In this document: positions 1 to 64,000 of the stretch, piece after piece
How positions within the stretch are numbered: the first letter of the stretch is position 1
Layout: each line of letters opens with the position of its first letter
Assembly (NCBI RefSeq): GCF_023566055.1
Contig: NZ_JALIQP010000004.1
Coordinates: 124,001-188,000, forward strand
Length of the DNA stretch: 64,000 bases
From: Halosolutus amylolyticus
GTDB taxonomy: Archaea > Halobacteriota > Halobacteria > Halobacteriales > Natrialbaceae
Reading direction: 5' to 3'
Notes under the pieces: generated by a model
What the model was told of the DNA's origin: nothing
What the model saw: only the letters and a program-made list of their open reading frames with translations
Database searches by the model: none
Made by a program: the position numbers and the translations under genes

Positions 1-727
1 GTTCGTCACGCGTCCTGAGGGCCAGGTGTCCGCGATCGATCGCTTCCCGGGCGCGCTCCGGATACGACTCGAGGAGTTTCTCGACGGTGTGTGGCAGGTA
101 GATGATTTCGGTGTCGGTTTCTTCGAATATCTGCCGGTGGAACTCGCCGAGAACGAGCGGCGCCATATGCGTCGTGTTGAACCCCCGGAACGACTCCGAC
201 TCGTCGACGAGCGAGACGAACCGTTCGACCGGACTGTACGGAGTATCCCGTTCCGCAACGGTGATCGTCGCATCCGCGAACGGTTCGACGACGAATTCCC
301 GGTGATCGTCGCAGATGACGTCGAGAAGCGGGGTTAGTCTGTGCGCGGTCCGTACGTTTGTCTCGAACCGGAGTACCTCCTCTGCGATGACCTCGCCGCG
401 CCACGTCAACTCGAATCGGCCATCGACTTTCTCGACGAATCCCTGCTCGTCGAGCCACTGCGTGTAGCGGTGGCTCGTCGCCTGCGAGACGTCGAGTCGT
501 GCTTCGATCTCTCTGCGATCGAGCGGTTCCTCCAACAGTGTTTCGAGGACCGGGCCGTGCCGGACGATGTCGCCGAGCAGATCCGTGTCGACGCGACTGT
601 CCGCGTCCTCCAGGCGCTGGCCGAGATACCGACGATTCCGCTCGTTTTCCAGGATGGCCTCGAAGACCGGCGACCCCGGTGGTGGCTGCCGATCCTCGGC
701 GGTCCGTTCGTCTCGATCGAGAACCAT
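1..727 (-). CDS. HTH transcriptional regulator, FilR1-type (3' end outside window)
   Basis: Reading leftwards from an ATG at 727, an open frame of about 242 codons runs off the window edge, so the C-terminus is missing. Residues about 20-105 read as a winged-helix DNA-binding domain, with a recognition-helix-like stretch LDVSQATSHRYTQWL followed by a wing and the strand FELTWRGEVIAEE. The rest resembles the effector (FilR1-middle, DUF1724) domain common in haloarchaeal regulators, for example the segment FNTTHMAPLVLGEFHRQIFE. I infer a one-component DNA-binding regulator; the ligand and targets are unknown. It is divergent from the FAD oxidoreductase at 877, with 149 bases between the two starts, so it may control that gene. 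The opposite-strand frames over it look like codon-bias shadows. Confidence 0.82.
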   Translation of the reverse strand, partial: MVLDRDERTAEDRQPPPGSPVFEAILENERNRRYLGQRLEDADSRVDTDLLGDIVRHGPVLETLLEEPLDRREIEARLDVSQATSHRYTQWLDEQGFVEKVDGRFELTWRGEVIAEEVLRFETNVRTAHRLTPLLDVICDDHREFVVEPFADATITVAERDTPYSPVERFVSLVDESESFRGFNTTHMAPLVLGEFHRQIFEETDTEIIYLPHTVEKLLESYPERAREAIDRGHLALRTRDE

Positions 728-876
728 GTGACTTTCTGGCTAGGGATGCGATGGCAATGGTAGTAACTCTATCCTGTACATCCCCCGAAAGACGTCTCAC
801 TCCCTGAAACGGTACTCTCTCCGCCGAACGCTGTTCGATAGGTGAGGCCAACGTCCGCCACGACGTATGCGTTGGC

Positions 877-2310
877 ATGGCACACGATCCGATCGGCGTC
901 GACGAGATCGAACCGTTCGAGGCGGCGCTTCACGGACCCGTAATTCGACCTTCCGACGAAAATTACGATCATACGCGCGCGGTGTGGAACGGGATGATCG
1001 ACAAATACCCGGCCGTGATCGCCCGCTGTCGGGGCGTCGCCGACGTCATCAACGCGGTGAATTTCGCCCGCGACCGCGATCTTCTCGTGGCGGTTCGGGG
1101 TGGCGGACACAACGTCGCCGGGAGTGCCGTCTGCGACGACGGACTCGTCATCGATCTCTCGGAGATGAGGGGCGTCTGGGTAGATCCTGACGCGCGGACG
1201 GCGTGGGTCCAGGGCGGGGCCACGTGGGCGGACGTGGACCACGAAACCCAGGCGTTCGGGTTGGCAACGCCCGGCGGTCTCGTCTCGGAGACGGGCGTCG
1301 CGGGACTGACGCTGGGTGGCGGACTCGGCCACCTCCGCTGCAAGTACGGCCTGTCGTGTGACAACCTCGCCTCGATCGACCTGGTCACCGCGGACGGCGA
1401 CTACCTGACCGCCAGCGCGGACGAGCACGAGGAATTGTTCTGGGGCCTCCGTGGCGGTGGCGGCAACTTCGGAGTAGTCACCGGCTTCGAGTTCGACCTC
1501 CACCCGGTCGGACCCGAGGTAGCGACCTGCCTGGTGTTCTATCCAGGTGACCGGCTGGCCGAGTGTCTCCGCGCCTACCGCGAGTACGTGGCGTCGGCTC
1601 CCGCCGAAGTCAGCACGCTCACGACGGCGGGCGTGATGCCCGACGAGGAACTGTTCCCGGCGGACGCGGTGAACGAGCCCAAGATCGGCGTCCTGGGCTG
1701 TTACGCGGGGTCGATCGAGGAAGGCGAGCGCGTGCTGAGACCGCTCCGGGAGATCGACGACCCGATCGCCGATTTCAGCGGGGCGATGCCGTACGTGGAA
1801 TTGCAGCAACTCTTCGACGAGGACTACCCCGACGGGATGCGCTACCACTGGAAGTCGCTGTACCTCGACGGCCTCTCGGAGTCCGCCATCGAGCGACTCG
1901 CCTACTGGACCGACGTCGCGCCCTCTCCGCTCTCGACGGTCGACGTCTGGCAGTTAGGCGGTGCGATCGAACGGGCCGACGTCGAGGAGAGCGCGTTCGC
2001 GGGGAGACACGCACCCTTCCTGCTCGGCGTCGAAGCGAACTGGGAACGCCCGGAGAACGACGATGCGAACGTCGTCTGGGTGCGTGACTGCCTGGACGAC
2101 ATGCGACAGTTCTCCGACGGTTCGGTGTACCTGAACTTCCCGGGATTCCTCGAAGGGGGTGACGACGTGATTCGGACCACGTTCGGGCGGACGTACGACC
2201 GATTGGTCGCCCTGAAAGACGAGTACGATCCGACGAATCTCTTCAGCCTCAATCAGAACATCGCACCGTCCGGAAGTGTGCAGCCGGACGGTGGCGCGAG
2301 CCACGAGTGA
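877..2310 (+). CDS. FAD-binding oxidoreductase, berberine-bridge-enzyme family
   Basis: This 477-residue protein has the PCMH-type FAD domain in its N-terminal half. RGGGHNVAG (residues 74-82) contains His78, the position that carries FAD covalently in this family. LGGGLGHLRCKYGLSCDNL follows at about 150. The C-terminus has the BBE signature (VYLNFPGF, then FGRTYDRLVALKDEYDPTN and LFSLNQNI). The second covalent Cys of bicovalent members appears to be absent, so attachment through His alone is likely. Members oxidise sugars, alcohols or secondary metabolites with oxygen; the substrate cannot be read from the sequence. I see no signal peptide, so it is probably cytoplasmic. It stands alone after a divergent regulator gene. 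Confidence 0.9.
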   Translation: MAHDPIGVDEIEPFEAALHGPVIRPSDENYDHTRAVWNGMIDKYPAVIARCRGVADVINAVNFARDRDLLVAVRGGGHNVAGSAVCDDGLVIDLSEMRGVWVDPDARTAWVQGGATWADVDHETQAFGLATPGGLVSETGVAGLTLGGGLGHLRCKYGLSCDNLASIDLVTADGDYLTASADEHEELFWGLRGGGGNFGVVTGFEFDLHPVGPEVATCLVFYPGDRLAECLRAYREYVASAPAEVSTLTTAGVMPDEELFPADAVNEPKIGVLGCYAGSIEEGERVLRPLREIDDPIADFSGAMPYVELQQLFDEDYPDGMRYHWKSLYLDGLSESAIERLAYWTDVAPSPLSTVDVWQLGGAIERADVEESAFAGRHAPFLLGVEANWERPENDDANVVWVRDCLDDMRQFSDGSVYLNFPGFLEGGDDVIRTTFGRTYDRLVALKDEYDPTNLFSLNQNIAPSGSVQPDGGASHE

Positions 2311-2615
2311 TCACGACGACGAATCGGGGACCGGTTCGCGGCGGTCGGTAGCGTTCACGATCGCACTCGCGAGTCGTCCGGTGGCGCTGCCCTTCCTGCT
2401 GGTTGCGCCGACACCCGGCGGGTCCAAACGGACACCTGTTGGGTGGCCTCGTCCTGGCGGAAGCGATGGTGCTACGCGTCGGCCAGGGGAGCCGACGCGG
2501 ATCGCTGGCCTGGCCGTCCGAGATACCCGGGATCACGTGCGGTGAACGACTCACTGCTCCGACGTTTGTCGGAAAACCGCCCGTTTCGACACCGATCGCC
2601 TCACTTGGACTCGGA
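2311..2615. other. Intergenic spacer, no gene seen
   Basis: These 305 bases separate two convergent genes. Frames open here in both strands, but their translations are Arg/Pro/Thr-rich with no acidic haloarchaeal composition. I see no promoter-like AT patch, tRNA or strong repeat. Confidence 0.6.
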
Positions 2616-3173
2616 TCAGGCGACGTCGTCGGGAACGTCGAAGTCGTGGTAGTGTTCGCCCTTCTCCGCACTGAGGACGTCGAGCGCCGCGGCAGCGCCG
2701 TCGCCGGCGGCGATCACGGCCTGCCACTCCTCGGCCCGGACCATCGCGCCCGTCGCGTACAGGCCGTCGATGCTGGTCTCCATGCTGAGATTCACGTCGA
2801 CGGTGTCCTCGTCGTCGAAGTCGCAGCCGACGTTCTCGGCGATCGATCGGTCCGCGCCCGTCGCGAGCACGACGTAGTCGGCCTCGTACGCGTCGTCGTC
2901 GGTCTCGACCCGGAACCCGTCGTCCGCCCGTTCGACGTCGGTCACCTGCTCGTCGGTATGCAGGTCGGCACCGCGATCGCGAACCTGGCCACGGGTGAGC
3001 GTCATGAACTCGTCGCCGCCGATGCTCCGGATGCCCGGATAGTTGAACAGGTGGGCCTTGTGCATCCACGTCTCGTCAGTGTCGAAGACGATCGTCTCGA
3101 GGCCGTTCTTCGCGGTGAACAGGCCGGCACTCAGTCCGGCGGGGCCGCCGCCGACGATGATAACGTCTGGCAT
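2616..3173 (-). CDS. Short TrxB-like FAD/NAD(P) oxidoreductase
   Basis: About 185 residues from the ATG at 3173 (MPDVIIVGGGPAGLSAGLF). An upstream GTG at 3188 would add five residues. The N-terminus is a Rossmann FAD-binding fold, and YVVLATGADRS is the second dinucleotide-loop region. The C-terminal FAD-contact motif is DGLYATGAM followed by AVIAAGDGAAAALD. It lacks both the separate NADPH domain and the redox-active CxxC of real thioredoxin reductases (about 310 residues), so it cannot be a standard TrxR. Short versions of this kind are common in haloarchaea and of unknown function. It may be a flavoprotein that binds FAD without thiol chemistry. Confidence 0.85.
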   Translation of the reverse strand: MPDVIIVGGGPAGLSAGLFTAKNGLETIVFDTDETWMHKAHLFNYPGIRSIGGDEFMTLTRGQVRDRGADLHTDEQVTDVERADDGFRVETDDDAYEADYVVLATGADRSIAENVGCDFDDEDTVDVNLSMETSIDGLYATGAMVRAEEWQAVIAAGDGAAAALDVLSAEKGEHYHDFDVPDDVA

Positions 3174-3252
3174 ATCCAGCGTGACCACGAACAGCGGAAT
3201 AAACGATTTTACAGCCCGACTGACAGTATCTACCTCCTGACGTGAGGGCCGC

Positions 3253-3993
3253 TCAGTGGAGCGACACCGAGGCGGGATCGATCCGCCGTGGTTCCGGGGC
3301 CTCGTCGGTCGAGACGGCGTAGTCGCCCCGATCGGTCGCCGCGTCCGCGTCGCCGGTGAGAACGATGACAGCCTCCGCGAGTAGCGGGGCGATCACGCCC
3401 GCGACGACCGTCCGTGGCTCGGACAGCGGTGCCCGAACGACCACGCGTTCGCCGGATTCGAAGCCGTGCTCGTCGATCACGTCGCGCGCCGTCGCGAGGA
3501 CGTCCTCGTGGGTGTAGATCCGGTTCCCGTCGGTCAGGATGTCGGTCTCCGGGGAGACGGAAAGCGGCGGAAACGACGGGTTCTCGCTCCAGAGGCCCGC
3601 GTCGAAGTGGTGGACGTCGGGCTCGTCGGGCTTGTCGCCGTAGCCGACCCGCTGGGCACCCCTCGGGAGTTCGTACCGTTCGAGGGCGTCGACCGGGGCG
3701 ACGAGCGCCCGGACCTCGACTCGGGTAGCGAGGTCCGTCGGCGGCTCGAACTGCGTCCGGCCTTCGAGCAGCGTCGTACCGAAAAACGCCTCGAGTGCGA
3801 GCGGTCCGTCGCCGACGACGCCGACGGTGACTCCTTCGCGAATCCCCGCGTGTCGCAGGAAGTTGCCCGACTTCCAGGCGGTCGTACACAGCCAGTGGAC
3901 GTCGAACTCGCGTCCGGTCGCGTCGACGAGCGCCGGCCGATCGTCGCGCCGGTCACGCGTGAGCAGGGCGTCGACGGTTTCCATACACGACAT
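3253..3993 (-). CDS. Adenylate-forming-enzyme-like protein, N-terminal portion only
   Basis: 246 residues; the start could also be the ATG at 3984 (METVDALL). The first 90 residues resemble the N-terminal subdomain of acyl/acetyl-CoA synthetases: an RPALVDATGREFDV-type opening, a helix with GNFLRHAGIREG, then VTVGVVGDGPLALEAFFGTTLLEG. The diagnostic P-loop (SGTTGxPKG) and the C-terminal lysine domain of ANL enzymes are absent, and the length is about half that of the family. A late stretch (ESGERVVVRAPLSEPRTVVAGVIAPLLAEAV, given here only as its position, about residues 175-210) looks like a second copy of the substrate-binding fold. Catalysis is doubtful. It could be a regulatory or scaffold relative of ANL enzymes. 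Confidence 0.7.
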   Translation of the reverse strand: MSCMETVDALLTRDRRDDRPALVDATGREFDVHWLCTTAWKSGNFLRHAGIREGVTVGVVGDGPLALEAFFGTTLLEGRTQFEPPTDLATRVEVRALVAPVDALERYELPRGAQRVGYGDKPDEPDVHHFDAGLWSENPSFPPLSVSPETDILTDGNRIYTHEDVLATARDVIDEHGFESGERVVVRAPLSEPRTVVAGVIAPLLAEAVIVLTGDADAATDRGDYAVSTDEAPEPRRIDPASVSLH

Positions 3994-4065
3994 TTCGGGT
4001 ACTGCATGAAAAGTCCGCCGTGTTCGGCGTCACCTCGCGGCCGTGTCCGCTCACCGGCACCCTCC

Positions 4066-5247
4066 TCAGATGACCCCGTGATTCCGGTAGAACCGTCGGG
4101 TTCGTTCCTCGGCGAGCAACGGTCGATGAACCTGCAGCGACGCCACGCCGGGGTAGCTGTTGGCTTCGATGATCGAGAACTCCCCCTCGCCGGTGACGAC
4201 CACGTCCCAGCCGACGTAGGGCACGTGCGAGAGGGTCTCCGCGATCTCGAGCAGTCGATCGCGCACGACCGGCCAGCCGGGCACTTCGGTCCCCTCGATT
4301 CGGGTGCCTGTGTCGGGATGGGTCTCGTGCCAGTCGACGCTGCCGCCCGTCGGATACGCGGCGGCCGTACCGAGACGGCCGGTCTCGCGATCGATCTCGG
4401 CGCTCAACCCGCCGTTCGAGAAGTTGTCCACGGGGACGGACTCTCGCGTTCCCAGCCGGTGGATCGCGATCGGAACGAACGCCCCCCGGTTTCGCTCGTC
4501 GAACATCGTGAGGACGCGGATCGTGTTCGCCGCGTCCGGGAACAGGTCGTTCGCATAGTCGGCCTGCTCGACGAACTCGCAAACCAGGTAGTTTTCGAGG
4601 GAGGCGAGCGTCTCGGCGAGTTCGGCCTCGCTCGTCGGGCTGCCGTCGTAGTAGTATTCGTCGTCCCGTCGCTCGAGGAAGTGGACGTTGTTCCCGCCGC
4701 CACCGCTGAACCACTTCAGGACGAGCCGGTCCCTGTTCGAGAGGTGGTCGTCAACCCAGTCGAGGGGGTCGGCAGTCGGCTTCGACGACGGGGACGGGTG
4801 CTCGAGTTCGACCCCGCCGTCGTTCAACACCGCTCCGTGGCCGTCGACTCCCTCGGCAGGCGCCCCGTCGTCAGTCTCCTCGTCGCCGGGCGCCTCGCCG
4901 TCGGGATCGAACGCGTGGAACCGACCGTCGACGAGCATCCCGTACACGGTCGGTCTGTGTGCGGGGTACTCGCCGAGAACCCGGTGAAAGGCGAGTTTGT
5001 TGTCGATCAGGGCGTTCCAGTGACCGTTGATTCGTTTCGTTCCGAGAAACCGCTGGTAGTCGGAGAGGTACGCACCGGGATCGTGAGCTTCGAAGTCGTA
5101 GATCGCGTGGGACTTGCTCAGGAAGCCGCGGCGATAACACCAGCACCGCTGGCGAAGCGACGGGTCGAACGACGAACCCGACCGTCGCTCCGCCCGAACG
5201 AGTTTTCGTACTTGCGCGACCGTCTGGTACGCTCGTTTGACGTCCAT
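4066..5247 (-). CDS. ATP-grasp protein, sugar-transfer-associated type
   Basis: 393 residues with an ATP-grasp fold. The N-terminus is a basic helical region with CWCYRRGFLSKSHAIYDF. LVLKWFSGGGGNNVHFLER (about 190-210) fits the ATP-binding lysine and glycine-rich loop. DVVVTGEGEFSIIEANSYPG (about 345-365) carries the metal-binding Glu and Asn of the family. The pattern matches the family placed near sugar-transfer and exopolysaccharide genes (ATPgrasp_ST). Such enzymes join a carboxylate to an amine or hydroxyl group through an acyl phosphate. The substrate is unknown and no polysaccharide cluster surrounds it here. The gene is followed by 140 bases of spacer before dnaJ ends, on the same strand. 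Confidence 0.82.
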   Translation of the reverse strand: MDVKRAYQTVAQVRKLVRAERRSGSSFDPSLRQRCWCYRRGFLSKSHAIYDFEAHDPGAYLSDYQRFLGTKRINGHWNALIDNKLAFHRVLGEYPAHRPTVYGMLVDGRFHAFDPDGEAPGDEETDDGAPAEGVDGHGAVLNDGGVELEHPSPSSKPTADPLDWVDDHLSNRDRLVLKWFSGGGGNNVHFLERRDDEYYYDGSPTSEAELAETLASLENYLVCEFVEQADYANDLFPDAANTIRVLTMFDERNRGAFVPIAIHRLGTRESVPVDNFSNGGLSAEIDRETGRLGTAAAYPTGGSVDWHETHPDTGTRIEGTEVPGWPVVRDRLLEIAETLSHVPYVGWDVVVTGEGEFSIIEANSYPGVASLQVHRPLLAEERTRRFYRNHGVI

Positions 5248-5396
5248 CGATCACGACTGGCGGCCGCGAGCCCGATACTTATACTCGATGTAACGATCGT
5301 CCGCGAGCGTACAACGGTCCCGTCGCCGATCGTTGCAGCCCCCGGGACCCGTTTTTCGTCGCGTATCGAATCTCCAGTCGACTCGAAAACCCGCAG

Positions 5397-6554
5397 TCAG
5401 AACGCCCGCTTGATCTTCTCGAAGAAGCCTTCCTTCACTTCGATCTCGTCGCCGCCGGCCTCGGCGAACGCCTCGAGGGCCTCCCGCTGGTCTTCGTTGA
5501 GCGACTCGGGGGTGACGACCTGCACCTTGACGTAGAGGTCCCCGTGGCCGCGGCCCCGAAGCCGGGGCATCCCCTTCCCCTCGAGGCGGAAGGTTTCGCC
5601 GCTCTGGGTGCCCTGGGGAATTTCGAACTCGACGCTCCCGGACAGCGTCGGCACCTCGACGGTGTCGCCGAACGTCGCCTGCGGGAACGAGATCGGCAGC
5701 CGGTAGCGGAGGTCGTCGCCCTCGCGCTCGAACTCCTCGTGCTCGGCGATCGTCACGTCGATCAGGAGGTCGCCGTGCGGGCCGCCCTCGGGGCTCGGCG
5801 CACCCTCTCGCTCCATCCGGAGCGTCTGGCCGTCCTGGATTCCCGCCGGTACCTCGACCGTCAGCGTGGCCTCGTTGCGGACGTAGCCCTCGCCGCGGCA
5901 CTCGCTGCAGGTCTCGGAGTAGAGCGTCCCCTCGCCCTCACACCGGGGACAGGCCGTCGTCTGCTGGACGCGCCCGAGCGGCGTCTGCTGGACCTGGGTC
6001 ACCTGCCCGCGACCCTGGCACTCGGGACAGGTCCGGGCGTCCGCATCCGGGGGGTGGCCCTCGCCGTCACAGACGTCGCAGGTTTCCGGCCGCTCGACGG
6101 TAAACTGCTTCTCGACGCCCTCGTAGGCCTTCTCGAGGTCGATCTCGAGACCCGTACGGAGGTCGCGGCCCTTCCGCGGACGGCTGCGACCGCGGCCGCG
6201 GCCGCCGCCGAAGACCTGCTCGAAGATGTCGCCGAGGCCGCCGCCCATGCCGTCACCGCCCATGCCGCCGAACGGGTCGCCGCCCATGCCGCCGGCACCG
6301 CCTTCGCTAGCGTCGAACCCGTGCTTCTCGGCCTGTTCGTACCGATCGTGTCCCATCCGATCGTAGGCCTGGCGTTTCTCCTCGTCGGTCAACACCTGTT
6401 TCGCCTTCTGGATCTTCTTGAACTTCTCCTCGGCGTCCGGATCGTCGCTGACGTCCGGATGGTACTCGGTGGCCTTCTTCCGATAGGCCTGTTTGATGTC
6501 CTCGGTCGAGGCGTCGGGACTCACGCCGAGAACGTCGTAGAAATCCTCGCTCAT
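5397..6554 (-). CDS. dnaJ: Molecular chaperone DnaJ (Hsp40)
   Basis: 385 residues from the ATG at 6554 (MSEDFYDVLGV). An in-frame upstream extension is basic and repetitive, so I reject it. The J domain is residues 1-70 with HPD at 32-34. It is followed by a Gly/Met-rich linker and a zinc-binding region with four CxxCxGxG repeats (CDVCDGEG, CPECQGRG, CPRCEGEG, CSECRGEG). The C-terminal substrate-binding and dimerisation domains are complete, so this is a canonical type I DnaJ. It stimulates the ATPase of DnaK, encoded just upstream on the same strand, and delivers unfolded clients. The two genes are 298 bases apart with a hairpin between them, so they may be separate transcripts. Confidence 0.98.
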   Translation of the reverse strand: MSEDFYDVLGVSPDASTEDIKQAYRKKATEYHPDVSDDPDAEEKFKKIQKAKQVLTDEEKRQAYDRMGHDRYEQAEKHGFDASEGGAGGMGGDPFGGMGGDGMGGGLGDIFEQVFGGGRGRGRSRPRKGRDLRTGLEIDLEKAYEGVEKQFTVERPETCDVCDGEGHPPDADARTCPECQGRGQVTQVQQTPLGRVQQTTACPRCEGEGTLYSETCSECRGEGYVRNEATLTVEVPAGIQDGQTLRMEREGAPSPEGGPHGDLLIDVTIAEHEEFEREGDDLRYRLPISFPQATFGDTVEVPTLSGSVEFEIPQGTQSGETFRLEGKGMPRLRGRGHGDLYVKVQVVTPESLNEDQREALEAFAEAGGDEIEVKEGFFEKIKRAF

Positions 6555-6852
6555 TCGTTGCCCCACGGTACTCGGTTGAACCACTTGAAACGAACGTTCC
6601 GAACTTTTTGTGCCTCGGGTTCGCTCGCTACGCTCGCTCACCTCTCGGCACAAAAACTTCGATGAAAAACACCGAGGGACCGCAGGTCCCTCGAGCCCTC
6701 GCTCGCTCTGCTCGCGAGGAGGCCGCTCGCTCCCGCTGGTCGCTCGCGGGTACAGTTACTCGCTCATAGCGGCAGCGCTCCCCTTCGGTTTTCGAAACTA
6801 CGATGGACGAGCGCAGCGAGTCCATCGAGGTCGAGGAAGACGACTCTCGGAG
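6555..6852. other. dnaK-dnaJ intergenic spacer with probable terminator and dnaJ promoter
   Basis: 298 bases with no gene. It is rich in the imperfect tandem words common between haloarchaeal genes (runs of cgctcg/gctcgc) and contains the hairpin annotated at 6673-6693. T-rich stretches read on the minus strand follow that hairpin, which suits transcription ending after dnaK and starting again for dnaJ. Confidence 0.55.
6651..6693 (-). terminator. Hairpin plus T-tracts after dnaK
   Basis: A perfect 9-bp stem (CGAGGGACC / GGTCCCTCG) with a three-base loop lies at 6673-6693. Read on the minus strand it is followed by GTGTTTTTC and then GTTTTTGTG down to about 6651. It lies about 160 bases past the dnaK stop. 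Archaea terminate mainly on U-tracts, so this is a plausible dnaK terminator, by inference only. Confidence 0.5.
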
Positions 6853-8790
6853 TTACTCGTCGTCGTCTTCTTCGACGTCCTCGAAGTCGGCGTCGACGAA
6901 CTCTTCACCCTCGTCGGCGGCAGCGCCGCCCGCGGCACCGCCGGCAGCGCCGCCCGGGCCGGGGTTCGGGCCGCCGCCCATACCGGCACCGGCAGCGCCA
7001 CCTGCAGCGCCTCCGGCGCCGCCTGCGGCACCGGCGTCGGCGGCGCCGGCCTGCTGGTAGACCTGTTTGCCGATCTCCTGGAGTTCCTGGCTCAGGTCCT
7101 CGGTCGCGGCCTCGATGTCCTCGGCCTCCGCATCGTCGTCGTCGATCGTCTCCTCGACGTCCTCGATCGCGGCCTCGATATCGGCCCGGAGGTCGTCGTC
7201 GACCTGCTCGTTCTCTTCGAGGAGCGTCTCGGCGCGCTGGATCGTCGCCTCGGCAGTGTTGCGGGCTTCGATCCGCTCGCGCTTTTGCTTGTCCTCCTCG
7301 GCGTGTTTCTCGGCCTCGCGCTGCATGCGCTCGATCTCGGAGTCGGAGAGGCCGGCGCCGCCCTCGATGGTGATCTCCTCGCTGGTGCCGGTGCCCTTGT
7401 CCTCGGCCGAGACGTTGACGATGCCGTTCTCGTCGATGCTGAACGTGACCTCGATCTGGGGCGTTCCCGCGGGTGCCGGCGGGATGCCGGTCAGGTGGAA
7501 CTCGCCGAGCAGTTCGTTCTTCTCGGCGAGTTCGCGCTCGCCCTGGAAGACCCGAACCTGCACGGAGGTCTGGTTGTCCGCCGCGGTGGTGAAGATCTTC
7601 GACTCCTCGGTCGGGATCGTCGTGTTCTTCTCGATGAGTCGCTCGAAGAGGCCGCCCTTGACCTCGATCCCGAGCGAGAGCGGGGTGACGTCCAGCAGGA
7701 CGATGTCGTCGACCTCGCCGCCCAGCACGCCGCCCTGGATCGCCGCGCCGAGCGCGACGGCCTCGTCCGGGTTGACGTTCTTCTGGGGCTCCTTGCCGGT
7801 GAGTTCCTCGACCTTCTCGCCGACCTGTGGCATCCGGGTCGAACCGCCGACCAGAAGCACCTCGTCGATGTCGTCTTTCTCGTATCCGGCGTCTTCGAGG
7901 GCCTGTTCGGTCGGTTCGACCGTGCGATCGATCAGGTCCGATGTGAGCGACTCGAACTTCGCACGGGTCAGGCTCTCTTCGAGGTGGATCGGGCCGTCGT
8001 CGGTCGCGGTGATGAACGGGAGGTTGATCTCGGTCTCCTTGCGCGAGGAGAGTTCGATCTTGGCCTCCTCGGCGGCGTCCTTGAGTCGCTGGAGGGCCTG
8101 GCGATCGTCGCGGAGGTCGATGTCGTGTTCCTCCGCGAAGTTGTCCGCGAGCCAGTCGATGATCGCCTGGTCCCAGTCGTCGCCACCGAGGTCGTTGTCG
8201 CCGTTGGTCGCGACGACCTCGTAGACCCCGCCGCCCAGATCGAGGATCGAGACGTCGAACGTCCCGCCACCGAGGTCGTAGACGAGCACCGTCTGGTCCT
8301 CGTCGTCGTCGAGACCGTAGGCCATGGAGGCGGCCGTCGGCTCGTTGATGATGCGCTCGACCTCGAAGCCGGCGATCTCGCCGGCGTCCTTGGTCGCCTG
8401 GCGCTGTCGGTCCGAGAAGTACGCCGGGACCGTGATGACGGCCTTCTCGACCTCGTCGCCGAGGTAGTCCTCGGCGTCGCGCTTGATCTTCTGGAGGATC
8501 ATCGCCGAGATCTGCTCGGGCGTGTACTCCTCGTCCTCGATCTCGACGGTGTAGTCCTCTTCACCGATGTGGCGCTTGATCGACTGGATCGTCTTCTCGG
8601 GGTTCTGGACCGCCTGGTTCTTCGCCGGTTTGCCGACGAGTCGCTCCTCGTCGTCGGTAAAGGCGACGACGGAGGGCGTCGTTCGCTCACCTTCCGCGTT
8701 GACGATGATCTCCGGGTCTCCACCCTCCATCACCGCGAACGCGCTGTTCGTCGTGCCCAGGTCGATTCCGAGAATCTTGTTGCTCGCCAT
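6853..8790 (-). CDS. dnaK: Molecular chaperone DnaK (Hsp70)
   Basis: 645 residues from the ATG at 8790 ([16 protein letters not shown]). The start is supported by a TATA box 28 bases upstream. The ATPase domain covers about 1-365, with [12 protein letters not shown] (phosphate 1), [19 protein letters not shown] (phosphate 2) and [13 protein letters not shown]. The substrate-binding domain follows with [14 protein letters not shown] and the helical lid. The tail is very rich in Gly and Ala and ends in acidic residues ([14 protein letters not shown]). It is the ATP-driven chaperone that works with DnaJ and GrpE, both encoded nearby. Length and motifs are standard for the family. Confidence 0.99.
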
Positions 8791-8814
8791 CACGAAATTC
8801 CTTGCGGTCACTTT

Positions 8815-8822
8815 GGTTTAAA
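8815..8822 (-). promoter_or_regulatory. dnaK TATA box
   Basis: On the minus strand the sequence GCTTTAAACC centres about 28 bases upstream of the dnaK ATG (8790). This is the haloarchaeal spacing for a leaderless or nearly leaderless transcript, and it supports the chosen start over the upstream in-frame codons. Confidence 0.65.
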
Positions 8823-8944
8823 GCTTGCCACCGAAACCCGATTGCACTTGGTATTATAGATCTCGCCGGCCGATCGCGGGGAAGGGTCCGATCGGTTCGT
8901 GACGGTTTTCACCGTCGGCGACTTCGAGAGGAGCGACCAGCACT

Positions 8945-9706
8945 ATGTCGAACTCCGCTCCGCCCGGGTCGGAAGACCGAGCCGCGCTCGGGTCGTCCGC
9001 TGGCGACGCTCGATCCGACGGATCGACCCTCACGTTCGGGTACCACGGGGTCCGGGCCGGATTCGTTATCGCGCTCCCGATCGCGCTCGGCGTCGGGGGC
9101 TACGGCATCGCGTTCGGGATTCTGGCGACCCAAGCCGGTCTCAGCGTCGCGGAAGCGACGTTGATGAGTGCGACCGTCGTCGCGGGCGCCTCACAGATAA
9201 TCGCCGTCGAACTGTGGACGAACCCGATCCCGGTCTCGACGATCCTTCTCACGACGTTCGCGGTCAACCTCCGGTACTCGTTGATGGGAGCGGCGTTGCA
9301 GCCGTGGTTTCGACACCTCTCCCCGCCGCAGGCCTACGGAAGCCTGTTCTTCATGGCCGACGAAAACTGGGCGCTGACGCTCCGGGACCTCGAGGCAGGG
9401 AACGGCCGGGGCGCGTTTCTGCTCGGCAGCGGACTCGCGGTCTGGTCGGCGTGGGTCCTCTCGACCGTCGTCGGGACGCTCGCCGGCGGCGCGATCGGCG
9501 ACCCGACCGCGTACGGGATCGACTTCGTCCTCGCGGCGGTGTTCGTCGCGCTCGCGGTGGAACTCTGGGACGGTGACTCGTCGCTCGTCCCCTGGAGCGT
9601 CGCTCTCGTGACCGCCCTGCTCGCCGCCCGATTCCTCCCCGGGCAGTGGTACATTCTCCTCGGCGGCGTCGCCGCCGGCGTTAGCGAGGTGCTCCGGTAT
9701 GAGTGA
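8945..9706 (+). CDS. azlC: AzlC family branched-chain amino acid exporter, large subunit
   Basis: 253 residues. A polar N-terminal tail of about 35 residues is followed by several hydrophobic helices. GFVIALPIALGVGGYGIAFG and the conserved block TILLTTFAVNLRYSLMG are typical of AzlC/YgaZ, in which the Asn-Leu-Arg segment lies in the membrane core. The pair AzlC-AzlD exports branched-chain amino acids or analogues (YgaZH exports L-valine in E. coli). It overlaps azlD by 8 bases, which indicates translational coupling. These two plus-strand genes lie between the minus-strand grpE and dnaK genes. Confidence 0.93.
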   Translation: MSNSAPPGSEDRAALGSSAGDARSDGSTLTFGYHGVRAGFVIALPIALGVGGYGIAFGILATQAGLSVAEATLMSATVVAGASQIIAVELWTNPIPVSTILLTTFAVNLRYSLMGAALQPWFRHLSPPQAYGSLFFMADENWALTLRDLEAGNGRGAFLLGSGLAVWSAWVLSTVVGTLAGGAIGDPTAYGIDFVLAAVFVALAVELWDGDSSLVPWSVALVTALLAARFLPGQWYILLGGVAAGVSEVLRYE

Positions 9707-10025
9707 CGGCGCGTTCGGATCACTCGATCCGCTCGTCGTCGGCGTCGTCGTCGGCATGGCGATCGTGACCGTCGTCGCGAAGGTCGGCGGACTCTGGTTA
9801 CTGAGCCAGATCGAGGTGAGCGATCGTCTCGAGGCGGGGATCGCGGTACTTCCGGGCGCGATCGTGATCGCGATCCTCGGCCCCGAACTCGCCGCCGGCG
9901 GCCCCGTAGAGTGGAGCGCGGCGGGCGCGACTGCGCTGGTCATGTGGCGGACGGGAAGCATCCTGGCGGCCCTCTGTGGCGGACTCGCGACGCTCGTTCT
10001 GCTTCGCTCGCTCCTCCCGGTCTGA
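9699..10025 (+). CDS. azlD: AzlD domain protein, small subunit of the exporter
   Basis: 108 residues with four predicted membrane helices: VVVGMAIVTVVAKVGGLWLL, then IAVLPGAIVIAILGPELAAGG, ALVMWRTGSILAALCGG and a final LATLVLLRSLLPV. This is the size and layout of AzlD/YgaH. Its start codon lies inside azlC (ATGAGTGA overlap), so the two proteins are made together. AzlD is required with AzlC for transport. Confidence 0.9.
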   Translation: MSDGAFGSLDPLVVGVVVGMAIVTVVAKVGGLWLLSQIEVSDRLEAGIAVLPGAIVIAILGPELAAGGPVEWSAAGATALVMWRTGSILAALCGGLATLVLLRSLLPV

Positions 10026-10228
10026 ACCCGCACGGGCCGGGCCGAGAGTCCTGTCGTCGATCGGATGCCGGATCTGCTGTCGATCGCGTCTGCCCGTCTG
10101 ATCGTGCTCCCGAACGAAAAGAGTCGCTTCGTCGCACTCGATGGACCCCGGATCCGCCCGATCGAATCCGGGAGCCCCTCACTCCACGCGGCGGTCCCGT
10201 CGCTCGCCGGTGACCAGGCTTGACAGCG

Positions 10229-11383
10229 TTACTGGTCCTGATCGGTCGACTCGTCGTCCGCCGCGTCGGAGTCGTCGGCGATTTCGCCGCCGAGTTCGAT
10301 CGCGTCGCCGGCTTCCTCGTCGGCCTCGGCACCGTCGGCGTCGTCGGTCGTTTCCTCGGCGTCGGTGTCGTCGTCCGTTCCGGTCGCCTCGTCGTCGGCG
10401 TCTCCGGCACCGTCGTCTCCCGCCTCGTCGGCCCCCTCGGCTTCCTCGCCGTCGTCCGACTCCGCTGGCTCGTCGAGTTCGCCGTTCGATACCGTCACCT
10501 GGGCGTTCTGGATGACCTTCTCGCCCATCTCGTAGCCGGGTGTGTAGACGTCGGCGATCGTCCCTTCCGGTTCGGCGCTGTCGACGCGCATCATGACCTC
10601 GTGGCGCTGTGGATCCGTGTCCGTCCCGGGGTCGGGATCGATCTCGGAGACGTTCTCGTCTTCGAGAATCCGATCGAACTCCCGGAGGGTCATCTCGATG
10701 CCGTCCCGGAGCCCCTCGACGTCGCCGCTCTCCTCTTCTAGGGCGCGTTTCAGGTTGTCGCGGACGCCGATGAGTCGCTCGACGAGGTCCTCCGTAGCGC
10801 GATCCTTGATCTGTTGCTGGCGCTTTTTCGCGCGCTTCTTGTAGTTCTGGAAGTCGGCCTGCTTGCGCTTCAGGCGACTCTTCAGGTCCTCGACTTGCTC
10901 CTCGTACTCCTCGAGTTGCTCGTCCCGGTCCGCGAGGGCCTCCCTGTGTGCTTCGAGTTCGTCCTGGAGTTCGCCGATCGTCTCGGCCTGGGCCTCGACG
11001 CGCTCGGTGAGGTCGTCGAGTTCCGCGCGCTGGTGTTTGACGGTCCCGTTCAGGTCCCGTGCCTCCTCGACGATCGAGTTGACCCGGTGGGCGAGTTCGT
11101 CGTCGTACTCGGTCACGCGGTCCAGGATCTGCTGGACGTCTTCGCTCGTTTCGGGCGCACGGGGACGGTCCTCGGCCGAGTCGGGTTCCGAGTCCGAATC
11201 CGGCTCTGGGGTCGCATCTCCGGTCGAGCCGTTCGACCCGGCCCCCTCGATCTCGGCGTCCACCTCCGCGGCCGATTCCTCCGGTGCCTCCTCCCGGTCG
11301 GCGACCTGCGTCTCGCCGTCGTCGGATTCCTCCTCGGACGGGACACCCTGGGCGGAAGCGTTCGTGCCCTCGTCTTCGCTCAT
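10229..11383 (-). CDS. grpE: Nucleotide exchange factor GrpE with long acidic tails
   Basis: 384 residues from the ATG at 11383 (MSEDEGTNAS). Much longer upstream frames in this phase cross the helicase gene and are shadows. Residues 1-80 are disordered and acidic. About 85-185 form the long coiled coil (repeated heptads around LDDLTERVEAQAETIGELQ). About 185-290 are the GrpE head, with FQNYKKRAKKRQQQIKDRA, LIGVRDNLKRALEE and TIADVYTPGYEMGEKVIQNA. The last 78 residues after SNGELDEP contain no Lys, Arg or His and are mostly Asp, Glu, Ala and Gly. GrpE releases ADP from DnaK. The dnaK gene is on the same strand, separated by azlCD. Confidence 0.96.
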   Translation of the reverse strand: MSEDEGTNASAQGVPSEEESDDGETQVADREEAPEESAAEVDAEIEGAGSNGSTGDATPEPDSDSEPDSAEDRPRAPETSEDVQQILDRVTEYDDELAHRVNSIVEEARDLNGTVKHQRAELDDLTERVEAQAETIGELQDELEAHREALADRDEQLEEYEEQVEDLKSRLKRKQADFQNYKKRAKKRQQQIKDRATEDLVERLIGVRDNLKRALEEESGDVEGLRDGIEMTLREFDRILEDENVSEIDPDPGTDTDPQRHEVMMRVDSAEPEGTIADVYTPGYEMGEKVIQNAQVTVSNGELDEPAESDDGEEAEGADEAGDDGAGDADDEATGTDDDTDAEETTDDADGAEADEEAGDAIELGGEIADDSDAADDESTDQDQ

Positions 11384-11548
11384 GTGCCAGTCAAGGAACA
11401 GCGGTAATAAAAGGGTTGAGGTACGCCCGTTCGCGACCCGCCACCGATCGAACCGTTCACTCACACCGATCGCACGGGCCGTCGACGTCGGCCCTCGATC
11501 GGGCGCCGGACCGACACTATTTGGGCGCCCGGTCCCCAACCCCCGGCC

Positions 11549-13066
11549 GTGACGACGGGACGAGACGACGACCCGACGATCGAACTCCGGTACGAAGACG
11601 GGACGGTCCGCGTCGACGGACTGGATCCGGCGCTCGAATCGGCGATCCGCGAGCGCGTTCCGGCCCTCGAGACGGACCCACGAACGGACGGCTGGCGGGT
11701 GCCTGCGTTCCGCTACGCCGCCCTCCGATCGACGCTGGAGGCGATCGACGCCGCGGTCGTCGATCACGTGCTCGATCTCGCTCCCGTCCCGACCCTCCGG
11801 TCGGCGTACGAACTTCGCTCGTACCAGGAGACGGCGCTGTCCGCGTGGCTCGAGACCGATCGGTGGAACAGCACTGCTGGAACGACGTCGGAACCCACCG
11901 GCGATCCGGCTCGCGCACCCGCGGGCGTCCTCGAGTTGCCGACGGGCAGCGGCAAGACCGTGATCGCGATCGCGGCCATCGAACGCCTCTCCGTCCCGAC
12001 GCTCGTCGTGGTCCCGACGATCGACCTGCTCGAGCAGTGGGAGCGCGAACTCGAGCGGGAGTTCGGCGTTCCCCACTCGAACGCCGATTCTGGCGTTCGT
12101 CGGGAGTCGTCCGACAGCGTCGAGATCGGCCGCTTCGGCGGCGGGGAGCAGCGACTCGGACCGCTCACCGTCTCGACGTACGACTCGGCGTACCTCAAGG
12201 CCGACTCGATCGGCGATCGGTTCGGCCTGGTCGTCTTCGACGAGGTCCACCACCTCGGCGGCGAGGGCTACCGCGAGATCGCTCGCCTGCTCGCCGCACC
12301 CGCCCGACTCGGACTCACCGCCACGTTCGAACGGCCCGACGGTGCCCACGACGTGATCGAGGACATTGTCGGGCCGCTCGTCCACCGGGTCGATCCCGAC
12401 GACCTGGCCGGGACCCACCTGGCACCGTACGACATCAAGCGCCTCGAGGTCTCGCTCACGCCCGACGAGCGCGAGGAGTACGAGCGCAAACAGGAGGTGT
12501 TCACGAACTACCTCGCCCGCTCGAACATCGACATGCGAAGCGGGTCGGACTACCAGGAACTCGTGAAGCGATCGGGCTCCGACCCCGCGGCGCGCGAGGC
12601 CCTGCTCGCACGCCAGCGGGCCCGCGCGATCGTGTACGGGAGCGAGGCCAAGATCGACGCCCTCGGGAGAATCCTCGCGGATCACCGCGGCGATCGTACG
12701 ATCGTCTTCACGGCGCACAACGACCTCGCGTACGACGTCAGCGAGCGGTTCCTGATCCCGACGATCACCCATCAGACGGGAACAGCAGAACGCCGAGAGG
12801 TTCTGGAGCGGTTCCGGCAGGGGACCTACACTCGGATCGCCACCTCGAACGTGCTCGACGAGGGTGTCGACGTGCCGGACGCCTCCGTGGCAGTCGTCCT
12901 CTCGGGTAGCGGCAGCGAGCGCGAGTTCGTCCAGCGACTCGGCCGGATCCTCCGTCCGAATGCTGACGGCGGCCGGGCGATCCTGTACGAGGTCGTCGCC
13001 AGCGACACCAGCGAGGAACGGGTCGCCGAGCGACGGCGGGAGGACGCGCTGTATGATAGCCACTGA
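11549..13066 (+). CDS. XPB/Rad25-type DEAD/DEAH-box DNA helicase
   Basis: 505 residues, GTG start. Residues 1-85 are an N-terminal damage-recognition-like domain. RecA-like domain 1 has LPTGSGKT (130-137) and the DEVH box (231-234). LTATFERPDG is motif III. RecA domain 2 has TIVFTAHNDLAYDVSERF, a TSNVLDEGVDVPDASVAVV block and QRLGRILRPN (motif VI). This is the archaeal XPB helicase, which works with the Bax1 nuclease in DNA repair or transcription-coupled processing. Bax1 is encoded 3.8 kb downstream on the same strand rather than next to it. The last codons AGC CAC and the TGA stop lie inside the palindromic element at 13056, so the native C-terminus may have been altered. Confidence 0.93.
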   Translation: MTTGRDDDPTIELRYEDGTVRVDGLDPALESAIRERVPALETDPRTDGWRVPAFRYAALRSTLEAIDAAVVDHVLDLAPVPTLRSAYELRSYQETALSAWLETDRWNSTAGTTSEPTGDPARAPAGVLELPTGSGKTVIAIAAIERLSVPTLVVVPTIDLLEQWERELEREFGVPHSNADSGVRRESSDSVEIGRFGGGEQRLGPLTVSTYDSAYLKADSIGDRFGLVVFDEVHHLGGEGYREIARLLAAPARLGLTATFERPDGAHDVIEDIVGPLVHRVDPDDLAGTHLAPYDIKRLEVSLTPDEREEYERKQEVFTNYLARSNIDMRSGSDYQELVKRSGSDPAAREALLARQRARAIVYGSEAKIDALGRILADHRGDRTIVFTAHNDLAYDVSERFLIPTITHQTGTAERREVLERFRQGTYTRIATSNVLDEGVDVPDASVAVVLSGSGSEREFVQRLGRILRPNADGGRAILYEVVASDTSEERVAERRREDALYDSH

Positions 13067-13133
13067 AACGGTTTACACACCGATCGTAAAGCCGTCCTGC
13101 GATCGGGTGTGCATTGACTTTCAGTGGCTACTA
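13056..13133 (+). repeat. Palindromic TIR element, copy A
   Basis: A 78-bp element. The left end TAGCCACTGAAA (13057-13068) is the exact inverse of the right end TTTCAGTGGCTA (13119-13130). Inside is a second stem, CACACCGATCG with CGATCGGGTGTG, that pairs with one bulged G. A 7 x 7 internal loop separates the stems, and a loop of about 13 bases closes the structure. A second copy, inverted on the chromosome, is at 31793-31872 with about seven differences. The left terminal repeat supplies the Ser-His-stop end of the XPB gene. It could be a MITE, a mobile palindromic unit like bacterial REP/ERIC sequences, or a 3' UTR hairpin; I cannot tell which. Confidence 0.85.
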
Positions 13134-13245
13134 GAGGCCGATTCCCTCCGGCGGCGGTCGACCGCCACCCGCCGCCCGCTTCCCCGTCGTTGGCAACCCC
13201 ACAGTAGAAACGTCGGAGTGCCGGCGTAACTCGTCACTCGCTACT

Positions 13246-13323
13246 GTCGGCCAATCGTCACCGGCAATCGTGACCGTCGGCCGATCGTCACCGGCAATCG
13301 TCGGCCGATCGTTACCCGCGATC
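13246..13323. repeat. 24-bp tandem repeat, three units
   Basis: Three imperfect direct copies of a 24-bp unit starting GTCGGCCRATCGT begin at 13246, 13276 and 13300. The first and second are separated by six extra bases (GTGACC). Each unit contains the word CGATCG or close to it. It lies between the XPB element and the convergent LLM gene. No protein reading is convincing. It is probably slippage-prone spacer DNA. Confidence 0.75.
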
Positions 13324-13361
13324 GACGGCGGAGCGTCGGTCTACGCCCGGCGATCGATCAG

Positions 13362-14321
13362 TTACTGAAACGAGGGGAGAACGTCCTCGCCGAACGTCTC
13401 GACGAACGCCGCCTGGTTCGTGTTCACGTTGTGGACGAACACCCGATCCACGTCGAGGTCGACGTCGGACTCGAGCCAGGCGACGTGGTCGTCGAGGTCG
13501 GCCGAGACGCGTACGTTCTCCTCGACCTCTTCGGCGGTGATCTGGGCACCTAGTTCGTCGTACTGCTCGGGGGTGCGGAGTTCCTGGGTCACCGGGCCGG
13601 GAATGCAGTTCGTCCCCCACTGCTCTCGGGCGCCCTCGAGCGAAGCGTCGTAGTCGTCGGCGTAGGAGTGCTGGGCCTTGAGGTAGATCGGCTTGTCCGG
13701 TGCCCGCTCCCGGAACGCCTCGACGCGCGCGGCGTCGTCCTCGTGGTCGGGCGTCGCGATCGTGATCATGCCGTCAGCCCAGTCGGCGAGCCACGCGGCT
13801 GTCTCCTCCGACAGCGCGGCCCCGATCAGCGGCGGCGGCGTCTCGGGTCGGGAGTAGAGTGTCGCCTGTTCGACGTCGACGCGGCCGTGGTGGGTCACCT
13901 CTTCGCCGTCCCAGAGCCGCCGCATGACGTCGGCACACTCCTCGAGGCGGGCGTTGCGCTCGCGTTTGACGGGCCAGTCGGTGCCCGTGATGCCCTCGTT
14001 CAGCAGTTGACCGCTCCCGACGGCCAGCCAGAACCGTTCGGGGTACATCTCGCGCAGCGTCGCCGCTCCCTGGGCGACGATCGCGGGGTGGTAGCGGTAG
14101 CCCGGCGCGTTGACGGTGCCGAACGTGAGGTCAGTCGCCTCCAGCGCCGACCCGAGCCAGGACCAGACGAAGCCCGATTCGCCCTGCTGTTCGCTCCAGG
14201 GGTGGAAGTGATCCGAGGCGAGGGCGTGATCGAAACCCTGTTCGTCGGCGAGTTTCACCCACTCGAGGAGGTCACTCGGCGCGAACTGTTCGTGCGAGGC
14301 GTGGTAGCCGAGGACGGTCAT
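13362..14321 (-). CDS. F420-dependent LLM-class oxidoreductase (TIGR03557-like)
   Basis: 319 residues of a luciferase-like TIM barrel. It begins MTVLGYHASHEQFAPSDLL, with FDHALASDHFHPWSEQQG at about 30-50 and RFWLAVGSGQLLNEGITG at about 95-115. These are typical of the G6PD-like F420 oxidoreductases in which the early His and Glu sit near the deazaflavin. The family transfers hydride between coenzyme F420 and an alcohol or aldehyde. The substrate is unknown. Haloarchaea make F420, so the assignment fits. It lies with the GH15 gene between XPB and Bax1, on the opposite strand to both. Confidence 0.9.
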   Translation of the reverse strand: MTVLGYHASHEQFAPSDLLEWVKLADEQGFDHALASDHFHPWSEQQGESGFVWSWLGSALEATDLTFGTVNAPGYRYHPAIVAQGAATLREMYPERFWLAVGSGQLLNEGITGTDWPVKRERNARLEECADVMRRLWDGEEVTHHGRVDVEQATLYSRPETPPPLIGAALSEETAAWLADWADGMITIATPDHEDDAARVEAFRERAPDKPIYLKAQHSYADDYDASLEGAREQWGTNCIPGPVTQELRTPEQYDELGAQITAEEVEENVRVSADLDDHVAWLESDVDLDVDRVFVHNVNTNQAAFVETFGEDVLPSFQ

Positions 14322-14529
14322 CGGAACTCCCCGCCGATCGGCGTCGGTCGCGCGCTCGCGGGGTCGGATCGCGATCGCGCTTCTATTCCGTGCGCTCGCG
14401 GCGATGTCGCGCGGCGATCTGTGCGTGCGTTCCGTGTTCCGGTGTTTCGCGTCGGCACGGTTCCCATCTGAACGAATCGCGGCTTAGTTCTACGGCGTGC
14501 ATTTGCCCGAGTCGTCGCCAACGGGCCCG

Positions 14530-16539
14530 TCAGGAACCGTGCCGTCGGAACAGCGGCGCGGCCACCCCGGTCGAGAGTTCCTCGGGAGGAAAGTCGTCGG
14601 TGTCGCTCGCGCTGGCGAGATAGGTCGCGCTGTTGAGGAGGCCGATGTGGCTGAACGCCTGCGGGAAGTTCCCAAGGAAGGTGCCGTCCACGGCGTGGAT
14701 CATCTCCGAGAGCAGGCCGAGCGACGACGTGTGATCCAGCAGTTGCTCGAACAGGTCATTGGCCTCATCGAGTCGTCCCGAGAGCACGAGTGCGTCGACG
14801 AGCCAGCACGAACAGAGGACGAACCCGCCGGGCTCTCGCGGCCGTGCGGGGCTGTCGGCGAACCGGTAGACCAGGCCGTCGTCGGTCGTCAACTCCTCGA
14901 GGATCGTGTCGATCGTGTTCTGGACGCGCTCGTCGTCGGCCGGCAGGAAGTCGTAGATCGGGATCAGCAGGGCCGTCGCGTCGAGGGCCTCGTCAGCACC
15001 GAAGAACTGCACGAAACTTTCCCGTTCGTCGCTGTATCCGCGTTCCTCGATCGCCTCCCGAACGGCCTCGCGCTCTCGCTCCCAGCGATCGAGCGGCCCG
15101 TCGCGATCGTACTCCTCGGCTACCCGGATCGCGCGATCGAGCGCGACCCAACACAGTAGCTTCGAGTGCACGAAGTGTTCGTGGAGGTCACGAAACTCCC
15201 AGATGCTCTTGTCCCGCTCGTCCCAGTGCTCGCAGACGTAGTCGGCGAGCGCGTGAATGGAATCCCAGTCCTGGTCCGAGAGCCCGTTCTCGTAGCGGAT
15301 GGTCTCGTAGATCCCCTGGACGATCGTGCCGTAGATGTCCAGTTGCTCCTGGGCCGCGGCGGCGTTCCCGATCCGGATCGGGGTCGACCCGCGGTAACCC
15401 GACAGGTGGTCGAGATACTCCTCCTCGAGATCCGTTTCGCCGTGAAGTCCGTACAGCGGCTTGAGATCCCTGGGCGTCTCGTGACCGATCTCGCGGAACC
15501 ACTCGAAGTACCGGCGGGCCTCGGTCGACTGTCCGACGCTGTGGAGTGCCTGGATAGTGAACTTCGCGTCGCGAATCCAGTTGTAGCGGTAGTCCCAGTT
15601 GAGTTCGCCGCCGATCTCCTCGGGAAGCGACGTGGTCGGCGCGGCCGGAATCGAGCCGGTTTCGTCGTGAATGAGCAGTTTGAGCACGAGCGCCGAGCGC
15701 ACGAGGACGTCCCGCCACACCTCGTCGAACTCGAACAGGTCGGTCGCCGACTCCTCGCAACTGTCGAGCCACGCCCGCCAGTAGTCGATCGTCTCGTCGA
15801 GGAGCGCATGATATTCGTCCGCGGGCCGCCGATTCGGCGCCCCGTACTGGAGGTTGAACCAGCGCGTCTCGCCCTCTTCGACGGTTATCGTCGTCGTCGC
15901 GACCGCGGCAGCCTCGTCGACGGCGAGGTCGACGCCGCTGTGGAGATGGAGACTCCCCGGTTCGTGATCGCGCAGCCGATCGTCCTCGGGTGCTTCCGGC
16001 CGGGTTCCGTCTTCCGTCGCGTCGCCGGCGTCTCGGCGCTGCTCCCTCGCTACGACGTCGCCGGCGTCGTCTCGTTCGAGCGCGGTCGGCGCTCGTGCGT
16101 AGTCGAATCGCGGTTCGAAGACGACCGATAGTTCGACCGCTCCAGATACGCCCTCGATCTTCCGGAAGAGCGCCTGCTGGAACCGTTCGTCTCTCGATTC
16201 GCCCTCGTTCCGATCGTCATCGCGCTCCGCGTCGCGTACCGCCCCGGCTCCCGCGACCGGCATGAAATCCGTCACCGTCACCGTTCCGCCGTCCGTCTCG
16301 AAGGTCGTCTCGAGCACGTTCGTTCGATCGACGTACTCGTGGCTCGACTCGTAGGCCTCGACGGGTCGAACGGCGAACCGGCCGCCGTCCTCGGAATCGA
16401 GAATCGCGGCGAAGACGCTCGGCGACTCGAGGTGAGGAAAACAACACCAGTCGATCGAGCCGTTCCGACCGACGAGGGCGCAGCGATCGTCGTTCCCGAT
16501 GACGCCGTACGCGTCGATCGGGAGATAGTCGTCGTCCAT
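14530..16539 (-). CDS. Glycoside hydrolase family 15 (glucoamylase/trehalase-like)
   Basis: 669 residues from the ATG at 16539 (MDDDYLPIDAYGVIGNDDRC). The N-terminal beta domain includes GRNGSIDWCCFPHLESPSVFAAILD. The (alpha/alpha)6 barrel includes ELNWDYRYNWIRDAKFTIQAL, the family's W-D-x-R-x-x-W-x-R-D block that shapes the -1 subsite. LSGYRGSTPIRIGNAAAAQ resembles trehalase-type GH15 enzymes. Activity on an alpha-glucan or on trehalose is expected. There is no signal peptide, so the substrate should be intracellular. It contains an acidic, repetitive insert near residues 175-205. Its 3' neighbour on the same strand is the LLM oxidoreductase. Confidence 0.92.
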   Translation of the reverse strand: MDDDYLPIDAYGVIGNDDRCALVGRNGSIDWCCFPHLESPSVFAAILDSEDGGRFAVRPVEAYESSHEYVDRTNVLETTFETDGGTVTVTDFMPVAGAGAVRDAERDDDRNEGESRDERFQQALFRKIEGVSGAVELSVVFEPRFDYARAPTALERDDAGDVVAREQRRDAGDATEDGTRPEAPEDDRLRDHEPGSLHLHSGVDLAVDEAAAVATTTITVEEGETRWFNLQYGAPNRRPADEYHALLDETIDYWRAWLDSCEESATDLFEFDEVWRDVLVRSALVLKLLIHDETGSIPAAPTTSLPEEIGGELNWDYRYNWIRDAKFTIQALHSVGQSTEARRYFEWFREIGHETPRDLKPLYGLHGETDLEEEYLDHLSGYRGSTPIRIGNAAAAQEQLDIYGTIVQGIYETIRYENGLSDQDWDSIHALADYVCEHWDERDKSIWEFRDLHEHFVHSKLLCWVALDRAIRVAEEYDRDGPLDRWEREREAVREAIEERGYSDERESFVQFFGADEALDATALLIPIYDFLPADDERVQNTIDTILEELTTDDGLVYRFADSPARPREPGGFVLCSCWLVDALVLSGRLDEANDLFEQLLDHTSSLGLLSEMIHAVDGTFLGNFPQAFSHIGLLNSATYLASASDTDDFPPEELSTGVAAPLFRRHGS

Positions 16540-16856
16540 AGTGGCGTATCCCGTTATTCGACTCCCCACGGGTACGATGGCGCGATGGTGCTACTCGTGC
16601 GCGGGCCGGTAAAAGCGTAATTCGTACGATAGGCGGACCGTTTCTCTGGGGGTACTGACCAACTGCAGTGCATCTTATTCACGCGGTGGATCGTGAATGA
16701 CGATTCGTCGTACACACAGTCGATCGTTCGGCTTGCAGGTGATGCGGACACCGCCGTCCTCGTCTGGCCGCTCTGCATCGCGGCGATCGTCGGCGTCGTC
16801 CTCGAGTGTGTCGCGTGCGGGGCACTTTTGGCCTCCCCGGACGGAGGCCGACGTAG
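16540..16856. other. Divergent promoter region, GH15 / bax1
   Basis: 317 bases between divergent starts. There is a perfect 7-bp inverted repeat ATTCACG/CGTGAAT (16677-16683, 16692-16698). ACTTTTGG at 16825-16832 is the probable TATA region for the plus-strand gene. A GGCCTCC/GGAGGCC inverted repeat is at 16830-16849, just before its ATG. Minus-strand TATA candidates for GH15 are CTTTTACC near 16609-16616. No gene is seen. Confidence 0.5.
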
Positions 16857-18377
16857 ATGCTGACGAAGGACTTGCTCCGCGTCTCGCGGGCCGGGGGCGG
16901 CTACCACCCCCAGTTCGCGACGCGCGAGCACCGCCCGCTCGCCGCCCGCATCATCGGTACGTATCAGGGACACGTCGGCGAGACGCGCGGGGCCCTCGAG
17001 ACCGCGCTCACGAACCTGGAGCGCGAGGCGGACGACTTCAAACTCGTCCGCGGGTTCGCGGCCCTCGTCGATCGAGACGCGACGTTCGAGACCGACGCCC
17101 CGATCGATCCCGTACGCGCCCGAACGACGGCGTTCGAGGCGGCCGAGGCCGTCGGCGTCGTCACCGAAGACGAGCGATCGGCCGCGCTCGATCGAGCGGG
17201 CGACGCACTCGGGTCCAACGCGGCGGCCGTCGAGCGATCGCTGTACGCCGATCTCGAGGAGCGACAGGTCCTCGCGGCGGTAGATCCGCGATGGGATCCG
17301 GACGGCCTGCTCGCCCAGTACAACCTTTCGATCGCCCAGACGGCCCTGTTCGACGCGACCGAACTCCGGGTCCGATCGAGCGATCCGAAGGCGCTCGTCT
17401 CGGCGATCAAGCGGCTGCGACTGATGTACGAGATCCACAGGCTGGCCGCCGAGCAAGCCGGCCCGACCGAACGCGAGGTCGTCGTCACCGGACCGACCCA
17501 CCTCTTCCGGGCCACGCGGCGGTACGGCACCCGGTTCGCGCGACTCCTGCGGACGATCGCGAAGAGCGAGACCTGGACGCTCGAGGCGACGATCGACGAT
17601 CGGGGGACCGAGCGGACGCTCGAACTCTCCGACGCGGACCCGGTCCGGGTACCCGACGCCGAAGCCGTGGCGGACGTCTCGTTCGACAGCAGCGTCGAGG
17701 CGGACTTCGCCGGCCGGATCTCGAACCTGGACCTCGACTGGACGCTGGTCCGGGAACCCGAACCGCTCGCGACGGGCACGCGGGTGATGATCCCCGACTT
17801 CGCGTTCGAGTACGCCCACGCCGACTTCCGGGTCTACCTCGAGATCATGGGGTTCTGGACGCCCGAGTACGTGGCGAAGAAGCTTTCTCAGCTCGAGGAC
17901 CTGGAGGACGTCGAACTGCTCGTCGCCGTCGACGAATCGCTCGGCGTCGGCGAAGAGATCGCCGCCCGCGACTTCCGGGCGATCCCCTACTCCGGTACCG
18001 TCCGGGTGAAGGACGTGGTCGACGTGCTCGGGGAGTACGAGCGCCAGCTGGTCGCCGAGAGCGCCGCCGACCTGCCGGCCGAACTCCGCCCGGACGACGA
18101 CGTCGTCACGATCGAATCGGTGGCCGCGAGCCACGGCGTCAGCGAGGACGCGCTCGCGGAGGTCGCGTTTCCGGCCCACGAGCGGGTGGGCCGAACGCTC
18201 GTTCGGCCCGCTGTGCTCGAGACGGTTGCGGACGAGATCAAGGCCGGAATGTCCCTCTCCGACGCGGAGACCGTCTTCCAGAACCACGGCCTCGAGGACG
18301 CGAGCGCGGTGCTCTCGCGACTCGGCTACCGCGTCGAGTGGGAGGGGCTGGCCGGCGGGACGATCGCCGAACGATGA
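16857..18377 (+). CDS. Bax1-type DUF790 nuclease, partner of XPB
   Basis: 506 residues. It opens MLTKDLLRVSRAGGGYHPQF, the usual start of DUF790 proteins. The middle (VTGPTHLFRATRRYGTRFAR) and the C-terminal part are characteristic. The nuclease core is near 320-360: VMIPDFAFEYAHADFRVYLE then IMGFWTPEYVAKKL, with D, E and K placed as in restriction-endonuclease folds. Archaeal Bax1 binds XPB and cuts DNA at the edge of a bubble. The helicase gene usually lies immediately upstream, but here two minus-strand genes separate them. GTG/ATG choice: the ATG at 16857 follows a TATA-like ACTTTTGG by about 28 bases. Confidence 0.9.
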   Translation: MLTKDLLRVSRAGGGYHPQFATREHRPLAARIIGTYQGHVGETRGALETALTNLEREADDFKLVRGFAALVDRDATFETDAPIDPVRARTTAFEAAEAVGVVTEDERSAALDRAGDALGSNAAAVERSLYADLEERQVLAAVDPRWDPDGLLAQYNLSIAQTALFDATELRVRSSDPKALVSAIKRLRLMYEIHRLAAEQAGPTEREVVVTGPTHLFRATRRYGTRFARLLRTIAKSETWTLEATIDDRGTERTLELSDADPVRVPDAEAVADVSFDSSVEADFAGRISNLDLDWTLVREPEPLATGTRVMIPDFAFEYAHADFRVYLEIMGFWTPEYVAKKLSQLEDLEDVELLVAVDESLGVGEEIAARDFRAIPYSGTVRVKDVVDVLGEYERQLVAESAADLPAELRPDDDVVTIESVAASHGVSEDALAEVAFPAHERVGRTLVRPAVLETVADEIKAGMSLSDAETVFQNHGLEDASAVLSRLGYRVEWEGLAGGTIAER

Positions 18378-18524
18378 ATCCGGAGCGACCCGTGACCGAC
18401 GGATCGACCCCTCTCGGGCCATCTCGCCCGGTTTCGATCGATCGGGGCCGATCGATCCCCGACCGGCGGCCGCGTACGCCACCGAACCGCGCATAATTAG
18501 TACGACCTGTTCGAACGCGTACCT

Positions 18525-19736
18525 ATGTGTGCGGGATGCTGGAGAACGATCGGGCTCTGTCTGTGTCTCGTCCTCGCGGGATGTGCCGGGTTCGCCCCGT
18601 CGGACGCGGACGATCCTGGGAACGAAACCGGGTCGATCGCAGGCGATCCGACCGCGCCGTACGACGCGCTTCCGGACGGCGAGACGGTCGTCGAGCGCCA
18701 TCGGGACCGGCTTCGATCGGCCGGGTCGGTGACGATCGACGTCGAGTCGCAGTTCCGGGTCATCGGACCGGACGACGAACGGATCGAGCGAACGAACCGG
18801 ACGGCCGAACTCGATTACACGACGTCGCCGCCGCGACGGCTGGTGGTCGACGGTGACGGCACGGAACGGTGGCTCGGCCCGGAACGGAACCTGACGAAAC
18901 GGTCGTTCGGCGGCTACTCGCGGACGACCGGCTCGATCGACCTCGTCGACGGTCTCGATCCGGACACGATCGATTTCCTCGCGTTCGACGGGCCGACGGA
19001 AATCGATCGCGACGGGGGTCCGCACTATCGATACCGTGCGACCGGTATCGATCCGGCCTTCGAAGGCGCGTTCGAGGACGATTCGGAGACGGTCGAGAAC
19101 GCGTCCGCGACGCTCGTCCTTCGCAGCGACGGCACCGTCGTCAGCGCGACCGAGTCGTTCGTGTTCGTCGACGGCGACACTCGGGTCGAGCAGTCTCGAT
19201 CGGTCCGGTACGCGAACGTGGGCGAGACCGACGTGACCCGGCCGGACTGGTACGAAGAGGCCCTCGCCGAGACGGACCCGCTCCCACACGAGACGGTCAC
19301 GGAGACGCTCGAGATTCCGGAGTCGAACGCGACGCTCGCGGTCACCGGGGAGGCGGGCGACGTCGCCAGCGACTACGGGCCCCATCCGACGTTCGACCCG
19401 GCCGGCACGTTCTCGGCCGACGAACTCGCGGCCGCGCAGGTCTCCTGTCTCGTCCAGGTCTATCTCCCCGAGTCGTACGATCGCGCGGAACTGACTCTGG
19501 AGTACGCGGACGAACACGTTCCCGGTGGCGACGAGGACGGCCTCGCGCTCACCCACTACGACGCCCGTTCCGGGAGTTTCACGACGATCGGCGACGTCGA
19601 TCCGGCGACGAACACCGCGACGGCCTCGATCGATCGCGACGGCTACTATTTCGTCGTGCACGAGCCGACGTACGAGACGGCGTTCGTGAGCGGTGACGAG
19701 CCGTCCGAGACCGCACCGCCGCCGACGTGCGGGTAG
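18525..19736 (+). CDS. Secreted lipoprotein with LolA-like domain
   Basis: 403 residues. The N-terminus has a signal peptide with a lipobox (CLCLVLAGCAG), so Cys about 23 is probably the lipid anchor on the outer face of the membrane. The following region, GETVVERHRDRLRSAGSVTI to about residue 250, has the repeated beta-strand pattern of the LolA/LolB-like domains common in haloarchaea. It ends with TRPDWYEEALAE. The last 110 residues are a second beta-rich domain (VYLPESYDRAELTLEYADEH, then TIGDVDPATNTATASIDRDG). Function is unknown. The N-terminal module is related to the frameshifted gene at 59266-60689, which ends with a similar RPTWYDRAIDE. Confidence 0.85.
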   Translation: MCAGCWRTIGLCLCLVLAGCAGFAPSDADDPGNETGSIAGDPTAPYDALPDGETVVERHRDRLRSAGSVTIDVESQFRVIGPDDERIERTNRTAELDYTTSPPRRLVVDGDGTERWLGPERNLTKRSFGGYSRTTGSIDLVDGLDPDTIDFLAFDGPTEIDRDGGPHYRYRATGIDPAFEGAFEDDSETVENASATLVLRSDGTVVSATESFVFVDGDTRVEQSRSVRYANVGETDVTRPDWYEEALAETDPLPHETVTETLEIPESNATLAVTGEAGDVASDYGPHPTFDPAGTFSADELAAAQVSCLVQVYLPESYDRAELTLEYADEHVPGGDEDGLALTHYDARSGSFTTIGDVDPATNTATASIDRDGYYFVVHEPTYETAFVSGDEPSETAPPPTCG

Positions 19737-19818
19737 CGACGCCGATCGATTTTGCACCCGTTCGGGCCAGCCGTTTCCGCTCTCCCAAGCCCACGACGGT
19801 ACCGAGATCGACCGGGCG

Positions 19819-20352
19819 CTACAGTTCTCGCTGTCTCCCCTTCGGCACCATCGATCGGAGTTCGCCGTGAACGAACAGGCCGATCCCGAGGGGTTCGCGC
19901 TCACCAGCGACCTCGTGGGCGGCGATCAGGTACCCCCAGTCGCCGTCCCAGTCGCGCTCCTGATCCTCGCCGGCGGCGAAGCGCCGCGCCGCGTCCCGAT
20001 CGAGGTCGATCACGCACTCGGTCGCGTGGCGGCCGAACCGCTGGGCGAAGTCCGTCGTCGGCTTCCAGTGCTCCTGTCGCGTCCGCAGACAGGTCATCCC
20101 GAGTGCCTCGATCTCGATCGGCGTCGGGGCCGTGCCGGCGTAGATCCAGATCTTGCCCGCGCCCTTCTCCCAGAAGGTGTGGTCGTCGAACGTTTCGGGC
20201 GGGATCCCGAACCGATCGGCGAAGTAGTCGAGGACGGCCTCGCGGCTGACCCGGCCCTCGACGGTTCGATCCGCGTCCGTGGCGGGGAGGCGATCGAACC
20301 GCTGGCCGTCGTTTTGCGCGAGGTCGTCGCCGGTCGTCGAGTCGTCCCCCAT
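19819..20352 (-). CDS. PUA-like RNA-binding partner of the Nop2/Sun methylase
   Basis: 177 residues from the ATG at 20352, which overlaps the methylase stop codon by one base (TGATG), so the two are translationally coupled. The N-terminus (REAVLDYFADRFGIPPETF) and middle (IWIYAGTAPTPIEIEALGM) resemble pre-PUA segments. The end, GIGLFVHGELRSMVPKGRQR, matches the final strand of PUA domains found fused to RsmB/RsmF-type methylases. I infer an RNA-binding subunit that directs the upstream methylase, split off as a separate gene. The haloarchaeal family is usually annotated as DUF7122, from memory and with low certainty. Confidence 0.82.
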   Translation of the reverse strand: MGDDSTTGDDLAQNDGQRFDRLPATDADRTVEGRVSREAVLDYFADRFGIPPETFDDHTFWEKGAGKIWIYAGTAPTPIEIEALGMTCLRTRQEHWKPTTDFAQRFGRHATECVIDLDRDAARRFAAGEDQERDWDGDWGYLIAAHEVAGEREPLGIGLFVHGELRSMVPKGRQREL

Positions 20353-21260
20353 CAGGCGGTCACCTCCAGTTTCGCGACGAAGAAGCCGCCGGTGTCGTTC
20401 TGGTGCGGGTAGATCCGGGCGGCCCGCGAGAGGCTGTCGTCGAACGTCTCGCCGTCCCACCCGGTGAGTCCCGGCGAGTGATCGAGTCCGAGGGCGAAGT
20501 CGACGACGCGGCAGTCCTCCTCGTCCAGGGCGTGCTGGACGACGGCCTCGTTCTCCTCGGGGGCGAAGGTACAGGTGGAGTAGACGACCGTCCCGCCCTC
20601 GCGGGTCGCCTGGATCGCCCGCCGGAGAATGCCCTTCTGGATCCCCGTGACGGAGGCGATGTGGTCCGGAGACCAGTCGTCGAGCGCGTCGGGGTTCTTC
20701 CGGATCGTCCCCTCGCAGGAACAGGGTGCGTCGACGAGCGCCCGATCGAACACATCGAAGTCGAACCGGGAGAGCGAGTAGTTGCGGGCGTCGGCGTTCG
20801 TGACGGCGAGGCTCGTCGCGCCGAGTCGTTCCGCGTTGAACCGCAGGGCCGAAATCCGGCCGAGGTTGCTGTCGTTGGCGACGACGGTGCCCCGATCGTC
20901 CATCAGGGCCGCGATCTGGGTCGCCTTGCCGCCGGGCGCGGCACAGCAGTCCCAGACGCGCTCGCCGGGCTGGGGGTCGAGGACGACCGGCGGGACGGCC
21001 GAGACCTCCTCCTGGCCGTGGGTAAAGCCGTGGAAGGAGGTCCACGTCGACCCGGGGGAGTCGGTCTCGAGTCGCAACACGCGCGGGTTCCAGTCGGCCT
21101 GCTCGTAGGCGACGCCGTCCTCGTCCAGCGCCTCGAGCGTGCGATCGACCGGGACCTTGATCGTGTTCACGCGAACGGCGTTGCCCAGCGGCCGCTCGCA
21201 AGCTGCGAGAAACGCCTCGAAGTCGTCGACGATGGGTCGATACCGCTCGAGTGGCTCCAT
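20352..21260 (-). CDS. NOL1/NOP2/Sun-family RNA (cytosine-5) methyltransferase
   Basis: 302 residues. The SAM-binding motif DCCAAPGGKATQIAALM is at 104-120 and the acidic loop GTVVANDSN at 124-132. The two catalytic cysteines are present: Cys180 in VDAPCSCEGT releases product, and Cys230 in VVYSTCTFAPEENE is the nucleophile. These methylate C5 of cytosine in rRNA or tRNA. The protein lacks its own PUA domain, which appears to be supplied by the overlapping downstream gene. The N-terminal RVNTIKVPVDRTLEAL segment is the family's substrate-recognition region. Confidence 0.96.
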   Translation of the reverse strand: MEPLERYRPIVDDFEAFLAACERPLGNAVRVNTIKVPVDRTLEALDEDGVAYEQADWNPRVLRLETDSPGSTWTSFHGFTHGQEEVSAVPPVVLDPQPGERVWDCCAAPGGKATQIAALMDDRGTVVANDSNLGRISALRFNAERLGATSLAVTNADARNYSLSRFDFDVFDRALVDAPCSCEGTIRKNPDALDDWSPDHIASVTGIQKGILRRAIQATREGGTVVYSTCTFAPEENEAVVQHALDEEDCRVVDFALGLDHSPGLTGWDGETFDDSLSRAARIYPHQNDTGGFFVAKLEVTA

Positions 21261-21382
21261 TACCGTCGGCTTCGACCGGCCGGCGTTTGTGGGTTTCGAA
21301 CCGCGGTCGTTCGGCGAACACGGCCGTCGATCACGAACACGCCGCCTCAGTCTTTATTACACTGACACCCGATCGTGTCGAT

Positions 21383-22123
21383 ATGGCACGCATCCAGCGA
21401 CAGGGGCCGGAAGCTGACCTCGACGATCCGATCCTCGTCGAGGGGTTTCCGGGCCTCGGCCTCGTCGGCAAGATCGCGACCGACCACCTCGTCAGCGAAC
21501 TCGACATGCGCCACTACGCGAACGTCGACTGCGAGGGGCTGCCGGAGGTCGGCGTCTACCGCGGGGGCGATCGAACGGTCCGGCCGCCCGTCCGGATCTA
21601 CGCTAGCGAGGACCACGACCTGCTCGCGCTCCAGAGCGACACGCCGATCAGCGCACAGGCGATTCGGACGGTCGCGGACTGCGTGACGGGGTGGATCGAC
21701 TCACAGGATGCGACGCCGGTCTACCTCAGCGGCCTGCCCGCGGAGCGGGACGACCGGCCCGACGTCTACGGCATCGCGACCGGCGACGCCGGCGAGACGC
21801 TCGATCGGCTGGACATCGACGTTCCGCCGGAGGACGGGGTCGTCACCGGGCCGACGGGGGCGCTCATCAACCGCACCGCACAGCGCGGCACCGATAGTTT
21901 CGGGCTCGTCGTTCAGTCGAATCCGCAGTTTCCCGACCCGGAGGCCGCAAGCGTCCTGCTCGAGGACGGGGTCGCCCCGATCGCCGACCTCTCGATCGAC
22001 GTCCAGGACCTGATCGATCGGGCCGAGGAGATCAGGCAGAAACGGGAGCAACTCGCCCGACAGATGCAACAGATCGGGCAGGACGAGAGTTCGCAGGCAC
22101 AGCCGCTCCGGATGTACCAGTAG
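21383..22123 (+). CDS. PAC2-family proteasome assembly chaperone homologue
   Basis: 246 residues from the ATG at 21383 (MARIQRQGPEADLDDP). The opening ILVEGFPGLGLVGKIATDHL is the hallmark of the PAC2/PbaB family. An internal GVVTGPTGALINRTAQRG and FGLVVQSNPQFPDPEAASVLL complete the fold. It ends in a basic coiled helix (EEIRQKREQLARQMQQIGQ). In archaea such proteins are ATP-independent chaperones linked to the proteasome. The start follows an AT-rich TTTATTACAC stretch at about 21353-21362, a fitting TATA position. It is divergent from the RNA methylase gene. Confidence 0.92.
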   Translation: MARIQRQGPEADLDDPILVEGFPGLGLVGKIATDHLVSELDMRHYANVDCEGLPEVGVYRGGDRTVRPPVRIYASEDHDLLALQSDTPISAQAIRTVADCVTGWIDSQDATPVYLSGLPAERDDRPDVYGIATGDAGETLDRLDIDVPPEDGVVTGPTGALINRTAQRGTDSFGLVVQSNPQFPDPEAASVLLEDGVAPIADLSIDVQDLIDRAEEIRQKREQLARQMQQIGQDESSQAQPLRMYQ

Positions 22124-22191
22124 CGCGCATTCGCCGGAAGTGCCCTTCCGCTTTCGCAACCCCTTTTCGCGTCGTGGCCCACCCTCCGGAC

Positions 22192-23022
22192 ATGAGCCAG
22201 GACCGTTCTCCGGAGACCTGTCCGACCACCAACGGAATGCCGATGCTCGGTCTCGGCACGTGGCAAAACACCGACCCCGACCAGTGCGCCGAGAGCGTCC
22301 GGACGGCCCTCGAGATGGGGTATCGTCACGTCGACACTGCCCAGGCCTACGAGAACGAGGGCGACGTCGGCGAGGGCCTCGCACGCGCCGACGTCGATCG
22401 GGAGGACGTCTTCCTCGCGACGAAGATCTGGATCTCGAACCTCGCCCACGACGACGTCCTCGAGACGGCCCGGGAGAGCCTCGATCGCCTCGGCGTCGAT
22501 TCCCTCGACCTGCTGTACGTCCACTGGCCCGCCCGGACGTACGAGCCCGACGAAACCCTCTCGGCCTTCTCGAAACTGTACGACGAGGGGTTGATCGAGA
22601 ACGTCGGCGTCAGCAACTTCCTGCCGGAGCAACTTGAGGCGGCGATCGAGATCTGTGACGCGCCGATCGTGGCGAACCAGGTCGAACTGCATCCGATGCT
22701 CCCTCAGCCCGACCTTCGCGAGGCCTGCGACCGTCACGACGTCGACGTCGTCGCCTACTCGCCGCTGGCCCGCGGTGCGGTCTTCGACCAGCCCACCATT
22801 CAGGAGGTCGCCGACAAACACGACGCGAGCGAAGCCCAGATCAGCCTCGCCTGGCTCCGCGAGAAAGGCGTCACCGCGATCCCGAAAGCCACCGGCGAGG
22901 CCCACATTCGTGACAACTGGGAGTCACTGGCGGTCGAGCTAGACGCCGAGGACGTCGACGCGATCGATTCGATCGAGGAGCGGAGTCGGAAGGTCGACCC
23001 GGACTTCGGACCGTGGAACTGA
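22192..23022 (+). CDS. Aldo/keto reductase
   Basis: 276 residues from the ATG at 22192; an in-frame GTG at 22174 is less likely. It is a complete AKR barrel. The catalytic tetrad is visible as Asp and Tyr in RHVDTAQAYENEGDVGEGL, Lys in VFLATKIW and His in LDLLYVHWPA. NVGVSNFLPEQLEAA and VVAYSPLARG contact the nicotinamide, and the C-terminal KATGEAHIRDNWESL contacts NADP. It reduces aldehydes or ketones with NADPH; the substrate is not known. It is similar to the 2,5-diketogluconate/YeaE-type enzymes. It shares the strand and a short spacer with the PAC2 gene. Confidence 0.95.
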   Translation: MSQDRSPETCPTTNGMPMLGLGTWQNTDPDQCAESVRTALEMGYRHVDTAQAYENEGDVGEGLARADVDREDVFLATKIWISNLAHDDVLETARESLDRLGVDSLDLLYVHWPARTYEPDETLSAFSKLYDEGLIENVGVSNFLPEQLEAAIEICDAPIVANQVELHPMLPQPDLREACDRHDVDVVAYSPLARGAVFDQPTIQEVADKHDASEAQISLAWLREKGVTAIPKATGEAHIRDNWESLAVELDAEDVDAIDSIEERSRKVDPDFGPWN

Positions 23023-23093
23023 CGGTCCAGTAACCTATCGCTCGCGAAGAACAATCAGGAACGTTTACGGTACGTCGGCTTTTTGGCTCGCGT

Positions 23094-23864
23094 ATGTCCA
23101 CCCGTTCACGACGCGGTGGCGGTGGTGGCGTGGTCGGCGCGATCAGGGCCGACCTCCAGCGGTTACACGGTGCCTGGATGGAACTCGTCTTCCCACGCCA
23201 GCGCGGCCGCGGCCACTCCGTCATGGGGAAGTGGAAGCCCGAAACCCTCCCACAGAAGATCGGCTATCACGGCTGGAGCGTCCTCGGGACGATCGGCCTG
23301 GTGCTTCTCTACCCGCTCACTGTCGTCGGTCTCGCGACCCGCTACTACGCGGCGAAACTCGACTCGACCCGGACTCGACTGGGAATCGTCGGCGTCACCG
23401 GCATCGCCCTGCTCGGTTGGGGCCTGCTGACGGTCATCTGGGGCGCGATGTCGTACATGGAACAGGTCGACATCCCCCTGGACGCGGTCCTCGCCGTGGC
23501 GGCGGCCAGCGGCGTCGCGACGCTTTCGACCGCGCTCGCCGCGACGTTTTCGAAGGTCGGCGGGCGCGGCGTGACGGTCGCCCTCGCGTACCCGTCCGCG
23601 ATGACGGCACTGTTCCTCCCGCCCGTCGTGGCGGCGCTCGTGACGCCGTCGCTGCATCCGTACGTCCTCGATCCCAGCTACGAGTTCGCCGCCTGGGCGC
23701 TCGACAACGTCCTGTTCGTCGGCGGCGTCAACGAGTACCTCCGGGCGAACTTCCAGCTCGAGGGGGCCGCCTACGCGGCGATGTGGTTCGGCATCTCGAT
23801 CCCGCTGGGCTGGTTCCTCGGAATCGTCGTCGCGCTGGCGAACCTCGTTCGCCCCTCGGAGTAG
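23094..23864 (+). CDS. Multi-pass membrane protein, unknown
   Basis: 256 residues. A basic, glycine-rich cytoplasmic N-terminus of about 50 residues (RSRRGGGGGVVGAIRADLQR) is followed by about five to six hydrophobic helices, including IGLVLLYPLTVVGLATRYYA, GVTGIALLGWGLLTVIWGAM and WFGISIPLGWFLGIVVALAN. I recognise no catalytic motif. Composition and codon use are those of the neighbourhood, so it is a resident gene. It may be a haloarchaea-specific membrane protein. Confidence 0.82.
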   Translation: MSTRSRRGGGGGVVGAIRADLQRLHGAWMELVFPRQRGRGHSVMGKWKPETLPQKIGYHGWSVLGTIGLVLLYPLTVVGLATRYYAAKLDSTRTRLGIVGVTGIALLGWGLLTVIWGAMSYMEQVDIPLDAVLAVAAASGVATLSTALAATFSKVGGRGVTVALAYPSAMTALFLPPVVAALVTPSLHPYVLDPSYEFAAWALDNVLFVGGVNEYLRANFQLEGAAYAAMWFGISIPLGWFLGIVVALANLVRPSE

Positions 23865-23954
23865 CCACCCACCTGATTTTCGCGCTCGATCGCCCGACGT
23901 GAGCGGACTGCCGATTCCCGGGATCATTAGGTTCCCCCTTCCCAACGGTCTCGT

Positions 23955-24146
23955 ATGGAATTCGACCTTCCAAAGACCGCGATCGTGTTCCTCGTCGTGA
24001 TCGGCCTCGGGGTCGGCGGACTGATCGCCGCACCCATGATGACCACGGGCACCGTCCTGACGATGGTCGCCCCGTCGATGATCGTCTTCGGACTGCTCAT
24101 GCTCGCCATCGGCGTCAAACACGGCGAGTACCGCGCGCTGCACTGA
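23955..24146 (+). CDS. Small two-helix membrane protein
   Basis: 63 residues. Two hydrophobic segments, AIVFLVVIGLGVGGLIAAPM and LTMVAPSMIVFGLLMLAIGV, are joined by a short TTGTV turn, with a polar KHGEYRALH tail. It begins 90 bases after the preceding gene. A TATA-like ATCATTAGG at about 23923-23931 fits a leaderless start. Proteins of this size and sequence style recur in haloarchaea (DUF7333-like, from memory). Function is unknown. Confidence 0.75.
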   Translation: MEFDLPKTAIVFLVVIGLGVGGLIAAPMMTTGTVLTMVAPSMIVFGLLMLAIGVKHGEYRALH

Positions 24147-24224
24147 TCGGCTTCGATCGCGTTCTCGGCGGTCAGTACTGGAGACGGCGCGACCGAAACA
24201 CGTCGGTAGTCGCCACCGGCGGCG

Positions 24225-26162
24225 CTACCGATCGCACCCGTCGACCGCTGGAAGCGTCATCGAAAACGTCGATCCCTCGCCCGGCTCCGACTCGACCCAG
24301 ATCTCCCCGCCGTGACGTTCGACGATCCGCTCACAGAGCGCGAGTCCGATGCCCGTCCCCTCGTACTCCTCGCGGCTGTGCAGTCGATCGAAGACGTCGA
24401 ACACGCGGTCCTGATCGTCCGGATCGATGCCGATTCCGCTGTCGTGGACCGAGACTACCCAGTCGTCTCCCTGCCGTTCGGCGTCGACGTGAATCTGCGG
24501 CGGATCGTCGCCGCTGTAGGTGATCGCGTTGGTGATCAGGTTCTGGAGAACCTGCCGGAGTTGACTGGCGTCGCCCGCCACGCGAGGGAGTTGTTCGGTC
24601 GTGATCGTCGCATCGGTCTCTTCGATCTGTATCTGCAGGTCGTTGAGCACGTTTCCGAGGGTGAGGTCCAGTTCTACCGGTTCGAACGGATCGCCGTTCG
24701 TATCGACGCGGGAGTATTCGAGTAATGCGTCGATCATTTTTCTCATTCGATCGGCGCCGTCGACGGCGAACTCGAGGAACTCCTCGCCCTCGTCGTCGAA
24801 GGTATCGCCGTACCGATTTTCGAGTAACTGGAGGTAGCTCGTTACCATCCGGAGCGGTTCCTGGAGGTCGTGGCTGGCGGCGTAGGCGAACCCCTCGAGT
24901 CGCTCGTTCGACTCCTCGAGTTTCCGCTCGTGTCGCCTCTGTTCGAGTTCGTACTTCAGCCACTGACCCATCAGATGCTGGAACGTCCGATCGGCGTCCG
25001 AGAACTCCCGTCGACGCGGCTCGGAGGAGACGAAGAAGAACGTTCGATCCGGCGCGTTCTCGAGCGGAATCCGCGTTCCGAGATACGTCTCGAAGCCGAA
25101 TTCGTCGTACGCGATCGTGTCTTCGAAACCGTAGGTCTCGGGATCGGTAACCGCGGCCGTCTCGTCGGTCGCGACAGTCATCCGACAGTACGTCTCGGAC
25201 AGCGGCACCTCCGCTCCCGGCGTCAGGTGATCGTGGTCGCCGCTGACCGCTTCGATCTCGAAGGTGTTGCTCGCCGGGTCGACCGTCGCGAGTCCGCCCA
25301 CTTCGAGGTCGAATCGGTTCCGGCCTAGCTCGAAGAGATCCTGTAGTTTCTCGTCGAACGATTGAGCAGAATCGGCGGCTATTTCGATCTGTCGTTCGAG
25401 ATGTTGTTGGTGGTCCCGCAGTTCGAGACGGGCCTTCGTTCGGTCCAGCAACGTGCCCATCATTCGATCGATTTCGCGTTCGGGTTGATCGGGACCGAAG
25501 AACTCCTCGGGCGGCGTGTAGTAGAAGTTCTGACAGACCGTGTTATCGTAAATCAGGTGCGGGTGGGTCTTGATGATATCGCGGATGATCTCGGCGGAGA
25601 ACTGCTCGCGGTTGTACTGACAGAGCGCGATCCCGTTCGCGTCCGGCAGGAGGGTGTTGAGTTTGCCCTCGTACTCGACGAGTTCTTCGAGGGGCGGATC
25701 GTCGCCGAAGACCCACGTCATTTCGCCGGTGATCCGGACTCCCTCGAACGCTTCGGTTCCGTCCTCGATCGTCTCCGAGATGAACGCGATCATTTCGTCG
25801 GGGTCGAACGAACCGTTCCGAAGGTACGAATCCTGTGCCGTATACATGACCAGCGCCCCCGAGTCGAGCGCGGCGTCGACGTCGACGCCGCCGTCACGGA
25901 GGGCCGCACGTACCTCCGCGGTGTCGTTCTCGTCGGCGATGTAGACGCATCGCTCTCCGCGATCGAGACCGTGCTTGATGTACGGAATCGCCGTTGCGAA
26001 CTGCTCGGCCTGCGATTCGTAAATGAACGCGAGGTGGTCGTAGGACTCGTGTTCGGCGACCGGTTCGACTGGCCCGTCGAACTCTGCACTATCCTGGAGC
26101 GCTTCGAGACCGGTTTCGAGTCCAAGAAACTCATCTCTCGGGGTGGATATTGGTTGGCTCAT
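24225..26162 (-). CDS. MEDS-GAF sensor histidine kinase
   Basis: 645 residues. About 45-215 is a MEDS (DcmR-type sensory) domain: DHLAFIYESQAEQFATAIPY, RCVYIADEN, VRITGEMTWVFGDDPPLEEL and IALCQYNREQFSAEII. About 265-400 is a GAF-like domain (LFELGRNRFDLEVGGLATVD). The kinase core follows. The H box is FAYAASHDLQEPLRMV, the N box is LQNLITNAITYS, and the nucleotide box is DSGIGIDPDDQDRVFDVFDR then GTGIGLALCERIVERHGG. There is no membrane segment, so the protein is soluble and senses an internal signal, perhaps a hydrocarbon-like or redox ligand. No receiver gene is adjacent. It is a typical haloarchaeal orphan kinase. Confidence 0.94.
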   Translation of the reverse strand: MSQPISTPRDEFLGLETGLEALQDSAEFDGPVEPVAEHESYDHLAFIYESQAEQFATAIPYIKHGLDRGERCVYIADENDTAEVRAALRDGGVDVDAALDSGALVMYTAQDSYLRNGSFDPDEMIAFISETIEDGTEAFEGVRITGEMTWVFGDDPPLEELVEYEGKLNTLLPDANGIALCQYNREQFSAEIIRDIIKTHPHLIYDNTVCQNFYYTPPEEFFGPDQPEREIDRMMGTLLDRTKARLELRDHQQHLERQIEIAADSAQSFDEKLQDLFELGRNRFDLEVGGLATVDPASNTFEIEAVSGDHDHLTPGAEVPLSETYCRMTVATDETAAVTDPETYGFEDTIAYDEFGFETYLGTRIPLENAPDRTFFFVSSEPRRREFSDADRTFQHLMGQWLKYELEQRRHERKLEESNERLEGFAYAASHDLQEPLRMVTSYLQLLENRYGDTFDDEGEEFLEFAVDGADRMRKMIDALLEYSRVDTNGDPFEPVELDLTLGNVLNDLQIQIEETDATITTEQLPRVAGDASQLRQVLQNLITNAITYSGDDPPQIHVDAERQGDDWVVSVHDSGIGIDPDDQDRVFDVFDRLHSREEYEGTGIGLALCERIVERHGGEIWVESEPGEGSTFSMTLPAVDGCDR

Positions 26163-26493
26163 GGTGTGGGGAGGTTCAGCACCGCGTATCGATCGAGCAG
26201 GGCCGCGCGCTCGCCGGGGTCCGCGTCCGCGTCAGCAGTCGGGTAACACGCTTATAATGCGTACAGGAATAAAGGACCCGGTTATATAGCGTTCGATACT
26301 CGTGACAGTGGCTGAATACGAAAAATCCGCGCTTTCGGTGTCCTGCTATTCATCCGCGAACAGTTCGTCCCGCCGTGACCCGCCCGTTCGTACGGGCTAC
26401 CGTCCGTCGGTTCCGGTGCAATCGCGGATCGATCCGGTTGCACCGTGACAGCAGACCGTATCGGGCCGCCGAACGGGCCGTCGACGGGGCCGG
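26163..26493. other. Kinase promoter region and spacer
   Basis: 331 bases without a gene. Minus-strand TATA-like words (CATTATAAGC near 26250-26259 and CTATATAACC near 26281-26290) lie 90-130 bases upstream of the kinase start, so its transcript may carry a leader. The rest, toward 26493, has ordinary high-G+C composition. Confidence 0.5.
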
Positions 26494-27711
26494 TCAGTCG
26501 CGCCGCTCTCGATCGGTCTCGAACAGATCGGGATCGTCCTCGAGCGCCCGCGCTGCGAGCCAGCAGTTCGCCAGGGGGTGATAGCCGGGTTCCACTTCGG
26601 GGCCGTGGTTGGGGCCGTCCCGGTCGTGCTCACGAGTCAGTCGCTCGTACCAGTTCCCGAACCGGCGGTTGATCAGGTGCTCCTGCGCGTACTCCCAGAG
26701 CCGATCGTACCAGTCGACGTACGACTCGTCGTCCCGGCTCAGGAGTGCGCTCGCGCCGATCGCCTCCGCGTGGACCCAGCCGTACTTGTCGGGAACGATC
26801 GGTTCGCCGTCGTCCTCGACGGTGTAGTAGAGGCCGCCGTGGTCGTCGTCCCAGCCGAGATCGATCGCGGTATCGAAGAGGTCGCGAGCGCGCTCCCGGA
26901 GCCACCCCGCCGGTCGGTAGTCAGAAAGGAGCGCGAGCAGTTTCGCCCACTCGACGTGGTGGCCGGGCTGGTACCCCGGCGGGCGGAACTGGTGGCGCGG
27001 CTGGTCCTCGTTGTACGAGAGGTCGGGCTCCCACTCCTCGGTGTAGTGTTCCCACAGCAGGCCGTCGGTCGCACTCGTCACCTCGCGGGTGAAGCGATCG
27101 GCGACGGTGTACGCCCGGTCGAGATACCGGTCGTCGCCGGTGGCCTCGTAGGCCGCGAGGAGCGCCTCGCAGGCGTGCATGTTCGCGTTCGCCCCGCGGT
27201 ACGACGAGACGGTTCTCCATTCTGGGGTCGCCCGATCGGCGTACAGGTCGTGGTCGGGCTCCCAGAACCGCTCTTCGAGGACGTCGAACGCGCGCTCGAG
27301 TACCGCTCGAGCGTCCGGAATGCCGGCCTGGTACGCTCGCGCCCCCGCGAGGAGGACGAAGGCGTGGCCGTAGCAGTACCGCGTCCGATCGGTCGCGGTC
27401 CGGCCGTCGAGGAGCCAGTCGTATCCTCTCCGTTCGTCGTCCCAGTGGGCGTTGGAGAGAAACTGCAGGCCGTGTTCGGCGGCGTACTCACACCAGTGGG
27501 GGCCGTCCGCGAGGACGCCCAGGCTGAAGTTGTGGACGCCCCGGGCCGTGGCAACGAGGTGCTTCGTCCGGGCGTCGTAGACGTGGCCATCGCGTTCGTC
27601 GAGCTGTGCGACGTAGCCGCCGGTCGCGGTGTCGAGACAGGCCGGATAGTAGAAGTTCAGTACGTCCCTGAACTGGTGACGGAGGCCGTCTCGCGAGCGA
27701 TAGATGGTCAC
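26494..27711 (-). CDS. AGE-family sugar epimerase/isomerase
   Basis: 405 residues of an (alpha/alpha)6 barrel. Diagnostic blocks are ARGVHNFSLG near 57-66, RYCYGHAFVLLAGARAYQAG at about 110-129, YRGANANMHACEALLAAYEA at about 172-191, PGHHVEWAKLLALL with the catalytic-type His, and DKYGWVHAEAIGASALL. The family includes N-acylglucosamine 2-epimerase, cellobiose 2-epimerase and mannose isomerase. The sequence alone does not decide among them; haloarchaeal members are often sulfoquinovose or mannose isomerase-like. The gene is isolated on both sides. A wecB epimerase gene lies 2.4 kb away but is not in an operon with it. Confidence 0.9.
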   Translation of the reverse strand: MTIYRSRDGLRHQFRDVLNFYYPACLDTATGGYVAQLDERDGHVYDARTKHLVATARGVHNFSLGVLADGPHWCEYAAEHGLQFLSNAHWDDERRGYDWLLDGRTATDRTRYCYGHAFVLLAGARAYQAGIPDARAVLERAFDVLEERFWEPDHDLYADRATPEWRTVSSYRGANANMHACEALLAAYEATGDDRYLDRAYTVADRFTREVTSATDGLLWEHYTEEWEPDLSYNEDQPRHQFRPPGYQPGHHVEWAKLLALLSDYRPAGWLRERARDLFDTAIDLGWDDDHGGLYYTVEDDGEPIVPDKYGWVHAEAIGASALLSRDDESYVDWYDRLWEYAQEHLINRRFGNWYERLTREHDRDGPNHGPEVEPGYHPLANCWLAARALEDDPDLFETDRERRD

Positions 27712-27856
27712 AGATACGTCGATCGTTTACTCGAACCGACATAGTAATTCGGGATGGAACGAGCGGACCGCTCGCGGGGGTCTAACAGGTCGAAACGAGT
27801 GCAAAACGCGTGGAACGGGCTCGAAACGGCGATCGTCGTCGAGGCGAACGCCTCCG

Positions 27857-28828
27857 TTACATGTAGCCGAGGTCGCGCAGGCGCTCCATCAGGTCCTCTT
27901 TGTCCTGGGCGCGGCCCGCGCGCTCGGTGGTTCCCTCGAGGTCCTGCAGCCAGGCTGGTTCCTGGTCGCTCTTTTCGGTGCTGACTTCGCTGCCGAGCGA
28001 TCGGAAGCCGGCGAAGTACTTCGGCGAGATCGGGACGTCGTCCTGTTCGACGCCCTCCGGGAGGTCGTCGTCGCTTTCGGGGACGTAACCCTCCTCGGGG
28101 AACGCCTCGACGGTGTCCGGAACGACGAAGTTCCAGAACGCCTCCCACACTGCGGCCTCGTCGAACTGCAGGATGGGCTGGATGCGATCGTGTGGCGGGT
28201 AGATGTCCGGATCGTGGCGCGGCGAGAAGAACGTCTCGTCGGCGCGGGCCTCCTGCTCGTCCCAGCGGACGCCGGAGATGACGCCGTCGATGTCGTACTC
28301 CTCCAGGGCGTCGTTGAGCGCGACCGTCTTCAGCAGGTGGTTGCCGACGTAGGTGTCGAGCAGGAACGGGAACGTGTCCTCCTCGTACTCTAAGATCTCT
28401 CGGACGTGGTGCTGGTTGTGCTCGGAGAGGTCCGAGATGTCGATCTCGTCGCCCGGTTCGAGGTCGTGCTCGTCGACGTACTCGCCGACGTCCTCGTTGC
28501 GTGCGTAGATGACCTCGAGGTCCCACTCCTCGGCCCAGTGGTCGACGAAGTCGTGGATCTCGTCGAAGTGCTGGTAGTGGTCGATGAAGACCGCGGGGGG
28601 TACCTCGAGGTCGAACCGATCGGCGACCTCCTTGATGAAGTACAGCGTGAGCGTCGAGTCCTTGCCGCCGGTCCACATGACCGCCGGGTTCTCGTAGGAC
28701 TCGAGACCCTCGCGGGTGACCTCGATCGCCTTCTCGATCTTGTCCTGGATGTGGGGATAGTCAGCGGGATCCTCACCGTCGCCGTCGTCGTAGTCGACGT
28801 CGATGTACTCGGGGAAGTTCGCTGTCAT
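27857..28828 (-). CDS. CysH-like PP-loop protein (PAPS reductase/sulfate adenylyltransferase family)
   Basis: 323 residues. The ATP-pyrophosphatase P-loop is VMWTGGKDSTL (51-61), a variant of SGGKDS. Later blocks are VFIDHYQHFDEIHDF, DGVISGVRWDEQEARADETF and PHDRIQPILQFDEAAVWEAF, characteristic of the PAPS reductase/CysD group. It lacks the C-terminal cysteine of CysH reductases, so it more probably adenylates or activates a substrate. Sulfur metabolism is a reasonable inference. No cysN or other sulfate genes are adjacent. It is preceded by a strong palindrome at its promoter, so it is probably controlled. Confidence 0.88.
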   Translation of the reverse strand: MTANFPEYIDVDYDDGDGEDPADYPHIQDKIEKAIEVTREGLESYENPAVMWTGGKDSTLTLYFIKEVADRFDLEVPPAVFIDHYQHFDEIHDFVDHWAEEWDLEVIYARNEDVGEYVDEHDLEPGDEIDISDLSEHNQHHVREILEYEEDTFPFLLDTYVGNHLLKTVALNDALEEYDIDGVISGVRWDEQEARADETFFSPRHDPDIYPPHDRIQPILQFDEAAVWEAFWNFVVPDTVEAFPEEGYVPESDDDLPEGVEQDDVPISPKYFAGFRSLGSEVSTEKSDQEPAWLQDLEGTTERAGRAQDKEDLMERLRDLGYM

Positions 28829-28833
28829 GGAGT

Positions 28834-28851
28834 GTAATTAGATATAATTAC
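28834..28851 (-). promoter_or_regulatory. Palindromic operator at the cysH-like start
   Basis: A perfect 7-bp inverted repeat, GTAATTA-GATA-TAATTAC, ends six bases before the ATG (28828). Read on the minus strand it comes just after a TATA box (GGTTTAACC, about 28855-28862). It would cover the transcription start, the usual place for an archaeal repressor. The AT-richness stands out from the local G+C. Confidence 0.65.
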
Positions 28852-29033
28852 CTGGGTTAAACCGTTTGTGGGAGCGGAAACCTCTGCAGGGGTCGCGGTC
28901 GACTCGGACCGACGGCTCCGCGGCCGGGGATCGTTCGCTGTCTCCGCCGCTTCGGGGGCGCTCCCGGCCGAAATCCGGGCCGATCGAGTCGGGCCGGCGT
29001 GGTTCGACCGGCGACCGCGGATCGCCCGTCCGT

Positions 29034-30149
29034 TCACGTCACCGGAGACAGTTCCGGTTCGACGTCCGTTTCCGGGTCGACGTCGTCGACTCGCTGTGCG
29101 AGTGCGCTGACGATGCGGCGGCTGGCCAGCCCGTCTCCGTAGGGCTGGACGTTCGAGTCGGGGTCCCGATCGGCCGTAAGCGCCGTGCGAATCCGATCGG
29201 CGTTCGGCCCCACGAGAACGTTCCAGCCGCTGTCGACCGTCTCGGTCCACTCCGTTTCGTTCCGCAGGGTGACACAGGGCGTCTCGACGAAGAACGCTTC
29301 CTTCTGGACGCCGCCGGAGTCCGTCGCGACGCGCTCGGCCGCGTCCAGCAGGCGAACGAAATCGAGGTAGCCGAGCGGTTCGAGCAGTTCGAACTCGCGT
29401 TCGGCGCGCTCGCGGAGTCCGTACTCCTCGAGACGGTCCACCGTTCGCGGGTGCGCCGGGAAGACGACCGGGTGTGGCGCGTCGGCGAAGCCGTCGAGGA
29501 TCGCCGCGAGGTTCGATCGAACGTCGGTGTTCCCCTCCCGGTGGACGGTCGCGAGGACGAACTCGCCGGGGTCGATGCCGAGGTCGTCGAGAATCGTCGC
29601 GTTCTCGATCGCGCGATCGCGGGCCTCGAGGATCGCGTCGTACATCACGTCGCCGGTCCAGTAGACGTCCTCCGTGACTCCCTCGGCGGCGAGGTTCGCG
29701 ACGGCGCGCTTGCTCGGCGCGAAACAGCAATCGGCGGCGTGATCGGTGAGGATCCGGTTGATCTCCTCGGGCATGTCCCGGTTGTCGCTTCGAAGCCCGG
29801 CCTCGACGTGGGCCACGGTGACGTCGCACTTCGACCCGACGATCGCCCCCGCGAGGGTCGAGTTCGTATCGCCGTAGAGCAACAGGACGTCGGGGTCGTG
29901 ATTCTCGACGACGGGTTCGATCGCCGCGATCATGTTCGCCGTCTGTTCGCCGTGTGGACCCGACCTGACGCCGAGATTGTAGTCCGGGTCCGGAATGGCG
30001 AGTTCATCGAAGAAGACGTCCGACAGCTCCTCGTCGTAGTGCTGGCCGGTGTGGACGAGGATCTCGTCCCCGATCGTTCGGAGCTTCCGCGAGACGACCG
30101 CAGCCTTGACGAACTGCGGGCGCGCGCCGACGATCGAACAGACCTGCAT
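29034..30149 (-). CDS. wecB: UDP-N-acetylglucosamine 2-epimerase, non-hydrolysing
   Basis: 371 residues from the ATG at 30149 (MQVCSIVGARPQFVK); a GTG three bases earlier also exists. GT-B fold signatures are complete: HTGQHYDEELSDVFF, YGDTNSTLAGA, VAHVEAGLRSDNRDMPEEIN, ATVHREGNTD and ATDSGGVQKEAFF. It interconverts UDP-GlcNAc and UDP-ManNAc, supplying ManNAc-type sugars for surface glycoconjugates or S-layer glycosylation. No glycosyltransferase or ManNAc dehydrogenase gene is in this window, so its pathway partners lie elsewhere. Confidence 0.97.
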   Translation of the reverse strand: MQVCSIVGARPQFVKAAVVSRKLRTIGDEILVHTGQHYDEELSDVFFDELAIPDPDYNLGVRSGPHGEQTANMIAAIEPVVENHDPDVLLLYGDTNSTLAGAIVGSKCDVTVAHVEAGLRSDNRDMPEEINRILTDHAADCCFAPSKRAVANLAAEGVTEDVYWTGDVMYDAILEARDRAIENATILDDLGIDPGEFVLATVHREGNTDVRSNLAAILDGFADAPHPVVFPAHPRTVDRLEEYGLRERAEREFELLEPLGYLDFVRLLDAAERVATDSGGVQKEAFFVETPCVTLRNETEWTETVDSGWNVLVGPNADRIRTALTADRDPDSNVQPYGDGLASRRIVSALAQRVDDVDPETDVEPELSPVT

Positions 30150-30564
30150 CACTGCACCTCCACGGCGGTCCGGCCGATCGGTACTGGACGCCCACCGTTC
30201 GATACCCCAGTGAGCCGCTTCCAGCCGGTATCCGCCACGAGTGACGTTATATCGAGTTGATACGTGATCGGGAGGGTGCTGGAGAGTCGGCCTGTCATTC
30301 GGTCAGAAACACCTTGTAGCCGCTCCTTCCAGTAGGTTCGGTATAGTTAGTAGTGGGATACACGATAGTAGTTGCGAACTGACTGTTCCGGTAGTCGTCC
30401 CCTGTGCTCCGATCGCCGGACCACGGTGACGGGGGCGCGGTGAACGCGCTCCCTCGAAACCGCCCGGAAGCACCGTCGACGGACCGCTCTCGTACACATC
30501 TATTAATTCTCGTGACAGTCACGAACCCAATTGTTTATCCCGATCTGATACCTACGTCGACCGT
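30150..30564. other. Spacer with divergent promoters
   Basis: 415 bases between wecB (leftward) and the membrane gene at 30565 (rightward). A minus-strand TATA-like CGATATAACG lies at about 30245-30254. The zone 30300-30400 is relatively AT-rich (repeated TAGTAG/GTATAG words) with no gene I can support. The right end carries a palindrome and TATA box, annotated separately. Confidence 0.5.
30511..30539 (+). promoter_or_regulatory. Operator-like palindrome and TATA box of the DUF4203-like gene
   Basis: CGTGAC-A-GTCACG (30511-30523) is a perfect 6-bp inverted repeat with one central base. It is followed ten bases later by GTTTATCC (30533-30540), centred about 29 bases before the ATG at 30565. 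A palindrome just upstream of the BRE/TATA is the expected place for an activator. Confidence 0.55.
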
Positions 30565-31224
30565 ATGCTCGACCTCGCCAGTATCGGACTCGTACTCGGC
30601 GGTATCGTCCTCCTGTTCGCCGGTGCCGCGCTCTCGGTGTACGGCGTCGTGCTCCTCGGGACGGTCCTGGGCGGCAGCGGCGGCTACCTCGTCGGCCCGT
30701 CCGTCGCCGCGGCTGCTGGCGTCGACGGCGTCGCGGCCACCGTCGCCCCGGTCGTCCTCGGGGCCATCGGCGGCGGCCTCGCCGGCTACCTCCTCTTGTC
30801 GATCGCGGTCGCCGCGATGAGTTTCGTCGTCGGAACCTTCGTCGGAGCGACCGCACTGGCGCCGCTCCTCGTCGACGGTCAGTGGTACCTCGAGTGGGGG
30901 GCCGCGATCGCGATCGGCGTCGCCGCGGCCGTTCTCGGAATGATCCTGACGAAGTGGACGATGGGGGCCATCACGGCGTTCGTCGGGGCCGCGTTCGCCT
31001 CCCGATCGCTCACCGTCGACCAGTTCGTCGCCGCGCGCGAGGCGCTGCATCCGGAGCCGTTGCTGTTCGACGTCACCGCCCCGCTGTTCCTCGCGCTCGT
31101 CACGCTCGGTCTCCTCTCGCAGATCGGCCTGTTCAAGTTCGGCTACGTGACGCGAATCGCCCGGCTGATGCCCGGATTCAAGGCGCTTCCCGATCGGCGG
31201 CGGGACGAGTCCGAACCGACGTAG
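30565..31224 (+). CDS. Multi-pass membrane protein, DUF4203-like
   Basis: 219 residues, about seven hydrophobic segments beginning GLVLGGIVLLFAGAALSVYG. It is rich in Gly and Ala with paired small-residue helices (GYLVGPSVAAAAGVDGVAA, VVGTFVGATALAPLLV). The last 30 residues are basic and cytoplasmic. The layout is similar to DUF4203/TMEM198-type proteins. Function is unknown. The start is supported by the TATA box 29 bases upstream. It is followed after 83 bases by a strong inverted repeat (31308-31343). Confidence 0.82.
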   Translation: MLDLASIGLVLGGIVLLFAGAALSVYGVVLLGTVLGGSGGYLVGPSVAAAAGVDGVAATVAPVVLGAIGGGLAGYLLLSIAVAAMSFVVGTFVGATALAPLLVDGQWYLEWGAAIAIGVAAAVLGMILTKWTMGAITAFVGAAFASRSLTVDQFVAAREALHPEPLLFDVTAPLFLALVTLGLLSQIGLFKFGYVTRIARLMPGFKALPDRRRDESEPT

Positions 31225-31307
31225 CCGGGGGACAGTCCGCCGGCCCGACCGCCGCGACGTAGGCGACCGGGCCGACAGTATTTCATACGGTTTACTGTAC
31301 GTCATTT

Positions 31308-31343
31308 CCGGCGCAACCGCCGCCCGGATCGCGGTTGCGCCGG
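31308..31343. terminator. Strong inverted repeat between membrane and cupin genes
   Basis: A 13-bp perfect inverted repeat, CCGGCGCAACCGC (31308-31320) and GCGGTTGCGCCGG (31331-31343), with a 10-base spacer. It is preceded by a smaller one, ACAGTA/TACTGT (31275-31280, 31293-31298). It lies 84 bases past one stop and 50 bases before the cupin ATG. No T-tract follows, so it could be a terminator-like 3' hairpin or a regulatory site for the cupin gene. Confidence 0.45.
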
Positions 31344-31392
31344 TACATCGGTACAGCAATCCGTATCAGTCGGGCCGTCGAACCCAACGCGT

Positions 31393-31722
31393 ATGTCGAT
31401 CGATCGCTACGCGGAGGTCGTCTCGGATCTCGATCCCGCAGAAGGCGACGTCGAGACCGGCGAACTGGTCGTCACGGACGACGTACTCGTGAAAGTATTC
31501 GCACTCGGCCCGGACGCGGAACTCGATCCGCACGAACACGCCGAGAGCACGAACGTCTTTCACGTCCTCGAGGGGTCGGCCACCGTCCTCCAGGACGGGG
31601 AGAGCGAGCGGGTCGACGCGCCCGGCGTCGTCCTCCACGAACGGGGGGTCGTCCACGGTGCACGGAACGAGACTGACGAGACCGTGATCCTCACTGCCAG
31701 TCTGTGTCCGTTGCCGTCGTAG
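31393..31722 (+). CDS. Single-domain cupin protein
   Basis: 109 residues of a small beta-barrel. The metal-binding cupin motif 1 is visible as DPHEHAESTNVFHVLEG (G-x5-H-x-H-x3,4-E-x6-G, with one variation). Motif 2 is PGVVLHERGVVHGARNETD, with its His. The metal and substrate are unknown. It is small and soluble, of the type often linked to stress or sugar binding. It stands alone between an upstream hairpin and the palindromic element copy B, with which it is convergent. Confidence 0.87.
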   Translation: MSIDRYAEVVSDLDPAEGDVETGELVVTDDVLVKVFALGPDAELDPHEHAESTNVFHVLEGSATVLQDGESERVDAPGVVLHERGVVHGARNETDETVILTASLCPLPS

Positions 31723-31792
31723 GTCCCACCACGCGTCGATCGGGATCACGAAAAACCGGGCCGACTACCTGCGGTTTCGCTTCTCGGCGCTA

Positions 31793-31872
31793 TAGTAGCC
31801 ACTGAAAGTCAATGCATACCTGATCGCAGGACGGCGTTGCGATCAGTGTGTAAATCGTTTCAGTGGCTACTA
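31793..31872 (-). repeat. Palindromic TIR element, copy B
   Basis: An 80-bp element bounded by perfect 15-bp terminal inverted repeats (TAGTAGCCACTGAAA at 31793-31807 and its inverse at 31858-31872). Read on the minus strand it aligns over its whole length with copy A at 13056-13133, with about seven substitutions, so both copies face the same way as the gene they follow. Its right end provides the codons AGT AGC CAC and the TGA stop of the stomatin-like gene. Its internal stem differs from copy A by a compensatory C-G to T-A change. Confidence 0.87.
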
Positions 31873-33035
31873 TTGTCCGCTCCGCCGTCGCCGTCGCTCC
31901 CGCCGTCAGTCTCCCGATCGGCCCGGGTGCCGCTCGACGTCTCCGAGACGCTCTCGATCTCGCCGGGCTGGCTCGAGACGTCGCCCTCCTTGATCGCCTT
32001 GGCCTCCTGTTCCATCGCCTCGACGTCGACGGTCGACTCCGCCTCGATCTCGCCGATGATCTCGCTGATATCGTCCAGGCCGATCAGCTCGCGGGTTTCC
32101 TCGTCGAACTCGAGGCTCTCGAGTTGACCATCCCGTTCGGCGACGTCGCTTCCCGAGAGGTGTTTGCCGTAGCGGCCGATCATCGAGGACAGTTCCTGGG
32201 GAAGCACGAACGTCGTCGACTCGCTCCCACCGATCTCGGTCAGGGCGTCCATCCCCTTGTCGATGACCGCCCGCTCGCCCATCGATTCGGCCGATCGGGC
32301 CCTGAGGACGGTCGAGATGGCGTCACCCTGCGCCTCGAGGATCTCGCTTTGCTTCTCCCCCTGGGCGCGGATGATGTTCGACTGCTTGTCGCCCTCTGCC
32401 TTCTCGATCGCGCTGCGGCGTTCACCCTGCGCCTCGAGGATCATCGCACGGCGGCGCCGTTCCGCGGAGGTCTGCTGTTCCATCGCTCCCTTGACGTCGC
32501 GGGACGGCGTCACCTCGCGGACCTCGACCGACTCGACGCGGATCCCCCACTCGTCGGTGGGTTCGTCGAGTTCCGTTCGAATGCGTTCGTTAATCATCTC
32601 GCGCCGACTCAGCGTGTCGTCGAGTTCCATGTCGCCGATCACGGCCCGGAGGGTCGTCTGGGCGAGGTTCGACACGGCGCGCTCGTAGTCGTCGACCTCC
32701 AGGAACGCCCGTTTGGCGTTCATGACCCTGATGTAGACGACCGCGTCCGCGGTGACCGGCGAGTTGTCCCGCGTGATCGCTTCCTGGGACGGGACGTCGA
32801 TCGTCTGCGTGCGCATGTCGAACGTGTACACGCGCGAGACGAACGGCGGGACGATGTTGAGTCCCGGCTCCAGCAGCTTCCGATACTCCCCGAAGACCGT
32901 GAGCGCGCCCCTGTTGTACGCGTCGACGATCTCGACCATCGACCAGACGGTGACGATCGCGACGGCCAGCACGAGGCCGCCGACGGCCAGCGTGGGATCG
33001 CCGACTTGCAGGGGTGATGTGACAGGTGTTACCAT
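31860..33035 (-). CDS. SPFH/Band 7 (stomatin/prohibitin) membrane protein
   Basis: 391 residues from the ATG at 33035 (MVTPVTSPLQVGDPT). One N-terminal membrane helix (TLAVGGLVLAVAIVTVWSMV) is followed by the SPFH domain: LTVFGEYRKLLEPGLNIVPP, RTQTIDVPSQEAITRDNSPV and WGIRVESVEVREVTPSRDV. Then comes a long coiled coil rich in Ala, Glu and Arg (repeats of EAQGERRSAIEKAEGDKQS type). Such proteins form membrane scaffolds and often pair with NfeD, which is not adjacent here. The C-terminus is low-complexity (TDGGSDGDGGADNSSH). The final Ser-His and stop lie in palindromic element copy B. Confidence 0.94.
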   Translation of the reverse strand: MVTPVTSPLQVGDPTLAVGGLVLAVAIVTVWSMVEIVDAYNRGALTVFGEYRKLLEPGLNIVPPFVSRVYTFDMRTQTIDVPSQEAITRDNSPVTADAVVYIRVMNAKRAFLEVDDYERAVSNLAQTTLRAVIGDMELDDTLSRREMINERIRTELDEPTDEWGIRVESVEVREVTPSRDVKGAMEQQTSAERRRRAMILEAQGERRSAIEKAEGDKQSNIIRAQGEKQSEILEAQGDAISTVLRARSAESMGERAVIDKGMDALTEIGGSESTTFVLPQELSSMIGRYGKHLSGSDVAERDGQLESLEFDEETRELIGLDDISEIIGEIEAESTVDVEAMEQEAKAIKEGDVSSQPGEIESVSETSSGTRADRETDGGSDGDGGADNSSH

Positions 33036-33214
33036 TACTGAATGAAGGGGCCGGAGCGGAATAACGCTTGGCCCAACACCTGGTCCCGACGTCGGGAGGA
33101 CGGTTCGGACGCCGGGCACACCGACGCAGGTGGCCGCGTCCCGATCGGTGCGATCGACGGGACGTCCCGTTCGAAAGGAGTGGCTTACTATGGGTCCCGA
33201 AACGGTACCGAGCG

Positions 33215-33970
33215 ATGATGACGGACGCCGAAGATCGCCTCTCGAGTCACCTGGTCGAGGACGAAGCTTTGCAGCGTCTCACGTCGGGGCACCGTCTCGA
33301 GAGGCCGGGGGACCGGCTAGCGGTGGGCCTCACCGATCGGCGGTTGCTGTGTGTCTCGGACAGCGGGGCGTTCACGGACGTCCGGTACGACTACGTCAGT
33401 TCGATCGAGAGCCGGGAGCGCTCCAGGGTCCGCTTCACCACCGGCCCCGACGGACAGCGCACGCTGGGGCTCGTGGGCGGCGTACTGGTGATCGGTGCCC
33501 TCCTCGTCGGGTTCGGCCGGCTTTCGGCCGGCGGGATCGTTCGGGACGCGGTGACGGTGGGGTTCGCCCTCGCGACCGTCGCGATCACGAGCGCGATCGG
33601 TCACGTGTGTCGGCGCGACGATGGCGTCGCGCCACGCGAGCAACTGTTCGTCGGCACCGGAATCCTCTCCGTCGTCGTCCTCGCAAGCGCCGGGCTCTTC
33701 TCGCCGGTCCTCGTCGCACCGCTGTTCGTGGTCGCGACGCTCGCCGGACTGGTGCTCGTCCGGTACGCACGGCGTCACCGGGACCAGTTCAACGGTATCG
33801 GACTCCGCCGTCACCGGGAAACCCTCCTTACCGTCACGACCGTCGACGGCCGGACCATCGACCTCGCCGTCGAGGCCGATACCGACGTGGATCGGACGCT
33901 CAGCACGGCGGTCTATCGCGACTCCGCTCCGACCGTCGGTCACCCTGTTCCCGAATCACCGGCGGAGTGA
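33215..33970 (+). CDS. Membrane protein with PH-like N-terminal domain
   Basis: 251 residues from the ATG at 33215, with another ATG three bases on. Residues 1-75 fit a bacterial PH-like (YokE/bPH) fold, with HLVEDEALQRLTSGHRLERP, DRLAVGLTDRRLLCVSD and VRYDYVSSIESRERSRVRF. About four hydrophobic segments follow (GGVLVIGALLVGFGRLSAGG, VGFALATVAITSAIGHVC, then LFVGTGILSVVVLASAGLFS and VLVAPLFVVATLAGLVLV). The C-terminal strand-rich part resembles a second half of the PH-like fold. Function is unknown, probably a membrane-associated lipid or protein sensor. It is divergent from the stomatin-like gene. Confidence 0.8.
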   Translation: MMTDAEDRLSSHLVEDEALQRLTSGHRLERPGDRLAVGLTDRRLLCVSDSGAFTDVRYDYVSSIESRERSRVRFTTGPDGQRTLGLVGGVLVIGALLVGFGRLSAGGIVRDAVTVGFALATVAITSAIGHVCRRDDGVAPREQLFVGTGILSVVVLASAGLFSPVLVAPLFVVATLAGLVLVRYARRHRDQFNGIGLRRHRETLLTVTTVDGRTIDLAVEADTDVDRTLSTAVYRDSAPTVGHPVPESPAE

Positions 33971-34025
33971 CCGCGCTGGATCGCTGGTGCTCCGCGATCG
34001 ACGAACGACGGCCACACCGCTCTCG

Positions 34026-34340
34026 TCACGACAGGCGGGCGAGACACTCCCCACAGTAGGTTACGTCCGATCGATTCGAACTGCCACAGGCGGGACAGCG
34101 GCCCGCGTTCGACTCGTCCGCTTCGATTCCGGCACCGCGTGCGAGCGCGGCCAGTACGTCGTCGTTCGCGATGTCGTCGGGATTCCGACCCTGTTTGCGT
34201 GCCCACTCCGCGAGGAACGCGTCGTCCCGGAGCCGTTCCAGTCCGCGGACCAGACCCAGAAAGAGAAGCGTCGGTGCGATCATGACGAACCCGGCCATGG
34301 CGAGCCGGCCCGCGATCGAGTAGGTCCCCGGATCGTCCAT
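34026..34340 (-). CDS. Small membrane protein with C-terminal zinc ribbon
   Basis: 104 residues from the ATG at 34340 (MDDPGTYSIAGRLAM). One hydrophobic helix, AMAGFVMIAPTLLFLGLVRG, is followed by a basic stretch (WARKQGRNPDDI). A C-terminal zinc ribbon, CPACGSSNRSDVTYCGECL, has four cysteines as CxxC-x10-CxxC. It is a short membrane-anchored zinc protein of unknown role, a common architecture in haloarchaea. It is convergent with the PH-like gene. Confidence 0.8.
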   Translation of the reverse strand: MDDPGTYSIAGRLAMAGFVMIAPTLLFLGLVRGLERLRDDAFLAEWARKQGRNPDDIANDDVLAALARGAGIEADESNAGRCPACGSSNRSDVTYCGECLARLS

Positions 34341-34561
34341 AGGACCGCTACGACGCCGATACAGATACGTCTCCCGTCGATCAGCGCGATGATAGCTCTT
34401 CGGATCCACACAGTCGGTTCGTCCTCGAACGGTCAGTTCACCACCCGCTGGCCGACGGGCTGGCCACGGCCACGGACCCCGACGTAGCTATGACGTAACA
34501 GGTCGTCGTGGACGGCTCTCCCGCCAGCGGTGCGAACGGCCCGAAGATCACTGCGAGGGGG

Positions 34562-35143
34562 TCAGTCCGAAATGAACTTGTTGTCCCGCCAGTTGACGCC
34601 GCCCTGCCCGGAGCCCGAGTCTCGTGGCCCTTCCACGACTTCGATGTCCGCCGGTCGGGGTTCGCCCTCGACGATCCGCGTCGCCTCCAGGTCGCCGCCG
34701 CGCTCGGAGATTGCCGTCAGCGTGCCTTTCTCGGCCGCCTCCGCGATCCCACAGAGGACGAGGAACATTTCGTACTGGAGCAAGGAGTTCTGCAGGACGG
34801 TCTCGCGATCGCCCTTGAACGCGGCGAACTCGACGAGTTCCGACTCGATCTCCTCTTCCTCTTCTTCGTCCCAGCGGAAGGAGTTGCGGCGCTCGTCCGG
34901 GTCTTCCTCGTAGACCCGGTTCTCGGTGACGCTCGCCTTGAGCTGGGCCGTCGGCGTGTACTTGCTGACGGAATCGTCTTCCGCGACGGCCTTGAGAATG
35001 AGCGTGTTGTTTCGCCGCGTGATCTCTACGTCGGTGATCCCCTCCGGGAACTGGGCGCCCTCGACGTGCTCGCGAAGGTCTTCGAGTGGCAGTTCGAGGG
35101 TCGAGTGCAGCCGATATACGTGTCTGGATTCCTCTGTTGACAT
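34562..35143 (-). CDS. Conserved haloarchaeal protein (DUF7110-like)
   Basis: 193 residues. It begins MSTEESRHVYRLHSTLELPL. A central strand-helix region, VEITRRNNTLILKAVAEDDS, is followed by a very acidic stretch (RWDEEEEEEIESELVEF) and a helix with LQNSLLQYEMFLVLCGIAEA. The tail contains GVNWRDNKFISD. There are no membrane helices and no recognised catalytic motif. The protein is found widely in haloarchaea and its function is unknown. A TATA-like CATATAAGTC lies about 50 bases upstream (35194-35203), so it probably has a short leader. Confidence 0.85.
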   Translation of the reverse strand: MSTEESRHVYRLHSTLELPLEDLREHVEGAQFPEGITDVEITRRNNTLILKAVAEDDSVSKYTPTAQLKASVTENRVYEEDPDERRNSFRWDEEEEEEIESELVEFAAFKGDRETVLQNSLLQYEMFLVLCGIAEAAEKGTLTAISERGGDLEATRIVEGEPRPADIEVVEGPRDSGSGQGGVNWRDNKFISD

Positions 35144-35262
35144 AGTGGGAAGGTGTGCGGCGACAGTCGCTGGGTTTCTAGTACGGGTGGGTGACTTATA
35201 TGATCTGCTATTAAATGCGTCAGGGATCAGTATGGATAAATTTAACTCCGGTCTCTGAGGTG

Positions 35263-35610
35263 TTATTGCTCGACACCGAGTGTATCGGCCAGTTCACCAC
35301 GTTCATCGAGTTCGGCGAGGACGTCCGATCCGCCCACGAACTCCCCGTCGACGAACGTCTGTGGGATCGTCTCCCACCCGCTGTGGTCCTCGAGCGCGGC
35401 GCGGTACTCGTCGAGCGACTCGAGGACGTCGACCGTCTCGTACTCGTCGCGGTACTGGTCGATCAGTCCGAGCGCGCGACGGGAGTACCCACACTGGGGC
35501 ATGAGTTCGGTCCCCTTCATGAAGAGGACGACCTCGTTGTCGGCGATCGTTTCTTCGACGTGTTCGTCGACCTCGTCCTGATCGAGTCCCTGGTTCGGTG
35601 GGAAGTCCAT
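35263..35610 (-). CDS. Monothiol glutaredoxin-family protein
   Basis: 115 residues from the ATG at 35610 (MDFPPNQGLDQDEVDEHVEE). The thioredoxin fold has MKGTELMPQCGYSRRALGLI, where CGYS is the monothiol active site (usual CGFS). WETIPQTFVDGEFVGGSDVL contains the TVPxVFI-like cis-Pro and the GG(S/C)D glutathione-site motif. Monothiol glutaredoxins carry or sense [2Fe-2S] clusters. Haloarchaea use gamma-glutamylcysteine instead of glutathione, and a gshA gene for it lies at 49436. The stop is 119 bases before the neighbouring minus-strand start. Confidence 0.92.
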   Translation of the reverse strand: MDFPPNQGLDQDEVDEHVEETIADNEVVLFMKGTELMPQCGYSRRALGLIDQYRDEYETVDVLESLDEYRAALEDHSGWETIPQTFVDGEFVGGSDVLAELDERGELADTLGVEQ

Positions 35611-35704
35611 GCCCGTTCGTATGGGGGTGACCGGGATAGGCCTTGCGTCGTTCACCGCGATCGACGGCGCACCCACACCGGGAGTCGCTCGACGGACGGC
35701 AGGA

Positions 35705-37006
35705 TCAGGCCGGTTCGAGTCTCACGATCCGATCGTCGCCGGGGCGTGGAAACGCCCCGCTCGCCCGGCCGTCCCGGTTCGAGGTGAGCAGGAACAGCGA
35801 TCCGTCGGGCCCCGGTTCGACGTGGCGCAGTCGTCCGTACGTACCGTCGAAGAGCGAGTGTGCGATCGCCGTGAACCGATCGTCGAGCCACGACGCGTCG
35901 AACGTGACTCCCGACTCGATCGCCGGGGGATCGTCCGCGAACAGCGAGACGGCGTACAGCGCGTTCGACCCGAGCCCGGCGGCGAAGAGCCTGTACTGCC
36001 AGTTCCCGATCGCGTCGTCGGCGTAGAACGAAAGCCCCGACGGTGCCCACGTCGTCTCGCCGGTGTTGACGATCGGCGGAGACGCCGCGTCGTACTCGTC
36101 GTAGTTGCCGTACTCGGGGTCGTCCGGACCGCCGCGGACGACGTCCCAGCCGTAGTTCCCGCCCGGACGGAGGACCGAAATCTCGTCGCGAGCCTGCGGG
36201 CCGTGTTCGGCCACGATCGGCGTTCCCTCGGGCGTGAAGTCGATCCCCTGCGGGTTCCGGTGCCCGAGCGTGTACGTCCGTGAATCGCCGTCCGCGCCCC
36301 AGTCGGGGGTCGCCGCCACCGATTCCCCGTCGGGCGTCGTCCGGAGCACGGCACCCGCGAGCGACCCGGGATCCTGTGTCGCCGCAGGGTCCTCCGCGTC
36401 GCCCGTGAGCACCCACAGGTCTCCCTCGGGGCCGAACGCGATCCGCCCGCCGTTGTGGATCGATGCGCCGGGGATTCCCTCGACGATCGGCTCGAGGTCG
36501 TCGCCGTCCCGATCGTAGCGGACGACGTGATTCGAGAGGTCGCCGGTCTCGGCAGTGTAGTAGACGAACAGGTCGGCCGGGTCGGGATAATCGGGATGTA
36601 CCGCGACGCCGAGCGTCCCGCCTTCGCCGGGTGCGGCCCGATCGGGGAGGTCGTCACCGTCGAGGACCGTCTCTCCGTCGGCCGGCGTGAGGTCAGCCTC
36701 GCCGCTCAGGGCGTCGGTCGCGAACCGGGTCACACCGCCGTCGCGTTCGGTGACGAACGCGTCGTCCCCGGCGAACGCGAGGTCCCACGGGATTTCGAGG
36801 TCGGAGACGACGGTCGTCGCCGAGACGTCCCCTTCGACCGGGGCCTCCCGCGGCGGTTCCCAGTCGGGTTGTTCCCAGTCGTCCGGGGGGACGTTCTCGG
36901 GCGTCGCCAGTTCGAGGTCGTCGCCCAGCAGTCGGCCGAGACAGCCAGCGGTCGCGACGCTCGCCCCGATCGCGAGGAGGTACTGCCGGCGGGGTGGCGA
37001 TTGCAT
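35705..37006 (-). CDS. PQQ-type glucose/sorbosone dehydrogenase lipoprotein
   Basis: 433 residues from the ATG at 37006. The N-terminus has a twin-arginine-like RRQYLLAIGASVATAGC, ending in a lipobox cysteine, so it is probably Tat-exported and lipid-anchored outside the membrane. The six-bladed beta-propeller (GSDH fold) shows LEIPWDLAFAGDDAFVTERD, GEGGTLGVAVHPDYPDPADL, NHVVRYDR and a HNGGRIAFGPEGDLWVLTGD block, with GHRNPQGIDFTPEG near the active site. Soluble sugar aldehyde dehydrogenases with PQQ share this fold. Whether this archaeon has PQQ is uncertain. Confidence 0.9.
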   Translation of the reverse strand: MQSPPRRQYLLAIGASVATAGCLGRLLGDDLELATPENVPPDDWEQPDWEPPREAPVEGDVSATTVVSDLEIPWDLAFAGDDAFVTERDGGVTRFATDALSGEADLTPADGETVLDGDDLPDRAAPGEGGTLGVAVHPDYPDPADLFVYYTAETGDLSNHVVRYDRDGDDLEPIVEGIPGASIHNGGRIAFGPEGDLWVLTGDAEDPAATQDPGSLAGAVLRTTPDGESVAATPDWGADGDSRTYTLGHRNPQGIDFTPEGTPIVAEHGPQARDEISVLRPGGNYGWDVVRGGPDDPEYGNYDEYDAASPPIVNTGETTWAPSGLSFYADDAIGNWQYRLFAAGLGSNALYAVSLFADDPPAIESGVTFDASWLDDRFTAIAHSLFDGTYGRLRHVEPGPDGSLFLLTSNRDGRASGAFPRPGDDRIVRLEPA

Positions 37007-37117
37007 ACCGGGTGCTACGGGTCGAGGGCCCAACAAGGCTCCCGACGGGGACCGATCGGCAGTGTCGTGCCCGTCGCCCATGCGGCGACAGTCTCACGCG
37101 AGCGGATCCTGGGCGAG

Positions 37118-37125
37118 AATTATGC
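37118..37125 (+). promoter_or_regulatory. TATA box of the universal stress gene
   Basis: AATTATGC is centred about 28 bases before the ATG at 37149, the leaderless spacing of haloarchaeal promoters, so that start is preferred over earlier in-frame codons. Confidence 0.55.
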
Positions 37126-37148
37126 CCTTCGGGGTGGTAGTAGACCGC

Positions 37149-37595
37149 ATGGACGACGCAATCGACGCGACCGACTTCGACGACATCCTCGTCCCGACCG
37201 ACGGCAGCAAATCGGCACGGGAGGGGGCGAAACAGGCTATCAGGTTCGCCAAGCGCAACGGGGCGACCCTGCACGTGCTCTACGCGATGGACATGGGTGA
37301 CGCCGACTACGTCGCCGTTCCGAGCGATATCGCACAGACCCGGAACCGCCTCGAGAAGAAAGGCCAGACGTTCGTCGCCGAGATCGAAGACCTCGCCACG
37401 GACGCCGACGTGCCCTGCGTTACGACGGTCGTGTCGAATACGCCCGTCGAGGCCATCCGCGAGTACGTCGACGAGAACGACATCGATCTCGTGGTGATGG
37501 GCAAACGAGGGCGCTCCGACCCCGACAAGCCGCTCATCGGCTCGATCACGAACCGGGTGGTCGGCTCGCTCGACGTCCCCGTGTTCACTGCCTGA
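37149..37595 (+). CDS. Universal stress protein (UspA family)
   Basis: 148 residues. It has the Rossmann-like UspA fold: FDDILVPTDGSKSAREGAKQ, RNGATLHVLYAMDMGD and the ATP-binding signature VVMGKRGRSDPDKPLIGSIT with NRVVGSLDVPVFTA (G-x2-G-x9-G-S/T pattern approximated). ATP-binding members respond to nutrient or stress signals. It is monocistronic, has its own TATA box, and is convergent with the DUF502 gene. Confidence 0.95.
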   Translation: MDDAIDATDFDDILVPTDGSKSAREGAKQAIRFAKRNGATLHVLYAMDMGDADYVAVPSDIAQTRNRLEKKGQTFVAEIEDLATDADVPCVTTVVSNTPVEAIREYVDENDIDLVVMGKRGRSDPDKPLIGSITNRVVGSLDVPVFTA

Positions 37596-37647
37596 GAACC
37601 TCGATCCCGCGGCGACGCCGCGTCGTCCAGACCCGGGCTGGAACCGG

Positions 37648-38331
37648 TCACGGATCGTTCACGGGGGCGGCCTGCCGGGAGCGATCGGATGCCTCGCGTT
37701 CGGTGTCGTCGACCGATCCCGTCGCAACCCCGAGGGTCGCGATCGACCTGACCGCCGCTTCGACCGAGACGTCGACGTCGTAGACGCGATCGGCGGGGAC
37801 GTGGAGGACGAACCCGTTCGTCGTCGGATTCGGGCCGAGCGGGATCATGATCGTCCGCAGGTCGTCCTCGTCGAGACAGCGCTCGATCGCCGGCGGCGTG
37901 TCCGCGGTGAGAAACCCGAGCATGTGCGCGTTCTCGTGGGGGAACTCGACGAGTTTGACGTCCTGGAACTGGTCGGTGTCGTCGTCCAGGAGGAGGTCGC
38001 TCGCCCGCCGGACGCTGGCGTAGACCGTGCTCACCCCGGGGATCGACTCGATCGCCGCGTGGACGTTCTGTGAGATTCGCCGGCCGTCGGTGTGGTCGGC
38101 CACGATCCCGATCAGTAGCACCGTCGCGAACAGCGACAGGAGCGTCGTCGCCTGGACGACGACGGTCGGCGGATCGGTCGGCCAGACGTAGAGGATCGCG
38201 ACCACGACCGGCGAGAGGACGTTCAGCACGAAATTCAACACGACGCTGAGGACGACGAGCGTGACCACGAGCGGGACCGTGATGGCGACTCCCTTGATCA
38301 GCCACCGCTTGACGGAAAACGTCGGCGACAT
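37648..38331 (-). CDS. DUF502 family membrane protein
   Basis: 227 residues. Two N-terminal membrane helices (WLIKGVAITVPLVVTLVVLS and ATTLLSLFATVLLIGIVADH) flank a loop. The signature ESIPGVSTVYASVRRASDLL then VKLVEFPHENAHMLGFLTAD is typical of DUF502, and NPTTNGFVLHVPADRVYDVD is the conserved C-terminal block. Family members are small membrane proteins of unknown biochemical role. The last 25 residues are polar and poorly conserved (TEREASDRSRQAAPVNDP). The promoter region is shared with a spacer of about 205 bases before the next minus-strand gene. Confidence 0.93.
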   Translation of the reverse strand: MSPTFSVKRWLIKGVAITVPLVVTLVVLSVVLNFVLNVLSPVVVAILYVWPTDPPTVVVQATTLLSLFATVLLIGIVADHTDGRRISQNVHAAIESIPGVSTVYASVRRASDLLLDDDTDQFQDVKLVEFPHENAHMLGFLTADTPPAIERCLDEDDLRTIMIPLGPNPTTNGFVLHVPADRVYDVDVSVEAAVRSIATLGVATGSVDDTEREASDRSRQAAPVNDP

Positions 38332-38536
38332 CGCCGGAAATTCACTCTCGTTCCACGTGCCCGTTGGGTTTGCGATGTAAAGCAGCCGGACCGTTCGCCG
38401 GAGGATAACGTCGCCCCCGTCAGCGGAAGGCCACCGTCACGCGCTGGGGCGACGGTCTACCGTACCAGACCAACGGCGTCACAGTTCGAAGACGGGAGTT
38501 TCGGCGAGAACGATCGACCCCCGACGATCGGCCGAC

Positions 38537-39334
38537 TCAGTCGGCCGCCGTCTGTGTCTGCAGGACGTCGACCTTCTCGGCGGCGTACCCGAAGACGTCC
38601 TGGTAGCCGTTGGGCGACATGAGAACCGGGTAGAACGGCTCCTCGGCGACCTGCGTCTCGCCGTCGGCGGCCGCGAACGGGTTCCCCGGCTCGACCTCCG
38701 TGAAATTATCGACGAACACCTCGTAGGTGTCCGCCTGCTCCTTGCGGATGACGTCCGTGAGCCGGAACACCGGGAGATCGCGGGAGACGGTGTCACCCGG
38801 CAACGCGTCGACGGCCGTCAGGAACGCCCGCGTCAGCCGATCGGCGTTCTCGGCGGCCGTCTCCGAGCCCTGCAGCCCACACTCGACCTCGACCGTGTCG
38901 ATCTCGGAGAAGAGCCGCCCCTCCGCGAAGTTGCTCGTCTCGACCATCGCGGCCACGGGAAGCTGTGGACAGATCTCAGTCGCCGTCTCGCTGATCTCGT
39001 TGACGATCGCGAACGGCTCGGCGTGGCTCTGTGTCGAGTGCATCGAGAAGGTGAGACAGTCCTCGAGTTCCTCGACCAGCCGGTGGGCGAGCTGTCCCTC
39101 GTGGGTCTTCGCGTCCGGATCGCCGGGGAACGCGCGGTTCAGGTCCTCGTCGACGAAGCGAACCCGTCGCTCGAGCGCCGCCTCGTTGGCGACGACGAGT
39201 TTGACGGGTCGTTCGACGGTCGGGCGCTCGTCAAGCAGTCGCTCGACGGCGCGGACGCCGCAGGGCTCGTCCCCGTGCACGCCCGCGACGACCGCGAGTT
39301 CCGGCGTCCCCGACCCGAGCTGGGCGACTCTCAT
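38537..39334 (-). CDS. Succinylglutamate desuccinylase/aspartoacylase-type metallohydrolase
   Basis: 265 residues with a zinc carboxypeptidase-like fold. GVHGDEPCGVRAVERLL (His and Glu zinc ligands) opens it. FVDEDLNRAFPGDPDAKTHE follows with the R-x-FPG block. The third ligand is in LTFSMHSTQSHAEPFA, and the general base Glu is near TVEVECGLQGSETAAENA. The family removes acyl groups from amino acids (AspA/AstE). Its substrate here is unknown. It is isolated in the region, upstream of the DUF502 gene on the same strand with a 205-base gap. Confidence 0.9.
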   Translation of the reverse strand: MRVAQLGSGTPELAVVAGVHGDEPCGVRAVERLLDERPTVERPVKLVVANEAALERRVRFVDEDLNRAFPGDPDAKTHEGQLAHRLVEELEDCLTFSMHSTQSHAEPFAIVNEISETATEICPQLPVAAMVETSNFAEGRLFSEIDTVEVECGLQGSETAAENADRLTRAFLTAVDALPGDTVSRDLPVFRLTDVIRKEQADTYEVFVDNFTEVEPGNPFAAADGETQVAEEPFYPVLMSPNGYQDVFGYAAEKVDVLQTQTAAD

Positions 39335-39475
39335 CAGTGTATAGAACGGTCCGCGAACCCAAATGTGACACGGTTCGGACTCGACGGCGCAGGGCCGGGA
39401 GCGGGTTCGAGGGTGAGAACGAGGGTGGAGACACGTCTCTCGACGAATCCGGCGTCAGAGCGGCGCGTTCGACGG

Positions 39476-40480
39476 TCACACCAGCGACCGCACGACCTCG
39501 TCGACGGCGCGCCCCTCGGCGACCACGTCGCGACGGTAGTGCATGTAGACGACTCCGAGCGGCGGCTGGAGCAGGTACGCGAGCGCGATCGGCAGGATCG
39601 CCTCGGTCGGGAGCGTCTCCGACGCCACGGCGATGGCGACGGCGATCGAGAGGTTGCGCATGCTCGTCGCGTAGATCAGTGCGATCCCCTGTGCGGGCGC
39701 CACCAGCGTCCGGCCGACGGCCACGCCGACGACGAGCAGGACGGCATAGAAGAGGACGAGCGGAACGATCGTGATCGCCGATCCGATCGGATCCGAGAGG
39801 ATCGCCTCGCTTCGCATCGTCATGGCGATGAACACGATCGCCATCACGCCGAGGGAACTCGCGCCGCCGAACAGCGGTTTCAACCGCTCGAAGCCGCTCG
39901 GGCCCTGCGTCCGCAAGACGAGTCGCCGCGTGACGTTGCCCGCGACCATCGGGACGACGACGAACAGGGCCATCTGTCGATAGAGCGCACCGGGTTCGAA
40001 GGCGACGCCGTCGCCCACGAGCAGGGAGAGGTACGCCGGGAGAACGACGACCGCGGTGAGCAGATTCGCGGCCATCGCCACCAGCGCGGCCTCCAGGTCG
40101 CCGTCGGCCAGTCCCGTCCAGGCGGCCGTCATCCCGGACGTCGGGATGAGGGCGATGAGATAGAGACCGACGGCGTAGGCCGGGTTGCCGGCGAAAAACA
40201 GCCGTGCAAGGACGACAGCGATCGCGGGCGCCACCGCGAAGTTGATCGCCAGACTGAGCGCGACCGGAGCGAGGTGGTCGCGAACGTTGAGCACCTCCTT
40301 GAGGTCGATGTTGATCATCATCGGATAGACCATCAGGAACAGCACCGGGGTGATCGCCCCCTGGAGGAGGTGCTTGGTCCCCGCGTCGAACACCTGTCCG
40401 GCGAGGAGTCCGAGCGCGAGCGACGCGACGACCACGTAGAGCAGGTTTTGCTTGATCCCCAGGAGCGCGCGCCTGATCAT
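39476..40480 (-). CDS. BASS/ACR3-type transporter (bile acid:Na+ symporter or arsenite exporter family)
   Basis: 334 residues with about ten membrane helices. LFLMVYPMMINIDLKEVLNV and LYLIALIPTSGMTAAWTGLA resemble ACR3 and BASS-family sequences, with LGVMAIVFIAMTMRSEAILS and GIALIYATSMRNLSIAVAIA as later repeats. The first resembles ACR3 more than classical bile-acid symporters. The second repeat has an SMRN motif where Arg-Asn is often found. No arsR or arsC gene is adjacent, so arsenic export is unproven. An AT-rich imperfect palindrome lies about 110 bases upstream. Confidence 0.87.
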   Translation of the reverse strand: MIRRALLGIKQNLLYVVVASLALGLLAGQVFDAGTKHLLQGAITPVLFLMVYPMMINIDLKEVLNVRDHLAPVALSLAINFAVAPAIAVVLARLFFAGNPAYAVGLYLIALIPTSGMTAAWTGLADGDLEAALVAMAANLLTAVVVLPAYLSLLVGDGVAFEPGALYRQMALFVVVPMVAGNVTRRLVLRTQGPSGFERLKPLFGGASSLGVMAIVFIAMTMRSEAILSDPIGSAITIVPLVLFYAVLLVVGVAVGRTLVAPAQGIALIYATSMRNLSIAVAIAVASETLPTEAILPIALAYLLQPPLGVVYMHYRRDVVAEGRAVDEVVRSLV

Positions 40481-40920
40481 GGGTCCACCGTCCGTGCGAC
40501 CTGCGACCGCGCGTTCGTCGACGTGACGGTTCGGCCGTGCGGTTCGAGGGTCGATCCGGTGACCGACCAGCCCCTCGTCGGAGTCGCCATGTATTGTATG
40601 ATTATTACTATACTACAAAATACTTCCGACACTGCAACGGGCGAGTCAGCCGTCGGGACGGGGGACGGATTCGAGAAATGACCGTTTTCTGGGCAATCGA
40701 AAATCTGTTCTTCGATCGAACTGTTTCGTCAAAACCGGCATATGGGGGGCACATATCCGGCATCTGGACGGATGGTTCCGAACGAGCGAAATCCGTTGAT
40801 CGGAATATGTGACCAGAAACCGGTTCCAGGTATCCTGCTCCGCAATTCAGAAACGTCTGGACACGAGGGACACATATTGTGTGAACTAAGCAATACTGGG
40901 TAGCCAACACTGGGAGCGTG
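40481..40920. other. AT-rich spacer with palindromes
   Basis: 440 bases with lower G+C than the surroundings, especially 40588-40910. An imperfect AT-rich palindrome lies at 40590-40624 (GTATTGTATG at one end, ACAAAATAC at the other). ACACATATTGTGT (40870-40882) is a perfect inverted repeat upstream of the lipoyl-like remnant. The word CACATAT or its inverse occurs at several places (about 40750, 40806, 40871). The encoded frames do not look like haloarchaeal proteins. It looks like foreign or decayed DNA plus promoters. Confidence 0.5.
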
Positions 40921-41235
40921 ATGACGTACGAATTCGCGGTTCCGGAACTCGGGACCGTCGTCGACGACGGACTGCTGGTCAGCTACCAGGTCGGATGGGG
41001 AGACGTGGTCGAGGACGGCGCGCTCGTCGCCGGCGACCCGATGCTGGCTGACAAAGCGAGCGACGAGGGCGCGATCGCGGCGACCTCGACGCTCGCCGAG
41101 ACGGGTCACACGCATTCGACCCGCACCGGGCAGTCGCGGATTCACTCGCGGTACGGGTACCGCACTGACCCTGAAACGACGATCCTCACCGGCTCTGAAA
41201 CGACGATTTCGATCGCACCCTTTTCCGTCCTGTGA
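40921..41235 (+). pseudogene. Lipoyl/biotinyl-domain gene remnant
   Basis: 104 residues from the ATG at 40921. The first 45 residues align by eye with E2-type lipoyl domains: YEFAVPELGTVVDDGLLVSY, then VGWGDVVEDGALVAGD and LADKAS, where normal domains read ETDKA with the modified Lys. After that the sequence (TSTLAETGHTHSTRTGQSR and onward) no longer fits the fold, lacks the second half of the domain and has no E2 catalytic part. It is probably a truncated, decayed copy. A short functional protein cannot be excluded. It lies in low-G+C flanking DNA. Confidence 0.45.
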
Positions 41236-41314
41236 CCCGGCATTCGACCCCCCTATTTCCGCACCGGCGAGTCACAAGGTATTTCATAGAATAGTGGAAA
41301 ATATACAATACAGA

Positions 41315-41707
41315 ATGACAGACATCGACCTCACGACCACCAACGAGGACGGGTTCGACACGAGAAGCGCCATCGGTGATTTCACGGTCGCCGTCGACCC
41401 CATGAACGAAACGGGACCGAACCCGAACGAACTACTCGTCGCCGACTACGCGTCGTGTTTCCTCCCTGCGGTTCGGTTGGGTGCCCGCAAGAACGGGATC
41501 GACGATCTCGGCAAGATGGAGATCGCCGCCGAAGCGGACCTCGACGACCACGACAACCTCGAAGCGATCCGGTTCACGCTGTACGTCGAGGCCGCGCTCG
41601 ACGACCCCGACGAACTCGCCACCATCGGCGAGCAGCATTGCCATATCCATACAACACTACGGGACGGCCTCCACGCCGACGTAACAGTCGTCGACGACGC
41701 GTACTGA
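41315..41707 (+). CDS. OsmC/Ohr-family thiol peroxidase
   Basis: 130 residues from the ATG at 41315 (MTDIDLTTTNEDGFD). NPNELLVADYASCFLPAVRLG contains the N-terminal redox Cys of OsmC, and GEQHCHIHTTLRDG carries the second. EAIRFTLYVEAALDDPDELA fits the beta-strand between them. Such proteins reduce organic hydroperoxides with a dithiol cofactor. The upstream region has ATTTCATAG and AAAATATACAATA stretches as promoter candidates. It ends one base before the stop of the convergent DUF309 gene. Confidence 0.92.
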   Translation: MTDIDLTTTNEDGFDTRSAIGDFTVAVDPMNETGPNPNELLVADYASCFLPAVRLGARKNGIDDLGKMEIAAEADLDDHDNLEAIRFTLYVEAALDDPDELATIGEQHCHIHTTLRDGLHADVTVVDDAY

Positions 41708-42193
41708 TCACTCCTCGAGTGCCCGAACGTACTCGCGATCGATCTGACGCGCGGTCGGCCGATCGCCGTCGAGCGGAATCCGCCACTCGTCGATCCGCGA
41801 GGGATTTTCGAGGGCGTTCGTCGTCGTCGTCCGGATCTCGAGGACGTCGACACCGTAGTAGTCGTTCGGAACGCCCTGAAAGTACTGGAGGGCGGTCCGG
41901 AAGAGCGATCGCATCCCGTCGTCGTTCTCGAAATCGACCCGTTTGTACGTCCCCGCGGCGACCTGTACCATTCCGTGAGCGAAGGCGCTCTCGGTGGTTC
42001 CGCGGCCGTAGTTGTACCACTCGTCCTCGAAACAGTCATGTGATTCGTGGTACGCGCCGGAATTGAACAGTCGAACGCCGTGGACCACCGCCCGCCGGAG
42101 GGTGTCGTGCTCCCAGCGACCCGCGTCGGCGTCCCAGCCGGTCGGGTTCCCGGCCGGCGCGCGGACGGTCGGGTCGCGGGTGTGGTCGTCCAT
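41708..42193 (-). CDS. DUF309 family protein
   Basis: 161 residues. The hallmark block is [20 protein letters not shown], with two histidines and acidic residues expected for the family. It is followed by [20 protein letters not shown], a second helix with a conserved His. These proteins are helical, function unknown, sometimes metal-binding. It is convergent with osmC (adjacent stops) and divergent from the four-cysteine mini-gene at 42321. Confidence 0.9.
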
Positions 42194-42288
42194 GGGACAT
42201 CTTGGGTCAGAGGACGCGTAACTCCGTCGGTCCGATCGGGTCCGACCCGTTCGCCAGTCGGATCGCGATCGAACCTTCGGCCCGTAGG

Positions 42289-42295
42289 CTTATTC
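42289..42295 (+). promoter_or_regulatory. TATA box of the 42-residue zinc-finger gene
   Basis: CTTATTC is centred about 29 bases before the ATG at 42321, the leaderless spacing. It makes the tiny gene downstream credible. Confidence 0.55.
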
Positions 42296-42320
42296 TGATC
42301 CAGTGCTACGCTCCGACTAG

Positions 42321-42449
42321 ATGAAGTACCCGTACGGGAACTGCCAGCACTGCGGGGAGCGACTCTACGCACACGTCGACGGAGGGTACCAGTGTCACAA
42401 CTGTCACCAGCGGTATCCAGAGGACGAACTCGACGGGGCGACGGCCTGA
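42321..42449 (+). CDS. Zinc-finger mini-protein (42 residues)
   Basis: A 43-codon frame, ATG at 42321 and TGA at 42447-42449. The protein MKYPYGNCQHCGERLYAHVD continues as GGYQCHNCHQRYPEDELDGA. It has two CxxC pairs (CQHC and CHNC) 15 residues apart, so it should bind one zinc. Many such small zinc proteins occur in haloarchaea, and some affect swarming or stress responses. The leaderless TATA box 29 bases upstream supports expression. Confidence 0.8.
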   Translation: MKYPYGNCQHCGERLYAHVDGGYQCHNCHQRYPEDELDGATA

Positions 42450-42558
42450 GCGCCTGTCTCGGTCTCGGTCCCCGCGTCGACTCCCATCGATCGACGTCGA
42501 TCGATCGTCGCGGAAATCGCAGCGTATTCATACGGCACCACCTTACTATCGGCCGCGT

Positions 42559-42641
42559 GCGAGGGTAGCCAAGCGGTCAACGGCGGCGGACTCAAGATCC
42601 GCTCGTGTAGACGTTCGTGGGTTCGATTCCCTCCCCTCGCA
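42559..42641 (+). tRNA. tRNA-Leu(CAA)
   Basis: 83 bases. Acceptor GCGAGGG (42559-42565) pairs perfectly with CCCTCGC (42634-42640), with discriminator A and no encoded CCA. The D arm lies in GCCAAGCGGTCAACGGC. The anticodon arm is GCGGA-CTCAAGA-TCCGC (42586-42602), with anticodon CAA at 42593-42595 reading UUG (Leu). The variable arm is long (class II), and the T loop contains TTCGATT. The stop of the mini zinc-finger gene is 110 bases upstream. Part of its 3' end is copied downstream, so it may be an integration target. Confidence 0.96.
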
Positions 42642-42759
42642 TCGCAACGAAGCGCAAAGACGCGCTGAGTGAGATGCAGGAGGGATCGAATTACGCCGAG
42701 GTTCTGCGCCACAGGCGCAGGTTCTCGGAGGTGGTTCGATTCCCTCCCCTCGCATCGCA
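42620..42759. repeat. Direct and inverted partial copies of the tRNA-Leu 3' end
   Basis: A 27-bp stretch covering the tRNA T loop, 3' acceptor and six bases beyond (42620-42646) recurs exactly at 42733-42759. A degenerate inverted copy (42673-42693) lies between them. Such tRNA 3'-end duplications are what integrases leave as attL/attR. The enclosed 86 bases are too small to be an element with an integrase, so this would be the scar of one. Confidence 0.7.
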
Positions 42760-42776
42760 CGCGGTGCGAAAGCACC
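42696..42776 (+). other. Cluster of small hairpins downstream of tRNA-Leu
   Basis: CCGAG-GTT-CTGCGCC-ACA then GGCGCAG-GTT-CTCGG folds as a two-part stem (42696-42728) with a symmetric GTT/GTT internal loop. GGTGC-GAAA-GCACC (42763-42776) is a stem closed by a GNRA tetraloop. GGAAGATC/GATCTTCC (42788-42795, 42806-42813) is a further 8-bp stem outside this range. The arrangement may be part of a small RNA or a processed tRNA trailer. I cannot prove transcription. Confidence 0.35.
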
Positions 42777-42962
42777 CGTAAAGATGCGGAAGATCAACAC
42801 GGAGCGATCTTCCCTCGCAACTTCTGACGACCCCGAATCGAGACGACGAGTGACCGGTCCGACCCGTGTCGATTCGACTCACCCTGGTCCGATCGTCCCC
42901 GAAGCGCCCACTAGGGGGTTCGAATCGTCACATCCTTTTCACTCGTCCACGCACAGTGCACA

Positions 42963-43772
42963 ATGAACGATGCTGACGACGCGCGCCGGCGGGCCGAGGT
43001 CGCCGTCCGCGCAGCCAGGGCGGGTGCAGAGGTCGCTTCGGACGCCTTCCGATCGGGGATCGCCGTCGAGACGAAAGACGGGAAGACCGACGTCGTCACG
43101 CAGGCCGACCGGGACGCCCAGACGACCGTCGTCGAGGTCCTCCGGGAGACGTATCCGGACGACCCGATCGTCGGCGAAGAGGCGGACACGCTGAAAGCGG
43201 TGCCCGAAACGGGGCCGGCGTGGATCGTCGATCCGATCGACGGGACGAACAACTACGTCGACGGCATCCGGGCGTTCGGAACCGCGGTTGCGACGGTCGT
43301 CGACGGCGAACCGATCGCCGGGGCGTCCGTCTTCCCCGAACTCGGGGACACGTACCGCGTCGGACCCGAGGGCGCGTTCCGCAACGACGACCCGCTGTCG
43401 GTCACCGACCGGGCGGATCCTGAGACCGCCACCGTCTGTCCGACGTTCTGGTGGGACTACGACGAACGCGACCAGTACGCCGCCGCGACGGGGGCGATCG
43501 TCGAGCGGTTTGCTGACCTGCGCCGGTTCGGCTGTGCACAACTCGAACTCGCGATGGTCGCCGCCGGCGCGCTCGACGGCGCCGTCACGAACCTCGTGAT
43601 GAACCCGTGGGACTCCGTCGCCGGCGTCCAGCTGATCCGCGAGGCGGGCGGCACCGTCACCGACCTCGAGGGCGATCGCTGGCGACACGACAGCACGGGC
43701 CTCGTGGCCTCGAACGGCGAGATCCACGACGACGTGCTGGCGGTCGCCCGTGAGGCCGCGGCCCTCGAGTAA
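42963..43772 (+). CDS. Inositol monophosphatase/FBPase-type phosphatase
   Basis: 269 residues. The metal site is complete: Glu72/73 in DPIVGEEADT, and WIVDPIDGTNNYVDGIRAFG (87-106) with Asp90, Asp93, Gly94 and Thr95. The distal motif is NPWDSVAGVQLIREAGGTVT, with the third acidic ligand. The family dephosphorylates inositol-1-phosphate, fructose-1,6-bisphosphate or related sugars with magnesium. Archaeal members are often dual-specific. It follows the tRNA region after a spacer of about 200 bases and is followed by the DUF63 gene. Confidence 0.95.
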   Translation: MNDADDARRRAEVAVRAARAGAEVASDAFRSGIAVETKDGKTDVVTQADRDAQTTVVEVLRETYPDDPIVGEEADTLKAVPETGPAWIVDPIDGTNNYVDGIRAFGTAVATVVDGEPIAGASVFPELGDTYRVGPEGAFRNDDPLSVTDRADPETATVCPTFWWDYDERDQYAAATGAIVERFADLRRFGCAQLELAMVAAGALDGAVTNLVMNPWDSVAGVQLIREAGGTVTDLEGDRWRHDSTGLVASNGEIHDDVLAVAREAAALE

Positions 43773-43904
43773 CCCGACCGGGCGAACCGTGGGGCGGACG
43801 GACGGCTCGGTGCGCTCCGGAACGGCGTCGCCGCGACCACCCGACCGCCGTCCCGCGCGTCAGAAATCGGAAACGGTAAGCGGGCCCCGTTCGGGATATC
43901 GTCC

Positions 43905-44990
43905 ATGGACGAGTATATCGAGCGGTACGGGGCCGAGAGAGTCTGGGCCGCGACCGTCGTACTCCTCGCCGCCGGGGTGGCACTCGCCGCGGCAGTGTTC
44001 CCCCAGCGCGTCTACGTCGATCTCATCTGGCAGTACTACTGGGGGCCAGTCGTCGCCGACGCCCACGGCTGGAGTTGCGTCGCGTGGAACGACGGCACGC
44101 CGGTCGAGTGTGGTCCGGAGACGACCGGGCCGACCGCCGCACCCGGCTACACGTTCGTCTCCTACGCCGGCTACGTCCCGACGCTGATCCTCATGTCGAT
44201 CGGGGTCATCTTCCTGATCCAGCGCCTCGAGATCGAGCGCTACCGGGCGGGCTTCTACGGACTCTTCCCGTTCTTCCTGTTCGGCGGCGCGCTCCGGGTC
44301 GTCGAGGACGCGAACGTCGCGGCCTATCGGGCGACCGGCGAACTCCCGGTCGATCTCCCGTGGAACGGCTTCCTGATCAGCCCGCTGATCTACTTCACCG
44401 TCTTCGCCATCACGGTGGTCGCGGTGACCCTCTCCGTCTGGCTCGACCGGAACGACTACGTCTCGGGCTACGAGTACCCGCTGTTCGCGATCGGGGCCGG
44501 ACTCCTGACAGCCACGGTCGGCTACCTGGGCTACACGGCGGCGACGGCCGAGTACGCGACGTTCTATCCGTTGCTCGCGCTCGCCACGCTCGGCGGAGCG
44601 ACGGTCGCGACGGCGATCACCTGGGTCGCGATCGATCGGTTCGCCCCCGAACTGAACCGGGGGACGCGCTACATGGGGATCGTCGTCATCTGGGCCCACG
44701 CGGTCGACGGCGTCGCGAACGTGATCGGACTGGACTACGCGACCTACTTCGGTCTCCCGTCGAACCTGGTGCCGAAACACCCGATCAACGCGGCGATCGT
44801 CGACACCGCAGGCGCGGCGTGGCCGTTCCTGCTCGTCAAACTCGCCGCTGCGGTCCTCGTCGTCTGGCTGTTCAACGAGGAGTTCTTCGAGGAGAGTCCC
44901 CGCTACGCCTACCTGTTCATGATCATCGTCGTCGCGGTCGGGCTCGGGCCGGGTACCCGCGACATGCTCCGGGCGACGTTCGGGGTCTAG
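43905..44990 (+). CDS. DUF63 family integral membrane protein
   Basis: 361 residues with about eight membrane helices. Blocks include [59 protein letters not shown] and [20 protein letters not shown] with conserved [25 protein letters not shown] is another conserved stretch. The extended N-terminal and helix 2 segments fit the family. It is archaea-specific and of unknown function. It lies upstream of nop5-flpA on the same strand, but the intervening promoter separates them. Confidence 0.92.
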
Positions 44991-45040
44991 GTCGCCGCGC
45001 CGATCGATCCCCGCACTCGATCGATCCGCGTGTCCGACAG

Positions 45041-45070
45041 TATATACCCGTGCGGGATACAAGGAGGGGA
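45041..45070 (+). promoter_or_regulatory. nop5-flpA promoter and purine-rich run
   Basis: TATATACC (45041-45048) is centred about 28 bases before the nop5 ATG (45072). AAGGAGGGG (45061-45069) is a perfect Shine-Dalgarno-like run just before the ATG. If the TATA box is used, transcription would start about at the ATG and the purine run would not be in the mRNA, so which is used is open. Confidence 0.55.
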
Positions 45071-45071
45071 T

Positions 45072-45938
45072 ATGAGTGACAACGCACCCGCGGCCGAGGG
45101 CTGGTTCGCGGGGCTCGCGGCGGCCGATCTCGACGCCGCCAGCGACGCGATCGCCGAGGGAGCGGCTCGAGAACCGCAGGCGTGGCCGGGACTGGCCGTC
45201 GAGGCGGGATTCGCCGAGGACGAGGACGACTACTACGATCGGCTCCACGAGGCGACGATGGCCGCGACCCGGTCGGCCGTCGAAGCCGAGGAACGGGCCG
45301 ACGACCGGCAACTCGTCCATGCCGTGCGGGCGATGGACGACTGTACGCGGACGGCGAACGAACTCGCCGAGCGACTCGCCGAGTGGGCCGGCACGATCGA
45401 TCCCGACGCAGGCACCGGGGTCGAGTACGCCCGCGAACTGGCCGATCGGGAGACCGACCTGGAGGGCGATCCTGGTCAGGTTCGATCGCTGGCCGAGCGC
45501 GTCGCGGGCCTCGCCGACGAGGCCGACGACCTGCGGGAGTTCGTCGAACGCCAGACGCCGACGGTCGCGCCGAACCTCGCCGCGCTCGCGGGGCCGGTGC
45601 TCGCGGCCCGGCTGATCTCGCTCGCCGGCGGACTCGAGGACCTGGCGAAGAAGCCGAGCGGCACGGTTCAGATCCTGGGTGCCGAGGACGCGCTGTTCGC
45701 CCACCTCCGGGGACACGCCCCCTCGCCCAAGCACGGGATCATCTACACCCACGACGCGGTCCGTGGAACCCACCCGGAGAACCGGGGCTCGGCCGCCCGT
45801 GCGGTCGCCGGCAAACTCGCGATCGCGGCCCGGATCGACCACTACTCGGGCGAGGTGAATCCCGAACTCGAGGCCGAACTGGCCGATCGGATCGAGACGA
45901 TCCAGGCCCGGACGACGGGGGAGGAGGACGATGACTGA
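45072..45938 (+). CDS. Nop5/Nop56-58-like protein of C/D box RNPs
   Basis: 288 residues. The N-terminal domain is followed by a coiled coil (about 60-150) and the Nop domain. The latter shows VAPNLAALAGPVLAARLISL, GGLEDLAKKPSGTVQILGAE and YTHDAVRGTHPENRGSAARA. This is the RNA-binding heart of the C/D box methylation guide RNP. It binds L7Ae and fibrillarin and places the guide. The final residues overlap the fibrillarin start by 8 bases (translational coupling). Archaeal nop5 and flpA are classically paired, as here. Confidence 0.97.
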   Translation: MSDNAPAAEGWFAGLAAADLDAASDAIAEGAAREPQAWPGLAVEAGFAEDEDDYYDRLHEATMAATRSAVEAEERADDRQLVHAVRAMDDCTRTANELAERLAEWAGTIDPDAGTGVEYARELADRETDLEGDPGQVRSLAERVAGLADEADDLREFVERQTPTVAPNLAALAGPVLAARLISLAGGLEDLAKKPSGTVQILGAEDALFAHLRGHAPSPKHGIIYTHDAVRGTHPENRGSAARAVAGKLAIAARIDHYSGEVNPELEAELADRIETIQARTTGEEDDD

Positions 45939-46569
45939 ACCGACGCTCCCGGCCGGCGTCGAACGGCACGAGTTCGACGGGTCGACTCGACTCGCGACCC
46001 GCGGGGAACCGGTCTACGGCGAGCCGACGGACGGCGAGTGGCGGGCGTGGGACCCGCACCGATCGAAACTCGGGGCGATGCTCGAACTCGGCATGGACAC
46101 CGGCCTCGCGGGCGGCGAGACGGTGCTGTACCTCGGCGCGGCCAGCGGGACGACGGTGAGCCACGTCGCCGACTTCGCCGGCCCGACGTACGCCGTCGAG
46201 TTCGCCGCGCGGCCCGCACGGGATCTACTCGAGGCCGCCGAGAGCCGTCCGTGGCTGTTCCCGTTGCTCGAGGACGCCCGGAAACCCGAAACCTACGCCC
46301 ACGTCGTCGAGGCGGACGTCGACGTCGTCGTCCAGGACGTCGCGACCCGGGGACAGGCCCGCGTGGCCCTCGAGAACGCGCGATTCCTCGCGGACGACGG
46401 GCGTCTGCTCCTCGCGGTCAAGGCGCGAAGCGAGGACGTCACCCGCGACCCCGAGGCCGTCTTCGACGACGTCCGCGCGGAACTCGCGGACGGCTACGAA
46501 CTGCTCGAGGACCGACGACTCGACGACTACCACACCGATCACCTCGGCGTCGTCGCTCGGCCGCGGTGA
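45931..46569 (+). CDS. flpA: Fibrillarin-like rRNA/tRNA 2'-O-methyltransferase
   Basis: 212 residues. The SAM-binding motif is VLYLGAASGTTVSHVADFAG. Later motifs include TYAVEFAARPARDLLEAAE and a catalytic-triad region with Lys in LLLAVKARSEDVTRDPEAVF and Asp near VDVVVQDVATRGQARVALEN. It methylates 2'-hydroxyls of rRNA and tRNA when guided by C/D box sRNAs, in complex with Nop5 and L7Ae. It overlaps nop5 by 8 bases, so the two are made together. Length and motif set are standard. Confidence 0.98.
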   Translation: MTEPTLPAGVERHEFDGSTRLATRGEPVYGEPTDGEWRAWDPHRSKLGAMLELGMDTGLAGGETVLYLGAASGTTVSHVADFAGPTYAVEFAARPARDLLEAAESRPWLFPLLEDARKPETYAHVVEADVDVVVQDVATRGQARVALENARFLADDGRLLLAVKARSEDVTRDPEAVFDDVRAELADGYELLEDRRLDDYHTDHLGVVARPR

Positions 46570-46631
46570 CGGCAGGGCCGGCGTTCGCCCATCTCGGTCG
46601 CGACACCGTGGAGTAACGACCGACTGGCTAC

Positions 46632-47159
46632 TCAGGTCCGTCGCCGGACGACGCCGTAGAACCGCTCCGCGAGCCGCGGGAACGAAAGCATCGAGCCGAT
46701 CGCGACGACGAACGCGACGACGAGCGAGAGCGGAGCGATCCCGACCGCGTTCGCGACGGCCACGCCGCCGAAGACGGCGACGATCAGCACGAGGTTGTAG
46801 TAGACGACTCGCAGGAGGATCAACGACGGCGTGATCGCCACCCAGCCCAGCGTGTCCGTCGCGAGGGGTCGGATCCAGCCGCCGCGGACCGCCGTTCCGA
46901 CGGCGACCATCGTCGGCCACGCGACGATACCGGCAGCGGTGGCGTCGTAGGCGCCGGTTCCGGGTGCGACCACGATCGCGAACAGGACCGGAAGCGACGG
47001 GATCGACACGTCGCCGAACACGGTACTGCAGTCGTGGAGCACGCGTCCGAACCCGCTCTTCTCGACGCGCGCGAGGCTGCCGTACCCGTACCAGGTCCGG
47101 CGCGTGGCACTGTATGCGGGCTCCGTCTGCCGGGCCGGGTTGTGCCGATCGCGGCTCAC
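46632..47159 (-). CDS. Membrane protein, four or more helices
   Basis: 175 residues from a GTG at 47159 (reading MSRDRHNPARQTEPAYSATR). An upstream ATG at 47231 is possible but its extension is basic and unlike haloarchaeal coding. Hydrophobic segments are SIPSLPVLFAIVVAPGTGA, AGIVAWPTMVAVGTAVRGGW, LILLRVVYYNLVLIVAVFGG and LSLVVAFVVAIGSMLSF. It ends with basic residues. I do not recognise the family. It is convergent with flpA and divergent from the acyl-CoA ligase gene. Confidence 0.75.
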   Translation of the reverse strand: MSRDRHNPARQTEPAYSATRRTWYGYGSLARVEKSGFGRVLHDCSTVFGDVSIPSLPVLFAIVVAPGTGAYDATAAGIVAWPTMVAVGTAVRGGWIRPLATDTLGWVAITPSLILLRVVYYNLVLIVAVFGGVAVANAVGIAPLSLVVAFVVAIGSMLSFPRLAERFYGVVRRRT

Positions 47160-47290
47160 GGTGGACGCTACGCGGGCGATCGTGATAACTGTCGACGATC
47201 TGGGTTCCCGCTGCCGGCACCGTTTCACCATCGATCGGGCTGTAACTATCGAGTAACGATATGTAGGTCTTCGTCGAATTCCCTCGACGC

Positions 47291-48874
47291 ATGTCAACGT
47301 ATGCCACTCTGGGGGACACGCTGGAACAGACGGTCGATCGGTACCCCGACCGGGACGCGATCGTCTACCCGCGGAGGGACCAGCGCTGGACCTACGCGGA
47401 GTTCGACGAGCGGGTAAATCGGCTGGCGAACGCGATGCTGGATGCGGGCATCGAGAAGGGCGATCGGGTCGCGACCGTCCTGCACAACGGCTCGGAGATG
47501 GCGCTCTCGGTGTACGCGTGTGCGAAGATCGGCGCCGTGTTCACGCCGCTTAACTTCCGGCTCCCGGCCGGCGAGATCGAGTACATCGTCAACGACGCCG
47601 GGGCCGAACTGCTGATCTTCGAACCGGAGACGCGTGAGGCGGTCGAGGGTGCCCGTCCGTCCCTCGAGACGGTCGAGACGTACGTCTCGCTCGACGACCC
47701 GCCCGAGTACGCGCTCGCGTTCGACGACCTCCTCGAGTCGGGAGGCCCGGAGTCGCCGCCGGTGGTCGTCGACGAGGACGACGTCTACGCGTTCATCTAC
47801 ACCTCCGGAACCACGGGCCGCCCGAAGGGCGTGGTCCACGAACACCGGGATATGGTAGATCACAACCTGCTGTGTATCGCCGAGATGAACGTCACGCGGG
47901 ACGACGTCGGCCTCTCGGTCATGCCGCTGTACCACTGCGCGGAACTGCACTGCTGTCTGTTCCCGCGGGTTCACCGCGGCGCGACGACCGTCATCCACCA
48001 CGAGTTCGACCCGCAGGCGGCCCTCGAGGCGATCGAGGACCACGACGTGACGCTCCTGTTCGCCGCGCCGACGGCCTGGAACGGACTGTCGCTGACCGCC
48101 GCCGAGATGGACGTCGACGTCTCCTCGCTCCGGCTGGGGCTGTACGGCGCGGCCCCGATGCCGGCGCAGGTGCTCGAGAACTGTCGCGAGCACCTCTGCG
48201 AGGACTACCTCCAGGCCTACGGGATGACCGAGATCGGCCCCGCCGGCGTCTTCCAGCGTCCGGAGGATCAGCTCTCGAAACAGGGCTGTGCGGGCCTGCC
48301 CGCGCTCAACCACGCCGTCCGCGTCGTCGAACCCGACGCGGACCCCGATCGGGAGGTCGAGCGGGGCGAGATCGGCGAGATCCTGATCGCCGGCCCGTGT
48401 ACGATGCGCGAGTACTGGAACCGACCGAACGCGACCGATCGATCGCTCCGGGAGACTGACGGCAAGACGTGGTATTACACCGGCGACCTGGGCTACCGCG
48501 ACGCGGACGGCTACCTCTACGTCGTCGATCGAAAGGACGACATGATCGTCTCCGGGGGCGAGAACGTCTACCCGGCGGAGGTCGAGGACGTGCTGTTCTC
48601 CCACGACGGCGTCGAAGAGGCCGCGGTCCTCGGCGAATCGGACGAGGAGTGGGGCGAGGCAGTCGTCGCGTACGTCGTGGCCGACGAGGCCGTCTCTGCG
48701 GACGAACTGGATGCGTTCGCGATCGAGAGCGATCAACTCGCGGACTTCAAGCGGCCGCGACGGTACTACTTCGTCGATGACCTGCCGAAGAACCCAAGCG
48801 GCAAGATCCAGAAGTTCAAACTCCGCGAGGACGAGGCGGACGTCGAACCCGAAGCCGAGTCCATCACGTCCTGA
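47291..48874 (+). CDS. Acyl-CoA synthetase (AMP-forming ligase)
   Basis: 527 residues. The adenylate-forming signature is FIYTSGTTGRPKGVV (168-182). YGAAPMPAQVLENCREH is followed by LQAYGMTEIGPAGVF (the A5 motif). YYTGDLGYRDADGYLYVVDR then KDDMIVSGGENVYPAEVEDV is the hinge region. The catalytic lysine is in NPSGKIQKFKL near the C-terminus. It converts a carboxylic acid plus ATP and CoA to an acyl-CoA, probably a medium- or long-chain or aromatic acid. It is monocistronic, with a terminator-like hairpin about 115 bases past its stop. Confidence 0.95.
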   Translation: MSTYATLGDTLEQTVDRYPDRDAIVYPRRDQRWTYAEFDERVNRLANAMLDAGIEKGDRVATVLHNGSEMALSVYACAKIGAVFTPLNFRLPAGEIEYIVNDAGAELLIFEPETREAVEGARPSLETVETYVSLDDPPEYALAFDDLLESGGPESPPVVVDEDDVYAFIYTSGTTGRPKGVVHEHRDMVDHNLLCIAEMNVTRDDVGLSVMPLYHCAELHCCLFPRVHRGATTVIHHEFDPQAALEAIEDHDVTLLFAAPTAWNGLSLTAAEMDVDVSSLRLGLYGAAPMPAQVLENCREHLCEDYLQAYGMTEIGPAGVFQRPEDQLSKQGCAGLPALNHAVRVVEPDADPDREVERGEIGEILIAGPCTMREYWNRPNATDRSLRETDGKTWYYTGDLGYRDADGYLYVVDRKDDMIVSGGENVYPAEVEDVLFSHDGVEEAAVLGESDEEWGEAVVAYVVADEAVSADELDAFAIESDQLADFKRPRRYYFVDDLPKNPSGKIQKFKLREDEADVEPEAESITS

Positions 48875-48965
48875 TCGATACGGGGGTCCGTGTCACTCGG
48901 CCGTCGCCGCGGAGTCGCTCGGAGTGTTCGGCGCCCGACCGCAGTGGCTCGGCGGGTGACCCTCT

Positions 48966-49006
48966 CAAAAATGAAATCTAGCAGTCAGCGTCGCCGCGAG
49001 GCGACG
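48966..49006 (-). terminator. Terminator after cspA
   Basis: A 7-bp stem, CGTCGCC/GGCGACG (48989-48995, 49000-49006), is closed by a four-base loop (GCGA on the plus strand). It lies 15 bases past the cspA stop. On the minus strand a T-rich run ATTTCATTTTTG follows at about 48966-48978. This fits a cspA terminator. It also separates cspA from the convergent ligase gene. Confidence 0.6.
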
Positions 49007-49020
49007 GTTAGCAGATGATA

Positions 49021-49215
49021 TTAGTTGCGGACGACGTTCGTCGCGCGTGGACCCTTGGGGGCCTGTTCGATGTCGAATTCGATCTCGGTGCCTTCTTCGA
49101 GGTCCGGGCCGCCGACGTCTTCCATGTGGAAGAATACGTCATCGTCCGCGTCGTCCGTCGAAATGAAACCGTAGCCGCCTGTGTCGTTGAAGAAATCAAC
49201 GTTACCTTTCGCCAT
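49021..49215 (-). CDS. cspA: Cold shock protein (CspA family)
   Basis: 64 residues from the ATG at 49215 ([20 protein letters not shown]). The small OB-fold has RNP1-like GGYGFI at 13-18 and RNP2-like DDVFFHMED at 25-33, with basic residues and [10 protein letters not shown] at the end. It binds single-stranded RNA and DNA and acts as an RNA chaperone. A perfect 18-bp palindrome lies upstream of its TATA region (49258-49275). It is divergent from gshA. Confidence 0.97.
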
Positions 49216-49435
49216 TACAAACAAACGTACGGCCGACCCACGGATAACCCTTGCGAGGGTCGTGGTACCACGACCGTCGTCGCGTTCGAACGCGGTCCGT
49301 TCGTCCGGCGCCAGCCGATTCGTCGATCGCCTTTACACGCCGTCTCGACGGACTCACCGTGGCCGCTTCCGGCGGTCCCGGCCGATCGAACCGACTCCAA
49401 ACCGTATTTACTGTCGGGGCCGAAAGCCCCCCACG
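49216..49435. promoter_or_regulatory. Divergent cspA/gshA promoter region
   Basis: 220 bases. For gshA, GTATTTACTG (49404-49413) is the TATA box, about 28 bases before the ATG at 49436. For cspA, GGGTTATCCG read on the minus strand (about 49241-49250) is the TATA candidate 26-34 bases upstream of 49215. GGTCGTGGTACCACGACC (49258-49275) is a perfect 18-bp palindrome about 8 bases upstream of it, where an archaeal activator or BRE-associated regulator would bind. Confidence 0.6.
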
Positions 49436-50518
49436 ATGGAACGCGGCTCGCGGGACTCGTTCACGCGGATGGGCACGCTGGGGATCGAAGAGGAGTGTTT
49501 CGTCGTCGACGAGCGCGGTCGCCCCACGAGCGGGACGGACGACCTCGTCTACGAGCACGACCCGCCCGAAATTCTGGACGGGAGGCTCGACCACGAACTC
49601 TTCAAGTTCGTCATCGAGACCCAGACCCCCCTGATCGAGAAGCCCGGCGACGCCCGCGAGTCGCTCCGCGAGATCCGCGAGGCGCTGATCGACCACGCCG
49701 AGACTCACGGCTACCGGATCGCCGCCGCCGGCCTCCACCCGCTCGCGAAGTGGCGAGAACTCGAACACGCCGAGAAGCCCCGCTACCGATCGCAACTCGA
49801 TCGGATCCAGTATCCACAGCACCGAAACACCACTGCGGGCGTCCACGTTCACGTCGGCGTCGACGACGCGGACAAGGCGGTCTGGATCGCCAACGAACTG
49901 CGCTGGTACGTCCCGATCATGCTCGCCCTCTCGGCGAACTCGCCGTACTGGGACGGGTTCGACACCGGCCTCCAGTCGGCCCGCGCGAAGATCTTCGAGG
50001 GGCTGCCCAACACCGGGATGCCGACCCACTTCGAGGACTTCGACGCCTTCGATCGGTTCGAGCGCCGGATGCTGGAGTCCGGCGCGATCGAGGACCGGGG
50101 CGAACTCTGGTACGACGTCCGCCCGCACACGGCCCACGGGACGGTCGAGCTACGGACGCCGGACGGACAGGCCGATCCGGACGTCGTGCTGGCGTTCGTC
50201 GAGTACGCTCACGCGCTCGTGGAGGCGCTGGCCGAGGCGTACGAGGACGGCGCGAGCGGCCACCGCCACCGACGGGAACTGCTCGACGAGAACAAGTGGC
50301 GCGCGATCCGCCACGGCCACGACGCGTCGTTCGTCGATCGGGACCTCGAGGGGACCGTCGACCTGGGCGAACTCGTCGATCGCGAGTGCGAACGGCTGGG
50401 GATCGACGGGATCAAGCGCGTCTACGAGCGCGAGAGCGGGGCGAGTCGCCAGCGCCGCCTGCTCGCCGACGAGGGCCCCGACGCGCTGTGCGAATCGCTG
50501 TTCCTGCAGTCGTCGTGA
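49436..50518 (+). CDS. gshA: Haloarchaeal glutamate-cysteine ligase
   Basis: 360 residues from the ATG at 49436 ([20 protein letters not shown]). The carboxylate-amine ligase fold is recognisable as [38 protein letters not shown] and [20 protein letters not shown] with metal-binding His and Glu. The C-terminus has [20 protein letters not shown] and [18 protein letters not shown]. It makes gamma-glutamylcysteine, the main low-molecular thiol of haloarchaea in place of glutathione. The TATA box at -28 supports the start. It is followed by a DNA-binding protein gene on the same strand with 55 bases between. Confidence 0.95.
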
Positions 50519-50573
50519 GCACCCCCGCAAAGGTTTAACTCCGCACGAAACTTTGTCCCTCACGAGAGGTCAC

Positions 50574-51272
50574 ATGGTTCCAGACGATACCGACGAGGAC
50601 CGACTGGACGAGGGGGACGGGGACGGTCTCGACGATCGGTCCGCCGCGGGAATCGACGCGAACGAGTCCGGTGACGAGGGCGAGGGCGTCCGGACCCAGG
50701 CGATCGAAGAGGTCGACCAGCGGATCGTCGACCTGCTATCGTGGATCCTGGACACCGAGACGCGGGCCAAGATCTACGTCTACCTGCTGGCAAACCCCGG
50801 CAGTACGTCCGAGGAGGTCGCCAAGGGGACGGGCCTCTACCCGAGCACCGTCCGCGAAGCGCTCGCGGAACTGCACGACGAGGAACGGGTCCGCCGCGAG
50901 AAGCGGGCGAGCGAGGGCGCGGGGAACAACCCCTACGAGTACACGGCGATCCAGCCCAGCGACCTCGTCGGCGGCGTCGTCGACCAGGTCCAGCAGGAAC
51001 TGAACACCATCTTCACGCTCGATCGGGTCATCGACCGCGACGAGGACGCCGAACCGCCGATCGAGGAGTCGGTCGAACCGGTGACGATCACGGTCGACGA
51101 CACGGCACCGACGATCGATAGTGGCGACGAGGACGGGACCGATCGCGGCCGCGCGTCGGACGCGGGCGTCGAGACGGTCGAGTACGACGCCGACGAGGAA
51201 TCCGAGGAGGTGGAGACCATCGACTCCGGAGAGTCGGCCGCCGACGAACCCGACGCCGACAGCGACAACTGA
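50574..51272 (+). CDS. Winged-helix DNA-binding protein
   Basis: 232 residues from the ATG at 50574 (MVPDDTDEDRLDEGDGDGLD). After an acidic N-terminal 50 residues comes WILDTETRAKIYVYLLANPG, then TSEEVAKGTGLYPSTVREAL as the helix-turn-helix and AELHDEERVRREKRASEG as the wing. NNPYEYTAIQPSDLVGGVVD follows. The last 75 residues are acidic and disordered. This is a typical haloarchaeal TrmB-like or MarR-like wHTH. It lies directly after gshA on the same strand and may affect it. Confidence 0.87.
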   Translation: MVPDDTDEDRLDEGDGDGLDDRSAAGIDANESGDEGEGVRTQAIEEVDQRIVDLLSWILDTETRAKIYVYLLANPGSTSEEVAKGTGLYPSTVREALAELHDEERVRREKRASEGAGNNPYEYTAIQPSDLVGGVVDQVQQELNTIFTLDRVIDRDEDAEPPIEESVEPVTITVDDTAPTIDSGDEDGTDRGRASDAGVETVEYDADEESEEVETIDSGESAADEPDADSDN

Positions 51273-51284
51273 TACTCCGACTTC

Positions 51285-52382
51285 CTAGTCGTCCAGTCCG
51301 AGCACCGCAGGCCGTTCGAGTTCGACGTCCCGCCCGACGGCGCGGGCCGTCGTAGTGGGCCAGTTGCCCGTCGTCGTCAGCACGTCGATTCCGTCGGCGG
51401 TCACGAGCGCGGTATCCTCGCTTTTCGCACCCTCGACCGTCGGGTTCCAGGCGTACGCCATCGGCGTCTCGACCGCGGCGTCGTGATCCGGGGTCGCGAT
51501 CCACTCCCGGCCGGCGAAGCCGGCGGCCCCGCCCTGGTGGTGGTTCTCCCATTCGCCCGTGTAACCGAGGGCGTCGTAGGCGTCCTGGATCGCCTCGAAG
51601 ACGTCGCCAGCGGTGCCGCCGGCCGTCGCGACCTCCCGTGTCGCCGCGAGCGCCGTCGCCTCGACCCGGGCGGCGGTCGCGTGTCGGTCTTCCAGCCACG
51701 ACGGCGGATCGAACGCGACGGTCCGGGTGCAGCTGGCGTGCAGGCCGGCGCGTTCGGCGGTGACGGAGACGAGACAGTAGCCGCCCAGTTCGGCGTCGGT
51801 CGGCGTGTAGTGGCGGTACTGCTGGGCGCGCTCCTCGCCGCCGACGAGCACGACGGGGGCCTCGATGCCCCGTGCCGAGAGCGCGACCCGCAGGGCCGAC
51901 GCGACCTCGTGTTCGGTGTCCTCGGCGCGCAGTTCCCGGCAGACCGACTCGACGGCGGCGGCCGTCTCCCGCCCGAGGTCGCGGTACCGGTCCCGATCGC
52001 GCTCGGTCAGCGGCTGGCGAAGCGTCGACGGATCGACCCGATCGAGTCCGGGAACGTCGACGTCCGCCGCCGCTCGCTCGTCGGCCCCGACGCGTGCGGC
52101 GATCGCCTCGCCGAGCGACGAGGCGTGCCACGAGAACCGTTCGACGGTCGGATCGTCGAGGTCCGGCAGTTCTTCCGCGGCGATCCGATCGGCCTCGATG
52201 TTGTTCGTCACGACGCGAAGGTCCTCGCCGTCGTAGCCGACGGCCGCGACGCCGGCGTCGGTCTCCCGATCGACGACGTTGCTCCCGCCCGTCAGCCACG
52301 CAAACGAGTTCGGCCGCGCGAACCAGACCGAGTCGAGATCCTGGCTGTCGAGGGACGCCGCGAGTCGCTCGCGTTTGCTCAT
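51285..52382 (-). CDS. M24-type (pita-bread fold) peptidase homologue lacking metal ligands
   Basis: 365 residues. The N-terminal creatinase-like domain (SVWFARPNSFAWLTGGSNVV) is followed by the pita-bread domain. In active M24 enzymes the first metal Asp pair lies in DxG and SDxTRT. Here the matching segment reads CLVSVTAERAGLHASCTRTV, so both aspartates are missing. ENHHQGGAAGFAGREW and WNPTVEGAKSEDTALV retain a His and a Glu. It may therefore not be an aminopeptidase, and could be a binding or structural homologue. It is convergent with the wHTH gene. Confidence 0.86.
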   Translation of the reverse strand: MSKRERLAASLDSQDLDSVWFARPNSFAWLTGGSNVVDRETDAGVAAVGYDGEDLRVVTNNIEADRIAAEELPDLDDPTVERFSWHASSLGEAIAARVGADERAAADVDVPGLDRVDPSTLRQPLTERDRDRYRDLGRETAAAVESVCRELRAEDTEHEVASALRVALSARGIEAPVVLVGGEERAQQYRHYTPTDAELGGYCLVSVTAERAGLHASCTRTVAFDPPSWLEDRHATAARVEATALAATREVATAGGTAGDVFEAIQDAYDALGYTGEWENHHQGGAAGFAGREWIATPDHDAAVETPMAYAWNPTVEGAKSEDTALVTADGIDVLTTTGNWPTTTARAVGRDVELERPAVLGLDD

Positions 52383-52604
52383 GCGGGATGCTGGCGTGGC
52401 CGACCCTTGAATCCGACGAACACCGAGTCGTCGGCCGCGGTGACTGTTCGGCTGCCGTGGTCGCGACGACGATGGCGACCCGCTCGCCCGATTTCGGCTC
52501 CCGGTTCTCCCGGTCGCTGGGTGATCGAGGGGGCGATTCCTGCGCGATAAGAACGACTCGGGGAACCTAAGTACGGCAGGCCCTAATCACTCGCCAGAAC
52601 GCCC

Positions 52605-53489
52605 GTGTCGACCGATAATCGCACCTCTCGTTCCACGGTTCGATCGCTGATCGCCCGGTTCGGCTTTCCCCATCTGCTCGCGACGACGCTCGTCCTGGTC
52701 GCGGCGACGATCCTCCTCGGAATCGCGGCGAAAGCGACCGGGTCGGGACTGGCCTGTGAGGCGAACTGGCCCCAGTGTGACGGCGGCCCGTTCAACCTGC
52801 TTCCGGCCACGCTCCCGAGTTTCTACGAGTGGATCCACCGCTTCGTCGCCATGTTCGCCGGCTTCGCGATCATCGGCTCGGCCCTCGCCGCGTGGCGATC
52901 GCCGGCCGTCGACCGCCGCGTCGCGTCGCTGGTCGTCCTCGGGATGGTGCTGACGCCGATCCAGGTGTACCTCGGCCGTGAGACCGTCCTCCAGTACCAG
53001 ATGGACATCCTTTCGCTGCATTTCTGGACGGCCGTCCTGATCTTCTCGACGTACGTCGTCGCGACCGTCCTCGTCTGGAAATCGTCGCTGACCGCGACGC
53101 ACGTCACCGGAGCGCTCGGACTCGGACTCGTCGCGTTGCCGCTCCACGTCGCGCTCAGCCCGACCGATCTCGGCCTCGTGACGGAGTACACGCCGACGAT
53201 CCAGCTAGTACAGTACGGCGTGACCCTCGCGTTGCTCGCGTCGGTCATCGTCGCCACGATGGTCGGCCGGTGGCGACTCGAGGACGGGCGGCTGATCGGA
53301 CTCCTTGGTGGCTCGATCGTTCTGGCGTACGCCGTCGCCTACCTCGGACGCCGGTCCGTGATGACGTTCAGCCCCGCGCTCGACGGGCTCTACCTCGTCG
53401 CCGTGTTCGCGCTCGCCGCCGTCTTCGTCGTGGGCATCTGGCGCAGTCGGGCCGTCGGGGAGCGATCGCCGACCGCCCTCTCGCCGTAG
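52605..53489 (+). CDS. ctaA: Heme A synthase (COX15/CtaA)
   Basis: 294 residues with eight membrane helices, GTG start at 52605. The CX6C disulfide-like pair is Cys51 and Cys58 (GLACEANWPQCDG). The catalytic Glu75 and His78 are in SFYEWIHRFVAMFAG, with His139 in LSLHFWTAV. The enzyme converts heme O to heme A for cytochrome oxidase. In the second half the positions of the partner histidines read IQLVQYG and LDGLYLV, so the second heme site may be lost. CyoE-type genes are not adjacent. Confidence 0.92.
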   Translation: MSTDNRTSRSTVRSLIARFGFPHLLATTLVLVAATILLGIAAKATGSGLACEANWPQCDGGPFNLLPATLPSFYEWIHRFVAMFAGFAIIGSALAAWRSPAVDRRVASLVVLGMVLTPIQVYLGRETVLQYQMDILSLHFWTAVLIFSTYVVATVLVWKSSLTATHVTGALGLGLVALPLHVALSPTDLGLVTEYTPTIQLVQYGVTLALLASVIVATMVGRWRLEDGRLIGLLGGSIVLAYAVAYLGRRSVMTFSPALDGLYLVAVFALAAVFVVGIWRSRAVGERSPTALSP

Positions 53490-53529
53490 CACCGACGCCG
53501 ATCGATCGTCGCCTTTTCGCCGGCCTCGG

Positions 53530-54021
53530 TTACCCGACGAGACCGACGACCGTCGCCGCGACGAGCGCGGCCCCGACGCCCAGGCCGAGCAACGCGTAGT
53601 TCGCGATCGGGTTCCCGGCCCCCGCCACGTCGAAGGAGTAGCGGCGGCGCGAGAGCGGCCAGAACGGCCGGATTCCCATCGGCGTCAGGGCGTCAGCGAG
53701 GAGGTGTGACCCGATCGAGAGGATCCCGACGAGGAACGCGAAGCCGACGAATCCGGCGTCGACGATCGGTGACGACGACGCCACCAGTACCGACGTCGCG
53801 GCGGCCAGTCCGAACCCGACGAGAACGGCGAACAGCACCGTGTGTGTGGGGCCACGATGGTCGATCAGCGGGATTCGGTGATCCAGGTCGGGAACCGTCG
53901 ACAGGGAGACACAGACCAGGGCGCCGACGACCGCGGCCGACTCGTAGCCGGCGACGGCGACGGCGGCACCGACGGGCGCGTAGGCGAACAGGGCAGCACC
54001 GTAGTGGCCGACCTGATACAT
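53530..54021 (-). CDS. Membrane-bound metal-dependent hydrolase, YdjM/DUF457
   Basis: 163 residues from the ATG at 54021 (MYQVGHYGAALFAYAPVGAA). His residues in VGHYG, SLSTVPDLDHRIPLIDHRGP (with HRGPTHT) and LSIGSHLLADALTPMG are those of the family and probably bind a metal in the membrane. About four hydrophobic helices surround them. It is related to the LexA-regulated YdjM of E. coli. The substrate is unknown. It is convergent with ctaA and divergent from nikR. Confidence 0.93.
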   Translation of the reverse strand: MYQVGHYGAALFAYAPVGAAVAVAGYESAAVVGALVCVSLSTVPDLDHRIPLIDHRGPTHTVLFAVLVGFGLAAATSVLVASSSPIVDAGFVGFAFLVGILSIGSHLLADALTPMGIRPFWPLSRRRYSFDVAGAGNPIANYALLGLGVGAALVAATVVGLVG

Positions 54022-54149
54022 ACGTGACGCGAAACCGGGCACCGAAGTATAAAGCTACCGACCCGTGGCCGACCGACCCGTGGGTCAACCGGCGGTTTCG
54101 GCGGACCGGTCCCGACACCCATTTTCCCCGGCCGTCCGTTCGGGTGGCT

Positions 54150-54557
54150 ATGCGAACGAGCCTCAACGTCCCCGAGGAGATGCTGGCCGAGTTCGATCGG
54201 ACCTGGCAGTCGGAAGGGCTGGACTCGCGATCGCGAGCGCTCAGGGAGGCGATCCAGGAGTACGTCGAGTCCCACCACCGACTCGAGCGAGCACGCGGGA
54301 CGGTCGCGGCGACCGTCGTCTTCGACTACGTGCACGACGAGATCATCGAGGACCTCCACGAGATCCAGCACGCCTTCCAGGGAGCGATCGACACGACCTG
54401 TCACGTCCACCACGGCGAGTGGTGTCTCGAGGCGATTTTCTGTCACGGCCCCGCGGCCGAGGTCCGGGCGCTGGTCTATCGGTTGAAGGATTTCGACGCC
54501 GTCAGCCGCGTTTCGGTCACGCTCCTGCGCGACGACACGGTGACGACCGACGGGTGA
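54150..54557 (+). CDS. nikR: Nickel-responsive regulator NikR (CopG/ACT)
   Basis: 135 residues from the ATG at 54150. The ribbon-helix-helix domain is MRTSLNVPEEMLAEFDRTWQ with SRSRALREAIQEYVESH. The C-terminal ACT-like domain holds nickel ligands: His74, His85 and His87 in CHVHHGEWC, and Cys92 in the same stretch (HxHx4C; the E. coli protein has HxHx5C). NikR dimers or tetramers repress nickel uptake genes when nickel is abundant. No nik transporter is adjacent. It is divergent from the membrane hydrolase gene. Confidence 0.92.
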   Translation: MRTSLNVPEEMLAEFDRTWQSEGLDSRSRALREAIQEYVESHHRLERARGTVAATVVFDYVHDEIIEDLHEIQHAFQGAIDTTCHVHHGEWCLEAIFCHGPAAEVRALVYRLKDFDAVSRVSVTLLRDDTVTTDG

Positions 54558-54791
54558 CCCTGTCGATCGGCGGGCAGGGCGGCGCAGGCGAGCAGGCTCA
54601 TCGACTCGCCCGTCGTTCATAAATGGCTTCGATATCCAACCGACTGATTCTTGTAAGTACGACGGAATAGTTCGCTAGCCTCCAATGCTTCGTCGTGTGC
54701 GACGTGGACCAGTACGACGGCCGCCAGGAGCCGTACCGATCGCAACGGCTGTGCACCCGCGCGGGAACGGAATCGAGAGGGAGAATCGGCA

Positions 54792-55496
54792 ATGAGCGTT
54801 ATCGCGACGATCGAGGTTCCGTCCGGCGAGTTTCCACTCGGGTCGCTGTTCGACGTGGCGAGCGACGCGACGGTGACGGTGGAGACGACGGTGCCCGCGA
54901 GCGACGTCGCGGTCCCCTACTTCTGGGTTCCGATCGGCGTCACGGAGTCGCTCGTCGAGGCGCTCGAGAGCGATCCGAACGTCGTCGACGCGGTGGTCGT
55001 CGACGAGACAGACACGCACGTCCTCGTGAAAGTGACGTGGACGGACCGGGTCAACGGCGTGCTCCAGTCGATCCGGGAGAGCAACGCGCTCGTGACCAGC
55101 GCCGCCGGCACCGCCGATAGCTGGACCTTTCGTCTCCGGTTTCCGTCCTCCGCGGAACTCTCCGCGTTCTACGCGCGGTGTCTCGACCAGGGCATCTCGA
55201 TCGAACTGATCCAGTTACACGAGGCGGTCAGTCCGAACAGTGACTGCCGGTTCGGGCTCACCGCTCCGCAGCGCGAACTTGTCCTCCGTGCGTACGAGGC
55301 GGGCTACTTCGAGGTCCCGCGGAAGACGACGCTCGTCGAACTCGCCGATCGGTTCGACATCTCCGATTCCGCGGTTTCGCAACGACTGCGCCGTGGCCTC
55401 GCCACGCTCGTCGATTCCACGCTGCGGGTCGATCCGGAGTCGTCCCCGCACGACGTCGCCCACATCGGTCCCGATCCCGACGCCGGCGAGGAGTGA
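54792..55496 (+). CDS. Bacterio-opsin activator (Bat)-type HTH regulator
   Basis: 234 residues. The N-terminal two thirds is a haloarchaeal sensory/GAF-like Bat domain (SVIATIEVPSGEFPLGSLFD, DETDTHVLVKVTWTDRVNGV, AYAR-like strands). The HTH_10 domain is at about 165-220: LTAPQRELVLRAYEAGYFEV, then PRKTTLVELADRFDISDSAV and SQRLRRGL. It is a one-component transcription factor; the targets are not known. It is preceded by a 234-base spacer with AT-rich words but no clear TATA box at the right distance. Confidence 0.93.
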   Translation: MSVIATIEVPSGEFPLGSLFDVASDATVTVETTVPASDVAVPYFWVPIGVTESLVEALESDPNVVDAVVVDETDTHVLVKVTWTDRVNGVLQSIRESNALVTSAAGTADSWTFRLRFPSSAELSAFYARCLDQGISIELIQLHEAVSPNSDCRFGLTAPQRELVLRAYEAGYFEVPRKTTLVELADRFDISDSAVSQRLRRGLATLVDSTLRVDPESSPHDVAHIGPDPDAGEE

Positions 55497-55586
55497 CCGC
55501 CACCGGTGGCCGTTGCCGTTCGCTGACCGCGAGCGTGACCGCCCGCTGACTGCTAGCGTGACTGCTCGTTGACCGCGACCGCGGCG

Positions 55587-55594
55587 ATTATAGG
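55587..55594 (+). promoter_or_regulatory. TATA box of the UDG-like gene
   Basis: ATTATAGG lies 23-30 bases before the GTG at 55617, the leaderless spacing, and favours that GTG over the longer ORF start at 55569. Confidence 0.6.
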
Positions 55595-55616
55595 TCGCGA
55601 CGACGTTCCCACGACC

Positions 55617-56249
55617 GTGCAAAACGTCACCGACAGGACCAGCAATCCGTTCGGCATGCGACCACCGTTCGATCGGAGCGATCCCGGCGATCGAACCGCG
55701 GTCTTCGGCTACGGTGACGCCAACGCAGACTTCCACGTGATCGGTGATCACTCGGGAGTCCACGGCGGTGCGTCGACCGGCGTGCCGTTCACGGCGAACG
55801 AGTCGGGACGGGCCATCCAGGACGTCTGTCGCGAGGTGGGTTTCGCGAGCGGTCCGTCTTCGCGCCCCGAACTGGAGAACTGCTTCTGGAGCTACGTTCA
55901 CATGTGCTGCCTGCCTGACGGCCGTCGGCCGACCGAGACGGAGTACGCCGACTGCGAACCGTACTTCGACGCCGAACTACGGGCGATCAACGCTCACGTT
56001 CTCCTTCCCGTCGGCGAGCGGGCGACCGATCACGTTCTCTGGGAGTACACCACGCAACGCGACCGACTGGAACTGGACATGCCCTCGCTACACGCCACCG
56101 AGATCCGCGGTCGCGGGTTCCTGGTCGTCCCGATCCGGGAGCCGACGGACTGGGTGGACACCGATCGCGATCGACTCGTCTCGCGACTCGAGGCGATCCT
56201 CGGACGTGATTACAGACAGACGAAAGGCGTCGCGACGACGGTCGGATAG
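55617..56249 (+). CDS. Uracil-DNA-glycosylase-superfamily protein
   Basis: 210 residues from the GTG at 55617 (MQNVTDRTSNPFGMRPPFDR with GTG read as Met). The superfamily blocks are VFGYGDANADFHVIGDHSGV, TGVPFTANESGRAIQDVCRE, CFWSYVHMCCLPDGRRPTET and INAHVLLPVGERATDHVL. Classic UDG uses GEAPG and HPS motifs; here they are diverged to IGDHSGVHG, so uracil excision is possible but not proven. It may act on another damaged base. It is the last plus-strand gene before the convergent J-protein gene. Confidence 0.82.
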   Translation: MQNVTDRTSNPFGMRPPFDRSDPGDRTAVFGYGDANADFHVIGDHSGVHGGASTGVPFTANESGRAIQDVCREVGFASGPSSRPELENCFWSYVHMCCLPDGRRPTETEYADCEPYFDAELRAINAHVLLPVGERATDHVLWEYTTQRDRLELDMPSLHATEIRGRGFLVVPIREPTDWVDTDRDRLVSRLEAILGRDYRQTKGVATTVG

Positions 56250-56253
56250 GCGA

Positions 56254-57516
56254 TCAGCGGCCGAACCGTTTCCTGATCGTCGCCCGGAGGGGCAGTCCCA
56301 GCGCACCGATCAGCGGGACGAGCACGAACGCGGCGAACTCCGCCGGCAGCGACTGGATCCCGGCCGTTCCCAGGGCGAACCCGATCGCCGGTGCCAGGAC
56401 CGCCAGCACGTAGCCGTACGACGGCGACCAGCCGGGTAGCTGTCGGGTCCGGTAGACGATCACGCCGAACAGTACCGGCATGAGCGCCGCGCCCGCGAGC
56501 AAGGGGCCGCCGAGCAGCGTCGTCGACGCGCCGATCGCGACCGCGACGACGATCGTCTCGTCGATCGTGACCGGACCCCACGTATCCCGTCGCCGGACCG
56601 CCCGGTACAGTCCGACGATCGCGACGGCGGCGACGACGACCCCGGCGAGCACGCCGTACCACTGGGTCGGCGGAAGCGGCGGCGCTACGAGTTCGACCCC
56701 CGTGACGAACTCGACCGGAGGCTGGACCCCGTACCGCTGGGTCGTGACTGCGTCCCAGAGGGCGGCCGGGTCGGCACCGATCGCCGTCAGGTCGGCCCAC
56801 AGCAGGCGAAGCGAGTCGGCGTTCTCGCGCCCGTAGTGGCCGAGACCGACGACGTAGGTGAGCACGGAGAGCCAGATCAGGGGCCAGGCGAAGTTCTGGC
56901 GGTGCCACCACTGGACGAGTGCGTTGTCCGCGAAGCGGCCTGCATTCGACCCGGTCTCGCCGGCGGTTCCGCGGGTCGACCCCACACCGCGACCCCCGGT
57001 CGCCGTCCCGCCGTTCGTCGCAGTCGCGCTCCCCGTCGCCTCGCCGGTGGCCCCCGACGTGGACGCGTCACCGGTTGACCCGGCCGTCGACGTCCCGGAA
57101 CTGCCCGTCGTGGAACCCGTGGCGGTACTGGCGCTCGCACCGCTCGCAGTCCGCGATCGGGAGCGATTCGATCCCGTCGACCCGGTCGTGGAACCCGTCG
57201 TCGCGGTCGCCTCTGCGGCGTCGATCGACGACGTCCCGGACGAGTCGGTCTCGCTCTGCCAGACGTCGGGCGAGGGCAGGCCGCTCGTTCGCTTCGCGAC
57301 GTAGTCCTCGTGGCCGAGTCGATCGTAGGCCTGTCGCTCGACCGGATCGCCGAGAATGTCGTAGGCCTTCTTGACCGCCGTGAACTGTGCCTGTGCGCGG
57401 TCGTCGTCGTTCAGGTCCGGGTGGTAGACGCGGACCTGCTCCCGATAGGCCTCCTTGATCTCGTCCTGGGAGGCGTCGGAGGGGATCTCGAGAAGGTCAT
57501 AGAAGTCCTCAGTCAT
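56254..57516 (-). CDS. Membrane-anchored J-domain protein
   Basis: 420 residues. The J domain is at 1-70 with HPD at 32-34 (TEDFYDLLEIPSDASQDEIK). A Ser/Thr/Gly-rich linker of about 120 residues (about 85-200) has repeated TGSTTGSTGS and SGATGEATGS motifs. The C-terminal half has about five membrane helices, including LVQWWHRQNFAWPLIWLSVL. It is probably a membrane-anchored J-protein that recruits DnaK to the membrane. It is separate from the soluble dnaJ at 5397, and unusual for its long low-complexity linker. The stop overlaps nothing. Confidence 0.85.
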   Translation of the reverse strand: MTEDFYDLLEIPSDASQDEIKEAYREQVRVYHPDLNDDDRAQAQFTAVKKAYDILGDPVERQAYDRLGHEDYVAKRTSGLPSPDVWQSETDSSGTSSIDAAEATATTGSTTGSTGSNRSRSRTASGASASTATGSTTGSSGTSTAGSTGDASTSGATGEATGSATATNGGTATGGRGVGSTRGTAGETGSNAGRFADNALVQWWHRQNFAWPLIWLSVLTYVVGLGHYGRENADSLRLLWADLTAIGADPAALWDAVTTQRYGVQPPVEFVTGVELVAPPLPPTQWYGVLAGVVVAAVAIVGLYRAVRRRDTWGPVTIDETIVVAVAIGASTTLLGGPLLAGAALMPVLFGVIVYRTRQLPGWSPSYGYVLAVLAPAIGFALGTAGIQSLPAEFAAFVLVPLIGALGLPLRATIRKRFGR

Positions 57517-57677
57517 GTGAGAGTCGGGGGCGGGTGTCGTATCGTGCGTTCTTCACGCGGGGTTATATGTCCGCTGGAATGCGATTCGGTTGAACTGCGT
57601 ACTGGAGGTAATTGGGTATTTCGGCCGATGGCGTCCGATCGATCTGCGACCTGTAGCGGTGCGGACACCATACGGTC

Positions 57678-59093
57678 TCACGAAAAGTCCGTCAGCGACG
57701 TCTGTCCAGCGGGCAGGTCCGGAGATCGATCGGAGCCGGTGGCCCCATCGGAGTCGTCCCCTCCCGATCCGTCGTCCGTCACCGATCCACCATCTGTTCC
57801 CGGCTCGTCGTCCGTTACTGATCCACCATCTGTTCCCGGCTCGTCGTCCGTCACCGAGCCGTCCAGGTCGGTTTCGACCGGGTCGTCTCCATCTCTCTCG
57901 TCGATTCCGTCGGCCGCGGCCCCGTCCCAGCCGTCGAGACTGGCCTGATCGGAACCGGTGAACTCGAGGTTCGCCACCCGGACGCCCAGTTTGCGGACCG
58001 GTTCGTCCTCGAACTCGGCGAAGAGGTCCCGCGCGATCCGATCGACCAGGTCCGGTTCGTCGACCGGGCCGGGAAGCGATCGCTCGCGGGTGTTGACGTC
58101 GTACGGTGGCGTGACCGCCTTGACGCCGATCGTTCGGTAGAGCGCACCCTCACGTCGGGCACGATCGGCGACGGCCGCCGCGAGCGTCTCGATCAGGTCG
58201 TACTTCGGTCCGGGCTCCGAGACCGGCTCGGCAAAGGCCGACTCCCGCGAGAAGCTCTTCGGGTCGCCCTTCGGTTCGACCCGTCGGTCGTCCTCGCCGC
58301 GGGCCCGATCGTAGAGTACCCGGCCCCGTTCCCCGAACCGATCGACGAGCGGATCGGGATCGGCAGCCGCGACGTCGCCAGCCGTCTCGAGCCCCATATC
58401 GCGGAGTTCGCGGGCCGTGACGGGGCCGACGCCGTGGAGCAGGTCGACTTCGAGCGGTGCGAGGAACGCGCGGAGATCGCCCGGTTCGACGACGGTGAGG
58501 CCGTCCGGCTTGTCGAAGTCGCTGGCGATCTTGGCCGCGCTCATCGTGGGTGCGACGCCGACGCTGACGACGACGCCGACCTCTCGGCGGATCCGGTCTT
58601 TGACGTGGCGGGCGAAGCCGTCCGCGACCTCCCACGCCGTCCGCTCGGTGACGTCGAGGTAGGCCTCGTCGATGCTGACCTCCCGAACCACGTCGGCACA
58701 GTCGTGGAGGATGTCCTGGACCTCGGCCGCGATCGATTCGTAGTAGTCCATGTCGACGGGCCGGTAGTAGCCGGTCTCCTCGCGAGTGAGGTCAGGATCG
58801 TGGTCCTCGGCGTCGGGCTCTATGGCAGCACGCCGGGGCAGGCGCTCCAGAGCCGTCGAGATGGCCTGCGCGCTCTCGACGCCGAACTCGCGGGCCTCGT
58901 AGCTCGCGGTCGCGACCGCCCCGATCGTCTCGCCGGGTTCGTACCCCATACCGACGACGACCGGTTCGCCCCGCAGTTCGGGCTCGCGAAGCCGCTCGCA
59001 GGCCGCGTAGAAACAGTCCGCATCGACGTGACAGACGATCCGCTCCTCGTCGTCGTCCGTCTCGACGCCCGGCAGTCGCGGCCCGTCGCCCAT
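57678..59093 (-). CDS. dinB: DNA polymerase IV (Y family)
   Basis: 471 residues from the ATG at 59093. The palm motif is CHVDADCFYAACERL (catalytic Asp24). The second active-site block, REVSIDEAYLDVTE, is at 138-151 (Asp142-Glu143). The little finger covers about 290-410. The C-terminus is an acidic tail with a 12-residue repeat (SVTDDEPGTDGG, two full copies plus a partial) and ends with a PCNA-interacting QTSLTDF (PIP) box. It performs error-prone bypass of DNA damage. The repeat is encoded by 36-bp tandem DNA repeats at 57771-57857. Confidence 0.95.
   Translation of the reverse strand: MGDGPRLPGVETDDDEERIVCHVDADCFYAACERLREPELRGEPVVVGMGYEPGETIGAVATASYEAREFGVESAQAISTALERLPRRAAIEPDAEDHDPDLTREETGYYRPVDMDYYESIAAEVQDILHDCADVVREVSIDEAYLDVTERTAWEVADGFARHVKDRIRREVGVVVSVGVAPTMSAAKIASDFDKPDGLTVVEPGDLRAFLAPLEVDLLHGVGPVTARELRDMGLETAGDVAAADPDPLVDRFGERGRVLYDRARGEDDRRVEPKGDPKSFSRESAFAEPVSEPGPKYDLIETLAAAVADRARREGALYRTIGVKAVTPPYDVNTRERSLPGPVDEPDLVDRIARDLFAEFEDEPVRKLGVRVANLEFTGSDQASLDGWDGAAADGIDERDGDDPVETDLDGSVTDDEPGTDGGSVTDDEPGTDGGSVTDDGSGGDDSDGATGSDRSPDLPAGQTSLTDFS
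57771..57857. repeat. 36-bp tandem repeat in the dinB tail
   Basis: Two full 36-bp copies (57771-57806 and 57807-57842) and a 15-base partial (57843-57857), differing by two bases. They encode the repeated 12-residue acidic linker of DNA polymerase IV. It is in-frame, so copy number can vary without breaking the gene. Confidence 0.9.
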
Positions 59094-59265
59094 TCGTTGT
59101 CCGATCGGTTCGGCCGAATCGTTGTGAACGTTGCGCCCACCGCCGGAACGGCGGAATCGGCCTGGGGCGTCGTCGCGACGATATCGGCGCGAAGGCGGTA
59201 CGAGGGCCGGAACATCTCGTTCCCGTGCGAAGATTTGACTAGCTCTCGGCCGATAGGTACGACTG

Positions 59266-60689
59266 ATGCTCTCCGCCGAGGAGATCCGCGACCTGCTTTC
59301 GGAGCTATCGAGAGCGGAGTTCGCGGCGTTCGTCGCGGATCTCTGGGCGGCGCGCGGTCGGGAGACCCGACGGGACGGCCAGTCGATCGTCGTGCGCGGC
59401 CCGAACCACGAGGAGAAGAAAACGCTGTACGCGGTGGCCGAAGGCGGCGATCCTGTACCCCCGGACGGAGTTGACGCGATCGTCACGGCCGCAGATCCGC
59501 CCGGAGACGAGGTCCCCGATCGGGTCCGGGTGATCGGCGCCGATGAACTCGGAATGATGGTCCGCTACGCCCTCGAGCGGGACGTGCAGCGACGTCTGCT
59601 GGAGGACTACTTCGGCGGCCTCGCGATCGACCGTACCGGGGAAGAGCTGTCCGAACCGCCGAGACCACCCGGGAATCCGCCGCCAAGAGCCGATGCCGAG
59701 CCGTCGGGAACGACCCGGGAGACGAACGGCGACTCCACGTCGTCCCTTGCGGCGAACCCGAGCGACGGGACCGACGGTGACGACGGCCCCGCGAGCGAGG
59801 ATGGGGCCGGTAGTACCGTGTCGGCGAAGCGGCGTGTGGACCGCCGAACGCTGCTGGTCGCTGTCGGCGGTGTTCTCACCGGACTGGGCGCCGCGAGGGT
59901 CGGAGAAATCGCTCCTCGACCCGAGGCGCTGGCAGGCGTCGAGAACGACCCGACTGAGATCGTGCCCGGCGTGACCGAGGATGGGGTCGTCGATCCGGAC
60001 GCGCTCGCCACCGCCCACGAATCGACCCTCGAAATGCGGCCTACACGCTCGACGTCTCGCGGTATGTTCGCGACGCCGAACGGACCCTCCGCTCGTCGCT
60101 GTCGATCACGGTCGAACTGGACGCCGATCGAACTTACCTCGTGCACGTGGCGATAGCGGGGGAGCACGCGCCGGAGTTCCTCGGCGAGCGACCGGCGAGG
60201 GCGAGTTTCTGGTCCGACGGCGACACGTATCTGCGGCGGGTCTCGTCCGACGGGGAGCCGACCTACAACACGTTCACCCCGCCGGACGACTTCATCGCCT
60301 CCTGGTTCTACTGGACCAACACGGTGCCGTTCGGCGGCAGAGGGGCGAGCGCGAAGCGCTTCTTCAGGGCCGTCTTCGAGGGGGTCCCGACCGCGGTGGC
60401 CGAACGGTCGTCGGCAACCGATCGTCCACGCTACAGGCTGTTCAACGACGCATCGACCCCTCGCTCCGACGCGCGATACTTCCGGAGCCAGTTCGAACCC
60501 CGGAACGTTCGGTCGATCACGCTCGACGCGAGCGTCGACGACCGGGGCATCGTTCGGTCCTTCCACAACCGCTACCTCGGCGAGGTGGACGACGTGACGG
60601 TCACCGTCCAGCGATCGGTCGACTACGCGGCGATAAACGAAACGGCGGTCGGTCGGCCGACGTGGTACGATCGGGCGATCGACGAGTGA
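59266..60689 (+). pseudogene. Frameshifted gene: restriction-nuclease-like domain, membrane helix, lipoprotein-like domain
   Basis: The first part (59266-60033) encodes LSAEEIRDLLSELSRAEFAA and GRETRRDGQSIVVRG, resembling an Mrr-type nuclease/DNA-binding fold, then a disordered linker and a membrane helix (RTLLVAVGGVLTGLGAARVG). At about 60032-60034 the frame breaks: CTCGAAATGCGG. One extra A (CTCGAAAATGCGGCC) would give LENAAYTLDVSRYVRDAER and join smoothly to the second frame, which ends at 60689 (GRPTWYDRAIDE). The second part is related to the C-terminal half of the lipoprotein at 18525. I infer one gene, either a real loss-of-function mutation or a homopolymer error. Confidence 0.75.
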
Positions 60690-60764
60690 GGGGCCAGCGC
60701 TCCGCGGTTGGCGACCGATCGAGGCGGGGCGGGAGGTGGTACTGGAACCGATCGCGTCCGGCGA

Positions 60765-61088
60765 TCAATTGTAGCCGCGCCAGCGGTGACCGCACTCGGT
60801 ACACTTGAAAAAGCGCGTCGGCGGTTCGTCGGCCGACGCCGTCTGCTTGAGGGTGTACCACGCCTCCTGGGTGCCACACTCGTCGCAGATCACGTCCGTC
60901 GCCTTCGGCTTCCCCTCGAAGTTCGCGTCCTCCGAGGACTCGATCACGTCGTCGTCGGTCTGTGACTCCGTCGAGACGAACTCGTCTTCGAGGTCGCGGT
61001 CCCGCGCCGTCGCTTCGCCGCAGTTCGTACAGACCATGCGATCGCCCTCCGCTTTCATCATCGAGCCGCAGTCGTCGCAAAACTGCAT
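60765..61088 (-). CDS. tfs: Transcription factor S (TFS, RPB9/TFIIS-like)
   Basis: 107 residues from the ATG at 61088 (MQFCDDCGSMMKAEGDRMVC). The N-terminal zinc ribbon has CxxC pairs (CDDCGS, CTNCGE). The C-terminal ribbon is CDECGTQEAWYTLKQTASAD then EPPTRFFKCTECGHRWRGYN, with the acidic Asp-Glu tip that rescues stalled polymerase by transcript cleavage. It is the archaeal TFS cleavage factor. It is minus-strand and is followed, after 34 bases at its 5' side, by the Cys-motif pair. Confidence 0.97.
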   Translation of the reverse strand: MQFCDDCGSMMKAEGDRMVCTNCGEATARDRDLEDEFVSTESQTDDDVIESSEDANFEGKPKATDVICDECGTQEAWYTLKQTASADEPPTRFFKCTECGHRWRGYN

Positions 61089-61122
61089 GGCCGAGCCTAC
61101 GCACTCGGTCCGCAAAAATTCA

Positions 61123-61632
61123 TCACTCGTAGCGCCGTTCGAGTTCCTCGTCCTCGAGGACGATCGGACAGTCCGCGACGCGGAACGTCTCGCGAGTCGG
61201 CATCTCGAGGATCGCAGTCCCCTCGCGCGTGCAGCCGACCGTCGGCGGCGCCGCGAAGTGCTCACACTGGTGGCAGTAGCTCTGCTTTTCGATCTCGCGG
61301 ATCTCGCGATCGTCGCCGAGGAGGTCATCCGGGGCCGACCCATCGGATTCGATCCGGTCCCAGAGCCGGTCGCTGTCGATCTCGGCGACGTCTTCCCGCT
61401 CGAACAACTCGTCGAACGCGTCCCCGCCGGAGCGTTCGTTCTCGGCGTCGATCGCCGCCGCGAGGTCGCCGAGCGGCCCCGATCGGTCGCGCTCGCGATC
61501 GGCCTCGCCGGTGTGGCCCTCGCGTTCGTCCGGCGCTCTCACGTCGGTCTCGTCGTACCGGACGATCGAGGTCCCGCCGTCGCGGTCTGGCCCCGCATCG
61601 GACGGGGTGGAGTCGTCGGCTGGCTCCGTCAT
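61123..61632 (-). CDS. Small protein with C-terminal Cys/His cluster
   Basis: 169 residues from the ATG at 61632, which overlaps the next gene's stop (ATGA), so the two are coupled. The first 100 residues are acidic and disordered (repeated GPDRDGGTS and ELFEREDVAEID). The end has YCHQCEHFAAPPTVGCTREG, then FRVADCPIVLEDEEL, with a C-x2-C-x-H-type group that probably binds zinc. I know no function. It is conserved as a partner of the upstream coiled-coil zinc protein, by inference. Confidence 0.78.
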   Translation of the reverse strand: MTEPADDSTPSDAGPDRDGGTSIVRYDETDVRAPDEREGHTGEADRERDRSGPLGDLAAAIDAENERSGGDAFDELFEREDVAEIDSDRLWDRIESDGSAPDDLLGDDREIREIEKQSYCHQCEHFAAPPTVGCTREGTAILEMPTRETFRVADCPIVLEDEELERRYE

Positions 61633-62501
61633 CGGTTCGCCTCTCCGTCCCCGGTTCGGTTCGGCGTCGGGGCGTCGCTCTCGTCGCCCGTCCCGCCGTC
61701 GTCGGCGTCGGCTTCCACCGCCTCGAATACCTCGTCCGACGTCGAGCCGACGGCGGTTTGGGCGTGGCTCTCGAGCGCCGGCGGCTCGCCCGTCTCCAGG
61801 GTGTGCGAGCCGAAGATCGAGGACTTTGCCGCGACCTCCGCGATCGTCCGACCGCAGTGTGGACACTCCGGTCGGGTCAACAGTGCGAGGTCGACCGCGG
61901 ACCCGCACTCCTCACAGGTCGCCGTCCGGATTCCGAGGCGGTTCGCCGCGAGTTTGAGGCGCTCGGTTTCGGCCCGCCGCCGTTCGCGCTCGGCGAGCGC
62001 GTCCCGCCGGTCCCGGAGGTCGACGACGGCGGTCGCGAGCACCGTCGATCGATCCTCGAGGTCGTCGGTCCGGTCGAGCAGGTGCTCGAGCACGTCTTCG
62101 AAGTTGTCGAAGCCGCCGGTGACGGTCTCCTCGAGCGTCCCCAGGTCGGCCTCGAGGTCGGCCACCGCCTCCGCAGTCGCGTATTCGTCGTGATCGTGGG
62201 CCGCCGGCGCTTTCGCGTCGGTTTCTCGCTTGACCTGGACGACTCGCGATCGGACGTCCTCGAGCAGTTCGACGAACTCCTCGCGCTGGGCGTCGAGTTG
62301 GCCCTGGAGGTCGTCGACGTCGTCCCGATCGACCGGGTCGACCTCGTCGTCGGTGGCGATCGCGTGTGCTGCCGTCACGAGGCGTCGACAGACGTCGTCG
62401 CGCGTCTCGTCGCGTCGATCGGCCGTGTCGGCCACCCAGTCGTCGACCTCATCCGGCAACGCGAACGAGACTCCGCCATCGTCGTGATCCTCGCTCGCCA
62501 T
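61629..62501 (-). CDS. Coiled-coil protein with central zinc ribbon
   Basis: 290 residues. The N-terminus (GVSFALPDEVDDWVADTADR) resembles a ribbon-helix-helix DNA-binding start. A long coiled coil follows, about 60-185 (LEADLGTLEETVTGGFDNFE). A zinc ribbon has CEECGSAVDLALLTRPECPHCG (CxxC and CxxC). The C-terminal 60 residues are acidic and disordered. It is coupled to the overlapping downstream gene (ATGA). It may be a DNA-associated protein of unknown role. Confidence 0.8.
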   Translation of the reverse strand: MASEDHDDGGVSFALPDEVDDWVADTADRRDETRDDVCRRLVTAAHAIATDDEVDPVDRDDVDDLQGQLDAQREEFVELLEDVRSRVVQVKRETDAKAPAAHDHDEYATAEAVADLEADLGTLEETVTGGFDNFEDVLEHLLDRTDDLEDRSTVLATAVVDLRDRRDALAERERRRAETERLKLAANRLGIRTATCEECGSAVDLALLTRPECPHCGRTIAEVAAKSSIFGSHTLETGEPPALESHAQTAVGSTSDEVFEAVEADADDGGTGDESDAPTPNRTGDGEANR

Positions 62502-62612
62502 CTACGCACAGTTCGGACGACGCTCTCTTAAGGATTATTGCAGATCACGTCGGTCGACACGTGCCGGTCAGGCCAGCCACGGATCCCCGATCGGTCGCGG
62601 TCCGGCCACCGG

Positions 62613-63449
62613 CTACCTGATCTTCCGGACGTTGCTGATGTCGAACCCGCCGTCGTGGATCTCGGTCTCGAACCGGACGATGTCCTCGTCCTCGAGCCGC
62701 GAGAGCACGCCACGGAACTGTTCGACGACGAGCGTCCGGGCGCGTTCCGAGCCGCCGCTCTCCCACTCGAACAGGAGCGTGCCGTCGGTTGCTTCCTTGA
62801 GCCGTCCGAGCTCCGTCGGCCCGAGCAACTCGGAATTGACGAGCAGGAGGATGACGCCGCCCCAGCGATGGGATGCGCGGGCGAGTCCCTTGAGCAAGAC
62901 GGTCAGGTCCGACCAGTCGAGCCGATCGTCGGCCGCCGCGATCAGGTCGGTGACGGAGTCGATCACGACGAGGCTGTTCGCCGCGTTCTCGGTGAGGTAC
63001 GTCCCGAGCGCTTCGAGCACGTCGCTCCGATCGTTGCGATCGCCCAGTGCCGTGATGTCGGCCGTCCGCTCGGCGTACCACTCCGTCGGCACCGGCGTCA
63101 GCTGAAAGTACTCGGCCGCCAGTTCGAAGAAGTCGACGGCCGCCAGCCCCGAATCGACGAGTTCGTCGTCCATGACGAACCCCATCTCGTCGTGGACTGC
63201 GTCGCGCTCGTCGGTAAACGAGACGTAGTGGACCTCCTCCGGCAGGGTCGCCCGATCGCCCAGGTCCCCGTAGTAGAGGTCGAACTGCTCCGGATCGCTT
63301 CGCGCGAGGCCGTTCATCGCCGCGCACGTGTAGCAGAATTCGCGGGCGCCGGCACCCGATTCGCCGGCGAGCAACACGACGCTTCCCGCCGGTGCCCCGC
63401 CGCCGATCGTCCGATCGAGTCGCGACACGCCCAGCGGCATCCGCTCCAT
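62613..63449 (-). CDS. RadA/KaiC-like (HTR-like) ATPase homologue
   Basis: 278 residues from the ATG at 63449; a second ATG at 63440 (MPLGVSRLD) is also possible. The RecA-fold has a Walker A-like LLAGESGAGAREFCYTCAAM (27-46), where the usual GKT/S Lys is replaced, and a Walker B-like ANSLVVIDSVTDLIAAADDR. The conserved GVILLLVNSELLGPTELGRL and KEATDGTLLFEWESGGSERA are typical of haloarchaeal HTR-like proteins. ATP hydrolysis is doubtful because of the Walker A change; it may be a signalling scaffold. The stop is 112 bases before the coiled-coil gene's start. Confidence 0.88.
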   Translation of the reverse strand: MERMPLGVSRLDRTIGGGAPAGSVVLLAGESGAGAREFCYTCAAMNGLARSDPEQFDLYYGDLGDRATLPEEVHYVSFTDERDAVHDEMGFVMDDELVDSGLAAVDFFELAAEYFQLTPVPTEWYAERTADITALGDRNDRSDVLEALGTYLTENAANSLVVIDSVTDLIAAADDRLDWSDLTVLLKGLARASHRWGGVILLLVNSELLGPTELGRLKEATDGTLLFEWESGGSERARTLVVEQFRGVLSRLEDEDIVRFETEIHDGGFDISNVRKIR

Positions 63450-63611
63450 ACGCCTCGGTTCGTCCAGACCTGCTTACCTGTTGTGGCAGCCGATCGTCTC
63501 ACCAGGCGGACGGATTCTCGAGAAATCTCGCCGAGTCCCCCGAACGCGGCACGCCCTCGTTCCGGAGCCGGCCGAGAGACGCATACTGATCGGGTCGTAT
63601 CCGGTCACCAG

Positions 63612-64000
63612 CTATACTCCGTCACTCGCGGGTCCGTGTCCGGTATCTCTCATGTACTCGTCGAGGGTTTCCGCGAGCGTCGTCGCGAACGCCTCGTCGT
63701 TGACGTCGGTCTCCATCTCGAGGAGTTCGACGTCGTCGTCGAGCGACGACCGCAGCGCATCAAACAATGCTGCGTCAGCTTCTGGGTCGTGGAAGTCCTC
63801 GCCCTCGACGTCGATCGCCGAGACACCGCCGAGCGGGAGCGCGAGCGCCGTCGGTCCCGTCGCGGCGTTGAGTTTCTCGGCGATGATCTCCCCGAGTTCG
63901 GCGTTCTCTTCGGGCGTCGTCCGCATGAGTGTCACCTGCGGGTTGTGGACGTGGAACGTCCGCCCCTCGAACGCCTCGGGCACCGACTCGCGCGGACCGA
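63612..64000 (-). CDS. UPF0261/Tm-1-like ATP-binding protein (5' end outside window)
   Basis: The last 129 codons of a minus-strand gene that extends past the window. The sequence GPRESVPEAFEGRTFHVHNP, then QVTLMRTTPEENAELGEIIA and ALALPLGGVSAIDVEGEDFH, matches the C-terminal half of UPF0261/Tm-1-like ATP-binding proteins. The N-terminal two thirds is missing. The family's function is unclear; Tm-1 is an ATP-binding inhibitor of viral replication in tomato. An internal start at 63983 would leave a fragment with no known meaning. Confidence 0.85.
   Translation of the reverse strand, partial: GPRESVPEAFEGRTFHVHNPQVTLMRTTPEENAELGEIIAEKLNAATGPTALALPLGGVSAIDVEGEDFHDPEADAALFDALRSSLDDDVELLEMETDVNDEAFATTLAETLDEYMRDTGHGPASDGV

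Follow-up and report, generated by a model that had tools for sequence, protein, structure and literature searches.

The RUP element of pneumococcus is a non-coding repeat of about 100 bp with around 100 copies per genome, TA-bounded ends and a TA target, for which a base-paired secondary structure has been described and whose ends resemble those of IS630-Spn1, the proposed mobiliser (PMC2229807, PMC3049150). The Correia or NEMIS elements of Neisseria span 107-155 bp and combine inverted ends with a terminal TA, a target duplication and a long hairpin (PMC2229807). SMR-A and SMR-B of the haloarchaeon Haloquadratum walsbyi are transposase-free repeats of 80-110 bp with inverted ends and many copies, which were reported to have neither a target duplication nor a related transposon (PMC3119063). 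REP sequences are characterized as palindromes of 20-40 bp with a GTAG tag at one end (PMC3733652).

Here we describe an 80-bp repeat in a window of 64,000 nucleotides, located on contig C4 of the Halosolutus amylolyticus genome (4.6 Mb). Like RUP with IS630-Spn1, it is a small non-coding repeat with TA ends, IS630-like termini and base pairing, whereas its sequence and host domain are different, it targets mostly CTAG with a duplication that is fixed by empty sites, and its likeness to the IS ends is short; by analogy, the element would work like RUP. With Correia/NEMIS it shares the inverted ends with terminal TA, the target duplication and the hairpin, but not the sequence, and while the 107-bp Correia form fuses open frames, the right (R) end of the element provides a stop (SH*) in both window copies. 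The SMRs match it in haloarchaeal host, size, inverted ends, high copy number and absence of a transposase, but differ in that our element has a TA duplication and a related transposon, a distinction that is based on the SMR description. We conclude with considerable confidence that the element is a non-autonomous cut-and-paste MITE of the IS630/Tc1-mariner type, with terminal inverted repeats starting with TAG and insertion at the TA of CTAG; the cut-and-paste mode is inferred. It appears to be a new, undescribed family of a known kind of genome parasite: no description was found in the part of the literature that was searched, a literature search with the end sequence returned unrelated papers only, and the paper on the Natrialba magadii genome mentions neither MITEs nor inverted repeats.

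Two copies of the element at gene 3' ends

Searching the window for TAGTAGCCACTGAAA with up to three mismatches gave four matches, compared to 0.12 expected, and none of 100 shuffles reached this number. Both ends of copy B are exact over 15 bp (Table 1), as claimed in a sequence-only reading of this locus, and copy A has one exact end and one with two mismatches. The same reading had estimated about 71 identical positions out of 78 between the copies and an equal gene-relative orientation; in element orientation we count 72 of 80, and both genes indeed enter the R end. The element spans 80 bp (TAG...CTA), is bordered by a TA target duplication, whose right half has decayed to GA in copy A, and is without coding capacity.

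Table 1 Features of the element copies in the window and element copies that hold a second repeat. G000 denotes the Halosolutus amylolyticus genome.
Feature	Position	Strand	Basis or remark
Element copy B	31793..31872	+ (L end to R end)	80-bp limits set by empty sites
Copy B left terminal inverted repeat (L end), TAGTAGCCACTGAAA	31793..31807	+	sequence search
Copy B right terminal inverted repeat (R end), exact complement of left	31858..31872	-	sequence search
Left TA of copy B target duplication (C-TA, then element)	31791..31792	.	sequence and duplication rule from empty sites
Right half of copy B target duplication, decayed to TT (element, then TT-G)	31873..31874	.	sequence and G001 empty site
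Copy B inner stem 5' arm, one bulged base	31813..31828	+	folding and covariation
Copy B inner stem 3' arm	31838..31852	+	folding and covariation
Stomatin-like (SPFH/Band_7) gene	31860..33119	-	ends ...ADNSSH*
Element copy A	13054..13133	- (L to R)	end search and alignment
Element end sequence, TAGTAGCCACTGAAAGTCAATGCACAC
L046, element copy holding second repeat	G000:C2 ~22926-23076
L048, element copy holding second repeat	G000:C1 ~456430-456589
L061, element copy holding second repeat	G000:C5 ~148505-148667

The last codons and the TGA stop (31860-31862) of the stomatin-like gene come from the R end of copy B. Its orthologue in a genome of the same genus (G001), which is without the element, encodes a Band_7 protein ending in ...GSDQR; the insertion changed this tail to ADNSSH, which supports the earlier suggestion that taking a new stop at this position would cost little. 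Copy A likewise ends the tail of its upstream gene as ...EDALYDSH* (...VAKRRR to ...VAERRREDALYDSH), and the SH that closes both tails results from the sequence AGC CAC TGA of the R end. Annotators can draw on this to revise the 3' ends of genes that run into ...SH*. In annotated plasmid sequence of Natrialba magadii (250 kb), 16 copies were compared with the gene tables. Three of these overlap the 3' end of a gene, one directly adjoins such an end and 12 are intergenic; since none of the 16 is located inside a gene body, the placement fits a parasite that is tolerated outside genes.

Copy number and distribution among haloarchaea

The exact paired-end pattern gave 24 copies in the Halosolutus amylolyticus genome and none with the reversed-pattern control, and a looser pattern detected 105 ends compared to three control matches. 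A genome-wide search placed the element at about 40 sites, and all searches of the genome together indicate about 50 copies. The repeat is short (80 bp, well within the <500 bp of MITEs), non-coding and multi-copy. Nearly all extracted copies are 80 bp long (TAG...CTA), and six are identical over the full 80 bp, which points to a recent spread. The unpaired ends that were inspected in this genome belonged to copies in which one end had decayed, to variants with a longer interior or to copies split by another repeat, and no transposase gene was found between matching ends among them. In three longer variants (L047, G000:C3 ~144562-144673; L058, G000:C4 ~312708-312819; L059, G000:C4 ~375299-375407) the inner-stem arms are separated by an enlarged loop of about 30 bp.

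According to the sequence-only reading, absence of copies from all other genomes would speak against a mobile element. The element is present in 28 of 61 relatives and in 98 of 292 genomes sampled across the class, some of which contain more than 100 candidate copies each, and in 57 haloarchaeal plasmid records, including those of Natrinema, Haloarcula, Natronorubrum, Haloterrigena, Halomicrobium and Natrialba (two of the genomes, G027 and G029, were recognised as Natrialba magadii and Haloterrigena turkmenica, as the match coordinates agree with the plasmid records). One widespread short palindromic repeat of Natrialbaceae and Haloarculaceae is thereby explained as a mobile family. Phage records gave only chance-level matches, and 19 single-end matches in viral contigs, all of low GC content and with one end only, were likewise judged to be due to chance. 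In G021 the element also occurs in tandem, with two copies spaced by about 89-91 bp (C15:51837-52011, C84:74446-74620, C50:7395-7571), which suggests insertion beside an existing copy or tandem duplication.

Empty sites define a TA duplication, usually within CTAG

Empty sites and direct repeats at the edges, which had been proposed as checks on mobility, were both found in related genomes. G001 keeps both genes flanking copy B without the element and is 82 bp shorter at this locus: GCG-C-TA-[80 bp]-TT-G-TCCG here corresponds to GCG-C-TG-G-TCCG there (empty site GCGCTGGTCCG). Filled and empty alleles were further compared among three genomes (g61; one genus, Halomicrobium-like by plasmid coordinates; 400 kb each), in which 14 copies were located and five gave filled/empty pairs with flanks that are 88-99.5% identical. 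CGGTCTA[80 bp]TAGTTC at G089 308670 pairs with the empty G100 allele CGGTCTAGTTC, and GAGATA[80 bp]TAGTAGT at G100 522043 with the empty G149 allele GAGATAGTAGT, the flanks of the latter being 98.8/99.5% identical. The three further sites keep the 4-bp spacing; at two of them the empty allele differs by a single substitution (CTCG, CCAG), and at the third the ends have decayed. The empty allele reads CTAG in a Haloarcula pair and CTAC in a Halomicrobium plasmid pair. Two other Halomicrobium plasmid pairs (L205, L213) are exceptions, with empty alleles that do not contain a 4-bp NTAG either and that we tentatively read as later small deletions or precise loss. A bulk comparison with G001 and G002 gave few usable junctions apart from copy B, because the intergenic regions are too diverged, and Haloarcula hispanica and CBA1115 have all nine plasmid copies in common, so that there are no empty sites between them.

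From the filled/empty pairs with 4-bp spacing we conclude that the 80-bp element inserts with duplication of TA, usually within CTAG and sometimes within ATAG or a similar tetramer, and its polymorphic occupancy in related genomes demonstrates that it moves. In the Halosolutus amylolyticus genome, TA is found on both sides of 26 out of 42 copies, 10 of which show C-TA..TA-G. Duplication of TA in CTAG is the habit of IS630 and Tc1-mariner relatives, and its combination with the preference for CTAG sites is the signature of IS630/Tc1-mariner transposition. CTAG is strongly depleted in the window (19 seen, compared to 197 expected from base composition or 53 from trinucleotides), yet it is the tetramer at which the clean empty sites define the insertion rule.

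A haloarchaeal IS630 element as candidate helper

A search with the IS630 catalytic domain, together with end inspection, revealed an IS630 element in haloarchaea that is about 1055 bp long and has two ORFs. Its junctions read C-TA/TAGTAG...CTACTA/TA-G in dozens of loci, and the same ends were seen at most of another 80 loci taken from named haloarchaea. The copy in the Halosolutus amylolyticus genome (G000:C7, L253) has ends matching 16/16 and encodes an orfA of 179 aa and an orfB of 163 aa, both of which score above the cut-off for NF033545, with PF13358 matched as well. In orfB, D86 and E121 are invariant in eight copies with DD34E spacing; by the sequence models and these copies, the candidate helper is an IS630 transposase with DDE/D catalytic residues. 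At G000:C7:169096-170264 the intact IS630 copy adjoins a broken, inverted relative of 61% identity.

The MITE and this IS630 element have the ends TAGTAG / TAGTAAC, the CTAG target and the TA duplication in common and differ in length and coding content, in the inner end bases and in the MITE interior, which is without clear relation to the IS. In Natrialba magadii (locus L250), this IS630 element interrupts a MITE copy at a CTAG, with TA duplicated, and the intact MITE copy L076 carries the corresponding CTAG (GTAACTAGTTGCAG); from this we conclude that both obey the same insertion rule. The earlier expectation that a transposase gene with matching ends exists was thus borne out in part: such a gene is present in the same genome, outside the window as had been supposed, and agrees in the outermost bases and the target rule, but only 10 of 15 positions match overall (TAGTAGTCGTTAGAA vs TAGTAGCCACTGAAA). 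The alignment score of the left (L) end with the consensus of IS end 1 is 11, compared to 2.4 ± 1.4 for shuffles (0/5000 reach it), a likeness to which the first six bases contribute most (beyond base 6, P 0.036); the R end and IS end 2 have TAGTAAC in common and little else, with no significant similarity past base 6. The remaining IS630 groups of these genomes (L263, L270) were rejected, as their ends are different. Across the 292 genomes, MITE and IS630 co-occur (both 37, MITE only 61, IS only 30, neither 164; odds ratio 3.3, P 2.6e-5, which ignores relatedness), and within the family the association is not significant (26/35/4/10, P 0.26).

Movement by another TA-duplicating transposase family (e.g. 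IS5-type), with a convergent likeness to the IS630 ends via the common target, would be in line with the limitation of strong end similarity to the outermost 6-7 bases and with the MITE-rich genomes G010, G021 and G063, in which the catalytic-domain search detected no IS630 of this group. We consider it quite unlikely, since the outer bases, the left/right asymmetry (TAGTAG vs TAGTAAC), CTAG and the TA duplication are common to the MITE and the IS630 group, and no other element with such ends was found, every unpaired end inspected in this genome being a decayed or interrupted MITE copy. Judged from these sequence comparisons, the MITE very probably owes its movement to an IS630-type enzyme whose gene lies elsewhere. 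As the end likeness is short and the co-occurrence is not significant within the family, our high confidence refers to the IS630 type, while the group of L253 as the actual helper is a moderately favoured candidate. In the most likely mechanism, the haloarchaeal IS630 element would provide its IS630-family transposase in trans, and this enzyme would bind both MITE ends and excise the MITE, which would then be inserted at a new CTAG with duplication of TA. Copies elsewhere, empty sites, the TA duplication and a candidate transposase in the same genome all support the MITE-like reading that had been proposed for the locus. A transposase-free haloarchaeal repeat is thereby linked, tentatively, to a specific IS630 group, and the MITE could serve as a small, testable donor for IS630 transposition in haloarchaeal genetics.

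Folding and covariation of the two stems

The folded element has two stems of 15 bp, a terminal and an inner one, and the copy B strand reaches -23 kcal/mol (z -7.6) as DNA and -39.4 kcal/mol (z -8.4) as RNA. In 39 copies, which come from many genera, standard pairs occupy 95.6% of all pair cells and 93.5% of the terminal-stem cells, the latter as in the terminal inverted repeats of a MITE. Cells in which both sides have changed number 37, compared to 12.7 in shuffles and ≤5 in slid controls, figures that are not probabilities, as the shuffles ignore relatedness. The double-changed pairs are 8/73, 10/71 and 13/68 in the terminal stem and 29/53, 30/52 and 36/46 in the inner stem. Coevolution of the terminal stem is expected for two ends that are read by one enzyme; the compensatory changes of the inner stem are not accounted for by transposase-bound ends. 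They could reflect selection on the folded form, which we regard as unlikely; the fold would then serve as a single-stranded or cruciform substrate of transposition, or the MITE would act as a mobile 3' end that terminates or protects host transcripts. If true, the MITE would distribute finished gene ends, stop codon and hairpin included, among haloarchaea.

The strong fold, the compensatory changes in both stems with the three inner-stem pairs, and the position of the window copies at or near gene 3' ends would also suit a dispersed hairpin that functions in regulation or as RNA (a terminator, a 3'-UTR element or a REP-like palindrome) and is kept by structural selection. This explanation is very unlikely, because close relatives are empty at orthologous sites, which shows that any single copy can be dispensed with, paired ends are to be expected of a transposon whose two ends are bound by one enzyme, and no Rfam family reached its threshold (best STnc450, 25.1 bits vs cut-off 37). 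A Haloquadratum-type small mobile repeat with ends unrelated to transposons, no target duplication and an unknown mobiliser, with which the size of 80-110 bp, the inverted ends, the high copy number and the haloarchaeal host (PMC3119063) as well as two empty alleles compatible with an 86-bp insertion without duplication agree, is hardly tenable in view of the TA duplication at precise empty sites and the resemblance to IS630 ends. A GTAG-tagged REP palindrome was ruled out as well, given the length of 80 bp, the same tag at both ends and the TA duplication.

Neighbouring dispersed repeats

A second dispersed repeat lies 420 bp from copy B (31283-31368), with the inverted ends TACGGTTTACTGTA / TACGGATTGCTGTA and a TCA direct repeat at its flanks. 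Its copies are numerous both here and in related genomes, and it resembles a further MITE that duplicates 3 bp. The second repeat (ends TACGGWTTRCTGTA) is also nested in three copies of the 80-bp element (Table 1), i.e. a MITE within a MITE. Many loci of G021 and G061 hold a third dispersed repeat (GCGGTGGCGCGCGCC...GTGCGAGGGATGAG...GAGGACGTGGAAATCC), which is about 125 bp long, and in G021 both of its orientations are found around one copy of the element (L067 ~1380-1500, ~1800-1920).
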